The notes beneath the pieces were generated by a model. The model did no database searches. It worked only from the letters and a program-made list of their open reading frames with translations, and was not told where the DNA came from. A stretch of DNA of 64,000 bases. Origin: Arenicola marina (taxonomy: Eukaryota > Annelida > Polychaeta > Arenicolidae). The stretch is from contig OZ025249.1 in the NCBI GenBank assembly GCA_964019135.1, forward strand, positions 6,436,039-6,500,038. Direction: 5' to 3'. Within the stretch, counting starts at the first letter, position 1. Every line of letters begins with the position of its first letter. The position numbers and the translations under genes were made by a program. Shown here piece by piece: positions 1-64,000 of this stretch.

Positions 1-134
1 GTGGCGCGTCGAGAACCCGTTGGTGTGGCGCGTCGAGAACCCGCTGGTGTGGCGCGTCGAGAACCCGTTGTTGTGGCGCGTCGAGAACCCGCTGATGTGG
101 CGCGTCGAGAACCCGTTGGTGTGGCGCGTCGAGA
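1..134. repeat. Minisatellite, 24-bp unit, about 5.5 copies, cut by the window edge
   Basis: Units start at positions 1, 25, 49, 73, 97 and 121 and share the core gtggcgcgtcgagaaccc; the last copy breaks off after position 134. The unit is a multiple of three, so a short frame stays open, but it has no other gene feature. The array continues to the left of the window, so copy number is unknown. Confidence 0.9.
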
Positions 135-427
135 CGTTAGCATGGGGCAAGCGGTGCGACCGCAGGTGCTTGTTTCTGCAATATTTCTGCGGTATATTTA
201 TGTTTTTTAAGGAATCGACCAATACCTAATTAAAAGATATGTGGTGATATATTATCCCATTAGAATTAAAAATTTTACCGCAAAAAGCACTTATGCGGCC
301 AGTTTAGTTTGAAAGTGCAGTCGCATGGCGGCGCTGCGGAACTGAAATACCATTGTGACGTCACGGAGTTGGATATCTATACGATCTCTGGTGTGATGAC
401 AGGTCGTCCAACGGCTAAAGCCTATTA

Positions 428-459
428 GGGGGGCGGGGGGTGTGGGGGGGGGGGGGGGG
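428..459. repeat. Poly-G tract, interrupted
   Basis: Almost pure G with interruptions by C and TGT. It is one of a series of poly-G or poly-C runs in the window, several next to repeat junctions. Confidence 0.9.
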
Positions 460-1754
460 TAGCCATGTCGCATGCCGATTTTAAGAAGAGGTCCATGTCG
501 CATGTCTCTTGTCGCATGTCGATGTTAAAGTGGGCGTCCAACCTAATTTAATCGCGATCTGCACCGAAAGTTTACATCTTGAAATTAAATTGGCAATTAA
601 GGCAAACCGCCCCCAGCAATGCAAGCAGAGCGCCAATTTGCCGGGAGCAGTGACGCGTATTGTGACTATTCATGTGGCACCGCCTTATGTTATCACTCGC
701 GGGGAGAGAGATCAGGGCCGCGAATTACAGATGAACAGCGGCAGTTCCAAGCCGCGCAGTAGCACAAGATCTTAGTGTTTCATGGAAAAGTACCGTCCAA
801 ACCAATTGATATACGCCTTGCGACGATTGACTCCGCAACAATGCCATGATTGGAGTTAGAATCGCAGCTATTTATATTAGCGATGATCACGCGCTCTTGT
901 TTTGCTCACACAATAGGCGCAATTTCCGGTTTGAATAAATTAGAGTATCGCCTTCTGATTGGTCAATCGCGGAAACACCTCCAAGAAGGGCTGCCGCCCG
1001 GGTAGGCGGCGAAATCGTGCCGGGCGTCACTTCTAAATGTTATTGTGAGCTATAGATAGGACGAAAAATTCTGTAATTTGGAGGATAGACAATTGGGTAT
1101 TATATGAATCGGTAAAGCAGCGTTAGAGGCCAGGCTAGCTGTTCTCTTTAAGGCAGCCCTAGTGTCTATTTAAAATATGCCGTTTCGAAAAAGATCTTTG
1201 GGGCCCTACGGCTAGGTGCCAGTTGGTTCTGCTCTGCCCATGCGCTTGAAGGAAATCGCATCTAGTATCTCTCTTGACTTATCCCGACGGTCGCCCAAAA
1301 AACGTATGTTTGGCAAGTTATTTAGAGGAATGAGAACATCCCAGACCATACAAGCAAGCCGTGGGCTGTGTTTGGGTGGGCGGGAGGTGACCAATGGCAT
1401 GGGTTGTGCCTGTGTTGTTTCTTAATTCCGCAGACGGTACTTTGCACAGACCAGTGCCTCCACCTGGCGGTTCATTTTGTAGTTGTATGCTGAACCATCC
1501 AGTGGGTGATTCGGTTATACGACATCACATCGGAGTGACAATGAGAGCCACTTACTTACTGGCTGGGGCTGACAGTCCCTTCTGACGACAACCCGGCGGT
1601 CACCAGGTCACCAGGCGCAATCTTGTCAGCTACATCTAACCCTCACGTTCCTAAAGTCTTTAGTGACGATGAATGATTGGTTGCCCGCCCTACCTCTCCG
1701 ACAAGTGCTGCGATAAGACGCCAGCAGGGGGGCATGGTGGGGGTATGCGTCTCA

Positions 1755-1768
1755 CCCCCCCCCCCCCC
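1755..1768. repeat. Poly-C tract
   Basis: Run of 14 C in otherwise unremarkable sequence. Confidence 0.85.
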
Positions 1769-2368
1769 TCCTTCGGTCCCTATCGCCGCCCCGGTGCGCC
1801 AGACAGCCGGTGTGATCCCATGATCCCACATTGTGAACCACGCCGCATGGCGGCCACATCTCACGGGGCGGGGAGGAGCGGGGGTGGTCGGGGGTGGAGC
1901 GGGGGGTGGGCGGGGAGTGTGTGCAGACGGGGAGGTGCAGTCGATTCAGGTTTGAATTCCCCTACATATATACCTACCGTCTTGCCTTACCGCTGTGTAC
2001 CATGGTCCCCTCGTGGCTGTGGTCGTAGATGGGGTAGACGACCCGGTCCTGCCACAGTGACTGCCCTCATCCCGCCGTCTCCAGTGCCGGGTGCCGTGTG
2101 GCCTCCTCAGAAGGTCGCGTCTCCCAGTGCCGCGGCAACCAAACAACGACATGTCAGCGCCCCTGTCCAATGGCCTGCGAGAATCGTGCATCACATCACG
2201 TCAGCATAGCGTCTACGTCCCCTTCATCTCTCAAGGACAAGGGGTCGATGCAACACGTGCGCGAGCTAACCCGGACTGAGATGACGCGACGCGCCAGTCA
2301 AAGCCAGACATGTCGATTTCACCAGGCAATTGTGGAAGCCAAACTGACAGCTGTTGTGAAAACCGCAT

Positions 2369-5300
2369 TACAGCGACGACCACACACCACAGCGACGACC
2401 ACACACTACAGCGACGACCAAACACCACAGCGACGACCACACACCGCAGCGACGACCACACACTAAAGCGACGACCACACACTACAGCGCCGACCACACA
2501 CCACAGCGACGACCACACACTACAGCGACGGCCACACACCACAGCGACGACCACACACCACAGCGACGACCACACACTACAGCGACGACCACACAATACA
2601 GCGACGACCACACACCACAGCGACGACCACACACCACAGCGCAGACCACACACCACAGCGACGACTACACACCACAGCGAAGACCACACACCACAGCGAC
2701 GACCACACACCACAGCGACGACCACACACTACAGCGACGACCACACACCACAGCGACGACCACACACTACAGCGACGACCACACACTACAGCGCCGACCA
2801 CACACCACAGCGACGACCACACACCACAGCGACGACCACACACTACAGCGAAGACCACACACCACAGCGACGACCACACACTACAGCGACGACCACACAC
2901 TACAGCGACGACCACACACCACAGCGACGACCACACACCACAGCGACGACCACACACTACAGCGACGACCACACACTACAGCGACGACCACACACCACAG
3001 CGACGGCCACACACCACAGCGACGACCACACACTACAGCGACGACCACACACCACAGCGACGACCACACACCACAGCGACGACCACACACCACAGCGACG
3101 ACCACACACCACAGCGACGACCACACACTACAGCGAGGACCACACACCACAGCGACAGCCACACACCACAGCGACGACCACACACTACAGCGAGGACCAC
3201 ACACCACAGCGACGACCACACACCGCAGGGACGACCACACACTACAGCGACGACCACACACTACAGCGACGACCACACACCACAGCGACGACCACACACT
3301 ACAGCGACGACCACACACTACAGCGACGACCACACACTACAGCGACGACCACACACTACAGCGACGACCACACACCACAGCGACGACCACACACTACAGC
3401 GACGACCACACACTACAGCGACGACCAGACACCACAGCGCCGACCACACACCACAGCGAAGACCACACGCTACAGCGACGACCACACACCACAGCGACGG
3501 CCACACACCACAGCGACGACCACACACTACAGCGACGACCAAACACCACAGCGACGACCACACACCACAGCGACGACCACACACCACAGCGACGACCACA
3601 CACCACAGCGACGACCACACACTACAGCGAAGACCACACACCACAGCGACGACCACACACTACAGCGCCGCCCACACACTACAGCGACGACCCCACACCA
3701 CAGCGACGACCACACACCACAGCGACGACCACACACTACAGCGACGGCCACACACCACAGCGACGACCACACACTACAGCGACGACCACACACTACAGCG
3801 ACGACCACACACTACAGCGAGGACCACACACTACAGCGACGACCACACACTACAGCGACGACCACACACCACAGCGACGACCACACACTACAGCGACGAC
3901 CACACACTACAGCGACGACCACACACCACAGCGACGATCGCACACCACAGCGACGACCACATACTACAGCGACGACCACACACCACAGCGACGACCACAC
4001 ACTACAGCGACGGCCACACACCACAGCGACGACCACACACTACAGCGACGACCACACACTACAGCGACGACCACACAGCGACGACCACACACTAAAGCGA
4101 CGACCACACACCACAGCGACGGCCACACACCACAGCGACGACCACACACTACAGCGACGACCACACACCACAGCGACGGCCACACACCACAGCGACGACC
4201 ACACACTACAGCGACGACCACACACCACAGCGACGACCACACACCACAGCGACGACCACACACCACAGCGACGACCACACACCACAGCGACGACCACACA
4301 CTACAGCGAGGACCACACACCACAGCGACGACCACACACCGCAGCGACGACCACACACTACAGCGACGACCACACACTACAGCGACGACCACACACCACA
4401 GCGACGAACACACACTACAGCGACGACCACACACTACAGCGACGACCAGACACCACAGCGCCGACCACACACCACAGCGAAGACCACACACTACAGCGAC
4501 GACCACACACCACAGCGACAGCCACACACCACAGCGACGACCACACACTACAGCGACGACCACACACCACAGCGACGACCACACACCACAGCGACGACCA
4601 CACACCACAGCGACGACCACACACCACAGCGACGACCACACACTACAGCGAGGACCACACACCACAGCGACGACCACACACCGCAGCGCCGCCCACACAC
4701 TACAGCGACGACCACACACCACAGCGACGACCACACACTACAGCGACGGCCACACACCACAGCGACGACCACACACTACAGCGACGACCACACACTACAG
4801 CGACGACCACACACTACAGCGAGGACCACACACTACAGCGACGACCACACACTACAGCGACGACCACACACCACAGCGACGACCACACACTACAGCGACG
4901 ACCACACACTACAGCGACGACCACACACCACAGCGACGACCACACACCACAGCGACGACCACACACTACCGCGACGACCACACAGCGACGACCACACACT
5001 ACAGCGACGACCCCACACCACAGCGACGACCACACACCACATCGAAGACCACACACCACAGCGACGACTACACACTACAGCGACGACCACACACCACAGC
5101 GACGACCACACACTACAGCGACGACCACACACTACAGCGAGGACCACACACTACAGCGACGACCACACACTACAGCGACGACCACACACTACAGCGACGG
5201 CCACACACCACAGCGACGACCACACACTACAGCGACGACCACACACTACAGCGACGACCACACACTACAGCGACGACCACACACCACAGCGACGACCACA

Positions 5301-6649
5301 CACTACAGCGACGACCACACACTACAGCGACGACCACACACCACAGCGACGACCACACACTACATCGACGACCACACACTACAGCGACGACCACACACCA
5401 CAGCGACGACCACACAGCGACGACCACACACTACAGCGACGACCACACACTACAGCGACGACCACACACCACAGCGACGACCACACAGCGACGACCACAC
5501 ACTACAGCGACGACCCCACACTACAGCGACGACCACACACCACAGCGAAGACCACACAGCGACGACCACACACTACAGCGACGACCCCACACTACAGCGA
5601 CGACCACACACCACAGCGAAGACCACACAGCGACGACCACACAGCGACGACCACATACTACAGCGACGACCACACACCACAGCGACGACCACACAGCGAC
5701 GACCACACACTACAGCGACGACCACATACTACAGCGACGACCACACACCACAGCGACGACCACACAGCGACGACCACACACTACAGCGACGACCCCACAC
5801 CACAGCGACGACCACAACCACAGCGAAGACCACACACCACAGCGACGACTACACACTACAGCGACGACCACACACTACAGCGACGACCACACACCACAGC
5901 GAAGACCACACACCACAGCGACGACTACACACTACAGCGACGACCACACACCACAGCGACGACCACACACTACAGCGACGACCACACACTACAGCGAGGA
6001 CCACACAATACAGCGACGACCACACACTACAGCGACGACCACACACCACAGCGACGGCCACACACTACAGCGACGACCACACACTACAGCGACGAACACA
6101 CACCACAGCGACGACCACACACCACAGCGACGACCGCACACCACAGCGACGACCACACACTACAGCGACGACCACACACCACAGCGACGACCACACACCA
6201 CAGCGACGACCACACACTACAGCGACGACCACACACCCCAGCGACGACCACACACCACAGCGACGACCACACACTACAGCGACGACCACACACAGCGACG
6301 ACCACACACTACAGCGACGACCACACACCACAGCGACGACCACACACCACAGCGACGACCACACACTACAGCGACGACCACACACCACAGCGACGACCAC
6401 ACACCACAGCGACGACCACACACCACAGCGACGACCACACACTACAGCGACGACCACACACTACAGCGACGACCACACACCACAGCGACGACCACACACC
6501 ACAGCGACGAACACACACCACATCGACGACCACACACTACAGCGACGACCACACACCACAGCGACGACCACACACCACAGCGACGACCACACACTACAGC
6601 CACGACCACACACCACAGCGACGACCACACACCACAGCGAAGACCACAC
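2369..6649. repeat. Minisatellite, 19-bp unit, about 225 copies (4.3 kb)
   Basis: The commonest unit is cacaccacagcgacgacca, with frequent variants: ctacag for ccacag, gaagac or gaggac for gacgac, gccgac, ggccac. Shorter units that have lost part of the CA stretch occur near 4075, 4980, 5410, 5490, 5550 and 5630-5700. Blocks of variants recur: an unusual ccagac unit at 3425 is seen again with its neighbours at 4446, so local segments were copied. The plus strand is nearly free of T, and the T of the variant unit is always followed by AC. No stop codon can form in any plus frame, which explains the 1,470-codon open frame without invoking a protein. Confidence 0.97.
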
Positions 6650-7306
6650 TATTTCAACGGAGAGGGAGCACCAGCTTCAGCCGCTCATGTTTTGTTTTTT
6701 TTTAAATAAAAGGGAAAGTTGATCTCCACCATCACATGGCACAGATGTACAGCATAAAAATCGAACTCATTCCTGTCTAAGACCCACTTACACAGTACTC
6801 ATTAGCCGTATCACACAAATAATATTTCTCCATTCTGTTTTAACTCATATTAAATTCGACCACAAGCAGCTTACCAGGGTCTTCACTTAGACGCACCAAT
6901 AGAACAGAGATTAAGAGGCAATTAAGAGCCGAGTCCGCATATGGCATTATGCTTTAATATGCAGAGGCCCTCCTCGACCTACAGGTGGTGTTCATATGGG
7001 CTCTGTAGCGACCCGCCCCCATGTTTAGGGTGAACACCCGGGTTGCGGACACTCCCAGTCGGGGGGGGGGGACGCCCCTTCCCGTTCTCCCACAACTAGT
7101 CCACCCGCTCTGTGTTTGGCGCACCTCATCCCTCTGGCAGGGGGCTTGGAAGTGTTCAAGGTCACTTCGCTGAATTACTGCCCCCCCCCCCCACCCCAAC
7201 ACCCACACATTCACACATACCCCTCCCTTCATCCCCTGACCCCATTTAATATATGCCACCACACGTACACCTGAATTTTTAACCATATAATGGTTTCCGT
7301 ACCCCT
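6650..7306. other. Unannotated sequence
   Basis: No gene or element recognised. It contains a G run at 7061-7071 and a C run at 7181-7192. A sequence aaataaaag near 6705 looks like a polyadenylation signal by chance, as no upstream gene was found. Confidence 0.4.
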
Positions 7307-7907
7307 CCCCCCCCCCCCCCCTTCGCATCCAGACAGGTCAAGGCCGGGCATTAATGGGCTGGCGCTGCCAAATTTAGTTCGGCAATGTGATGATGGAACC
7401 TGACTGACTATTGACAGCTTTCACTGACCACGTGCTCCTTTGATGTCATTCTCACATGATATACGAAGAACCCCTGATATCTTTAACGTTGAACGTGGCC
7501 CCTGCATAATACCATGTCTTTGTCTTGATCTCCAAGGCCCAGCGGTGTTCACAGAAACCTTAGCCCCCGAACATCTGTTTATATCGCCATCAAAGGCTAA
7601 ACCCCCCCCCCCCCCCCACCTCCCCTTCGCATCCAGACAGGTCAAGGCCGGGCATTAATGGGCTGGCGCTGCCAAACTTAATTCGGCAATGTGATGATGG
7701 AACCTGACTGACTATTGACAGCTTTCACTGACCACGTGCTCCTTTGATGTCATTCTCAGATGATATACGAAGAACCCCTGATATCTTTAACGTTGAACAT
7801 GGCCCCTGCATAATACCACGTCTTTGTCTTGATCTCCAAGGCCCAGCGGTGTTTACAGAAACCTTAGCCCCCGAAAATCTGTTTATATCGCCATCAAAGG
7901 CAAAACC
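7307..7907. repeat. Direct tandem duplication of a 304-bp segment, each copy preceded by a poly-C tract
   Basis: The segment starting cttcgcatccagacaggtca at 7321 begins again at 7625. The two copies are nearly identical through the stretch ending in catcaaaggc before diverging near 7906. Each copy is preceded by a C run (7307-7321 and 7602-7617), so the poly-C is the likely recombination junction. Only a few substitutions separate the copies, suggesting a fairly recent event. The short open frame in each copy is duplicated with it and has no recognised motif. Confidence 0.92.
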
Positions 7908-9544
7908 GCGTCGGAGTGGGCCCCGGCAGCTTTAACCGGCCCTTCCTCGCCAGTCAGTCAACAGCAGTCTTCCTTGACAGGGACCGAATAAACTATGGGT
8001 CGGGTTTGTTTAGCTGATTGCGGCCTCTGTCCCTGTGTCATCACTGCGTTTTAACCCTTTGTCTGTTGGGAAGAAACACTGATTAATTGAAGGGAGGGCG
8101 GCAAGAGGGCGTGACCCCTCCCCCCCCCCCTTTATACACACAACCGGGAAAGTCCGGAGGGGGGCGGGGGGTCAATGTAGCACCCACTCTTCGGGCGCTG
8201 TCCCAGATGGTAGCGAGAAATTCCAGATGTCAGACGGTGAGCAGGGCTTAGCCTTGGACTTCTCAAACGCTGCATTGTCGCCCAAGGGAAACAGTCCAAG
8301 GCACAAGGCGAGTCTCACTCTCTGCCTTCGACTCACTCCGCTAGGGCTCCATTATATCTCTGTTGCCGCTTACGTCCTGAATGCCTTTTCACACTCGCTC
8401 CCCAGGTCGGCGCTGCGCAAATCGATAGGAAAAATGCGTCGCGCATTTCTACAAAGCCTAAAAACACATGATATCAGATGATAGAAAGAAAGAGTTCTGT
8501 CCCAATTATAACTTTTTCGAAACGGTACAAGATGTTTTTGCTTTATTAAATAACACAAAGCTCATTATTTTTATGTTTTATTCTTAAAAATTATAATGTT
8601 GCGAGAAATTACAGCTGATTTAACCGTTTTTCAAGAATCTCGACATTTGCCCCCGGCCGACAGCAGCGGTAAAAGCTAGCTTGCGTAGCGCCACCGTGCG
8701 GGGAGCTTGGGCGCGTCTGCGACTGTAAAACCGAACCGCAGCAAGGCCCGCCATCTTTGATAGAAAGAAAAACCTGCCGGCCAGGTCATTTGGACGGCGA
8801 CACATGTATAAGCTCCTTATGCCGGGAGAATGGCAAGACAAGTATGCAAACAAGGAATTAGTGTGATTATCATCAACAAAGTTTACATTTTCCTTTCAGG
8901 TTGAATGTTGCTTAACGGAGGGGATAGGTTTATTACATGATGACGCCTCCTTAACCGAGCGCAAAAACTAAAATAATGCTTATATAATAATCAGCGTAGT
9001 GATTGACGAATAATTGCCATGAGGTGTAATTATTCATAACGACTACGTTCAATACAGCCTGCAGCGAGTAGACGTGTCGCCCTATGGGGTCATGAGGTAC
9101 CATGCATAAGCAACAGATACTTACATATATTGTACATTTTTCCGCAAAGATGTGTTTGCATTACAGAATGCAAGACACGATACGTCCAATGTGGGCGGCC
9201 TCCCCTAGCCTCCCACCCCTCACCCCCCCCCCCCCCCCCCCCCACACACACATGCCACCAACAAACCCCACCACTGACCGACACGCCCGCGGCGAGACAG
9301 CGATTAGCCCACATTGTCCATACGACTCTTCTCACAAGGCGGCGATTGGTCGACTTCACAGCATTCACAGCATGAATGCTGTCTGTCAATGTGAGTTATA
9401 TTTAACTTCTTGGTTCGAAAACTTGTCATTGCCTCTGGTGCTCTTATTCTTGTCTTTTCAATGTAGTGATCCTTCCACAGGCGCTCAGATCTGCTGACAG
9501 AACCCCCGAAGTAAATAAACAACGCCCCCCTCTCAGGCACCGCC
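7908..9544. other. Unannotated sequence
   Basis: I see no gene. It contains a C run with some T at about 8119-8131 and a long C tract at 9223-9243. The stretch around 8640-8770 is GC-rich compared with its AT-rich flanks, but no promoter motif or exon could be defended. Confidence 0.4.
9223..9243. repeat. Poly-C tract (21 bp)
   Basis: Run of 21 C followed by a short CA repeat. Confidence 0.9.
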
Positions 9545-9880
9545 TATAATAGAATATATTCCGTAATTTTTTGTATTACCAACCTCTTCTCCATGTCAAA
9601 TAAGTACATTCTGTCCTGAATTTAAACCCTGAAACCCTGTGGGCTATCCGGAGAGAAGCAATTTGGTCACCGGAGCAGAAGTTGGTGGCCGGCTTTATAT
9701 CCCTGCGCGCCTGTTCGCCGTTCGGTATTTTGTGTGTGATGTCGACCGCGGCTCGCTATCACGTCCGCGCGCGATAAAAAGACCGCGCAGTTTTATTCAA
9801 AGAGATATAAAACATATGCATCATAATTTTTCAGATACCTTTAGTCTTGATTCTAAAATGTCTAAGATGGCTAAAACTCA
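9545..9880 (+). mobile_element. Dispersed repeat, unclassified, copy 1
   Basis: This segment matches the reverse complement of about 54100-54478 over most of its length. Shared blocks include aaattttttgtattaccaacc-like sequence near 9565, the stretch around the TATAAA-like site at about 9700, the GC-rich block with gtcgaccgcg near 9745, and an AT-rich right part through about 9870. The two copies have diverged by substitutions and small indels. No open frame is conserved between them, so it is probably a non-autonomous transposable element. Element ends and class are not established. Confidence 0.75.
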
Positions 9881-10283
9881 TTCACATTCACTGAGGAATC
9901 TCCAGGTGGTGACGTCATTCACAGGGTATTTCCCCGATAATGGCTCTTCGTGATAAATTTGGTAAATTCAAGAAAAAGGCATCTGTAAAGTCAAAAAAAC
10001 GTATAAATAGTTCAGAAAACGTTAGTGTGGATTAAAATTATATCAGGGATCATTATATATAAGCAGGTTTATTACAATGTGAACCCGAGGCGTAAATTAC
10101 TGATAATTGTGCCGAGAAATATTTGTGAAACAACATTTTCAAGCTTCGGGGCCTGTTTCTAGGGAAATGCGCATAGCCAAGCGGTGTGGTGTGAATGGGT
10201 CACCAGGGTGTCTAATGTCCTGCTTGCTGTACATAAAGCCCGCGGGTGAGGGGTTTACAGTGAGGCAAGAGTATATGTATACA
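9881..10283. other. Unannotated sequence
   Basis: AT-rich with no recognised feature, ending at the edge of the 41-bp array. Confidence 0.4.
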
Positions 10284-12697
10284 GCGTAAACCTCCCATGC
10301 ACCATTCAGCCCAAACGCCCTGTAGCGTAAACCTCCAATGCACCATTCAGCCCAAACGCCCTGTAGCGTAAACCTCCAATGCACCATTCAGCCCAAACGC
10401 CCTGTAGCTTAAACCTCCCATGCACCATTCAGCCCAAACGCCCTGTAGCGTAAACCTCCAATGCACCATTCAGCCCAAACGCCCTGTAGCTTAAACCTCC
10501 CATGCACCATTCAGCCCAAACGCCCTGTAGCGTAAACCTCCAATGCACCATTCAGTCCAAACGCCCTGTAGCTTAAACCTCCCATGCACCATTCAGCCCA
10601 AACGCCCTGTAGCGTAAACCTCCAATGCACCATTCAGTCCAAACGCCCTGTAGCGTAAACCTCCCATGCACCATTCAGCCCAAACGCCCTGTAGCGTAAA
10701 CCTCCAATGCACCATTCAGTCCAAACGCCCTGTAGCGTAAACCTCCCATGCGCCATTCATCCCAAACGCCCTGTAGCTCAAACCTCCCATGCACCATTCA
10801 GCCCAAACGCCCTGTAGCGTAAACCTCCCATGCACCATTCAGCCCAAACGCCCTGTAGCGTAAACCTCCCATGCGCCATTCAGCCCAAACGCCCTGTAGC
10901 GTAAACCTCCCATGCACCATTCAGCCCAAACGCCCTGTAGCGTAAACCTCCAATGCACCATTCAGTCCAAACGCCCTGTAGCGTAAACCTCCCATGCACC
11001 ATTCAGCCCAAACGCCCTGTAGCGTAAACCTCCAATGCACCATTCAGTCCAAACGCCCTGTAGCGTAAACCTCCCATGCACCATTCAGCTCAAACGTCCA
11101 TGTAGCTTAAACCTCCCATGCGCCATTCAGCCCAAACGCCCTGTAGCGTAAACCTCCCATGCGCCATTCAGCCCAAACGCCCTGTAGCTCAAACCTCCCA
11201 TGCACCATTCAGCCCAAACGCCCTGTAGCGTAAACCTCCCATGCACCATTCAGCCCAAACGCCCTGTAGCGTAAACCTCCCATGCGCCATTCAGCCCAAA
11301 CGCCCTGTAGCGTAAACCTCCCATGCACCATTCAGCCCAAACGCCCTGTAGCGTAAACCTCCCATGCGCCATTCAGCCCAAACGCCCTGTAGCGTAAACC
11401 TCCCATGCACCATTCAGCCCAAACGCCCTGTAGCGTAAACCTCTCATGCGCCATTCAGCCCAAACGCCCTGTACAGTAAACCTCCCATGCACCATTCAGC
11501 CCAAACGCCCTGTAGCGTAAACCTCCCATGCACCATTCAGCCCAAACGCCCTGTAGCGTAAACCTCCCATGCGCCATTCAGCCCAAACGCCCTGTAGCTT
11601 AAACCTCCCATGCCCCATTCAGCCCAAACGCCCTGTAGCTTAAACCTCCCATGCACCATTCAGCCCAAACGCCCTGTAGCGTAAACCTCCCATGCACCAT
11701 TCAGCCCAAACGCCCTGTAGCGTAAACCTCCCATGCGCCATTCAGCCCAAACGCCCTGTAGCGTAAACCTCCCATGCGCCATTCAGCCCAAACGCATTGT
11801 AGCTTAAACCTCCCATGCACCATTCAGCCCAAACGCCCTGTAGCGTAAACCTCCCATGCACCATTCAGCCCAAACGCCCTGTAGCTTAAACCTCCCATGC
11901 ACCATTCAGCCCAAACGCCCTGTAGCGTAAACCTCCAATGCACCATTCAGCCCAAACGCCCTGTAGCTTAAACCTCCCATGCACCATTCAGCTCAAACGC
12001 CCTGTAGCGTAAACCTCCCATACACCATTCAGCCCAAACGCCCTGTAGCTTAAACCTCCCATGCACCATTCAGCCCAAACGCCCTGTAGCGTAAACCTCC
12101 CATGCACCATTCAGCCCAAACGCCCTGTAGCGTAAACCTCTCATGCACCATTCAGCCCAAACGCCCTGTAGCTTAAACCTCCCATGCGCCATTCAGCCCA
12201 AACACCCTGTAGCGAAAACCTCTCATGCACCATTCAGCCCAAACGCCCTGTAGCGTAAACCTCCCATGCGCCATTCAGCCCAAACGCCCTGTAGCGTAAA
12301 CCTCTCATGCGCCATTCAGCCCAAACACCCTGTAGCGAAAACCTCTCATGCACCATTCAGCCCAAACGCCCTGTAGCGTAAACCTCCCATGCACCATTCA
12401 GCCCAAACGCCCTGTAGCTTAAACCTCCCATGCACCATTCAGCCCAAACGCCCTGTAGCTTAAACCTCCCATGCACCATTCAGTCCAAACGCCCTGTAGC
12501 TTAAACCTCTAATGCACCATTCAGCCCAAACGCCCTGTAGCGTAAACCTCCCATGCACCATTCAGCTCAAACGCCCTGTAGCGTAAACCTCCCATGCACC
12601 ATTCAGCTCAAACGCCCTGTAGCGTAAACCTCCCATGCGCCATTCAGCCCAAATGCCCCTGTTGCTTAAACCTCCCAAGCGCTATCCAGCCCAAACA
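10284..12697. repeat. Minisatellite, 41-bp unit, about 59 copies (2.4 kb)
   Basis: Unit boundaries are clear at 10286 and 10327. The core contains gtaaacctcccatgcaccat followed by tcagcccaaacgccctgtag. Variants include gctt for gcgt, gcgcc for gcacc and cagtcc for cagccc. The first third alternates ccaatg and cccatg units, and later units are mostly cccatg, so expansion was patchy. The final unit degenerates from about 12640. Stop codons break up all frames and no coding role is suggested. Confidence 0.97.
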
Positions 12698-13261
12698 GGC
12701 CTGATCAGCGCCGCCCTCGGCGGGACGGGAACTGAATGCAAGCAGCAAGTGAGTGTAACAAGCACAAAAAGGAACGTTTAATATTTTGCCCCTGTTTAGT
12801 GTTTAATTTATCTGAAAACAATATGGTTCACGAAAGCTGAATTATTACGCATCAGGTTTGGTAACCCGGTTATTGACAATGACACCTCTGTGAATTTAAG
12901 CGATAATACGCGGTAAAGCGATGAACACGGACTTCGCTCAAAATAGAACATGATATTGTCTAATGCGGAAGAGCGCCCACTTCATCTGATGGCAAAACGC
13001 CACCCACGCGTCTTTCTTGACACAATAGGTCTTTAATCCCATCCTCAATTCTCAAGCTTTTCTCTACTGCTTTTTCTTAGGGCGGAAGTCCGTATTTAAG
13101 TTCATCCTGTAATTAATTTAACCGATCGATCGTGGCCCGGTGTGTTTATTTCCCGCTGAGGCCCGGCGTGCCGAACAAGCAGGGCTTGTGGCGAGGGACA
13201 AAACTGTTCTTGAACGATGACTTTTCATGAATAACCCCGACGTCTGCTGCCAGTGATGAAG
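12698..13261. other. Unannotated sequence
   Basis: No gene or mobile element recognised. Confidence 0.4.
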
Positions 13262-13387
13262 TCTGAAAGGTGCAGGACTTCATAGCGAGACAAGTCTGGA
13301 AGGTACAGGACTTCATAGCGAGACAAGTCTGGAAGGTGCAGGACTTCATAGCGAGACAAATCTGGAAGGTGCAGGACTTCATAGCGA
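13262..13387. repeat. Short tandem repeat, 33-bp unit, about 4 copies
   Basis: The block aggacttcatagcgagacaa recurs every 33 bp at roughly 13273, 13306, 13339 and 13372. The unit is a multiple of three and sits within a 110-codon minus-strand frame (13146-13478), but nothing outside the repeat in that frame looks like a known protein. Confidence 0.85.
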
Positions 13388-14003
13388 ACTCATCGAGATT
13401 AAGGGCAACATGAACGGAAAGGCATCTTTCGTGGATAAAAAGGTCACCCACGCAGTTAGATGACAAATTTGGGATCACTCGGTTTTAAATGTTTCTACAC
13501 AATCCACTCACAGTGATGCGAATCGCGAATCTCCTCTGGTTACAGGATGGATTCATAAGTAACTATTTATTTTGAGAGGCTTACGTTAAAAAGTTTTTTT
13601 GGGGCGATGAACACTGCCATTGGTTCAAACCCCCTACATTACGGCACTCAGGCACCTCCACGTTGCTATCCATCTGGTTGGCTATCTGTCTATCCATCTG
13701 GACCTCTGACCGACTCACTGAAAAACTTTACTTTTACTTTTAAGATATCGCCTTTGGTAACTTATGGTGGTAGTAGCCTATACTTTCATACGTTTTTGTG
13801 CATATGGTTAACCTGTAAATGTCCGATCATTCATCCTCGGGTCATTTTTCCGTCGCCATGGAAACATAAACTCTCAATGCGATGGCATTTCTTTGAAACA
13901 GAGCATACGTGGCAAACACCCTTAAACGATGAACCGCTCATGGGCATGTTGCAGGCTTTGGAACTTGGATGAAGTTGAAGAAAAGCTAAATTTATATCTT
14001 TTA
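13388..14003. other. Unannotated sequence
   Basis: A 121-codon plus-strand frame at 13607-13972 has no recognisable domain and I do not call it a gene. Nothing else is visible. Confidence 0.4.
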
Positions 14004-14420
14004 TAATGTTATAATGTTATGTCCGTCTCCGAAAGACGATGGATTTGCAGCTTTGTTTTGGTTTAAGTTGTACGATTTGTTTCGCGGCATTTGCGCTTAT
14101 GACTGAATAAGTGTATTTGTGACCGACAGAGCTTGCCGCAGTCGTCGCATCGGTGACATGTCGATCTTGGAGGTCTTGGTTTGTGCTCACTGGTAGGCGC
14201 CTAGACTGGCGTTTCGAGTCCAGTTTCTCAAACCAGAGCCCGTCGACGTCGTGGTGGCCCATCCCCTCACATACGACACGTTCCCATCCCTTGTTATGGG
14301 ATGTTCGTTCCTCACAAGAATCTGAATCGATGCCGAAAGCCTTCATGTCACGCTTGCAAACATCCTTAAACCTAAGCTTTGGCCATCTTTATCCAACACC
14401 TTGATTTTTGGCATATACCA
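14004..14420 (-). pseudogene. LINE (non-LTR retrotransposon) 3' end, frameshifted remnant
   Basis: On the minus strand, 14330-14378 encodes LRFKDVCKRDMKAFGI followed by a short acidic stretch. I recognise this as the conserved region after the reverse transcriptase domain of CR1/Jockey-type LINE proteins. About 170 bp further along, 14066-14160 encodes a zinc-knuckle-like tail beginning CHRCDDCGKLC and ending with His and Cys before a TAA stop at 14063-14065. The two parts are in different frames, so at least one frameshift separates them and the copy is dead. An ATTATAAC-type short repeat just past the stop (about 14004-14020) resembles a LINE 3' tail. Sequence up to about 14560 may belong to the same element but is too degraded to prove. 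Confidence 0.8.
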
Positions 14421-15268
14421 TATGGACCATGAATTTGACGTCCGTATAAACTTACGTCGATTTACAAGAGGAAGTGGTCGCAATAGGGGCAGCAAGGTAG
14501 TCAGAGCGTTGTTGTAGCACGTAGTGACTCTCGCATTACAGTGAGCGCCACATAACTCCATTGGTGCCTAATGGGGACCTTGTCGACATGGAAACCGCAA
14601 ATGCTAGACAGAGCACCTCCATTTCTGACATTATATCGTGTATCTCAGTGGTACCCTATATGTTGCTATAAAACCTGGCAACGATCGGAGTTAGGTAAAT
14701 GGAGTTAAAACGTTTCACAGAAATTTTTACAAAATCCGAAGACGGAGCGCGAAAATGATTGGTCCAATGTCAAATTTGAAAGAGTCGAAAAAGATATTGT
14801 GGATTTGAATACTACCACTAATCTCGTGTCTCTATCTCTACAATTAAGGGTGTCAGACCGGAGAATGTATTCTGAACAAATGACGTCATCGTGACCTTGA
14901 CCTTGGACCAACTTTGCCCGATAACTGACTTGCCCTTACGTTCCCCTATGGGAATCTATGTTCGACATGGAAGTCTAACAAAGTTACACCTTCCACAGTT
15001 ATCGTCCTTGTAGACAGAAACGCTCGTCTTTATAATAAGCGACCTGCATACGATAGTATGCCAACAGATTTCGTGGAAAGATATAGGCGAACGGTTCCCC
15101 AAAAAAAGCCTTATAACCGCGCTTATAAAGCCCACATTTTACTCAGAAGATGTTTTGTGGGCACCGACGGCTCGTTAGCGGACCGCTAGTAAGGGATAAG
15201 GAGCGCTGCAGGTAGTTACTCGGATGCTGTCCTCGGATTATCGCGTGCCATTCAATCGGCCTCGGAGA
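14421..15268. other. Unannotated sequence, possibly more degraded LINE
   Basis: The first 140 bp may be older sequence of the adjoining LINE fragment. The stretch near 14885-14910 contains gaccttgaccttggacca, a direct repeat of the kind common in dispersed animal repeats. No gene is supported. Confidence 0.35.
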
Positions 15269-15520
15269 GGCCGCCTCGATAGTTCAGTGGGCAAGAGTGT
15301 TCTGGTCACCTGAGAGCCTAACGGCACGTGGATCGGTGGTTCGCGAGCCACTGTGGCCATCTCTCTTTAGTCGAAGGAATAAAATTCCAGGTCTTTCTTC
15401 GCAAAGAGTAGAAGGTTACCCCCCGGGGCCATGGCTCCACTCTCCCTTCCTTCTTCCATTGACGCGATATGATCAAGAGTGGTTATAGCGGCCTGAATAT
15501 ACAACCAACTAACCGACTAA
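15269..15520 (+). mobile_element. tRNA-derived SINE, family 1, copy A (full-length layout)
   Basis: The 5' head looks like a tRNA gene: a box A-like tagttcagtgggcaag near 15280 and a box B-like ggttcgcgagcc near 15338. The spacing is too long for a functional tRNA and the box B has changed bases. A body follows, including gtctttcttcgcaaagagta and ccatggctccactctccctt, then a CAACCAACTAACC-type tail ending near 15520. The same body occurs in reverse at 30700-30906 and 44469-44682, which defines the family. Such elements are copied by the machinery of a partner LINE; the partner is not identified here. I see no clear target-site duplication. Confidence 0.85.
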
Positions 15521-18310
15521 TCATCCTCGGACCTATCAAGGTACTTATGTCAATGCCTTCGTGAAGCAAACGTGTTTAACAGAAGTATACGGAAAGAATA
15601 TTTCAACGTGACGCGACCACATTGGTGACACAAGGGCATCTGTCCACATGAGACCAGTGTTCGCACGAATGGACAAACCTGTAAACGTGTCCAAACGGTA
15701 AGATTCATGGTAAAATGCTAAAGCTGACATTTTACCTTTTACAAGAGCTATGACAGATATAGTTGAAGTCCTCACACAATGAGATGTTGATCGCTGTTCA
15801 CATTCCTGAAAAGTCTTAGGCATCTAATGGCAACCATTATAAGTGGCTATGATGAAGATCATTGTCATATCCAGGTGGATCGGGGGACAGAATCAGGGAT
15901 CTGTTTGGCGTTACATAGCTTGAAGATGGGAGTCTTCAGGACCGGGATATGGTAGGCATTATCCACACAACCTTGACATGTAAAACAATTACTCAGTGAA
16001 AAGATTAAACCGGCTTTCCATATCGAACAAAGTGTGACATACCCGGGATATTAGCTTGGGATAGTTTCTTGATTAATTACACCATATATCTGGCCAATAG
16101 TAAAGCAATGTTCTCCTAGGCTAACAGTAATCGGTCGGTCTGACGGATAAAGTATTCCATGTAAGCCACATAAATAGTTATATACCTGACTTTGAGTACC
16201 ACACGCACAGAAATACCCAATGTATCCTTTCCTCGATTGCCCTGTTAAAGACATATTAGCAGAATAAACGTGCATTCACATTCAGACAGGCAGTTTTGAT
16301 GCTTCCCAGAATGTTAGTATTTTGGGAGAATGCGGGAAACAGACCGGGAGCTTCCCTTGGTCAGTTCATAAACAGACCCAACAGCGGATCATCAGGTCAA
16401 CAACCCATACGCTTCGCCCACTTGGGCGGGTCTAGCCCAGCACACTGGACAATAGCCGAAGGCGCGACTTATGAGGCCACACAGTTGCGCTATCAGCAAA
16501 TAGGCAATAGAAATATGGCGAGACCTCCTCGACGGGGCAATTAGGAACAACCAGATTGATCCCCGCTGACAACAGACACAGCAAAGTGGCTTTTCGCTAA
16601 TACTGCTTGCAGTAGTAACGCAGTTGGATTCGTACCATTGTTAATCATGGGGAAGACACGGGCGTGGATTCTTCCTGACATCCCCAACGGGGCTTGGAAG
16701 TGGGAGTGGTCACATCCCTGGGTGATTCATTACCTGGAATCACACAGGGTAATTAATCCACATCCGTGTCCAGAGGCATTGCAAGGAGAGCTCATACACT
16801 CACTCTTCAGTGTACAGCCTTGCCTCGGGGCACTGACTATGCACTGACCCATTAATCCCTGGGGAGGGCTTGTCTTGCTTCACATATACGGTCGAGGGTC
16901 TGGACGTACAAATTGGTACAGTCTCCTGTGCTATGGCGTACCGAAGGTCATATCCGTGTCCCATGGCAACCGGACGTGAAGGATAAGATAAAATAAAATA
17001 AGATAATTTTTATACAGTGTCGGTATGTAAAAGTAAAAAAAACAAAACATTTGAACAAGTGCTATTGACCGATAATGATAAAATGACACGAGTTGATGAG
17101 ATGTGTGTACTTATGATAATGATAATATAATGACCATGGCACCATCTCATGCCCGTTCTGTTTCTCAACTCTGTGTATGCTGATCTAACATCATTAAAAC
17201 ATATATCAATGCACGCTCCTGTATCTTTTAAATCTAACGCATATTTTTCATATTACAAAAAGGCTACACAACGGGAAAATAATCAAAATGTGAAAGAATG
17301 AAAGTATGAAAAAAAATTAAAATATAAGTTTGCTATCAACATCCATTGATAATCCATTGATCAAGGAGGTATCCACAAGAGCAAAATTGTGGAGAATGAC
17401 CAACCAATGCCTATATCTGTGCTGTAGGTGACACGTTATACACGTGGCAAAGCTCATTTAACCTAACACATGTACATCCGAGGTTTCATTTCGAATATCA
17501 TCATGGTGGTTGTGTAAGGTTTCGTTGCTTGTCTAAAACTCGTACCTTGCGGCGACGACTTCCACTCCCGACCTGTCTGATATTACACACCCTGCTTCGA
17601 GACGTTTGCGGATGTCCACCAAGACAGCCTACCATCGACCACTTCCGGTCTGGGTAAACATTGCTTTAATGTCACGGGGCGGTTGTTTGTGAAGCCGACA
17701 GCTGACACACAATGGTATTGGGAATTATGATTTTGTGTGGCAAACACATATAAGTTGTCTTGTAGGTCATATATATGGCGGATGTCTCAGACGAAATGTG
17801 CTTCACCAACAGCCAATTAACAGCCCCGACATTGCGCTATGTTTACATTGAACCTTACTTTAATAAGTAGCATTTTATGTTGTGAGATTGGTGGGCTTAA
17901 TTCGATTTGTGGAATCGTAGAAAAGTACCTGTACAATAAAACGGTCACCATCAAACGACCTTGACCCTGAACCATGTAACACACCATGGACTTTTACTAG
18001 CGTTAAACCCAGCCAATCATTCACGGATCGAAATGTTATGTTTTTTTTCATCGGTTTTGATTATATAAGAAGCATGTTGGTGTCGGGTTGACAACCTCGT
18101 CCGTGTTGCGACTGTAGCTAATGTTGCAGAGTGTCCGGCCAACTCCTCTGACTACGAGCGGAATTGATACGGTATGCCCGCTATTGCACCTTTAGAGTGA
18201 GTAGCTTTATATGATGGCGCGCACAGAGCTGCACCAATATCGCACGATGCAGGTGATCATAACGCGCCCCATCCTAAAGCCGTGCTGATCACCCTCACCC
18301 GACAAGTAGG
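15521..18310. other. Unannotated sequence
   Basis: 2.8 kb with no recognised gene or repeat. Short open frames (for example 16051-16275 minus and 16296-16544 plus) have no family motifs. The region 16980-17340 is AT-rich. Exons of an unknown gene could be missed. Confidence 0.4.
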
Positions 18311-18692
18311 GTAATCTGGCCGTGCCCCGGTTGGGACGCTCGATAATCTGGCCGTGCCCCGGTTGTGACGCTCGATAATCTGGCCGTGCCCCGGTTGTGA
18401 CGCTCGATAATCTGGCCGTGCCCCGGTTGTGACACTCGATAATCTGGCCGTGCCCCGGTTGTGACGCTCGATAATCTGGCCGTGCCCCGGTTGTGACGCT
18501 CGATAATCTGGCCGTGCCCCGGTTGTGACGCTCGATAATATGGCCGTGCCCCGGTTGTGACGCTCGATATTCTGGCCGTGCCCCGGTTGTGACGCTCGAT
18601 AATCTGGCCGTGCCCCGGTTGTGACGCTCGATAATTTGGCCGTGCCCCAGTTGTGACGCTCGATAATCTGGCCGTGCTCCGGTTGTGAAGCT
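18311..18692. repeat. Minisatellite, 32-bp unit, 12 copies
   Basis: The block taatctggccgtgccccggt recurs every 32 bp from 18312, followed by tgtgacgctcga. Copies are nearly identical; the first and last two carry most changes. Minus-strand open frames cross it because three units make 96 bp. They are not supported as coding. Confidence 0.95.
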
Positions 18693-19565
18693 CAAAAAAC
18701 ACATTCTCAAGAAAACGTGTTGTGTTTTAGGCGAAAACTGGTCACTTCACATATTCGATTTAAACATAAATGTTCTGACGCGAACAATTCACGTTTTCGG
18801 TGTAACTTGAATCTTTTCATTTGAACCAGAAGGTTAACACGTAACGTAATCGATTTCAAAATGAATCTTCTCGTGTGAACACGAACGTTACCACACATGC
18901 CCCTCGTGTCAACAACTTGGTCGATTCACCTTAATTATTCTTTCCCGGTGAACATGTTGATCGTTTTTCTGTGGACGTATGTACCTCTTGTAATGATGTG
19001 GATCACCTTACGTCAACACTCGTCTACACTGGCCGAATGCTGGAGTCCCTCCACCAGTCCAACACAGTCAGGAACCGCACGATCAGTCGCCTCATTGCAA
19101 TGCTGTGCGGGGTTCCCTGCAGGGGGTCCACGGCCATATGATATCGACCACATCTGTACCCAGTTATCCCACTGCACTCACAGTGGGGGGAAACCCGATC
19201 GCTCGTGGCTGCTGCACCCAGTGCTCACTAGAAAGTACCATAAAGGCACAAAACAAAAAAAGTCTTTTTCAGGATGGATCCATAAGACGACACTTAGTAC
19301 GATGCGATGGGTGAAAGACTATCACGGGGCATTAACGTTCGAAGGAGCAGTTTACGCATTGGGTTGACCTACCTGTAGTCTCCATAGTCCAGCCTGTAAC
19401 TAGCACAACACGTCAGGCGTACACATCCGGGTCCCGAAATGACTTCATTTAAAACGTCGATGGGTGTGAACAGTGCTTTAGAGAGGGTAACGGTGCAGTG
19501 GCGAGGAATTCGCCTCGACACCATGGCATGGTCATCAGGAGCAAACCGTGGCAAGGTGGAGCGTA
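18693..19565. other. Unannotated sequence between two arrays
   Basis: From about 18700 to 19000 the sequence has a loose recurrence of words such as cgtgt, cgaac and ttcac at 20-30 bp spacing. This may be a very degraded tandem repeat. A 156-codon plus-strand frame (18897-19367) has no recognised domain. Confidence 0.35.
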
Positions 19566-21379
19566 TGGTGTGACATGCACTGGTGTGGCTACGGCTTAAG
19601 GTGTGACATGCACTGGTGTGGCTACGGCTTAAGGTGTGACAGGCACTGGTGTGGCTACGGCTTAAGGTGTGACATGCACTGGTGTGGCTACGGCTTAAGG
19701 TGTGACATGCACTGGTGTGGCTACGACTTAAGGTGTGACATGCACTGGTGTGGCTACGGCCTAACGTGTGACATGCACTGGTGTGGCTACGGCTTAAGGT
19801 GTGACATGCACTGGTGTGGCTACGGCTTAAGGTGTGACAGGCACTGGTGTGGCTACGGCTTAAGGTGTGACAGGCACTGGTGTGGCTACGGCTTAAGGTG
19901 TGACATGCACTGGTGTGGCTACGACTTAAGGTGTGACATGCACTGGTGTGGCTACGGCCTAACGTGTGACATGCACTGGTGTGGCTACGGCTTAAGGTGT
20001 GACATGCACTGGTGTGGCTACGGCTTAAGGTGTGACATGCACTGGTGTGGCTACGGCTTAAGGTGTGACATGCACTGGTGTGGCTACGGCTTAAGGTGTG
20101 ACATGCACTGGTGTGGCTACGGCTTAAGGTGTGACATGCACTGGTGTGGCTACGGCTTAAGGTGTGACAGGCACTGGTGTGGCTACGGCTTAAGGTGTGA
20201 CATGCACTGGTGTGGCTACGGCTTAAGGTGTGACAGGCACTGGTGTGGCTACGGCTTAAGGTGTGACATGCACTGGTGTGGCTACGGCTTAAGGTGTGAC
20301 AGGCACTGGTGTGGCTACAGCTTAAGGTGTGACATGCACTGGTGTGGCTACGGCCTAACGTGTGACATGCACTGGTGTGGCTACGGCTTAAGGTGTGACA
20401 GGCACTGGTGTGGCTACGGCTTAACGTGTGACAGGCACTGGTGTGGCTACGGCTTTTTGTGTGACAGGCACTGGTGTGGCTACGGCTTAAGGTGTGACAT
20501 GCACTGGTGTGGCTACGGCTTAAGGTGTGACATGCACTGGTGTGGCTACGGCTTAAGGTGTGACATGCACTGGTGTGGCTACGGCTTAACGTGTGACAGG
20601 CACTGGTGTGGCTACGGCTTATTGTGTGACAGGCACTGGTGTGGCTACGGCTTAAGGTGTGACAGGCACTGGTGTGGCTACGGCTTAAGGTGTGACATGC
20701 ACTGGTGTGGCTACGGCTTAAGGTGTGACAGGCACTGGTGTGGCTACGGCTTAAGGTGTGACATGCACTGGTGTGGCTACGGCTTAAGGTGTGACATGCA
20801 CTGGTGTGGCTACGGCTTAAGGTGTGACATGCACTGGTGTGGCTACGGCTTAAGGTGTGACATGCACTGGTGTGGCTACGGCTTAAGGTGTGACAGGCAC
20901 TGGTGTGGCTACGGCTTAAGGTGTGACAGGCACTGGTGTGGCTACGGCTTAAGGTGTGACATGCACTGGTGTGGCTACGGCTTAAGGTGTGACATGCACT
21001 GGTGTGGCTACGGCTTAAGGTGTGACATGCACTGGTGTGGCTACGGCTTAAGGTGTGACATGCACTGGTGTGGCTACGGCTTAAGGTGTGACATGCACTG
21101 GTGTGGCTACGGCTTAAGGTGTGACATGCACTGGTGTGGCTACGGCCTATCGTGTGACATGCACTGGTGTGGCTACGGCTTAAGGTGTGACATGCACTGG
21201 TGTGGCTACGGCTTAAGGTGTGACAGGCACTGGTGTGGCTACGGCTTAAGGTGTGAAATGCACTGGTGTGGCTACGGCTTAAGGTGTGACAGGCACTGGT
21301 GTGGCTACGGCTTAAGGTGTGACAGGCACTGGGGTGGCTACGGCTTAACGTGTGACAGGCATTGGTGTGTCTACGGCTT
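19566..21379. repeat. Minisatellite, 33-bp unit, about 55 copies (1.8 kb)
   Basis: The unit contains ggtgtgacatgcactggtgt followed by ggctacggctta. The main variant is caggcac for catgcac, and a rarer one is cctaacg for cttaagg. A six-unit string starting with a cgactta unit occurs at about 19730 and again at about 19920, showing local block duplication. Because 33 is divisible by three, open frames run on both strands with 11-residue repeats (GYGLRCDMHWC on plus, SRSHTSACHTL on minus). No intron signals, start context or non-repeat domain support a protein. Confidence 0.97.
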
Positions 21380-22911
21380 GCCACTGCGAGCCACGGGTGG
21401 CAGGCATAAGCTTGGCTCCGCATTTTTCACGTTATTCCTGCTGTGAAAACACCGTACCTTCAACGCGTTGTAACCGCGTGCAACATTCTCACGGCCTTAA
21501 ATACTGCCTTTGTGCCACGAAACTAGGTTTCATGCCGTGAAACACGCCACTCGAATTAATACAGTTCCTACTGTGCGATGCTGCTGGTCGCGTATCCTTC
21601 AAAACGGTACCTTTGTTTTCACGTTGTAACTCCGGAGTATCTACGGAATCGCTTTTTTAACGGTCGAGCTACGCAGATTTCACGTGAAATCTCCGGAGTT
21701 TTCACGGACCCGAGAATTTCATGCAACAACGACATGCAAACAAGTTTATCAACAAAGCCATCCGCCTTCAATAGCCACGCATCGGAAAGGCTCCGAAACC
21801 TGAATACACGGGCTGCCAAACGGGGGGCGGGACGTAATTGGTTTTCAATAAAGGGAGAGAAGTTGCGTCACTGCTGGTTCAACAAGGATTGGGAAGGGCA
21901 ATTCTGGCCACTCTGGGGTGGGTGGGGAGATATTACTGCGTCAACATTAAGTGAGGGGTACTACGGCGGGAGGGGGTGGGGGCCGGTAAGGAGCTACCAC
22001 TAATCAAGTCTTAGGACAATATTTCTGACACGAACAATATTAGTGGAACACCAATCCCTGTCGCTTATTTACTGTAACATGCGATGTCTGTCTGTTTACC
22101 CCAAGCCGGCCCCAATGGCTGCGGTCAGTGAACTTGTGTGGGATTACTTTCTGGGAGTGGCATCGGCTGCCGCTCCAGCCACGCCACGTCGCATGATACC
22201 GGCCACAAGACAATCACATTAAACGCTGCATGCCCAGTCGCCACGGAGTCTGGTCTGTGGGCTAAGCACCCCGTACCCCCAGCCCCCTCCTCCCTTCAAA
22301 TTAAATCATAATTGCGTTGCGACACATCCAAGCAGAAACTTAGCTACGGTACAAACGGAGAAACAATGACCATTGTGTGGATATTGTTAGACAAACAGTC
22401 AGAGTGACGGAGTATCGGTGGGTCCTTTATGTTTACCAAGGGAGCCAGGTAAACAGCTCGCTTAATGACAAGGGAGACACGTGACAAGGCCCCACGGACA
22501 CGGACGTGCGGTGTGCGGAGTGTCGACCTGTGAATGGTGCGGCCTGACGGGAATACGACAATCACTGGTTAGTATAGTGGCGAGGTGTGGAACGATATAG
22601 GGCTTCTCTGACATCCTTAATGTTAACCTGTTGCCATCGCTTTTGGTTCGAACACAACCTGCAGGGGGGGTCGAGGGTGGGCGGGGGAGCGGGGGGGGGG
22701 AGGGGTTAGGGGGGTTACAACACCCCCCTTGAGAATGTGAACATACACTGCAAAAGTCGGGTTCTCCGTGCACCGCCCCCTCCCCCGCCCCACGCGGCAA
22801 GTTTTCAGACAGCAGAGTGCAGTTACATACGGTGCCCGGTTTAGGACATCGCGAAAATATATAAAAATAAACTCGTTCCTAACTTTGTCGCGCCACAAGT
22901 TCATTTTTCAA
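21380..22911. other. Unannotated sequence between two large arrays
   Basis: No gene recognised. 21420-21720 has scattered palindromic words such as cacgtgaa and ctccggag that may be decayed repeats. 22650-22720 is G-rich. Confidence 0.4.
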
Positions 22912-25900
22912 GCTGTCTGTGGGGGGCTCGCCGTGAGTCGATGGCTGTCTGTGGGGGGCTCGCCGTGAGTCGATGGCTGTCTGTGGGGGGCTCGCCGTGA
23001 GTCGATGGCTGTCTGTGGGGGGCTCGCCGTGAGTCGATGGCTGTCTGTGGGGGGCTCGCCGTGAGTCGATGGCTGTCTGTGGGGGGCTCGCCGTGAGTCG
23101 ATGGCTGTCTGTGGGGGGCTCGCCGTGAGTCGATGGCTGTCTGTGGGGGGCTCGCCGTGAGTCGATGGCTGTCTGTGGGGGGCTCGCCGTGAGTCGATGG
23201 CTGTCTGTGGGGGGCTCGCCGTGAGTCGATGGCTGTCTGTGGGGGGCTCGCCTTGAGTCGATGGCTGTCTGTGGGGGGCTCGCCGTGAGTCGATGGCTGT
23301 CTGTGGGGGGCTCGCCGTGAGCCGATGGCTGTCTGTGGGGGGCTCGCCGTGAGTCGATGGCTGTCTGTGGGGGGCTCGCCGTGAGTCGATGGCTGTCTGT
23401 GGGGGGCTCGCCGTGAGTCGATGGCTGTCTGTGGGGGGCTCGCCGTGAGTCGATGGCTGTCTGTGGGGGGCTCGCCGTGAGTCGATGGCTGTCTGTGGGG
23501 GGCTCGCCGTGAGTCGATGGCTGTCTGTGGGGGGCTCGCCGTGAGTCGATGGCTGTCTGTGGGGGGCTCGCCGTGAGTCGATGGCTGTCTGTGGGGGGCT
23601 CGCCGTGAGTCGATGGCTGTCTGTGGGGGGCTCGCCGTGAGTCGATGGCTGTCTGTGGGGGGCTCGCCGTGAGTCGATGGCTGTCTGTGGGGGGCTCGCC
23701 GTGAGTCGATGGCTGTCTGTGGGGGGCTCGCCGTGAGTCGATGGCTGTCTGTGGGGGGCTCGCCGTGAGTCGATGGCTGTCTGTGGGGGGCTCGCCGTGA
23801 GTCGATGGCTGTCTGTGGGGGGCTCGCCGTGAGTCGATGGCTGTCTGTGGGGGGCTCGCCGTGAGTCGATGGCTGTCTGTGGAGGGCTCGCTGTGAGTCG
23901 ATGGATGTCTGTGGGGGGCTCGCCGTGAGTCGATGGCTGTCTGTGGGGGGCTCGCCGTGAGTCGATGGCTGTCTGTGGGGGGCTCGCCGTGAGTCGATGG
24001 CTGTCTGTGGGGGGCTCGCCGTGAGTCGATGGCTGTCTGTGGGGGGCTCGCCGTGAGTCGATGGCTGTCTGTGGGGGGCTCGCCGTGAGTCGATGGCTGT
24101 CTGTGGGGGGCTCGCCGTGAGTCGATGGCTGTCTGTGGGGGGCTCGCCGTGAGGCGATGGCTGTCTGTGGGGGGCTCGTCGTGAGTCGATGGCTGTCTGT
24201 GGGGGGCTCGCCCTGAGTCGATGGCTGTCTGTAGGGGGCTCGCCGTGAGTCGATGGCTGTCTGTGGGGGGCTCGCTGTGAGTCGATGGCTGTCTGTGGGG
24301 GGCTCGCTGTGAGTCGATGGCTGTCTGTGCGGGGCTCCCCGTGAGTCGATGGCTGTCTGTGGGGGGCTCGCCGTGAGTCGATGGCTGTCTGTGGGGGGCT
24401 CGCCGTGAGTCGATGGCTGTCTGTGGGGGGCTCGCCGTGAGTCGATGGCTGTCTGTGGGGGGCTCGCCGTGAGTCGATGGCTGTCTGTGGGGGGCTCGCC
24501 GTGAGGCGATGGCTGTCTGTGGGGGGCTCGTCGTGAGTCGATGGCTGTCTGTGGGGGGCTCGTCGTGAGTCGACGGCTGTCTGTGGGGGGCTCGCCGTGA
24601 GGCGATGGCTGTCTGTGGGGGGCTCGCTGTGAGTCGATGGATGTCTGTGGGGGGCTCGCCGTGAGTCGATGGCTGTCTGTGGGGGGCTCGCCGTGAGTCG
24701 ATGGCTGTCTGTGGGGGGCTCGCTGTGAGTCGATGGTTGTCTGTGGGGGGCTCGCTGTGAGTCGATGGCTGTCTGTGGGGGGCTCGCTGTGAGTCGATGG
24801 CTGTCTGTGGGGGGCTCGCTGTGAGTCGATGGCTGTCTGTGGGGGGCTCGCTGTGAGTCGATGGCTGTCTGTGGGGGGCTCGCCGTGAGTCGATGGCTGT
24901 CTGTGGGGGGCTCGCTGTGAGTCGATGGCTGTCTGTGGGGGGCTCGCCGTGAGTCGATGGCTGTCTGTGGGGGGCTCGCTGTGAGTTGATGGCTGTCTGT
25001 GGGGGCTCGCCGTGAGTCGATGGCTGTCTGTGGGGGGCTCGCTGTGAGTTGATGGCTGTCTGTGGGGGGCTCGCCTTGAGTCGATGGCTGTCTGTGGGGG
25101 GCTCGCCGTGAGTCGATGGCTGTCTGTGGGGGGCTCGCCGTGAGTCGATGGCTGTCTGTGGGGGGCTCGCCGTGAGTCGATGGCTGTCTGTGGGGGGCTC
25201 GCCGTGAGTCGATGGCTGTCTGTGGGGCGCTCTCCGTGAGTCGATGGCTGTCTGTGGGGGGCTCGCTGTGAGTCGATGGCTGTCTGTGGGGGGCTCGCCG
25301 TGAGTCGATGGCTGTCTGTGGGGGCTCGCCGTGAGTCGATGGCTGTCTGTGGGGGGCTCGCCGTGAGTCGATGGCTGTCTGTGGGGGGCTCTCCGTGAGT
25401 CGATGGCTGTCTGTGGGGGGCTCGCTGTGAGTCGATGGCTGTCTGTGGGGGGCTCGCCGTGAGTCGATGGCTGTCTGTGGGGGCTCTCCGTGAGTCGATG
25501 GCTGTCTGTGGGGGGCTCGCTGTGAGTCGATGGCTGTCTGTGGGGGTCTCGCCGTGAGTCGATGGCTGTCTGTGGGGGGCTCGCCGTGAGTCGATGGCTG
25601 TCTGTGGGGGGCTCGCCGTGAGTCGATGGCTGTCTGTGGGGGGCTCGCCGTGAGTCGATGGCTGTCTGTGGGGGGCTCGCCTTGAGTCGATGGCTGTCTG
25701 TGGGGGGCTCGCCGTGCGTCGATGGCTGTCTGTGGGGGGCTCGCCGTGAGTCGGTGGCTGTCTGTGGGGGGCTCGCTGTGAGTCGATGGCTGTCTGTGGG
25801 GGGCTCGCTGTGAGTCGATAGATGTCTGTGGGGGGCTCGCCGTGAGTCGATAGATGTCTGTGGGGGGCTCGCCGTGAGTCGATGGATGTCTGTGGGGGGC

Positions 25901-28900
25901 TCGCTGTGAGTCGATGGCTGTCTGTGGGGGGCTCGCCGTGAGTCGATGGCTGTCTGTGGGGGGCTCGCCGTGAGTCGATGGATGTCTGTGGGGGGCTCGC
26001 TGTGAGTCGATGGCTGTCTGTGGGGGGCTCGCCGTGAGTCGATGGCTGTCTGTGGGGGGCTCGCCGTGAGTCGATGGCTGTCTGTGGGGGGCTCGCCGTG
26101 AGTCGATGGCTGTCTGTGGGGGGCTCTCCGTGAGTCGATGGCTGTCTGTGGGGGGCTCGCTGTGAGTTGATGGTTGTCTGTGGGGGGCTCGCTGTGAGTC
26201 GATGGCTGTCTATGGGGGGCTCGCTGTGAGTTGATGGCTCTTCTGTGGGGGGCTCGCCGTGAGTCGATGGCTGTCTATGGGGGGCTCGCCGTGAGGCGAT
26301 GGCTGTCTGTGGGGGGCTCACTGTGAGTCGATGGCTGTCTGTGGGGGGCTCGCCGTGAGTCGATGGCTGTCTGTGGGGGGCTCGCTGTGAGTTGATGGCT
26401 GTCTGTGGGAGGCTCGCCGTGAGTTGATGGCTGTCTGTGGGGGGCTCTCCGTGAGTCGATGGCTGTCTGTGGGGGGCTCGCTGTGAGTTGATGGCTGTCT
26501 GTGGGGGGCTCGCTGTGAGTCGATGGCTGTCTATGGGGGGCTCGCTGTGAGTTGATGGCTGTCTGTGGGGGGCTCGCCGTGAGTCGATGGCTGTCTGTGG
26601 GGGGCTCGCTGTGAGTCGATGGCTGTCTGTGGGGGGCTCGCCGTGAGTCGATGGCTGTCTGTGGGGGGCTCACTGTGAGTCGATGGCTGTCTGTGGGGGG
26701 CTCGCCGTGAGTCGATGGCTGTCTGTGGGGGGCTCGCCGTGAGTCGATGGCTGTCTGTGGGGGCTCGCCGTGAGTCGATGGCTGTCTGTGGGGGGCTCGC
26801 CGTGAGTCGGTGGCTGTCTGTGGGGGGCTCGCTGTGAGTCGATGGCTGTCTGTGGGGGGCTCGCTGGGAGTCGATAGATGTCTGTGGGGGGCTCGCCGTG
26901 AGTCGATGGATGTCTGTGGGGGGCTCGCTGTGAGTCGATGGCTATCTGTGGGGGGCTCGCCGTGAGTCGATGGCTGTCTGTGGGGGGCTCGCCGTGAGTC
27001 GATGGCTGTCTGTGGGGGGCTCGCCGTGAGTCGATGGCTGTCTGTGGGGGGCTCGCCGTGAGTCGATGGCTGTCTGTGGGGGGCTCGCCGTGAGTCGATG
27101 GCTGTCTGTGGGGGGCTCGCCGTGAGTCGATGGCTGTCTGTGGGGGGCTCGCCCTGAGTCGATGGCTGTCTGTGGGGGGCTCGCCGTGAGTCGATGGCTG
27201 TCTGTGGGGGGCTCGCCCTGAGTCGATGGCTGTCTGTGGGGGGCTCGCCGTGAGTCGATGGCTGTCTGTGGGGGGCTCGCCGTGAGTCGATGGCTGTCTG
27301 TGGGGGGCTCGCCCTGAGTCGATGGCTGTCTGTGGGGGGCTCGCCGTGAGTCGATGGCTGTCTGTGGGGGGCTCGCCGTGAGTCGATGGCTGTCTGTGGG
27401 GGGCTCGCCGTGAGTCGATGGCTGTCTGTGGGGGGCTCGCCGTGAGTCGATGGATGTCTGTGGGGGGCTCGCCGTGAGTCGATGGCTGTCTGTGGGGGGC
27501 TCGCCTTGAGTCGATGGCTGTCTGTGGGGGGCTCGCTGTGAGTCGATGGCTGTCTGTGGGGGGCTCGCTGTGAGTCGATGGCTGTCTGTGGGGGGCTCGC
27601 CTTGAGTCGATGGCTGTCTGTGGGGGGCTCGCCGTGAGTCGATGGCTGTCTGTGGGGGGCTCGCCGTGAGTCGATGGCTGTCTGTGGGGGGCTCGCTGTG
27701 AGTCGATGGCTGTCTGTGGGGGGGCTCGCCGTGAGTCGATGGCTGTCTGTGGGGGGCTCGCCGTGAGTCGATGGCTGTCTGTGGGGGGCTCGCCTTGAGT
27801 CGATGGCTGTCTGTGGGGGGCTCGCCCAGAGTCGATGGATGTCTGTGTGGGGCTCGCCGTGAGTCGATGGATGTCTGTGGGGGGCTCGCCGTGAGTCGAT
27901 GGCTGTCTGTGGGGGGCTCGCTGTGAGTTGATGGCTGTCTGTGGGGGGCTCGCTGTGAGTCGATGGCTGTCTGTGGGGGGCTCGCTGTGAGTTGATGGCT
28001 GTCTGTGGGGGGCTCGCCGTGAGTCGATGGCTGTCTGTGGGGGGCTCGCCGTGAGTCGATGGCTGTCTGTGGGGGGCTCGCTGTGAGTTGATGGCTGTCT
28101 GTGGGGGGCTCGCCGTGAGTCGATGGCTGTCTGTGGGGGCTCGCCGTGAGTCGATGGCTGTCTGTGGGGGGCTCGCCGTGAGTCGATGGCTGTCTGTGGG
28201 GGGCTCGCCGTGAGTCGATGGCTGTCTGTGGGGGGCTCGCCGTGAGTCGATGGCTGTCTGTGGGGGGCTCGCCTTGAGTCGATGGCTGTCTGTGGGGGGC
28301 TCGCTGTGAGTCGATGGCTGTCTGTGGGGGGCTCGCCTTGAGTCGATGGCTGTCTGTGGGGGGCTCGCCGTGAGTCGATGGCTGTCTGTGGGGGGCTCGC
28401 CGTGAGTCGATGGCTGTCTATGGGGGGCTCGCCGTGAGTCGATGGCTGTCTGTGGGGGGCTCGCCGTGAGTCGATGGCTGTCTGTGGGGGGCTCGCCGTG
28501 AGTCGATGGCTGTCTGTGGGGGGCTCGCCGTGAGTCGATGGCTGTCTGTGGGGGGCTCGCCGTGAGTCGATGGCTGTCTGTGGGGGGCTCGCCGTGAGTC
28601 GATGGCTGTCTGTGGGGGGCTCGCCGTGAGTCGATGGCTGTCTGTGGGGGGCTCGCCGTGAGTCGATGGCTGTCTGTGGGGGGCTCGCCGTGAGTCGATG
28701 GCTGTCTGTGGGGGGCTCGCCTTGAGTCGATGGCTGTCTGTGGGGGGCTCGCCTTGAGTCGATGGCTGTCTGTGGGGGGCTCGCCCTGAGTCGATGGCTG
28801 TCTGTGGGGGGCTCGCCGTGAGTCGATGGCTGTCTGTGGGGGGCTCGCCTTGAGTCGATGGCTGTCTGTGGGGGGCTCGCTGTGAGTCGATGGCTGTCTG

Positions 28901-30127
28901 TGGGGGGCTCGCCGTGAGTCGATGGCTGTCTGTGGGGGGCTCGCCGTGAGTCGATGGCTGTCTGTGGGGGGCTCGCCGTGAGTCGATGGCTGTCTGTGGG
29001 GGGCTCGCCGTGAGTCGATGGCTGTCTGTGGGGGCTCGCCGTGAGTCGATGGCTGTCTGTGGGGGGCTCGCCGTGAGTCGATGGCTGTCTGTGGGGGGCT
29101 CGCCGTGAGTCGATGGCTGTCTGTGGGGGGCTCGCCGTGAGTCGATGGCTGTCTGTGGGGGGCTCGCCTTGAGTCGATGGCTGTCTGTGGGGGGCTCGCT
29201 GTGAGTCGATGGCTGTCTGTGGGGGGCTCGCCTTGAGTCGATGGCTGTCTGTGGGGGGCTCGCCGTGAGTCGATGGCTGTCTGTGGGGGGCTCGCCGTGA
29301 GTCGATGGCTGTCTGTGGGGGGCTCGCCGTGAGTCGATGGCTGTCTGTGGGGGGCTCGCCGTGAGTCGATGGCTGTCTGTGGGGGGCTCGCCTTGAGTCG
29401 ATGGCTGTCTGTGGGGGGCTCGCTGTGAGTCGATGGCTGTCTGTGGGGGGCTCGCCTTGAGTCGATGGCTGTCTGTGGGGGGCTCGCCGTGAGTCGATGG
29501 CTGTCTGTGGGGGGCTCGCCGTGAGTCGATGGCTGTCTATGGGGGGCTCGCCGTGAGTCGATGGCTGTCTGTGGGGGGCTCGCCGTGAGTCGATGGCTGT
29601 CTGTGGGGGGCTCGCCGTGAGTCGATGGCTGTCTGTGGGGGGCTCGCCGTGAGTCGATGGCTGTCTGTGGGGGGCTCGCCGTGAGTCGATGGCTGTCTGT
29701 GGGGGGCTCGCCGTGAGTCGATGGCTGTCTGTGGGGGGCTCGCCGTGAGTCGATGGCTGTCTGTGGGGGGCTCGCCGTGAGTCGATGGCTGTCTGTGGGG
29801 GGCTCGCCGTGAGTCGATGGCTGTCTGTGGGGGGCTCGCCTTGAGTCGATGGCTGTCTGTGGGGGGCTCGCCTTGAGTCGATGGCTGTCTGTGGGGGGCT
29901 CGCCCTGAGTCGATGGCTGTCTGTGGGGGGCTCGCCGTGAGTCGATGGCTGTCTGTGGGGGGCTCGCCTTGAGTCGATGGCTGTCTGTGGGGGGCTCGCT
30001 GTGAGTCGATGGCTGTCTGTGGGGGGCTCGCCGTGAGTCGATGGCTGTCTGTGGGGGGCTCGCCGTGAGTCGATGGCTGTCTGTGGGGGGCTCGCCGTGA
30101 GTAGATGGCTGTCTGTGGGGGCTCTCC
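22912..30127. repeat. Minisatellite, 32-bp unit, about 225 copies (7.2 kb), with higher-order structure
   Basis: The basic unit contains tggctgtctgtggggggctc followed by gccgtgagtcga. Variants include cttgag, cctgag and ctgtgag for cgtgag, a missing G, tctat for tctgt, and gatg for ggctg. Ordered strings of variants repeat: the string beginning with cttgag at 28721 recurs at 29840, and the tctat unit at 28419 recurs at 29538, both 1,119 bp apart. That is 35 units less one deleted base. The left end (22912-23300) is the most uniform, while 24100-28100 is the most mixed. The minus strand has T almost only before C, so stop codons are rare there; this explains the minus-strand open frames of more than 1,100 codons. 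Confidence 0.98.
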
Positions 30128-30586
30128 GCCTCACGCACGGAGCACAACAGCCAGGATCGACCATTAAGACGATACGAATAACATGCAGAATCCTCTATAT
30201 CTATATCCGCTATATGTAGGTACTTAGAGTGAATTCCTTTCTTTATTCACCTGATACCGTGTGTTATTAAGCTTAGGCTGGTTCCCCGGCACTAACCGGG
30301 GGAAAGAAGCCCCACCTAGTGAATGAGAGATTTGCTCCCACGGACTCATTGTCGCCTCACGTACCTTGCTGAACCCAATCAGCCTACAGCCGGAAACGGT
30401 CTTAATACCCGGATGTCTGAGATGACAAGAAAACTGTACATTATTATTACATGCAATGTATGAAAGGGTTCCCCCAGCCACAAGCGCTCACAGCTGATGA
30501 TCATAATCAGTACTGTATGCGCCAAGAGTAAGCAATTCACAGCCCACTCACCTCACACTTCGACCCGCCTCACGCATGCATTAATC
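30128..30586. other. Unannotated sequence
   Basis: No recognised feature between the 32-bp array and the SINE cluster. Confidence 0.4.
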
Positions 30587-30951
30587 GGGGCCGGCCATTT
30601 AGCTCAGTCGGCTAGAGCGCTCGCATTGAGTGATCTGGTCACCTGAGAGCCTAACGGCACGTGGATCGATGGTTCGACCCCACTGTGCCCATGTTTGTGT
30701 GGTTGGTTGGTTGGTTATTCAGGACGCTTTAACCACTTTTGGTCATATCGCGTCAATGGGAGAAGGAAGGGAGAGTGGAGCCATGTCCCCGGGGGTAACC
30801 CCCTACTCTTTACGAAGAAAGACATGGGATCTTTATCCTGCGACCACACAGACATGGCCACAGCAGGGCTCGAACCACCGACCCACGTGCCGTTAGGCTC
30901 TCAGGTGTGTCTGTGTGGTTAAAGCGTCCTGAATATACAACCAACCAACCA
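30587..30951 (+). mobile_element. tRNA-derived SINE, family 1, copy B (plus orientation, split by a nested copy)
   Basis: The head runs from about 30587 to 30690 with a box A-like tagctcagtcggctagag and a box B-like ggttcgacccc. After gtgtggtt near 30700 it is interrupted by an antisense copy of the same family (30700-30906). It resumes at 30907 with tgtctgtgtggtt and the typical tail gaatatacaaccaaccaacc. The words tgtttgtgtggtt and tgtctgtgtggtt on the two sides look like a 13-bp target duplication with one mismatch. Compared with copy A, this copy lacks most of the body, as if deleted between two gtggt words. Confidence 0.8.
30700..30906 (-). mobile_element. tRNA-derived SINE, family 1, nested antisense copy
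   Basis: Reading on the minus strand, the tail, body and box B region are present (ggttcgagccc-like near 30873) and the element stops shortly after the tgagagcctaacggcacg block. The box A half of the head is therefore missing. This is the 5' truncation expected of target-primed reverse transcription. The insertion lies inside copy B. Confidence 0.78.
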
Positions 30952-31529
30952 ATCGGTTACGGTGCTGCTCTTTACCCCACAGTCGCCGCGGAGGGCAGTC
31001 ACTTCCTCAAACAGTCACGTGATAATTTACGGTGTGTAAGCAGGCACCCGATAAACACTATCGACTCCATGTGCAATTCAAAGGGGAAATGGCGTCACAG
31101 GATTTTTTTTGAAATTTGGCCAATGGTGAAAGATTGTTGGCGCTAGCGAAGCCCCCCCCCCCCCCCCCATTGGAGTCCTATTCAAGCCATCCCTCTCGGC
31201 TTGAAATTGTGGATGGCACACTACTTTGACGTGATGGCACTTTCGCCATCAACTGTAACCATGGCGATATAAACCTATTACTGTTCGGTATATAGTCGAA
31301 CACGTTTAACATGGGATCCTATGAAGATAATCTTCCTTCAATATGACGTACTTTCGTTTGGGCGATTTCGGTTTTCTTCACCATGGCGAGAGATGTTGAG
31401 GAGTACAAGAGACTTAGGGTATGCCACGGTACATGGTAGCCACGATACATGATAGCCACGTAGATACCACGTGACAGTTCACCGCCACCATAACGCCACA
31501 TTTCACCATGTTGTGACCACGTGGTGACT
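30952..31529. other. Unannotated sequence with a copy of a splice-acceptor region at its left edge
   Basis: Positions 30957-30998 match 46167-46208, the intron-exon junction of the gene further right, with about three mismatches in 42 bp. Beyond that the two loci do not match. The remainder has a C run at 31152-31168 and no recognised gene. Words such as ccacgtgg and caccatgttgtgacc near 31430-31525 may be degenerate first units of the next array. Confidence 0.5.
31152..31168. repeat. Poly-C tract (17 bp)
   Basis: Run of 17 C between otherwise mixed sequence. Confidence 0.9.
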
Positions 31530-33882
31530 ACTTACCGCCGTGTTGCCACCTTACCGCAGTGTTGTCACCTCACCGCGGTGTTGTCATCCTTACGCGGTGT
31601 TGTCACCTTACCACAGTTTTGTCATCTTACCGCAGTGTTGCCACCTTACCGCCGTGTTGCTACCTTACCGCAGAGTTGTCACCTCACCGCGGTGTTGTCA
31701 TCTTACCGCGGTATTGTCACCTTACCACAGTGTTGTCACCTTACCGCAGTGTTGCCATCTTACCGCGGTGTTGTCACCTTACCGCAGTGTTGCCATCTTA
31801 CCGCGGTGTTGCCACCTTACCACAGTGTTGTCAACTTACCGCAGTGTTGTCACCTTACCGCGGTGTTGTCACCTTACAGCGATGTTGTCATCTTACCGCG
31901 GTGTGGTCTTCTTACCGGTGTTGTCACCTTACCGCAAGGGTTGCCACCTTACCGCAGTGTTGTCACCTTACCACAGTGTTGTCATCTTACCGCGGTGTTG
32001 TCACCTTACCGCAGTGTTGTCACCTCATCGCGGGGTTGTCACCTCACCGCAGTGTTTTCACCTTACAGCGATGTTGTCATCTTACCGCAGTGTTGTCAGC
32101 TTACCGCAGTGTTGTCACCTTACCGCAGTGTTGTCACCTTACCGCAGTGTTGTCACCTTACAGCCGTGTTGTCATCTTACCGCGGTGTTGTCTTCTTAGC
32201 GCAGTGTTGTCACCTTATCACAGTGTTGTCACCTTACCGTAGTGTTTTCATCTTACCGCAGTGTTGTCAACTTAGCGCAGTGTTGTCACCTTACTGCAGT
32301 GTTGTTGCCTTACCGCAGTGTGGTCACCTTACAGCAGTGTTGTCACCCTACTATAGAGTTCTCACCTTACCGCAGTGGTGTCAACTTACCGCAGTGTTGT
32401 CACCTTACCACAGAGTTATTACCTTACCACAGTGTTGTCATCTTACCGCAGTGTTGTCACCTTACCGCAGTGTTGTCGCCTTACCGCAGTGTTGCCACCT
32501 TACGGCAGTGTTGTCACCTTTCAGCAGTAATGCCACCTTACCGCAGTGTTGTCCCCTTACCGCAGTGTTGTCACATTACCGCCGTGTTGTCACGTTACCG
32601 CAGTCTTGTCGCCTTACTACAGTGTTGTCTCCTTACTGCAAGGTTGTCACCTTACCGCAGTGTTGTCACCTTTCAGCAGTGTGGTCACCTTACCACAATG
32701 CTGTCACCTTACCGCAGTGTTGTCACATTACCGCCGTGTTGTCACATTACCGCCGTGTTATCACTTTACCGCAGTCTTGTCAGCTTACTGCAATGTTGCC
32801 ACTTTACCGCAGTGTTGTCACCTTACCGCAGTGTTGTCACCTTACCGCAGTGTTATCACCCCACCGCAGTGTTGTTACCTTACCACACTGTTGTCACCTT
32901 TCAGCAGTGTGGTCACCATACCACAGTGTTGTCACCTTACCGCAGTGTTGTCACCTTACCGCAGTGTTGTCACCTTATCACAGTGTTGTCACCTTTCCAC
33001 AGTGTTGTCACCTTACCACAGGGTTGTCTCCTTACTGCAGTGTGGTCACCATACCACAGTTTTGTCACCTTACCGCAGTGTTGTCTCCTTTCTACAATGT
33101 TGTCATATTACCGCAGTGTTGTCACCTTACCGCAGTGTTGTCACCTTACCGCAGTGTTGTCACCTTACCGCAGTGTTGTCACCTTACCACAGTGTTGTCA
33201 CCTTACCACAGTGTTGTCTCCTTACTGCAATGTTGTCACCTTACCGCAGTGTTGTCATCTTTCAGCAGTGTGGTCACCTTACCACTGTGTTGTCACCTTA
33301 CCGCAGTGTTGTCTCCTTACTACAATGATGTCACTTTACCGCAATGTTGTCACCTTACCGCCGTGTTGTCACCTTACCGCAGTCCTGTCACCTTACCGCA
33401 GTGTTGTCACCTCACCACAGTGGTGTATATTTACTGCAATGTTGTCACCTTACCGCAGTGTTGTTACCTTACAGCAGTGTTGTCACGTTACTGCAGTGTT
33501 GTCACATTACCACAGTGTTGTCACCTTACCGTAGTGTTGTCACCTTACCACAGTGTTGTCACCTTACCACAGCGTTGTCACCATACCACAGTGTTGTCTC
33601 CTTACTGTAATGTTGTCACCTTACCGCAGTGTTGTTACCTTACATCAGTGTTGTCACCTTACCGCAGTGTTGTTACCTTACAGCAGTGTTGTCACCTTAC
33701 CGCAGTGTTGTCACCTTATAGCAGTGTTGTCGCCTTACCACAGTGTTGTCACATTACCACAATGGTGTCACCTTACCGCAGTGTTGTCACATTACCACAA
33801 TGTTGTCACCTTACCACAGTTTTGTCACCTTACCACAGTTTTGTCACCTTACCACAGTGTTGGTACCTCGCCGCAGTGTTGG
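31530..33882. repeat. Minisatellite, 19-bp unit, about 124 copies (2.35 kb)
   Basis: The commonest unit is tgttgtcaccttaccgcag. Units are more diverged than in the other large arrays: catctt, cacagt, tgccacc and cagcagt variants are all common. The left third has many cgcggtg units and the right two thirds have cgcagtg or cacagtg. The unit shares its length with the array at 2369-6649 but not its sequence. Plus-strand frames of up to 807 codons are open because each T in the unit starts TGT, TTG, TCA, TTA or TAC, never a stop. Confidence 0.97.
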
Positions 33883-34238
33883 GAATAGTTCAAACCCAGA
33901 AGACTAAATTTAATCCCACGCTTAGGTCATTTTATCAGAAATAGGTCCGGATCAGAAGTGGTTTAAAGCTAGGGCTGGAGTAGACCAAAGGATCGTAAAG
34001 CGGCTTTAACAGTAAATGGCCTCGTATATGATGATTTTTAAAATACGTTTTCTTTGGACATGTACTTAACATACTCTCTGATCTTGTCAGCCCTTCAAGT
34101 AGTGCAAGGGCAGACCTCATGTTAGGAGATAAAGGAATAGCCGGTTCTTATGTTCTTATGACTTACCAGTCAGCCCGGCAGGTCAGCTTCTTTACACAGC
34201 CTTGTGCACGTAATACATGTGCAGTTCATTCAGCATTG

Positions 34239-34276
<38 letters not shown>

Positions 34277-34547
34277 TCATGCTTTTCGTTGGGCAAATTT
34301 TTGTGTAAACAGCGTTTCATAAACCATTCTTTCAATTAAAATATAAACCGTGCATTGTGACAACACCATACGCCCACGGGGTAACGATCCTACCCCGCCC
34401 CCACCACCAGCTGACGATAGTTCTCTCGCTGGGAAATATTTATTAAATTACAATAGCAGTAGTATAATCAACTAATAATGGAGGGCCTTCTTCTTCTGTG
34501 CATGTTATTGTCGACTTCCGTAAACCACATAACACAAACCACTCTGC
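33883..34547. other. Unannotated sequence with an AT microsatellite
   Basis: No gene seen. It contains the (AT)n tract listed separately and a C-rich patch near 34390-34410. Confidence 0.4.
34239..34277. repeat. AT dinucleotide microsatellite
   Basis: About 19 AT dinucleotides with one G interruption. Confidence 0.95.
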
Positions 34548-34924
34548 CGTGTGACAGCTTAGCGTAATCTGTGTGAAAGCTGAGCCTAATCCGTGTCACA
34601 TTTTATCGTAATCCGTGTGCCAGTTAACACAATCCGAGTGATAGTTAACGTAATGCTTGTGATAGTTAACGTAATACTTGTGACAGTTATCGCAATCCGT
34701 GACAGCTATCGCAATCCGTGTGATAGTTTATTGCAATCCGTGTGATAGTTTATCGCAATCCGTGTGATTGTTTATCACAATCCGTGTGATAGCTTATCGC
34801 AATCCGTGTGATATTTTATCGCAATCTGTGTGATAGTTTATCGCAATCCGTGTGATAGTTTATCACAATCCGTGTGATAGTTTATCGCAATGCGTGTGAT
34901 AGTTTATCACAATCCGTGTGAAAT
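34548..34924. repeat. Minisatellite, 22-bp unit, about 17 copies
   Basis: The core is gtgatagtttatcgcaatcc followed by gt. The left copies (34548-34690) are divergent, with tagcgtaatc and aacgtaatg words and length changes. Copies from 34730 on are nearly uniform, with atcac alternating with atcgc. The gradient suggests expansion from the right side. Confidence 0.93.
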
Positions 34925-35554
34925 CTCACCGGGATTTGAGCTGCGCTGATAAAGCTTCCAAGAGAGTTATATTTTATGTTCATGTATTTTTTCGCATCCC
35001 TGTCCCAGACCGAGTAAAACATGCTGACACTGAACGATAAAGGCGCCTCTCCCGATGCCGCCTCTGGTGATCAAGGAACCGCATTAGTCATTGATTTTCG
35101 ATGTGACTCGCCACTCGGTCTCCATTGACTGGGTCAGGAACACGCCAAATCGCCAACCCGGGCCGTTGGGTGCTGGTACCACGGGGCGGGACGTTTTATT
35201 CATAATCATACACTTGACATCCTAGTGATCGAACGAAACGAGGTATTTTTTCCCTTGATCCCCGTGGTATTATGGGCGGTATATCATTGCATATGTGGTG
35301 GGAAAATAATGGGCCAGTCAAATAAGCTGTGTGTTGTCAGAGCTTACCTCTGTTTGGGCAATCGATATCGTTTGTTTTTTCTGTCTCGGTCCCTGGGTGT
35401 AACACCCACCCGGATACTTTTTCCATGATTTGGATCCCCCCCCCCCACCCCACCCCACCTCACCCCACCCCACCCACACACGCCTCTTCGCCCCCCGTCC
35501 AGCCCACTCCCGCCGCCCAAGGGGCCATAATGTGACGGGTTGAAGCTACTGTTT
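34925..35554. other. Unannotated sequence
   Basis: No gene recognised. 35436-35476 is a C tract running into a CCCCA-rich stretch. Confidence 0.4.
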
Positions 35555-35564
35555 TTACGGTAGT

Positions 35565-35700
35565 TCAACGGCGGTGGGGCGGTAGAGCTCTCGACATAAG
35601 ATTCATGGACAATTTACAGAGGTGCCCGTGGCCACATCGAGTGTTAAGGCACCCCAAGGGACGGTTTGGGTTCGAACCCCACCCGTCAAGCCCGGGTTTC
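35565..35700 (+). mobile_element. tRNA-like sequence, probable SINE head of a second family
   Basis: A box A-like ggcggtagagctctcgac lies near 35570, and a good box B, gggttcgaaccccacc, near 35668. They are about 100 bp apart, too far for an ordinary tRNA gene. The sequence between does not fold convincingly by eye. A tRNA-derived retroposon is the simplest reading. I see no second copy in this window with the same body. Confidence 0.5.
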
Positions 35701-35760
35701 TCGGCCACACCCAGCCTCGCATTATTCTTCAATGCAATGAATTTAGTTATTCGCCAAACT

Positions 35761-37199
35761 CGCCAGCAAAGTTTTAGCAATAATCACCAGAATGAGATTT
35801 TCAATCCTCGCCAGAAGGTCGTTGGCAATACTGGCCAGAAAGTTACTGGTCCCACTCGCCAGAAAGTTACTGGTCCCACTCGCCAGAAAGTTACTGGTCC
35901 CACTCGCCAGAAAGTTACTGGTCCCACTCGCCAGAAAGTTACTGGTCCCACTCGCCAGAAAGTTACTGGTCCCACTCGCCAGAAAGTTACTGGTCCCACT
36001 CGCCAGAAAGTTACTGATCCCACTCGCCAGAAAGTTACTGGTCCCACTCGCCAGAAAGTTACTGGTCCCACTCGCCAGAAAGTTACTGGTCCCACTCGCC
36101 AGAAAGTTACTGGTCCCACTCGCCAGAAAGTTACTGGTCCCACTCGCCAGAAAGTTACTGGTCCCACTCGCCAGATAGTTACTGGTCCCACTCGCCAGAA
36201 AGTAACTGGTCCCACTCGCCAGAAAGTTACTGGTCCCACTCGCCAGAAAGTTACTGGTCCCACTTGCCAGAAAGTTACTGGTCCCACTCGCCAGAAAGTT
36301 ACTGGTCCCACTCGCCAGATAGTTACTGGTCCCACTCGCCAGAAAGTTACTGGTCCCACTCGCCAGAAAGTTACTGGTCCCACTCGCCAGATAGTTACTG
36401 GTCCCACTCGCCAGAAAGTTACTGGTCCCACTCGCCAGAAAGTTACTGGTCCCACTCGCCAGAAAGTTACTGGTCCCACTCGCCAGAAAGTTACTGGTCC
36501 CACTCGCCAGAAAGTTACTGGTCCCACTCGCCAGAAAGTTACTGGTCCCACTCGCCAGAAAGTTACTGGTCCCACTCGCCAGATAGTTACTGGTCCCACT
36601 CGCCAGAAAGTTACTGGTCCCACTCGCCAGATAGTTACTGGTCCCACTCGCCAGAAAGTTACTGGTCCCACTCGCCAGAAAGTTACTGGTCCCACTCGCC
36701 AGATAGTTACTGGTCCCACTCGCCAGAAAGTTACTGGTCCCACTCGCCAGAAAGTTACTGGACCCACTCGCCAGAAAGTTACTGGTCCCACTCGCCAGAA
36801 AGTTACTGGTCCCACTCGCCAGAAAGTTACTGGTCCCACTCGCCAGAAAGTTACTGGTCCCACTCGCCAGAAAGTTACTGGTCCCACTCGCCAGAAAGTT
36901 ACTGGTCCCACTCGCCAGAAAGTTACTGGTCCCACTCGCCAGAAAATTACTGGTCCCACTCGCGATCAAGTGATTGGCAATTCTCGCCAGACGGTTGTTG
37001 GCAATACTCGATAGAAGGTTGTTGGCCATACTAGCCAGAAGGTTGTTGGCAATTCTCGCCAGAAGGCTGTTGGCAATTCTCGCCAGACGGTTTTTGGCAA
37101 TACTAGCCAGAAGGCTGTTGGCAATTCTCGCTAGACGGTTGTTGGCAATACTAGCCAGAAGGTTGTTGGCAATACTCGCTGGAAGGTTTTTGACAACCC
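35761..37199. repeat. Minisatellite, 24-bp unit, about 60 copies (1.4 kb), uniform centre and diverged edges
   Basis: The centre (35832-36964) has about 47 almost identical units with the core cgccagaaagttactggtcc, and cgccagatag as the only common variant. Units on both edges (35761-35831 and 36965-37199) keep the 24-bp period but carry ggttgttggcaat in place of agttactggtccc. This is the pattern of an old array whose centre was homogenised later. The unit is a multiple of three, so frames are open in several directions (RQKVTGPT on plus). No coding evidence exists beyond that. Confidence 0.96.
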
Positions 37200-37302
37200 C
37201 TTCAAAACGTGGAGGAATAAAAAGTCATTAGTTCATTAACGTCTTTTTGCGTAATTATTTTTACCAATCCACCAGAATAACGTATTCCTACTACTACTTG
37301 CA

Positions 37303-40300
37303 CCAATATGGACTATAGCGAAACGCCTCCGTGCCACTATATACCATCAATATGGACTATAGCGAAACGCCTCCGTGCCATTATATACCATCAATATGGA
37401 CTATAGCGAAACGCCTCCGTGCCACTATATACCATCAATATGGACTATAGCGAAACGCCTCCGTGCCATTATATACCATCAATATGGACTATAGCGAAAC
37501 GCCTCGGTGCCATTATATACCATCAATATGGACTATTGCGAAACGCCTCCGTGTCACTATATACCATCAATATGGACTATAGCGAAACGCCTCCGTGCCA
37601 TTATATACCATCAATATGGACTATTGCGAAACGCCTCCGTGCCAGTATATACCATCAATATGGACTATAGCGAAACGCCTCCGTGCCATTATATACCATC
37701 AATATGGACTATTGCGAAACGCCTCCGTGCCACTATATACAATCAATATGGACTATTATGAACCGCCCCCGTGTCACTATATACCATCAATATGGACTAT
37801 TGCGAAACGCTTCCGTGCCACTATATACCATCAATATGGACTATTACGAACCGCCTCCGTGCCACTATATACGATCAATATGGACTATTGCGAAACGCCT
37901 CCGTGCCACTATATACCATCAATATGGACTATTGCGAAACGCCTCCGTGCCACTATATACCATCAATATGGACTATTGCGAACGCCTCCGTGTCACTATA
38001 TACCATCAATATGGACTATTGCGAAACGCCTCCGTGTCACTGTATACCATCAATATGGACTATTGCGAAACGCCTCCGTGTCACTATATACCATCAATAT
38101 GGACTATTACGAAACGCCTCCGTGCCACTATATACCATCAATATGGACTATTGCGAAACGCCTCCGTGCCACTATATACCATCAATATGGACTATTAAGA
38201 ACCGCCCCCGTGTCACTATATACCATCAATATGGACTATTGCGAAACGCCTCCGTGCCACTATATACCATCAATATGGACTATTAAGAACCGCCCCCGTG
38301 TCACTATATACCATCAATATGGACTATTGCGAAACGCCTCCGTGCCACTATATACCATCAATATGGACTATTACGAACCGCCCCCGTGTCACTATATACC
38401 ATCAATATAGACTATTGCGAAACGCCTCCGTGCCACTATATACCATCAATATGGACTATTACGAACCGCCCCCGTGTCACTATATACCATCAATATGGAC
38501 TATTGCGAAACGCCTCCGTGCCACTATATACCATCAATATGGACTACTACGAACCGCCTCCGTGCCACTATATACCATCAATATGGACTATTAAGAACCG
38601 CCCCCGTGTCACTATATACCATCAATATGGACTATTGCGAAACGCCTCCGTGCCACTATATACCATCAATATGGACTATTACGAAACGTCTCCGTGCCAC
38701 TATATACAATCAATATGGACTATTATGAACCGCCCCCGTGTCACTATATACCATCAATATGGACTATTGCGAAACGCTTCCGTGCCACTATATACCATCA
38801 ATATGGACTATTACGAACCGCCTCCGTGCCACTATATACCATCAATATGGACTATTGCGAAACGCCTCCGTGCCACTATATACCATCAATATGGACTATA
38901 GCGAAACGCCTCCGTGCCACTATATACCATCAATATGGACTATAGCGAAACGCCTCCGTGCCAGTATATACCATCAATATGGACTATTACGAACCGCCTC
39001 CGTGCCACTATATACCATCAATATGGACTATAGCGAAACGCCTCCGTGCCAGTATATACCATCAATATGGACTATTGCGAAACGCCTCCGTGCCACTATA
39101 TACCATCAATATGGACTATTGCGAACGCCTCCGTGTCACTATATACCATCAATATGGACTATTGCGAAACGCCTCCGTGTCACTGTATACCATCAATATG
39201 GACTATTGCGAAACGCCTCCGTGTCACTATATACCATCAATATGGACTATTACGAAACGCCTCCGTGCCACTATATACCATCAATATGGACTATTGCGAA
39301 ACGCCTCCGTGCCACTATATACCATCAATATGGACTATTAAGAACCGCCCCCGTGTCACTATATACCATCAATATGGACTATTGCGAAACGCCTCCGTGC
39401 CACTATATACCATCAATATGGACTATTATGAACCGCCCCCGTGTCACTATATACCATCAATATAGACTATTGCGAAACGCCTCCGTGCCACTATATACCA
39501 TCAATATGGACTATTACGAACCGCCCCCGTGTCACTATATACCATCAATATGGACTATTGCGAAACGCCTCCGTGCCACTATATACCATCAATATGGACT
39601 ATTATGAACCGCCCCCGTGTCACTATATACCATCAATATGGACTATTGCGAAACGCTTCCGTGCCACTATATACCATCAATATGGACTATTACGAACCGC
39701 CTCCGTGCCACTATATACCATCAATATGGACTATTGCGAAACGCCTCCGTGCCACTATATACCATCAATATGGACTATTGCGAAACGCCTCCGTGCCACT
39801 ATATACCATCAATATGGACTATTGCGAAACGCCTCCGTGCCACTATATATCAATATGGACTATTGCGAAACGCCTCCGTGCCACTATATACCATCAATAT
39901 GGACTATTGCGAAACGCCTCCGTGCCACTATATACCATCAATATGGACTATTACGAACCGCCTCCGTGCCACTATATACCATCAATATGGACTATTGCGA
40001 AACGCCTCCGTGCCACTATATACCATCAATATGGACTATTATGAACCGCCCCCGTGTCACTATATACCATCAATATGGACTATTGCGAAACGCTTCCGTG
40101 CCACTATATACCATCAATATGGACTATTACGAACCGCCTCCGTGCCACTATATATCATCAATATGGACTATTGCGAAACGCCTCCGTGCCACTATATACC
40201 ATCAATATGGACTATTGCGAAACGCCTCCGTGCCACTATATACCATCAATATGGACTATTGCGAAACGCCTCCGTGCCACTATATATCAATATGGACTAT

Positions 40301-40372
40301 TGCGAAACGCCTCCGTGCCACTATATACCATCAATATGGACTATTGCGAAACGCCTCCGTGCCACTATATAC
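37303..40372. repeat. Minisatellite, 44-bp unit, about 70 copies (3.1 kb), with block duplications
   Basis: The unit contains ccgtgccactatataccatc followed by aatatggactattgcgaaacgcct. A unit missing one A (gcgaacgcc) at 37978 recurs at 39121, 1,143 bp away, within a matching string of variants. A unit with tatag at 38406 recurs at 39461. A unit missing a few bases (tatatatcaa) at 39844 recurs at 40281. These fixed offsets show duplication of blocks of 10 to 26 units. All three plus frames are partly open. Confidence 0.97.
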
Positions 40373-40917
40373 TTGGCAGAAACAAAGCAGCAAACTCGCC
40401 TGGAACTATCAACACCTGCTAACCCCAAAACACAATAACACGGATGCCGATATAGCAAATGCTTACTCCGTCGAATGCCGTTAGAGTTATACCCACCATA
40501 TAACCACTCAAGCCTACAGCATCATCCGGGGGATACCACAAAAAGGTGCTTGGAATGCGGTGAGGTGCCGGGAGGGGGTGGGGGGGGCGGGGTGGAATAA
40601 ACGGTGTCACAACTTCAAAACTGACCAAAGGTCAGAGCTTTGATTTAAGATCCAAATCTAGACTGACCAATTTCGACAGCATATGTGACATGTTACAATT
40701 CATATCAAATTGCTTACGACGCTATACCTAGTGTATGTTTTGCACATTTTGACTGATGTATTTGCTTACGATGGATTATGCATAATAATACATAAAAACA
40801 ATGACCAAAGGATTGACCGTTTATTGAGGCCAGAAGTGTGTGTGTGGGGGGGGGGGGGGGGGGGGGGAGTGCCCATAAACGCGAATCTTCTGAAACCGAA
40901 GTCATGACAATTGTTTT
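40373..40917. other. Unannotated sequence with a long poly-G tract
   Basis: No gene recognised. 40846-40867 is a run of 22 G, and a shorter G-rich patch lies at 40569-40592. Confidence 0.45.
40846..40867. repeat. Poly-G tract (22 bp)
   Basis: Run of 22 G preceded by a short GT repeat, about 50 bp before the LINE fragment. Confidence 0.95.
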
Positions 40918-41742
40918 TTGTCCGAGGTTGAACTGGTAGAGAAATATGGGGTAAATTTACACTTTCTGGAGTATTATAGTATTAGACAAGCAATTCCTCG
41001 TGGCTGGAGAACACGCCTGCAAAATAGAAATTGTCTCCAGTCCTTGCACCATTTGGATCTTTTATCTCTTTCGTGTAAATCTCTCTACGATATACTTTCT
41101 TCTCGCTCATCAAGATGTGTACAGATGAACAAGTGGCTTGATGTATTTTCGTTCCACGAATCAGATTGGGGCAAAATATGTTCCCTGCCTTTTAAATGTA
41201 CCTTTGAAACCAAACTACAATCCTTTCAATATTCAATCCTTTACAGGTTTGCTCCCCACAACAAATATCTAAACACAATTGGGCTGGCGGAGAGTGGTTT
41301 GTGTGATTCATGCTCAGGGGTAGATACACTCATTCACAGATTCAGCGACTGTATCGCAGTACGTAGATTCTGGAATGCCCTCACAGTGTGGTGGCACCTA
41401 GCCACATCTGATACTGTAGCTGCTTCTACTAAGACAATCATTTTAGGATCCTACGATAAACCGGTCTATTCCATAAATAGTGCGTTCCTTTTAGCCAAAT
41501 ATTATATTCACGTATGTAAGTGTAAATCTGATCCTATCAGGCTAAATTCTTATATATCCAAGCTAAAATATCATATAACAAACGAGCAGTATATCTTGTG
41601 TAAAAAAAATCAGTTACAAGTCTTCATCTCTCGATGGGAGAAACTTTTATTTCTTATATCCTAATTGCCATGTATGTGTTAATGTATTACCACAATCTCT
41701 TCTCATGTCTGTAACGCATCAAGGAAAAAAAAAAAAAAAAAT
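40918..41742 (+). mobile_element. 5'-truncated L1-like LINE: C-terminal end of the reverse transcriptase protein, 3' tail and poly-A
   Basis: An uninterrupted frame of 248 codons (40918-41664) encodes the region after the reverse transcriptase domain of L1/Tx1-type LINE proteins. The clearest part is LQSFQYSILYRFAPHNKYLN, followed shortly by a CDSC motif, a histidine, a DC pair and a FWN motif. This is the usual Cys-His pattern near the C-terminus of these proteins. The frame ends with TAA, followed by about 60 bp of 3' sequence and an A run at 41725-41742. The enzyme and endonuclease domains are absent, as in typical 5' truncation. The lack of stops or frameshifts suggests fairly recent insertion. 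I could not see a target-site duplication, and the exact 5' end is uncertain. Confidence 0.85.
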
Positions 41743-42074
41743 CATTTCAACTGAAATGATGTCATCTCTTAAATTATGTATGGCTTTTAATGAGTAATAA
41801 TGCCTAAGTCAGTATTTCCATCCATATAATTAGAGACGACAACTTCAATAGCTTAGAGTGAGGCTGATGCAGTTATGATACAATGGACACCCTATATAGT
41901 GAGTCTCACGCCGTGATTCATGTATTCAATGTTGTTTTTCTTGCAGACCGTTGAGCTAATCAGCCGTAAATAGCGCCTGAAATAGACACGGCTTTGTCTG
42001 GTCAATATTACAGTCCGAGCCATCCGCAACGACCAGCCCCCTGAGGTGAATCGGGGTGGGGGGAGGTGGTGGGC
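41743..42074. other. Unannotated sequence
   Basis: AT-rich, with no recognised feature between the LINE and the GC-rich array. Confidence 0.4.
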
Positions 42075-42330
42075 CGGGTGAGCCGTGGATAGCCGGGGAG
42101 GGGCAAGGAGGGGCGCAGAGGGCCGGGGTGGGCCGGGGTGGGCCGGGGAGGGCCGGGGTGGGCCGGGGAGGGGCGGGGAGGGGCGGCGTGGGCCGGGGAG
42201 GGGCGGGGAGGGCCGGGGAGGGCCGGTGAGGGGCGCGGAGGGGCGGAGAGGGCCGGGATGGGCCGGAGTGGGCCGGGGAGGGCCGGGGTGGGCCGGGGAG
42301 GGTCAGGGAGGGGCGGGTAGGGCCGAAGAG
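42075..42330. repeat. GC-rich decamer array
   Basis: The sequence is built from gggccggggt, gggccgggga and gggcggggag decamers, about 25 in a row. The composition is over 85 percent G plus C with strong strand asymmetry. The proline/glycine-rich frames across it on both strands are by-products. Confidence 0.93.
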
Positions 42331-42634
42331 CGGGGGGGGTGGAATTGACATTGGCCGGGTCTCGGAACAGAGGTGTTCCCACGAATAGTAATGCCCTCTG
42401 GCACCCCTTCACGTGCCCATTAGACCCCGGAAGCCCGCCCCTCCCCCTAATCCCTCCCCTTTCAGGCCTTTCCACCCCGCCATTCAGTCACCCCCTTCCC
42501 TCCCACCCTACGTCGCCAGCCCCCGTGACCCCATTCACAAACAACCCACTTCTACCCCAGAAGTACCCACCGGACCCCCTCCGCTACCATAACAACCCAA
42601 CGCCCTTCCCCCGAGATATCCATCACATTGCTCA

Positions 42635-42655
42635 CCCCCCCCCCCCCCCCCCCCC
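42635..42655. repeat. Poly-C tract (21 bp)
   Basis: Run of 21 C in a broadly C-rich region. Confidence 0.92.
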
Positions 42656-43812
42656 TGCTCTCCCTCCTCTTCTCCACTCCACTCCGGTCCCTAAAGGCAT
42701 CCACCGTGTCGGCCATCGGCCAACCAGCTCGTGTCCCTCCCCATCCACGCACCCTCCCCCTTCCTCGCCCCCCTCCACCCCCCCTTCCGCAGCTCACCAC
42801 CCTCATCGCCCCTTCCCCTTAACCAGTCGACCCCCTACTTCAGCCCACACCACCCCGCCCCCTCCGAAATTTCCACCCACACATACACCTCCTAACCTCA
42901 CCTCATTTTGCAGTCCCTCAGCAGCCTCTGCCCCCTCCCCCCCCCCCCGACCCACCCGGCCCCTCCCCCCCCGGCGCCTCCCCCACCCCTTGGTTCACCC
43001 CGGCGATGGCCCCAAGCCGGGCCATTCAACAAACACTGGCCAGTCCGACATCAATATGATCAATACACCATTTAACGCACAAGCATCTCTCTCCCAGACT
43101 CCGCGCAACCAGCAATAATTTGCCGCGTCGAGGCGGCCCTGTGTACAACAAAGCAGTGACACACGGTCCATAACGAGCCGGGACCAAGTGCCCCTACCTC
43201 CCTACCTGGGTAACAAGCCAAACCCTCCCCTCTCGACACCATAACCCTCCCACTAAACCCCGCCCCCGGGGCGACCCTCTCACCCCAGAGCGCCCCACCC
43301 AACGCGGTGACTTCTCTCTCCAACTCACGTCGGATAGCGACACGGGAGACAACGCGAGATTAAATGTGGAGATGGCTTCCTAGATTGATGCTTGTTTCTT
43401 CGCATGTCATATAATATGAAATGGCTTATGCGGTGACCACACCAAATCGTAAACACGAGGCAAAATATTGACGAAAAAAAACCTACAACAATAACCCCGG
43501 ATGTAAACAGTATTGGCTTTATTAGGATTTCTGCTTGGCTTTGGGGGAACATCGGAATTCGTGGCATCACCGCGGACCGGGCCAGTACAGGAAGTGGATC
43601 CCGGTCCTTGGCCGGATCAGGGCAGAGGCGCCGCAGGAAATCCATCACCCACTCCCGGCGGCTGCACAGTGGATTAGTAGGCAAAAAGTGCAAAAATCAC
43701 CGGCCGTCATTTAACTCACGACCCGAGTGAGAGGATCAGAGAGAGTCATGGAGATAGTGGAGAACCCAGAGGTATATAGCACAGGGGCGGTAGGAAGGGT
43801 ACATGTGTGTGT

Positions 43813-43828
43813 GGGGGGGGGGGGGGGG
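43813..43828. repeat. Poly-G tract (16 bp)
   Basis: Run of 16 G preceded by a GT repeat, like the tract at 40846-40867. Confidence 0.92.
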
Positions 43829-44223
43829 TGGATTGCAGAGAGAGATTTCACTCACTCAGACTTCAAATTATATGGAAGCCGGCATCGGTGCTGCCGGGTG
43901 TTAGAGGGCAATGATTTATAAGACAGGTTGTGTGGTGATTTTCCATTCTACATGATTCGCAAAGCCGGTTTCGCCAGTCGAGAGCGGTGTCCGGTCTAGT
44001 CCAGCGTTAAACACTGATTTAGACGGTCGGATTCTGTCGCTGATTTGCCATCAGCCGTTCCCCGTGGATGGGGCGTTAGGGCGTTGAGACAGGAGCTGTC
44101 TGAGGTCAGATCACAGTGATAAAATCGCCGTAACCCTCACCATTAGACACACGAGCCCCCCATTTCTCCTCCCCTTCCGGGTGACGCTGCATGCTCTAAG
44201 TAGATGTCTTTTGTTCCTTCCAG

Positions 44224-44358
44224 ACTCACGAGCTAACGCTGGTTATGCCACCGAGCGGCTCTTCAAAGCGAACCGGAAGTGGGCGTGGCTTGGCGCGGAT
44301 AGGAGGGCCAAAAGCGTCTTCTTCCCCGGGCTCAAGCGATGGTCTCTACGGAATTGAG
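44224..44358 (+). CDS. Exon 1 (first recognised) with probable start codon
   Basis: A strong acceptor (gatgtcttttgttccttccag) precedes 44224 and a donor, gtaatt, follows 44358. The frame from ATG at 44245 reads MPPSGSSKRTGSGRGLARIG and ends LYGIE, giving 38 codons and phase 0 at the donor. The frame is also open upstream of the ATG to the acceptor, so an earlier exon could add residues. The ATG has a weak context (gttATGc). The peptide is basic and low in complexity, with no targeting signal visible. Confidence 0.65.
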
Positions 44359-47300
44359 GTAATTACGAACAAATGTCACCCGCTCCTGGCGTGAGATCTT
44401 TCATTTCTTTTCCTCAACCGTATAAATTAGATCGCATCTCAGAAGTCATTATGCAACACGAATTCTTTTTGGTTGGTTATGTAGGACATTTTAACCACTT
44501 TTGGATATATCGCGTCGATGGGAGAAGGAAGGGAGAGTAGAGCCATGTCTCCGGGGGTATCCCCCTACTCTTTACGAAGAAAGACATGGGCTCTTTTTCC
44601 TGCGACCACACGGACATGGCCACAGGTGACCAGAGCACTGAGTGCGAAGCGCTCTAGCCCACTGAGCTATCGCGCCGGCCCCCGAATTCTTTCAGGAGTT
44701 GACGATGATATTACTGGGTTGACGATGATATCAGACATTTTTCTGTACCTGACGTTGATAATGTAGCACGTTTTGCTGTCTCTATTATCTATAGTGTATT
44801 CCTCATTACTGCTCTCTACTGTACTGGCAATGCTAGTATGAACCTTATTACTGTTATCTACCGTTCTAACAATGCGTATCCAATAAAACTGATATTTGAG
44901 GCACTGATGGTTATAAACGAAATACCTTGCGTTTGCTTTGATCATATACTTTGATGGCGCTCCGTGGCTTTACAAGTGGCAAGTGACATTTGTGGACGTG
45001 ATTAGGTTGGGACATGCACAATACCGGGATATACATATTCAGCCACGCGTGTCCAGCTCAGCTCACGTCTGTCCAGTTCAGCCCACGTCTGTCCAGCTCA
45101 GCCCACGTCTGTCCAGCTCAGCCCACGCGCGTCCAGCTCAGCCAACGTCTGTCCAGCTCAGCCCACATCTGTCCTGCTGAGCCGACATCTGTCCGGCTCA
45201 GCCCACGTGTGTCCTGCTCAGCCCACGCGTGTCTAGCTCAGCCCACGCGTGTCCAGCTCAGCCCACGTCTGCCCTGCTCAGCTTACGCGTGTCCAGCTCA
45301 GCCCACGTCTGTCCTGCTCAGCCCACGCGTGTCCAGCTCAGCCCACGTCTGTCCATCTCAGCCCGCGCGTGTCTTGCTCAGTCCACGCGTGTCCTGCACA
45401 GCCCGCGCGTGTCTTGCTCAGCCCACGCGTGTACAGCTCAGCCCACGCGTGTACAGCTCAGCCCACGCGTGTCCTGCTCGGCCCACGTCTGTCCAGCTCA
45501 GCCCGCGCGTGTCTTGCTCAGCCCACGCGTGTCCTGCTCAGCCCGCGCGTGTCCTGCTCAGCCCACGCGTGACCTGATCAGCCCACGTATGTCTGGCTCA
45601 GCACACGCGTGTCCTGCTCAGCCCACGTGTGACCTGCTCAGCCCGCGCGTGTCCTGCTCAGCCCACGCGTGTCCTGCTCAGCCCACGTCTGTCCAGCTCA
45701 GCCCGCGCGTGTCCTGCTCAGCCCACGTGTGTCCTGCTCAGCCCACGCGTGATCTGCTTAGCCCACGTGTGTCCAGCTCAGCACACGCGTGTCCAGCTCA
45801 GCCCACGTCTGTTCTGCTCAGCCCACGCGTGTCCTGCTCAGCCCGCGCGTGTCCTGCTCAGCGCACGTGTGACCTGCTCAGCCCAAGCGTGACCTGATCA
45901 GCCCACGTGTGTCTGGCTCAGCACACTCGTGTCCTGCTCAGCCCACGCGTGTCCTGCTCAGCCCACGTCTTTCGAGCTCAGCCCGCGCGTGTCCTGCTCA
46001 GCCCACGTGTGACCTGCTCAGCCCACGCGTGACCTGCTCAGCCCACGTGTGTACGGCTCAGCACACGCGTGTCCTGCTCAGCCCACGCGTGTCCAGCTCA
46101 GCCCACGCGTGTCTTGCTCAGCCCAGGCGTGTCTTGCTCAGCCGACGTCTGTCGTGTGATGCTTGCTTACGGTGCCGCTCTTTACCCCACAGCCGCCGCG
46201 GAGGACAGGGAAGTTCCGGCGCGCCCCCAAGTCCACAGCCGAGGTAGCAGGTAAGTGTGGAGCCAGCGGAGGGGGGGGGGGCGGAGGGAGGGGAACGGGT
46301 TATTTATATATGTTATATGTGGTAGGTTTGGGCAGTTGGTGCGGTTAGGACAGGTATTCAGATTAGGACCCGGACTTAAAATAAGTCCTCCATGTGAGTT
46401 AGTTGGGAATCGATGTTTTTTCCTGTCTTTCTTCCAAGTAAGGGCGAACCATTGTTTCCACATAGCTGACGCCCAAGGTTTACAACAATAAAACAGTTCT
46501 TCAATACATCATCACATTGAAACATGCATGTCTTGGTCGACATTGGCTCGTTATTAGTGGATACCCCCTATTAAAGTACTGTTATGACGTCATCCTGTTG
46601 TCCAAACTGTACATTAATTTTCAAGAATGTACTGTTTTAGCGAGCTGATAAATTGCGATTGACTCGGAGACCAATCTATTTTCCTGTTGAACAATCTTCC
46701 TTCTGTTACGAAATCGACAATCGCAGTCAAAGCCAATCATGAGCAATAAGCGAGCTTCTCTGAAACAAGTCACCACCATAATGGAAGATGAACTGGAAGC
46801 TTGACGCCCGATGGAAAGCCCCAGCAAAAACAGATACACATCTCTCTTCAAAACAACCATAGATCACAAATTAATTTTTAGGAACTGAATTTGAGATCAT
46901 ATGTAATTCGTATGCAAAACACATACCGACATTTCCTTATATCCTATAATCGCACTAGAAATAATTTTCATTTCTCTTGAATCCCACGGAACTCCTTTTC
47001 GAAAGCGTATCCTATCCATCAACAACGCACTGGGTGCTCCTGGTTTCAAACGACATCGCTGCGTATCATATCCTTCCAGTATACAATAATTTGAACGATT
47101 ATACACGATTATACACTACTTCAGTCTTGCAATCTGTTGATGAACTAAACTGACTTATGGCTGCAGGGTCCGACGTTATTCCATGTCAGGGCGAACCGTT
47201 GTTTTAGCTTAGTTCACTTATAATTCAAGACTACGATTGCTACAATAATACATTTCGGGGTTTCTAACATGGAAGATGGACGGACTTCAGTCAGTTTTTT

Positions 47301-50300
47301 TATTGGTTTCGGAAGCGAGAGATGCAATGTACATCTTAAAAGAACTCCTATTCACACTTCGTGGAACAGACGAGTCTCACCGTACTTTAAGTCAGAGAAT
47401 CCCGTGTAACAATTCATTCTCGAAAAGTTATGTACTCGGCTTGCGCCTCGTACATTCTTTTTCAAGAATGTACTGTTACATGGGCATTCTCCTTACCTTA
47501 AAGTACTGCTATGACGTCATTCTATTGTCTAAACTGTACAATTATTTTCACGAATGTACTGTTTTAGCGAGCTGATAAATTGCGATTGACTCAAGGAGAC
47601 CAAACAATTTTTCTGTTGAACAATCGTCCTTCTATTACGAAATCGACAATCGCAGTCAATGCTAATCATGAGCAATAAGTGAGCTTGTCTAAAACAGGTC
47701 ACAACCACAATGGATGATGAACTGGAAACTTGACGGCCGATGGAAAGCCCAAGCAAAAACAGATACAAATTTCTCATCAAAACAAGCATAGATCACAAAA
47801 TCCCCTAAAAAAGCTGAATTTGAGATCATATGTAATTCATATGTAAAATACATACCGACATTTCCTTATATCCTATAATCACACTAGAAATCATGTTTCT
47901 TTCTCGTGAAGCCCACGAAACTCGTTTGCAAAGCATATCCTATCCATCAACAACGCACTGGGTGTGACTTGTTTCAAACACCATGGCAACATCGCTGCGT
48001 ATCATATCCTTTCAGTATCCAATAATTTGAACCATTGTATCCTATTCCACATTTAAATGACCATTATGGTCTGTATAAGGACACATAATCTATGCGAAGT
48101 ATCCTACGCGCCTTAATGCGAAACACGACTTCATTCATGCAATCTGAAGTACCCATGAATGGCCGCGCCTCCTCCGTCGTTCTCACCCATGAGAGAAGCC
48201 CCTTACCAGCCGGTGCGCAAGAAAACAAAGTCTTTAGACCGACGCTGTTCCAATAGTTTTCAACGGGGCTTAACTAAATTACGTCACCGTTCATCCTTGG
48301 GTATTAAGTGGTGACGCTGCTAAGTAATCTGCCTCATTGGTGGTCCCTTTATTGTGTATATGCGGAAATTCCTTCTTCAAGGCCCTTCCACCGATGGCCA
48401 CACCGTCCGCCTCCATTCGTGTTGATCATTTGTACTTCCGGCCTAGTTCTTCGGGGTCAGTACGTAGTTCGCACATTCATCGCACGCTCGAGTTGCAGAA
48501 CACGTGCACTAGAACCATTGTTGACAATGGAAGACCGAAACTTTTGTGTGGTCTGTCGAGATGAATTTCAGCGTACCACAAGAGGTTTTTGGAGGTGATA
48601 GTTCAGAAAAGCAAGTAATGTAGCACAAATCATAATTTACCCATACACGCTCAACTTTATCGTCACGCACACATGAAAAGTTTGTTTCGCCTTTAAGGGA
48701 TACAACCACTTTAACGACTTCACAACCACTTTCAAATCAACCATCCTTTATTATTGGCTGCATTACTGTGATGGTCCAGCCAAAATGCGAACAATAATTC
48801 GGTGAAACACACCAAACAAACACGGACAATTTAGACGCACGTGTTCTGCAACTCGAGCGTCTGATGAATTTATTTCTTATGTGCGATCTACGCACTGACC
48901 CCGAAGAACTAGGCCGGAAGTACAAATGATCAACACGAATGGAGGCGGACGGTGTGGCCATCGGGGGAAGGGCCTTGAAGAAGGAATTTCCGCATATACA
49001 CAATAAAGGGACCACCAATGAAGCAGATTTCTTAGCAGCGTCATCACTTAATACCCAAGGATGAACGGTGACGTAATTTAGTTAAGCCCCGTTGAAAACT
49101 ATTGCAACAGCGTCGGTCTAAAGACTTTGTTTTCTTGCGCACCGGCTGGTAAGGGGCTTCTCTCATGGGTGAGGACGACGGAGGAGGCGAGGCCATTCAT
49201 GGGTAAATCTGAAGATGAACTAAACTGACTTGTGGCTGCAGCGTCCTACGTTCTTCCATGTCAGGGCGAACCACTGTTTCAGCTTAGCTCACGTATGACT
49301 CAAGTTTACCACTGCTACAACAATACATTTCGTGGGTTCTCAGATAGAATATGAACCGACTTCAGGCAGCTATTTTATTGCTTTCGGAAGCGAGAGATGC
49401 AATGTACATCTTAAAAGAACTCTTATTCGCGCTTCATGGACCAGGTGAGGCTCACCGACCGTACTTTAAGTCAGAGAATACCCGTGTAACGGTTCATGCT
49501 TGAAAAGATATGCACTCGGCTTGCGCCTCGTACATTCTGTTTCAAGAATGTACTGTTACATGGGCATCCTCCTTACCCTAAAGTACTGCTATGACGTCAT
49601 TCTATTGTCTAAACTGTACATTAATTTTCACGAATCTACTGTTTTAGCGAGCTGATAAATTGCGATTGACTCAAGGATACCAAGAAAATTTTCTGTTTAA
49701 CATTTGTCCTTCTGTTACGAAATCGACAATCGCAGTCAATGCCCGTCATGAGCAATAAGTGAGCTTGTCGGAAATAGGTCACAATCACAATGGATGATGA
49801 ACTGGAAGCTTGATGCCCGATGGAAAGCCCCAGCAGAAACAGATACAAATTTCTCATCAAAACAAGCATCACAAAATCCACTTTAAAAACTGAATTTGAG
49901 ATCATGTTATTCATATGCAAAATACATACCGACATTTCCTTATATTCTATAATCACACTAGAAATCATTTTTCTTTCTCGTGAATCATGCAAAGCGTATC
50001 CTATCCATTAAAAAGGCACTGGGGGTTACTTGTTTCAAACACCATGGCATCATCGCTGCGTATCATATCCTTTCAGTATCCAATAATTTGAACGATTGTA
50101 TCATATTCCACATTCAAATGACCACTCTCGTCTGTATAATGACACATAATCCCTGCAAAGTAGCCTACGCGCCTTGATTCGAAACACGACTTCATTCATT
50201 CAATTTGAAGATAAACTAAACTGACTTGTGGCTGCAGCGTCCGACGTTCTTCCATGTCAGGGCGAACCGCTGTTTTAGCTTAGCTCACGTATGACTCAAG

Positions 50301-53300
50301 CTTACCATTAATACAACAATACATTTCGTGGGTTCTCAGATAAAATATGAACCGACTTCAGTCAACTATTTTATTGGTTTCGGATGCGAGAGATGCAATG
50401 TACATCTTAAAAGAACTCTTCTTCACGCCACATGGACCAGGTGAGGCTCACCGACCGTACTTTAAATCAGAGAATACCCGTGTAACAGTTCATTCTTGAA
50501 AAGATATGTACTCGGCTTGCGCCTCGTACATTCTTTTTCAAGAATGTACTGTTACATGGGCATTCTCCTTACCATAATAACCTCCTGCTCATGGTCCGCA
50601 GGTCCTTACCGGCAAAAGACAACTCCGAGAACAATAGAAGTATGCATTAAGAATGGATGAAACATGACAAATTAATGTACGGTTTAGACGATAGAATGAC
50701 GTCATAACAGAACTTTAATTTCTCAGACAGGGTCATTAAAGTTCCGTCACAATAATGACTCCTCGGTCACATGCTTCATGCCATCGCCGCCGCCTCGTAG
50801 AAACAATAGAAATAAACATTAAGCCAGATAAGGAATGAGTTGTAGGTCCTTATGTATTAGATAAGGAATGAGTTGTAGGTCCTTATGTATTAGATAAGGA
50901 ATGAGTTGTAGGTCCTTATTGGGATCGAAGAACTTCGTGGCGTAGCCGAGAAGTTGTGAGTTTCCAATAAGGACCCACAACTCATTCCTTATCTGGCTTA
51001 ATGTTTATTTCAATTCTTTCCTCCGAGGAGGCGGCGATGGCATGGAGTATGTGAGCGAGGAGTCATTATTGTGACGGAAATATAATGACTCGCTCTGAGA
51101 AAATAATGACCTCCTGCTCATGGTCCGCAGGTCCTTACCGGCAAAACACGACTCCGAGGAAAAAGAAGTATGCATTAATGGGAACTCACAACTTCTCGGC
51201 TGCGTCTTAAAGTTCTTCGATCCCAATAAGGACCCACAACTCATTCCTTATTTAATACATCCTTCATCATCGCGTGCCTAACTGCGGCCTAAAACTCTAA
51301 AATTCCAATTCCATTTACTGATACATCTTGGTGATGGAAAAGAACCTGTACTTTTCTACTCGTGTAATAAGTGAGCAACATTTGACGCCCAGCCTCGGAT
51401 GGAACAAATTCGACTCATAAAAGTGTTGCCTTGTAGATAAGAATCAACACTCGCAACAAAAGAACGACGTCATAAGAATGCTTAATGGGTCATGTAATCC
51501 GTGTGCTCAAGCGCGGAAGATGGCCGGGGAGGGTGGGTCCAGAGCGGTCCTATTGGGATTCAGGGCCCAAGTAGGGAGTGGTTCGCAGCATGAACTCCGC
51601 ATAATGCTCGTTTTACCCCTTGTATAGCCCTTGTCTACGTGACGCTGACATTCACACCCACACTCCCCACCCTCCCGGACACCTTGATAGCCGCCACAGC
51701 CTGTTATTACCGTGAGTTTGAGGACAGCTTGATAGCCACCACAGCCTGTTATTACCGTGAGTTTGAGGACAGCTTGATAGCCACCACAGCCTGTTATTAC
51801 TGTAAGTTTGAGGACTCCTTGATAGCCACCACAGCCTGTTATTACCGTGAGCTTGAGGACAGCTTGATAGCCCCCATACCCTGTTATTACCGTTAGTTTG
51901 AGGACAGCTTGATAGCCACCACAGCCTGTTATTACCGTTAGTTTGAGGACAGCTTGATAGCCACCACAGCCTGTTATTATCGTGAGCTTGAAGACAGCTT
52001 GATAGCCCCCATACCCTGTTATTACCGTTAGTTTGAGGACAGCTTGATAGCCACCACAGCCTGTTATTATCGTGAGCTTGAAGACAGCTTGATAGCCCCC
52101 ATACCCTGTTATTACCGTTAGTTTGAGGGCAGCTTGATAGCCACCACAGCCTGTTATTACCGTTAGTTTGAGAACACCTTGATAGTCGCCACAGCCTGTT
52201 ATTACCGTGAGTTCGAGGACAGCTTGATAGCCACCACAGCCTGTTATTACCGTGAGCTTGAGGACAACTTGATAGTCGCCACAGCCTGTTATTACCGTTA
52301 GTTTGAGGACACCTTGATAGTCGCCACAGCCTGTTATTACCGTGAGCTTGAGGACAACTTGATAGTCGCCACAGCCTGTTATTACCGTTAGTTTGAGGAC
52401 ACCTTGATAGTCGCCACAGCCTGTTATTACCGTTAGTTTGAGGACACCTTGATAGTCGCCACAGCCTGTTATTACCGTGAGCTTGAGGACAACTTGATAG
52501 TCGCCACAGCCTGTTATTACCGTTAGTTTGAGGACACCTTGATAGCCGCCACAGCCTGTTATTACCGTTAGTTTGAGGACACCTTGATAGTCGCCACAGC
52601 CTGTTATTACCGTGAGCTTGAGGACAACTTGATAGTCGCCACAGCCTGTTATTACCGTTAGTTTGAGGACACCTTGATAGTCGCCACAGCCTGTTATTAC
52701 CGTTAGTTTGAGGACACCTTGATAGCCGCCACAGCCTGTTATTACCGTTAGTTTGAGGACACCTTGATAGTCGCCACAGCCTGTTATTACCGTGAGCTTG
52801 AGGACAACTTGATAGTCGCCACAGCCTGTTATTACCGTTAGTTTGAGGACACCTTGATAGCCGCCACAGCCTGTTATTACCGTTAGTTTGAGGACACCTT
52901 GATAGCCGCCACAGCCTGTTATTACCGTTAGTTTGAGGACACCTTGATAGTCGCCACAGCCTGTTATTACCGTTAGTTTGAGGACACCTTGATAGCCGCC
53001 ACAGCCTGTTATTACCGTTAGTTTGAGGACACCTTGATAGCCGCCACAGCCTGTTATTACCGTTAGTTTGAGGACACCTTGATAGCCGCCACAGCCTGTT
53101 ATTACCGTTAGTTTGAGGACACCTTGATAGTCGCCACAGCCTGTTATTACCGTGAGCTTGAGGACAACTTGATAGTCGCCACAGCCTGTTATTACCGTTA
53201 GTTTGAGGACACCTTGATAGTCGCCACAGCCTGTTATTACCGTGAGCTTGAGGACAACTTGATAGTCGCCACAGCCTGTTATTACCGTTAGTTTGAGGAC

Positions 53301-56300
53301 ACCTTGATAGTCGCCACAGCCTGTTATTACCGTTAGTTTGAGGACACCTTGATAGCCGCCACAGCCTGTTATTACCGTTAGTTTGAGGACACCTTGATAG
53401 TCGCCACAGCCTGTTATTACCGTGAGCTTGAGGACAACTTGATAGTCGCCACAGCCTGTTATTACCGTTAGTTTGAGGACACCTTGATAGCCGCCACAGC
53501 CTGTTATTACCGTTAGTTTGAGGACACCTTGATAGCCGCCACAGCCTGTTATTACCATGAGTTTGCGGACACCTTGATAGCCGCCACAGCCTGTTATTAC
53601 CGTTAGTTTGAGGACACCTTGATAGCCGCCACAGCCTGTTATTACCGTTAGTTTGAGGACACCTTGATAGCCGCCACAGCCTGTTATTACCATGAGTTTG
53701 CGGACACCTTGATAGCCGCCACAGCCTGTTATTACCGTTAGTTCGAGGACACCTTGATAGCCGCCACAGCCTGTTATTATCGTGAGCTTGGGGACACCTT
53801 GATAGCCGCCACAGCCTGTTATTACCGTGAGCTTGGGGACACCTTGATAGCCGCCACAGCCTGTTGTTATCGGGGACATTCGATCCTTTCGTGTCCGGAC
53901 TTGGCTCTTAATCTGCTGACAATGATGACCTTGGCGGGCCGTCGTGTATGGCGCTAACGGTCAACATCACGAACTCTAGTCTTAACGAGACATTTGCGGA
54001 AAACAAGATGGCGGACACAGGTCACGTGGCTACTCTACTTCGCACTCAGTTAATTCACCATTCACGCATGTGCACGATGTTGTTAAAGCAATATACTTAC
54101 ATGCGCCATCTTAGACTGTTTACATGTTAGAATCAAGACTAAAAGTATCTCAAAATTATGATGCATATATGTTTTAGATCTCTGAGAGTCTGTAAAACAA
54201 CAATTTCAACATAAAACTGCGCGGTTTATTTATATCGCGCGCGGACGTCCTAGCGAGCCGCGGTCGACATCACACACAAAATAGCGAACTGCGAACAGGC
54301 GCGCAGGGATATAAAGCCGGCCACCAACTTCTGCTCCGTTGACCAAAATGCTTCTCTTCGGATAGCCCACAGGCTTTCAGGATTCAAATTCAAGACAGAA
54401 TATACTTATTTGACATGGGGAAGAGGTTGGTAATACAAAAAATTACGGAATATATTGCTTTAACCAAAAAAATTATTAATAATTAGGTTTACTCTTTTTT
54501 ATGACTGGTCACTGTCAAAGAGGCGCGTCATGTCGCATCAACAACGGGGTGATTTACGGGATGGTTGTTGCTCATGGATGAGACCCACGGGCTTGGGTTG
54601 ACTTGTTGCTGGCCACTCCGCTTCCACACGGGGTCACCCCGTGGCCCAGTGGGTAGCGCGATCGGCTACTGCCGAGTGTACTCTACAAGACATGCCGGAG
54701 CGGCCGGTACGGGGTTCGAACCCCACATGTGGTAAAAACTAAGTGTGTGCAGGATAAAGAACCTACATCTGTCTTCGCTTCGGATATACTCCCGAAGACC
54801 TGGGGCCGTATTCATAATCCCCTCGTAAGTTACGCACGAAAAGTGCATTTTCGTGTTAGCCTCACCAGCTCTTTAAGGTGGTGCTCATGATTAAGAAATC
54901 CTTCTTAATACAGTTTTAGAACTTTCTTAATTCAGAAAATCCACTTCTTGGGTGACTACTTATGTATTTTGCACCCGATAATCGCTCGACAAATCTTCCA
55001 CTTAGCGCTAAGTCTAGTGGCGTAGCCTAAGTGGCGATGATGAATACGGCCCCTGGCTCCTCCATTCGTTGACCTTTTCTATTGTCGCAATGCGATATGA
55101 CCTGCATAGATGACAGGGTCCTACATTATTCAATTAATCCACTACCCCAACAAGAATCAATGTCGCGACAGGTTGTGTGTAACACGAGATATGCTCACAG
55201 GTCGTTGGATGCATGAATACGAAGGCTCACCACAAGATGTATCATTTAGTGGGCGAGGGTTTCACGGAGCGATTACCATAGCGGAAAATATACTTTTTAA
55301 CAATGAACCTTTGATATGTTATTGTGAGCGCATTTCTTTGGTATCCCGGGTGTATCCCTACGGTGGATCGAACACGCACATTAACGTTCGGGACATTCGA
55401 GAGAAGATGGCGGCTGATTGAAAGGTGCTGAGAGTAGGTTAGTTCCAGTACCGCTACTTGCACCGGATGTGAACGGTGTGTGCATTTCAGTGGAATAGGC
55501 ATATCCCTATCGGCACATCCGGAAGTCCCCTGTCACGTGTTGCGGGTCCCGGGCGGGATACCAAACCTGGCCCAAGGAAATGCGCCCAATGGTGGTTGCC
55601 CTTTAGCTACTTGTTCGCTTTCTGGTCTTTTTCTCCCGTAGTTTGTTTCACATGGCATAACATTCGATTGGGTTAAGAGTGTAAGCATACAAACCCTTTG
55701 CGCGGTATTACTCTTATCCATAGCATGATATCATACAAACCCTTGCGTTATTGCATTTAGCTCAGCCCGTTAGGTTTTTCACGCGGCGCCGTGGTCGTTT
55801 TTCAGATGGGGAGGTTACAGTCGAAGGTGACCTTGACCTCCGAGCCTCCCAGGAGGTGGAGAAAGAGCTACATCGTCACCTGTTTGAGTCGCTGGCTGAC
55901 TGCAGTCGACAGAGGCTGCGTGCACTGCGCATGACACTGCGCAGGTACGGCTCGACCGAGGCGCGACTCTCCCCCAAGGAGCTGGTCCAAGTCTTCCAGG
56001 TCCGTACCACGTCAGCTGTTTGGAGTTCACCCGTGCCTGTGTAAGTCAGGCAAAGATCTAAAGTCCGGATCCTGGTTGGTCCACGTGGAGCTCGCCGGGT
56101 CTGTGTAAGCCATGTAAGGGTCTAATAACCAGCTCCTGATTGGTCCAGATCAATTGCCCGAAACGCCGTGCGGTTCTCGCCAATATCCGCCAATCAAATG
56201 GTCGTTAATTAGACATTTCGACGATGAGTCAAGCTCTCTGGGGACGACATATCGGAGCGCTGGTAGATGGCAATGTGACTGGCAATAGGGGTACATCTGG

Positions 56301-59300
56301 ATGAATGTAACTAGTGGCTGGCGGGAGGGGTGGGGGTCTACATATGTAATATGACGTACGGTAACTGCTGCTACGGCGTCATAAATCGAGTGGTAAGACG
56401 CTGAATTCCTGAATTGGGAATCTCCTGATCCATACTTTGGATTGGAGCTTAAATCACGACTATTTCACAAACGCATGTAGTAGGCTGCATTAACTAATCT
56501 ATTTGGCGAACACACAACAAAGCCATCACATGGCAGATTACCCATTTACGAAATTCAGATTTTACATATTACTTGTTTCAAAGAAGGATACATTGACTGC
56601 ATATGTAATGCCCTGTCATACTGGTAACACATACTGTCAATTAGTTCTAGGCATACGATCTTACCTTATTGTGCTCTGTTGGTGACCGTTAACTTGAAGG
56701 AGAACAACATTAAACTATCGTCGAGGACGTTCCAGTTGATTCTCGATCTGTTTGAAGACGGACTCGGGGTCGACTACGAAAGGATGTGGAAATGTATCGT
56801 GGCCGCGCAGAGCAAGACAGGTGACACTAGTTTGACACTATAGCTGTAATACCGCTTTACAATTTAGAGTACAGTTTACGAAGTAAAACATCATGACTAT
56901 GACATATCCGTGCCGTCGAGGCCGTATTTTGTCCTTACCTTGCCAGACAATAGCGGTGGCCTGTGAGTTATATATCATAGCATGTCATCTCCCACCACTC
57001 AACGCACGCACGCCCCCCCCCCCACCTCCCCCCACCCAGCCCCATGCCTTGAAACCTCCCCACGCGGATCCCGTCACGTGACATAACGTCTCACGGCCGG
57101 TTCAGCCAGCACTTCCGGTCTTGTATTGGGTCTGTGGGTCACCAGAACCGTTACCCCGATCCAGGTCGTGATAGCGTTATGGCGCAGAACAAACGGAATG
57201 ATCTTGAATCCCGAGATGTCGTCATGACCCAAGACCAGAAGGACTCGGACTTAATCAGGAGAATTGGAATTCAACTGCGGGGAGGTCAGCAAAACTGTGA
57301 TTTGGTCCAACTAAGGAAGACACTAAGAGAGGCAAACACAGAGAAAGACGGGAAACTCAGCAAAGAACAGGTGCGTTGTCACTCATGCTTCTGCAGAAAA
57401 ACAGCATGAAATAACGTAATTATTTTCTCTCGTTTCAGAGAAACGATAACTTGGTTATGTCCCAAGTAATATTTAAGGGTTTGTCAAAGAGCGAAGGGTT
57501 TGGCACCAAGTTTGATGCGACCTAAGTGACCCAGGTTGTGACCCAAGTGACCCAAATTATGACCCAAGTGACCCAGGTTGTGACCCAAGTTACCCGGGTT
57601 GATTAAGACTCAAGTGATCCAGCGTCATGTTCACCATAATATTGTCGTCCACAGGTTGTCACGGTTATAGGAGACAGTCAGATTCCGATATACGGTGCAC
57701 TACTGAGCGGTCTGGTGAGGCGATGCACTAATCACCGCGCTGAGCAAGTCAGGTAGGCACAAACTCTTAGTCGAACATTTTTTCTTTAGTACGTAGTAGA
57801 CACAATTTCTACCTTCATCCACTGAATCCAAATTTGCTGTAAATTGCATCATTTACCTTAAAGAACTGTAACATCATGTCAGTCCTATTGTGCAACACTG
57901 TGCAAATGAGTAAAATATACTCACCAATATCACAATATTTTAACATTATAACTATTTGATATATCGTATAACCTAGTTAACGAGTAGTTGCTAGTAGCAA
58001 AGCAACGCGGGAAGAAATCAATTAAGCATTTAAAATTTTGGTATGGATTCAGTACGTCATATTAGAATACATGGACATATGATTAAATCTGATCATAAAG
58101 ATTACCACTCTGCCAATGATTTATAGCACTGCAGTTATTTATTATGCAAGGGGCAAGTATCAAAAGTTAAGGTTTTTTACGGGTTGTCGCTTCAGTTGGC
58201 CAGAGCTGATGACTTTCCTTGAGAAAGGACAGCACGGCCACCAAAATGACGTGCTGGGCCCACTGAGACATCACCGTAAACACCACAAGCCGACCACCGC
58301 CCAGTCGCCCACCCCCACCTCCACCACCTCCACCCCCCGGGCCAGCCCCAGGCCGGCCGCCACCAACCCCAAGGACCGGCCCACCCAGGCCGGGGGCAAG
58401 GGCGCAAAGAAGCCCGGGGTGGTGGGCTCCAGGGCACGCCCCATGAAAACAGGATCCGCCAAATCTTCCGGAGCGGGTAAAAAAGCCAGATCATCCCGAT
58501 CAGTGACGTCCGCCGCCCGCCTCTCGGCATCACCGGAAGGGACCCCGAGGAAGTCCGGGAAGCACACCATTCTGGATGTGACGGCTGGACAGACCCCGAG
58601 ACCTGGATCCACCCTGTCCATCCGGTCCCAGGATAGCGTCAGTCTGGATCCGACCGGAAGCCGGAGACCCCGGGGCGAGGACAAGTCGTCGGCGTCCGGC
58701 CGCAGGAACGAACTGTCCGAGGTACAAACCCGCACAACACTCATACTAAACATGCTTTCATTGCTGCATGTCATTCTAGTTCTTGTTCGAATGGTAACTA
58801 CCTTCAAATTATAATATTCTTCCCCATAACACTGTCAATTCGTTTTATTTTTGGAGGTTGGCTGCTTTGATATCTAATACTACGCGACAGACCTAGCACA
58901 CAAGGCTGCAGTGCCATAAATTTCCCTTGTTTTATACAACATGCCTCACTTACGCAATATGATTATATTTATTGGGTCTGGCTTGATCTCCGCCCCACAA
59001 ACTTGAATGACTATTTATTTTTTGGAATGATGCATTATTGCTAGCGGAAGGAGGAGTTATTGAATAAATCGTTACTTGGCAACGCAATGACAATAGCAAG
59101 ACAACAAAGACTGCTGAAGAGCGCTCGGTACATTTTGTCAGCCTTTTTGGACACACTTGGCGTCCTGTGAGATAAACCTATACAAATGTGAGTTCATCGC
59201 CTGGCATCCTGTAACCATGCATCATGTAAAAGACCTATTTACAGGGCATCCGACATTCGAAGAAGTCAAAGCCGAATATTTCCCCCTGCTACACGCTATG

Positions 59301-62300
59301 GTTCTCTTCCCATATTCGGCCCGGGTCGTTTCTTACTTCATTTAGTACATTTTGAGTACCATTTGACGGCCTTCTCATCAAGGGAACCAATGGCCGTATG
59401 TTTTTTCCGACCAAATGAAAAACCGTTAAAAATTAATTGAAGAATGTTTTATCAAGCATCATAATCCTTCCCATCCACATGGTTAGCGCTTCAATTCCAC
59501 CGAAAGTCTTAGAGATATGTGGCATCGAACCATTGTTCTCTGGTCTGTTAATCACTTAATGGTTGCCGACTTGCAATGGCCCTGCTGTGGTAATAATGTC
59601 TCCGAATGTCCCTCGACGCTTTCAGAAGGCAGAATGGAGGCAATATTCTGGAAGCGATCCATCTTATCTGTGCGTTGGGCGTCAGGTTATCAAGTTTGGA
59701 CATGACATCAGCAAGAAAAGCAAGTCGATATCAGAAGTTTTACGGCTTATTGCATAAACAGTTAAAGATAACAAACTGCAAAGCCGTTAAAACTTAAGCA
59801 CATTTCCTAGAATTGTTGACATCCGTTTTGGTGTTTGCCACGTGGTTTTCTATCGTGTAATGTTCACGTCGCGAGAGGACAAAGGCCAGGGTGCTAAACA
59901 GTGTATCTTCCCCCTCAGTGGCCTCAAGTGCAAACACAATACAATGCCAGTAGTTGAATAACGCCGGAGAATGCACCCACCCCACTCTTCATGTTACCCG
60001 CTCCTGGTCGCCTAGCACATCCTTCTCAGGGAGACGCTTGTCATGTCTTTCCAAGTACACCGCTTGGATGTAATCATCAGTCCCAGCCCTGCAAAGGGTC
60101 CGTTCGAAAGTCACTGAGTAGCCGTCCTGGGGGAAAATGTAAAGTGGCAAGCCATGTTCCCTTGTACTTACGACAGTTCGTGTGTGGTTTAGTGCCACTA
60201 TAATCACCTTTTGGGTTTGAAGAGTCTATGACGCTATTGGTCTCACACCAAAACAAAACAAACAAAGCAACTGTAACATTTTATTTTCCACTAGCGTCCT
60301 TTGTTCAGTAAGTTCGCCAAGTATCCATCATCTTGGATGCGAGTTCTGTGGGAATCGTTGGTCTGGAATAGTCTACAAAGATAAATGTTATACTTCCGAG
60401 CTAATGGCATTGGATGTATATGAAAAATCAGCCGGACGTTTAATTGTCTGCTGAATATCTTGTGATGCGATAACGCCTTCCTGACATTGCGTAAAGATCA
60501 AAATAATACCCAAAATGCATCGCACATTCAGTAGGGCCTGACAGTGAAATAATGATATGCGAAGGTGTCTATAGTAGAATATACTCATAGCTTAAAGTTC
60601 AACGTTTGGTGCGACAAAATGACTTCTTGGGGGAAGGCAAAGACGAGTGCGTTGTCCCTGAGATCAATACCGTTCATGCCTATCCAATTCCACGAAAGGC
60701 AGTTAACACGCCAACTCCACGATAGAGGCCAACGACCGGCCTCATCACACTCCTCAATCTGCTGACGCATTGGGGTCACGAAAACATCATTTGGAATGCT
60801 CCCAAAATGGGCCGATGTGATATTTAGTGTCACTACTGTAACAATGCGTGTCTAGGGATGGCATGTCTTTACAATGGTAACCGGCGAGAGAAACATATAA
60901 TAAATCATATATTTGTCACACAAATGTAATGATTTTTAGATATGTCATACTAATGTCATAATTTTTAGAAAAATGTCATACTAATGTCATAATTTTTTGA
61001 AATGTCATACTATAGTCATAATTTATGTCACTGGAATTGTAAAATGTATATCTTTTGTCCGGCAAATATCGTAACTTGTTTATTTGTCATGGTATTAAGT
61101 GTGAACCGCTGTCTAGCCTGGTATATCGTCTGAAAGTTCGTGTCAGCGGCCGTCGTATTGTAAAAAAAAGTCAAATCCTCATTCACTATTGAAATAATCC
61201 CGGTGTTCCCAATGGTACTTAGGATTATATGATTAACTGTGCGTGTTACTGGGTGCAACTGGCACAACATAATTTATATTTTTTGCCTTTATGACATGTG
61301 ACTATGTTTAGTCCATAATCCTAATAGCTTATAAACATTGATGCATTTTCCTGAATCAGTCGCCAACGTAAGATGCACCAGTTTCTCATTGCAAATCACT
61401 TCTTTCCAGGAGGATTATAAGAACAAGATGGATGCCGTTTCCCGGGAGGGGATTTCAGTGAGTGACGAGACCAAGCTGCTGGGGTCCATCAGTAAGTATC
61501 CATGACAACCACGAATAATCCCGAACCATTCGTCAGTGACGATATCGAGCGGTCAAATTATTAAGGATAAAATGTCGGTTATTAATTAACTTGCGTTTTT
61601 GCGATGATCGTATCCGTAGATTTCTACAGCATCCGGTTACCACGTGGACAATTTAATCCGGCTCGCGTCTACGTAACATGATACTGCACTCACCGTCGTT
61701 GAAATAATCTCTGATCCAAATGGTGTCTCCTGAGCAGAGGACAAACAACCTAGCCGGGAAGGTACGTGGTCACGTGGGATTTTTACTTGCCTTGTCACTG
61801 TGCATTTTTGTCCCCGACATCAGACACCGCCATGAACACCTACTGCTATCGCACAGCGCTAATTATTGTGTACTCATTATGTGCTAGCTTTTCCTTTTTT
61901 TCTTTGTGCTTTCACATGTCTTGGATCAAATGCCAAACTGCTTTGCAAGTGGCTTTTTCTTATAATAGGGCATATCAGGCCGATAATGAGTATCACGTGT
62001 GGGTTCACGTTACCCCCTCCTCTCTGGTATCGCCCTCCTAGACCTCCCCGACCCCCCGTCCCCCCGTCCCCACACACACACCAAGACCCGGTCAGCAACA
62101 ATGAACAGGTACACAGATACAGAGGAATAGTGCAGGTCCGCGTCAGAGAAGCGTGGAAGGTCAAGGACAAATAACACGTTTGCCATGTCAGGTTTCACAC
62201 ATTGTGATGCGCAATCGAGAGGAATACACAACCGCCATCCCCAGGCAAGATCATTGTAAACGATGATCAACAGAGCATGTATTGTAATGGGGTAGGGGAT

Positions 62301-63582
62301 ACGGTATGAGAGTTACAAAGTTATTTTGAATGAATCTTTCGTTGGAATGAGAGGTGAAATGCCCCGCTGGTCCAGATATTGCACTCCCCCGCTGTTCCAG
62401 ATATTGCACTCCCCCGCTGTTCCAGATATTGCACTCCCCCGCTGGTCCAGATATTGTACTCCCCCGCTGGTCCAGATATTGCGTTTCCCCGCTGGTCCAG
62501 ATATTGCATTCCCCGCTGGTCCAGATATTGCACTCCCCGCTGGTCCAGATATTGCACTCCCCCGCTGGTCCAGCTATTGCACACCCCTGCTGGTCAAGAT
62601 ATTGCGTTTCCCCGCTGGTCCAGATATTGCAGTCCCCCGCTAGTCCAGATATTGCACTCCCCGCTGGTCCAGATATTGCACTCCCCCGCTGGTCCAGATA
62701 TTGCACTCCCCTGCTGGTCCAGATATTGCACTCCCCCGCTGGTCCAGCTATTGCACTCGCCGGCTGATCCAGATATTGCGTTCCCCTGCTGGTCCAGATA
62801 TTGCACTCCCCGTTGGTCCAGATATTGCACTCCCCCGCTGATCCAGATATTGCACTCCCCGCTGGTCCAGATATTGCACTCGCCCGCTGATCCAGATATT
62901 ACGCTCCGCCGCTGGTCCACATATTGCTCTCCCTCGCTGATCCAGATATTGTACTCCCCCGCTGGTCCAGATATCGCACTCCCCCGCTGGTCCAGATATT
63001 GTACTCCCTGTTGTCGATTATGTTGCACTGGCGGATCCAAGGAGAGTGATTTAGAAGTTTTTTAATACCTCTCCCTTCAAGCAAGGGGGTGTTAAAGACT
63101 GCTATGCCTCAATGGCCCTTTTTGAGGAATAATGCCGTTTTCCATGCAAAATCAAGACCATCTCATGTGTGGAACTCTCCTCCCCCACCCCCAGGTTCGC
63201 AATTTTTGCAGTGCCGCCCCCTCCCCCCTTCAAATTCTAGATGCGTTCTTGTGTTGGTTTAACTTGTCTTCTGTAGGTAGTTGTTTGCTAACGTGACGCT
63301 TGCTGCACTTGCATATGCTCTGTGACTGTTGTATTGTGATACATGTGGTGATCTATTGCGGTGCTTTCCTTTCGCTGGGTGTTTTAATTAATCGCAAGTA
63401 TACGATTGTTACATGGTGTTGTCTCTTCTTTCGATGTTGTCTCTGATCGCTATTGTAACTTTATTGTTGTGTCTTTCCTTTCTGGATGTTGTGGATATCT
63501 TTTGCCGCAGACATTCGTAAATTTACGGGCGCTGTCAAGCGGGCATCCGGGTTCCTGACGACCATGAGATCCCTTGTCAGAG
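44224..63582 (+). CDS. Split gene (partial): EF-hand-like protein resembling the C1orf87/CREF family
   Basis: Nine exons on the plus strand join with matching phases: 0, 1, 0, 1, 0, 2, 0 and 1 at successive junctions. They yield about 490 codons from the ATG at 44245 to the last visible donor at 63583. The order is a short basic Ser/Gly/Arg-rich start, a first helix-loop-helix pair (exons 3-4), a second pair (exons 5-7), a long basic Pro/Ser/Thr linker (exon 7) and the beginning of a C-terminal part (exons 8-9). The EF-type loops lack several calcium-binding residues, so strong calcium binding is doubtful. The layout of two such pairs plus a disordered linker is what I remember of C1orf87, a poorly understood protein; homology is an inference. 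The gene continues beyond the window. The introns are rich in minisatellites and mobile elements. Confidence 0.72.
44469..44682 (-). mobile_element. tRNA-derived SINE, family 1, copy C (antisense, in intron 1) with 10-bp target duplication
   Basis: Read on the minus strand, the element starts with a tRNA-like head containing cgatagctcagtgggctaga, then the family body, and ends in the aaccaacc-type tail. The head lacks the box B block present in copies A and B, an internal deletion. The 10-bp word cgaattcttt occurs immediately on both sides (44459-44468 and 44683-44692), a perfect target-site duplication. The insertion is 110 bp downstream of the exon 1 donor, antisense to the gene. Confidence 0.88.
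45039..46155. repeat. Minisatellite, 20-bp unit, about 56 copies (1.1 kb), in intron 1
   Basis: The unit is close to tgtccagctcagcccacgcg. Variants are tcctgct or tcttgct for tccagct, cgtctg for cgcgtg, and cgacct for cgtcct. It ends 37 bp before the next exon, so the array lies in or near the branch-point region. All three plus frames are largely open because of composition. Confidence 0.96.
46193..46250 (+). CDS. Exon 2, short basic exon
   Basis: The acceptor tctttaccccacag ends at 46192 and the strong donor gtaagt starts at 46251. The 58-nt exon enters at phase 0 and leaves with one base. It encodes PPRRTGKFRRAPKSTAEVA and joins the next exon to make an Asp codon. The phase match at both ends supports it. 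The acceptor and first bases (46167-46208) are nearly identical to 30957-30998, so this exon may derive from, or have given rise to, a dispersed sequence. Other phase-1 exons could lie in the 9.6-kb intron that follows. Confidence 0.6.
46271..46281. repeat. Poly-G tract
   Basis: Run of 11 G, 20 bp inside the intron after exon 2. Confidence 0.85.
46573..50577. repeat. Tandem triplication of a roughly 930-1015 bp segment in intron 2
   Basis: The segment begins aaagtact near 46573, 47500 and 49580, each time followed by tgacgtcat and an actgtac word. Copies match along their length, including gcgagctgataaattgcgat and cggcttgcgcctcgtacatt. Copy 1 lacks about 90 bp that copies 2 and 3 have (around 48060-48130 and 50110-50190). 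Copy 2 is lengthened to 2,080 bp by the foldback element at 48150-49205. Copy 3 ends near 50577, and a short inverted piece of the segment start follows at about 50668-50716. No open frame is conserved across the three copies. Confidence 0.9.
48150..49205. mobile_element. Mutator-like foldback element, 1,056 bp, about 365-bp terminal inverted repeats, 9-bp target duplication
   Basis: The element begins tacccatgaatggc and ends gccattcatgggta. The inverted repeats pair 48150-48515 with about 48835-49205 at high identity. The word aatctgaag flanks it on both sides (48141-48149 and 49206-49214). The other two copies of the surrounding tandem segment carry the uninterrupted site, near 47135-47150 (aatctgttgatgaac) and 50200-50215 (aatttgaagataaac), which confirms the boundaries. 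Long inverted repeats with 9-bp target duplications are the usual signature of the Mutator superfamily. The 320-bp centre encodes no transposase, so the copy is non-autonomous. Confidence 0.9.
50578..51260. repeat. Nested inverted repeats, foldback structure
   Basis: The block gtcacaataatgactcctcg to aggtcctta (about 50745-50900) is repeated in reverse at about 50958-51075. A third partial copy of the arm lies at 51178-51248. The stretch ataaggaatgagttgtaggt occurs three times between 50827 and 50920. A separate direct repeat, cctcctgctcatggtccgca, is found at 50581 and 51111. Together these suggest a non-autonomous foldback element or overlapping copies of one. Ends and target duplication are not resolved. 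Confidence 0.75.
51261..51675. other. Unannotated intronic sequence
   Basis: No recognised feature between the foldback region and the 45-bp array. Confidence 0.4.
51676..53870. repeat. Minisatellite, 45-bp unit, about 49 copies (2.2 kb), in intron 2
   Basis: The unit contains ttgatagccgccacagcctg followed by ttattaccgttagtttgaggacacc. Two subtypes, tagtcgcc with gtgagcttg and tagccgcc with gttagtttg, alternate in recurring patterns. A third subtype with ccccataccc is confined to the left end. The unit is 15 codons, so a 790-codon minus-strand frame stays open (GCGGYQGVLKLTVIT). It lies inside an intron on the opposite strand and has no non-repeat domain, so I treat it as non-coding. Confidence 0.96.
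54100..54478 (-). mobile_element. Dispersed repeat, unclassified, copy 2 (in intron 2)
   Basis: This is the reverse-orientation partner of 9545-9880. Shared parts include the AT-rich stretch with ttatgatgcatat, the GC-rich block with gcgcgcggacgt and cgcggtcgac, the ggatataaagccggccacca block and the aatacaaaaaattacggaat block at the right. It is unclassified; no coding capacity or clear target duplication is seen. Confidence 0.75.
54630..54790 (+). mobile_element. tRNA-derived SINE head, third type
   Basis: A box A-like gtggcccagtgggtagcgcg near 54642 and an excellent box B, ggggttcgaaccccac, near 54712 are separated by too long a spacer for a normal tRNA gene. The following aactaagtgtgtgcaggata sequence would be the SINE body. 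It adjoins the inverted-repeat element at 54802, and the two may be one composite retroposon. Confidence 0.6.
54802..55053. mobile_element. Small inverted-repeat element (MITE-like), 252 bp
   Basis: The segment starts ggggccgtattcat and ends atgaatacggcccc, a perfect 14-bp inverted repeat. The inner sequence has partly complementary arms (cgtaagttacgcac against gcgtagcctaagtg). It has no coding capacity. No clear target duplication is visible because both flanks are G/C- and T-rich. Confidence 0.75.
55054..55805. other. Intronic sequence before exon 3
   Basis: No recognised feature. A 103-codon plus-strand frame at 55110-55421 has no recognised domain and no defensible splice context. Confidence 0.4.
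55806..55999 (+). CDS. Exon 3: first helix of an EF-hand-like pair
   Basis: The acceptor tcgtttttcag ends at 55805 and the donor gtccgt begins at 56000. The exon enters needing one base, supplied by exon 2, and leaves at phase 0. It encodes DGEVTVEGDLDLRASQEVEK, then a long amphipathic helix, and ends RLSPKELVQVFQ. The loop around YGSTEARLSPKE has the EF-hand spacing, with Glu at position 12 but without the Asp/Gly residues that bind calcium. The exon is GC-rich with no stop in frame for 64 codons. Confidence 0.8.
56700..56820 (+). CDS. Exon 4: second half of the first EF-hand-like pair
   Basis: The frame continues from exon 3 at phase 0 as ENNIKLSSRTFQLILDLFED and ends MWKCIVAAQSKT plus one base before the donor gtgaca. 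The acceptor (cgttaacttgaag) has a poor pyrimidine tract; an alternative at 56650 would add 16 in-frame residues. I chose 56700 because the join VFQ-ENNIKL fits the expected helix spacing. DGLGVDY gives a degenerate EF-type loop. Confidence 0.75.
57165..57370 (+). CDS. Exon 5: start of the second EF-hand-like pair
   Basis: The acceptor ttaccccgatccag ends at 57164. This site, and not the earlier cag at 57145, satisfies the one-base carry from exon 4 and avoids an in-frame stop. The exon encodes a charged, Gln-rich segment, then LIRRIGIQLRGGQQNCDLVQ, LRKTLREANTEKDGKLSKEQ, ending at phase 0 before the donor gtgcgt. NTEKDGKLSKEQ matches an EF loop with Gly at position 6, but has Asn at position 1 and Gln at position 12, so calcium binding is probably weak. 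Confidence 0.78.
57519..57599. repeat. Short tandem repeat, about 21-bp unit, 4 copies, in intron 5
   Basis: The unit is close to gacccaagtgacccaggttg plus t and lies between exons 5 and 6. Flanking words such as caagtgatccag near 57612 look like a decayed further unit. Confidence 0.85.
57655..57752 (+). CDS. Exon 6: second half of the second EF-hand-like pair
   Basis: The acceptor gtcgtccacag ends at 57654 and the donor gtaggc starts at 57753. The 98-nt exon enters at phase 0 and leaves with two bases. It encodes VVTVIGDSQIPIYGALLSGL then VRRCTNHRAEQV. It continues the SKEQ of exon 5 into the helix following an EF loop, with the short IPIY strand typical of such pairs. Confidence 0.82.
58196..58721 (+). 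CDS. Exon 7: end of the EF-hand-like pair and long basic Pro/Ser/Thr-rich linker
   Basis: The acceptor ggttgtcgcttcag ends at 58195 and the donor gtacaa begins at 58722. The first base completes a Ser codon with exon 6, giving VSWPELMTFLEKG, the final helix of the pair. About 160 residues follow, rich in Pro, Ser, Thr, Ala, Arg and Lys, with a His-rich start (HHRKHHKP) and no hydrophobic segments. The section is probably disordered. It ends GRRNELSE at phase 0. GC content is far above that of the neighbouring introns, which supports coding. The 526-nt length is the largest of the gene's exons here. Confidence 0.85.
58722..61409. other. Intron 7 with a possible extra exon and faint minus-strand coding traces
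   Basis: A 60-nt stretch at 59626-59685 is bounded by ctttcag and a gt and is open at phase 0 on both sides, so it could be an unconfirmed exon. On the minus strand, 59989-60207, 60585-60833 and 61028-61270 carry protein-like frames that do not join cleanly and that I cannot assign to a family. Confidence 0.4.
60940..61028. repeat. Short AT-rich tandem repeat, about 30-bp unit, 3 copies
   Basis: The word atgtcatac recurs at 60942, 60973 and 61002, with a taatgtcataattttt-type spacer. Confidence 0.8.
61410..61491 (+). CDS. Exon 8
   Basis: The acceptor cacttctttccag ends at 61409 and the strong donor gtaagt starts at 61492. The exon enters at phase 0 after exon 7 and encodes EDYKNKMDAVSREGISVSDE then TKLLGSI plus one base. 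It begins the charged C-terminal region. I do not recognise a domain in it. Confidence 0.75.
61492..63510. other. Intron 8 with a candidate 24-nt microexon and a 25-bp minisatellite
   Basis: 61738-61761 has a cag acceptor and a gtacgt donor with compatible phase (see findings). The 25-bp array is listed separately. Otherwise no recognised feature. Confidence 0.45.
62361..63009. repeat. Minisatellite, 24/25-bp unit, about 26 copies, in intron 8
   Basis: The unit contains ccgctggtccagatattgca followed by ctccc. Length alternates between 24 and 25 by one C, and variants are tgatcc, gttcc and cagctatt. The minus strand carries QYLDQRG-type repeats by composition. Confidence 0.95.
63511..63582 (+). 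CDS. Exon 9 (last visible)
   Basis: The acceptor atcttttgccgcag ends at 63510 and the donor gtaaag begins at 63583. With the A carried from exon 8 it encodes NIRKFTGAVKRASGFLTTMR then SLVR, leaving one base. The last seven bases (gtcagag) and the donor form the first unit of the minisatellite that follows, so the donor is repeated downstream. The stretch is basic and hydrophobic in alternation, possibly an amphipathic helix. Confidence 0.75.
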
Positions 63583-64000
63583 GTAAAGAACCGCCATGTT
63601 TGTTATGTATGTCAGAGGTAAGGAGCCGCCATGTTTGTTATGTATGTCAGAGGTAAGGAGCCGCCATGTTTGTTATGTATGTCAGAGGTAAGGAGCCGCC
63701 ATGTTTGTTATGTATGTCAGAGGTAAGGAGCCGCCATGTTTGTTATGTATGTCAGAGGTAAGGAATCGCCATGTTTGTTATGTATGTCAGAGGTAAGGAG
63801 CCGCCATGTTTGTTATGTGTGTCAGAGGTAAGGAACCGCCATGTTTGTTATGTATGTCAGAGGTAAGGAGCCGCCATGTTTGTTATGTATGTCAGAGGTA
63901 AGGAGCCGCCATGTTTGTTATGTATGTCAGAGGTAAGGAGCCGCCATGTTTGTTATGTGTGTCAGAGGTAAGGAACCGCCATGTTTGTTATGTATGTCAG
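63576..64000. repeat. Minisatellite, 35-bp unit, about 12 copies, containing the exon 9 splice donor
   Basis: Units start gtcagaggtaaggagccgcc and continue atgtttgttatgtat. The first copy overlaps the 3' end of exon 9, and every later copy repeats its exon-end bases and a gtaagg or gtaaag donor (GT at 63583, 63618, 63653 and so on every 35 bp). Copies are almost identical. The array runs off the right edge of the window. Confidence 0.96.

What the first reader, a model, noticed from the sequence alone, without database searches (positions are those of the whole stretch)
63576..64000. A coding exon's splice-donor junction amplified as a 35-bp minisatellite
The sequence shows the last seven bases of exon 9 plus its donor repeated about twelve times without interruption, starting exactly at the exon end. 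Every unit has cagag followed by gtaagg, a donor at least as good as the first (gtaaag). Splicing at a later unit would add a whole number of 35-bp units, which is not a multiple of three, so the frame would shift unless three units were added. The array could create many competing donors, an exon of variable length, or a decoy cluster that buffers donor loss. I know of no standard name for this arrangement.
Basis: partly seen in the sequence, partly recalled or inferred. Interest (0 to 1): 0.75.

Follow-up and report, generated by a model that had tools for sequence, protein, structure and literature searches.

The report
Repeated splice junction in worm gene
In a segmented worm's gene, the spot where one coding piece ends is copied about 21 times in a row; this arrangement, called a "mirage" in lancelets, turned up at several other genes sampled here, and it raises the question of how cells keep picking the right copy.

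Summary
A 35-bp minisatellite starts 8 nt inside a 72-nt coding exon (63511-63582) of an EML-like gene and runs past the window end to 21.4 copies (C2:6499613-6500362), with 20 intact donors GTAAGG behind the first, GTAAAG. Only the first donor keeps the frame: one or two retained units shift it, and unit 3 contains an in-frame TAA. Useful protein variants from this array are therefore unlikely.

Such arrays are known as "mirages" in lancelets (passages). The host here is an annelid by its mitochondrial gene order (PMC2639372 passages). The one annelid-directed search on this topic found no report. It is not a one-off: I read exon-derived donor arrays at ten more boundaries (GPx, ClC-like, ALDH1L with 168 units, KDM5, two dynein heavy chains and others), one acceptor array, and one array starting on a stop codon.

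Best reading: tandem duplications overlapping a functional boundary are tolerated because the outermost copy still works while the surplus copies lie in the intron. Donor choice needs RNA data.

The parts
61410..61491 (+). preceding coding exon of the EML-like gene (82 nt), donor GTAAGT
   Evidence: joins in frame with the next exon
63511..63582 (+). coding exon (72 nt, acceptor ...TTTTGCCGCAG, ends ...TGTCAGAG), authentic donor GTAAAG at 63583
   Evidence: in-frame chain into a HELP motif
63575..64000 (+). 35-bp minisatellite covering the last 8 nt of the exon and the first intron bases; runs past the window end to 21.4 copies (C2:6499613-6500362)
   Evidence: TRF; genome match
63618..63623 (+). 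first of the 20 additional donors GTAAGG, spaced 35 bp (those beyond 64000 read from L004)

Best explanation
It is a splice-donor 'mirage': a tandem duplication of a 35-bp stretch that straddled an exon end, later expanded in the intron. It persists because duplication across a functional boundary is nearly harmless: the outermost copy stays part of the exon with a working donor, and all further copies are intronic as long as the first donor is used. The exon end is held by selection while the rest of the array turns over. The same shielding would explain an array that starts on a stop codon and one that ends at an acceptor, both seen elsewhere in the genome. Shown: the anatomy, the frame consequences, and recurrence at unrelated genes. 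Inferred: the duplication mechanism, use of the first donor, and near-neutrality.
For: Exon chain in frame only with donor 0. The unit repeats coding exon tail in the 11 donor cases read: shared tails of 8 to 70 nt in the ten cases scored with up to 12% mismatch (59 nt exact in ClC) and about 42 nt in DNAH1, by eye (L047). Unrelated genes: GPx and ClC-like, ALDH1L, KDM5/PLU-1, dynein heavy chains DNAH3/7-type and DNAH1, TECR-like, weak, two further ALDH exons, and an unidentified tetraspan-like exon. An acceptor array ends at an ALDH exon start (L063), and an array repeats the last seven codons plus stop of an ORF (L019). The first EML unit differs from the inner ones, as expected at an array edge. 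Lancelet reports say mirages do not disturb splicing (passages).
Against: No RNA evidence in this animal. In the EML array the authentic donor is weaker than all 20 competitors, so first-donor use is not obvious. Arrays also seem closer to donors than a random spread would give: of 10 chosen ALDH exon ends (one, L051, looks like a last exon without a donor), 3 have an array starting 5-21 nt into the intron, against 34 arrays in 200 kb. That may need a mutational bias besides shielding. None of those 10 exon ends has an exon-derived array.
Confidence: 0.72

Rival explanations
1. Re-splicing rescue. The EML unit begins with GT and ends with AG, so any run of retained units is itself a GT...AG intron. 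If a later donor is used first, a second splice from donor 0 to the AG at the end of the last retained unit restores the exact exon-exon junction. The array is then harmless whichever donor is chosen.
For: Unit form GT...AG in the EML array; it would explain tolerance of 20 stronger donors.
Against: The unit ends in AG in 6 of the 11 donor arrays (EML, GPx, ALDH1L, KDM5, ALDH L062, DNAH1) and not in 5 (ClC-like, tetraspan-like, DNAH3/7, TECR-like, ALDH L060), so it is no general requirement. A 35-nt intron is very short.
Confidence: 0.12
2. A mutational hot spot at 5' splice sites (for example transcription-linked strand slippage or R-loops at exon ends) creates the arrays; selection plays little part.
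For: 11 clusters of the pair CAGGTAAG..CAGGTAAG against 4 of the reversed word in the same first 19.5 Mb of C1 (clusters grouped by eye from the listed places). Of the 13 listed reversed-word clusters, 3 have a donor of 7 bits or more in the unit (next best 4.9), and these 3 start at coding exon ends. 3 of 10 ALDH exon ends have an array starting within 21 nt.
Against: An acceptor array (L063) and a stop-codon array (L019) exist too. Strong donors in array units of the random sample are not in significant excess: 4 of 60 at 2 or more copies against a shuffle mean of 2.0, p 0.125, reversed matrix 3 of 60; 3 of 24 at 5 or more copies against 0.9, p 0.06. None of the 10 chosen ALDH exon ends had an exon-derived array.
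Confidence: 0.3
3. Regulated function: the array acts as a decoy or U1-binding cluster that tunes splicing or guards against premature polyadenylation, or makes exon variants.
For: 20 of 20 later EML units keep GTAAGG. The ALDH1L and tetraspan-like arrays have periods divisible by 3 and stay open for 14.8 and 37.6 units. Mean divergence is lower in donor columns than in the rest in 5 of 5 exon-abutting arrays and higher in 2 of 3 arrays not seen at an exon.
Against: Later EML donors give a shift or a premature stop. Column ranks are not significant (7/35, 45/71, 7/77, 12/27, 6/45). 55 of 166 ALDH1L donors have drifted.
Confidence: 0.07
4. Assembly artefact.
For: Tandem arrays are error-prone in assemblies; no reads were available here.
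Against: The units carry ordered differences; the array is only 750 bp on a 61.5-Mb contig; the same anatomy recurs at unrelated genes.
Confidence: 0.03

Closest known systems
'Mirages' of amphioxus (Adh3, globins BflGb6 and BflGb9, TnC, PGBD5)
   Same: [quoted passage not shown] PMC3902484 passages).
   Different: The host is an annelid, not a lancelet. Arrays here reach 21 (EML) and 168 units (ALDH1L), against 6 and 3 units in the two BflGb6 haplotypes and 2 to 7 in PGBD5 assemblies (same passages). RNA was checked there for some genes, not here.
Intron gain by tandem genomic duplication of AGGT
   Same: Tandem duplication containing a proto-splice site (PMC4974935, search listing and start of abstract only).
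   Different: There a new intron arises; here the intron already exists and is extended at its start.
Earthworm metallothionein first-intron minisatellites (PMC12783039, passages)
   Same: Annelid host, minisatellites inside an intron.
   Different: Not described in the passages read as containing an exon end.

Membership tests
Mirage (structural definition) | tandem units span an exon-intron boundary | tested here: met
   8 nt of coding exon plus donor in the units
Mirage (structural definition) | unit of minisatellite size (about 10-160 bp reported) | tested here: met
   35 bp; reported range from passages
Mirage (structural definition) | boundary copy belongs to an intact coding gene | tested here: met
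   in-frame chain of four exons and HELP motif; the rest of the gene was not assembled
Mirage (structural definition) | normal splicing not disturbed | not testable with these tools
   no RNA data; only donor 0 keeps the frame
Mirage (structural definition) | length instability between haplotypes or cells | not testable with these tools
   one assembly only
Amphioxus mirage by common descent | cephalochordate host | tested here: not met
   annelid mitochondrial gene order on C762 (PMC2639372 passages)
Intron gain by tandem duplication | a new intron created within a former exon | not tested
   no relative without the intron was available

The most novel reading that the evidence does not exclude
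In this annelid a sizeable share of exon boundaries, perhaps around a tenth judging from a small sample, is amplified into minisatellites. Pre-mRNAs would then routinely carry tens to over a hundred competing splice sites as good as or better than the true one, and splicing would have to choose by position (first donor, last acceptor) or correct itself by re-splicing, rather than by site strength. Such arrays may also be a standing source of new introns and of in-frame peptide repeats (ALDH1L and the tetraspan-like gene).
Probability: 0.35. Interest if true: 0.85.

Novelty: new member of a known kind. Interest (0 to 1): 0.6.

Why it matters
The mirages that my searches found in print are all from lancelets. 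Finding them at unrelated genes of an annelid, at higher copy number than those reports give, suggests that minisatellite-prone animal genomes in general may have them. Each is a natural experiment in 5' splice-site choice: similar or stronger donors at fixed spacing behind the authentic one, with known frame consequences. The EML array is a sharp case because the true donor scores lowest of 21 and the others give shifts or premature stops. The arrays are also candidate raw material for intron gain.

Tried and rejected
Lancelet origin was my first guess (from the mirage literature). A GFP-family search in the genome found nothing but was uninformative, because its control rang nowhere; the mitochondrial gene order then pointed to an annelid. 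Selection on donors within arrays: tested, not significant, and donors drift in ALDH1L. General enrichment of donor motifs among array units of the random sample: not significant. Donor array in the window at 31531-33881 (minus strand, GCGGTAAGG): no coding exon recognised at its start. L008 (230-bp unit, donor ACGGTGAGT): no recognisable exon. Of 11 donor-word clusters, 10 were fetched; six have their start in view without an exon that I could recognise by eye (L029, L034, L035, L038, L040, L041), and one (L036) was not followed to its start; unrecognised or non-coding exons are not excluded. iGluR-like flank of L024: the array ends near it but is not exon-derived by eye, no Pfam match. A second donor word (AAGGTGAGT pair) was asked six times and never answered. 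Tetraspan-like exon L037 and ORF L019: no Pfam match. A flank survey of the 34 random-sample arrays was prepared but only read by eye, for arrays of 5 or more copies and segments of 40 residues or more; it was not run against Pfam as a whole.
Full report
The finding as given. TRF calls 63575-64000, 35 bp, 12.2 copies, 96% matches; in the genome (window = C2:6436039-6500038) it goes on to 21.4 copies, L004 214-963. The exon before it is coding: four exons (61410-61491, 63511-63582, L004 1594-1680, L004 5833-6040) join in one open frame, and the product runs into a HELP motif (E 1.8e-17) like that of EML1 (PDB 4ci8, E 3.8e-17). An EF-hand-like stretch upstream is far below cut-off (E 0.18); the whole gene was not assembled.

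Consequences for the protein. With the first donor (GTAAAG) the frame continues. Using the donor of unit 1 or 2 shifts the frame and soon meets stops; with three units the length is a multiple of three, but unit 3 holds an in-frame TAA (0 to 4 units tried; longer forms contain the same unit). So either the first donor is chosen despite being weaker, or wrong products are removed or re-spliced.

What it is. Tandem repeats spanning exon-intron boundaries were named 'mirages' in amphioxus: Adh3, globins (PMC3087553, passages), PGBD5 and troponin C (PMC3902484, passages). Those passages say that mirages do not disturb regular splicing. The original paper (Nucleic Acids Res 2002) is not held; I know it only through these passages.

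Which animal. The 15,942-bp contig C762 carries COX1. Open frames and tRNAs on one strand give ND4L-ND4-(rrnS-rrnL)-ND1-ND3-ND2-COX1-COX2-ATP8-COX3-ND6-CYTB-ATP6-ND5. Pfam confirms ND4L, ND4, ND1, ND3, COX2, CYTB, ATP6 and ND5; the ND2 frame matches only the general antiporter family, and ND6 is below its cut-off. ATP8, COX3 and the rRNAs are named by neighbours and recalled sequence. TGA, ATA, AGA and AAA fit Trp, Met, Ser and Lys at COX1 sites (conserved sites recalled). [quoted passage not shown] So the host is an annelid; the species is unknown. Of the ten paper searches, only asked for annelids with minisatellites and splicing; it listed two papers. PMC12783039 (passages) does not describe boundary-spanning units; the other (PMC12130307) was not opened. 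One search, not limited to a taxon, listed 20 of 151 papers. Absence from print is therefore only lightly tested.

Is it alone? No. (1) Random sample: 20 stretches of 10 kb hold 34 arrays with period 15 or more and 3 or more copies. Two of the 34 are exon-derived donor arrays: L014 (glutathione peroxidase exon, PF00255 E 1.5e-8) and L023 (ClC-like exon, PF00654 E 3.5e-5, just under the family cut-off; 71-bp unit, 32 copies). L023 also has an older, degenerate array with a similar exon tail further down the intron, by eye. (2) Donor-word clusters: the pair CAGGTAAG..CAGGTAAG occurs 4188+3890 times against 1745+881 for the reversed word. The listed pairs, all on C1 up to 19.53 Mb, form 11 clusters by eye; 10 were fetched. 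Three of 10 start at a coding exon: ALDH1L (PDB match E 1e-24; 168.5 units of 39 bp), a tetraspan-like exon (27 bp, 38 units, no Pfam match), and KDM5/PLU-1 (E 3.8e-10). (3) Control-word clusters: 13 by eye in 89.7 Mb, 4 of them in the same first 19.5 Mb of C1. Three of 13 have a donor of 7.0 to 11.2 bits in the unit (next best 4.9); the 5' sides of these 3 were fetched and all 3 start at coding exon ends: a DNAH3/7-type dynein heavy chain (E 1.2e-22 to DNAH3; the top row, E 5.6e-23, is a chain of similar length that carries another molecule name), DNAH1 (E 1.7e-12) and a TECR-like exon (weak: PDB E 0.0025, Pfam E 0.004 below cut-off). The other 10 clusters were not fetched. (4) Exon-centred: 10 of 13 ALDH exon matches (three near-duplicates on C1 dropped). 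None of the 10 exon ends has an exon-derived array, but 3 of 10 have an array starting 21, 9 and 5 nt into the intron (L049, L052, L058); one of the ten (L051) looks like a last exon without a donor. On the upstream side, 1 of 10 ends in an acceptor array (L063, mostly 41-bp units with TTTCAG|TGACGTGGAC), and two donors of the preceding exons, seen by chance in the same stretches, are exon-derived arrays: L062 (48 bp, 5.5 copies; ALDH, Pfam E 1.7e-5, PDB E 1.1e-6) and L060 (67 bp, 2.9 copies; PDB E 2e-7, no Pfam match; its array begins at the edge of the fetched stretch, so its start was not seen). (5) L019 has 37 copies of a 33-bp unit that begins with the last seven codons and stop of a long open frame (no Pfam match). 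In total: 11 donor cases including EML, 1 acceptor case, 1 stop-codon case.

How common. The samples are small and partly chosen by motif, so I give no genome total. For ALDH, 34 arrays per 200 kb would predict about 0.04 array starts within 25 nt of ten exon ends (hand arithmetic, window chosen after seeing the data), against 3 seen. In the random sample, donor-like units are not in significant excess (4 of 60 at 9 bits or more, shuffles 2.0, p 0.125; reversed matrix 3 of 60; at 5 or more copies 3 of 24, shuffles 0.9, p 0.06).

Mechanism. The unit carries 8 to 70 nt of exon end in the ten cases scored. Where the array start was in view, the first copy is the exon itself and the array extends into the intron. 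The stop-codon and acceptor arrays have the matching polarity: the copy that matters is the outermost one. This fits boundary shielding of ordinary tandem duplication in a genome dense in arrays (about 65 kb of 229.5 kb in the 20 random and 3 window-adjoining stretches). It does not by itself explain the apparent closeness of arrays to donors. Selection for donors within arrays was not found. Re-splicing is possible where the unit has the form GT...AG (6 of 11), not elsewhere.

Limits. No RNA, no reads, no second individual. Exons were recognised by eye and by short protein matches; clusters were counted by eye from the listed places only.

Noticed in passing
window 1-64000; L004-L026: The genome is very rich in minisatellites: 101 arrays (period 10 or more) covering about 65 kb of 229.5 kb in 20 random and 3 window-adjoining stretches; the window itself has arrays of up to 7.2 kb (22912-30128, 32 bp, 226 copies).
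   Followed up: partly
L019 1-1525: A 33-bp array of 37 copies begins on the last seven codons and stop codon of a long open frame and continues in the presumed 3' UTR.
   Followed up: partly
L023 5668-5932: A degenerate array of about 33 bp that shares the ClC-like exon tail lies downstream of the young 71-bp array: apparently two rounds of array birth from one exon end (by eye).
   Followed up: no
L037+L028: A second 42-bp array follows the tetraspan-like 27-bp array directly; some of its units carry a strong donor (CAGGTAAGT) although its tail does not match the exon.
   Followed up: no
L012 6101-7583 and L018 6970-8471: Coding-looking in-frame arrays by eye (66 bp x 22 next to a USP-like stretch, UCH E 0.0018 below cut-off; 60 bp x 25, no Pfam match in its flank), both periods divisible by three.
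   Followed up: no
L066 1-555: A 15-bp C+T-rich array runs to within about 8 nt of an ALDH acceptor, so that it seems to supply the polypyrimidine tract.
   Followed up: no
window 62362-63008: A 25-bp array of 26 copies lies in the intron just before the exon of the finding, without a strong donor in its unit.
   Followed up: no
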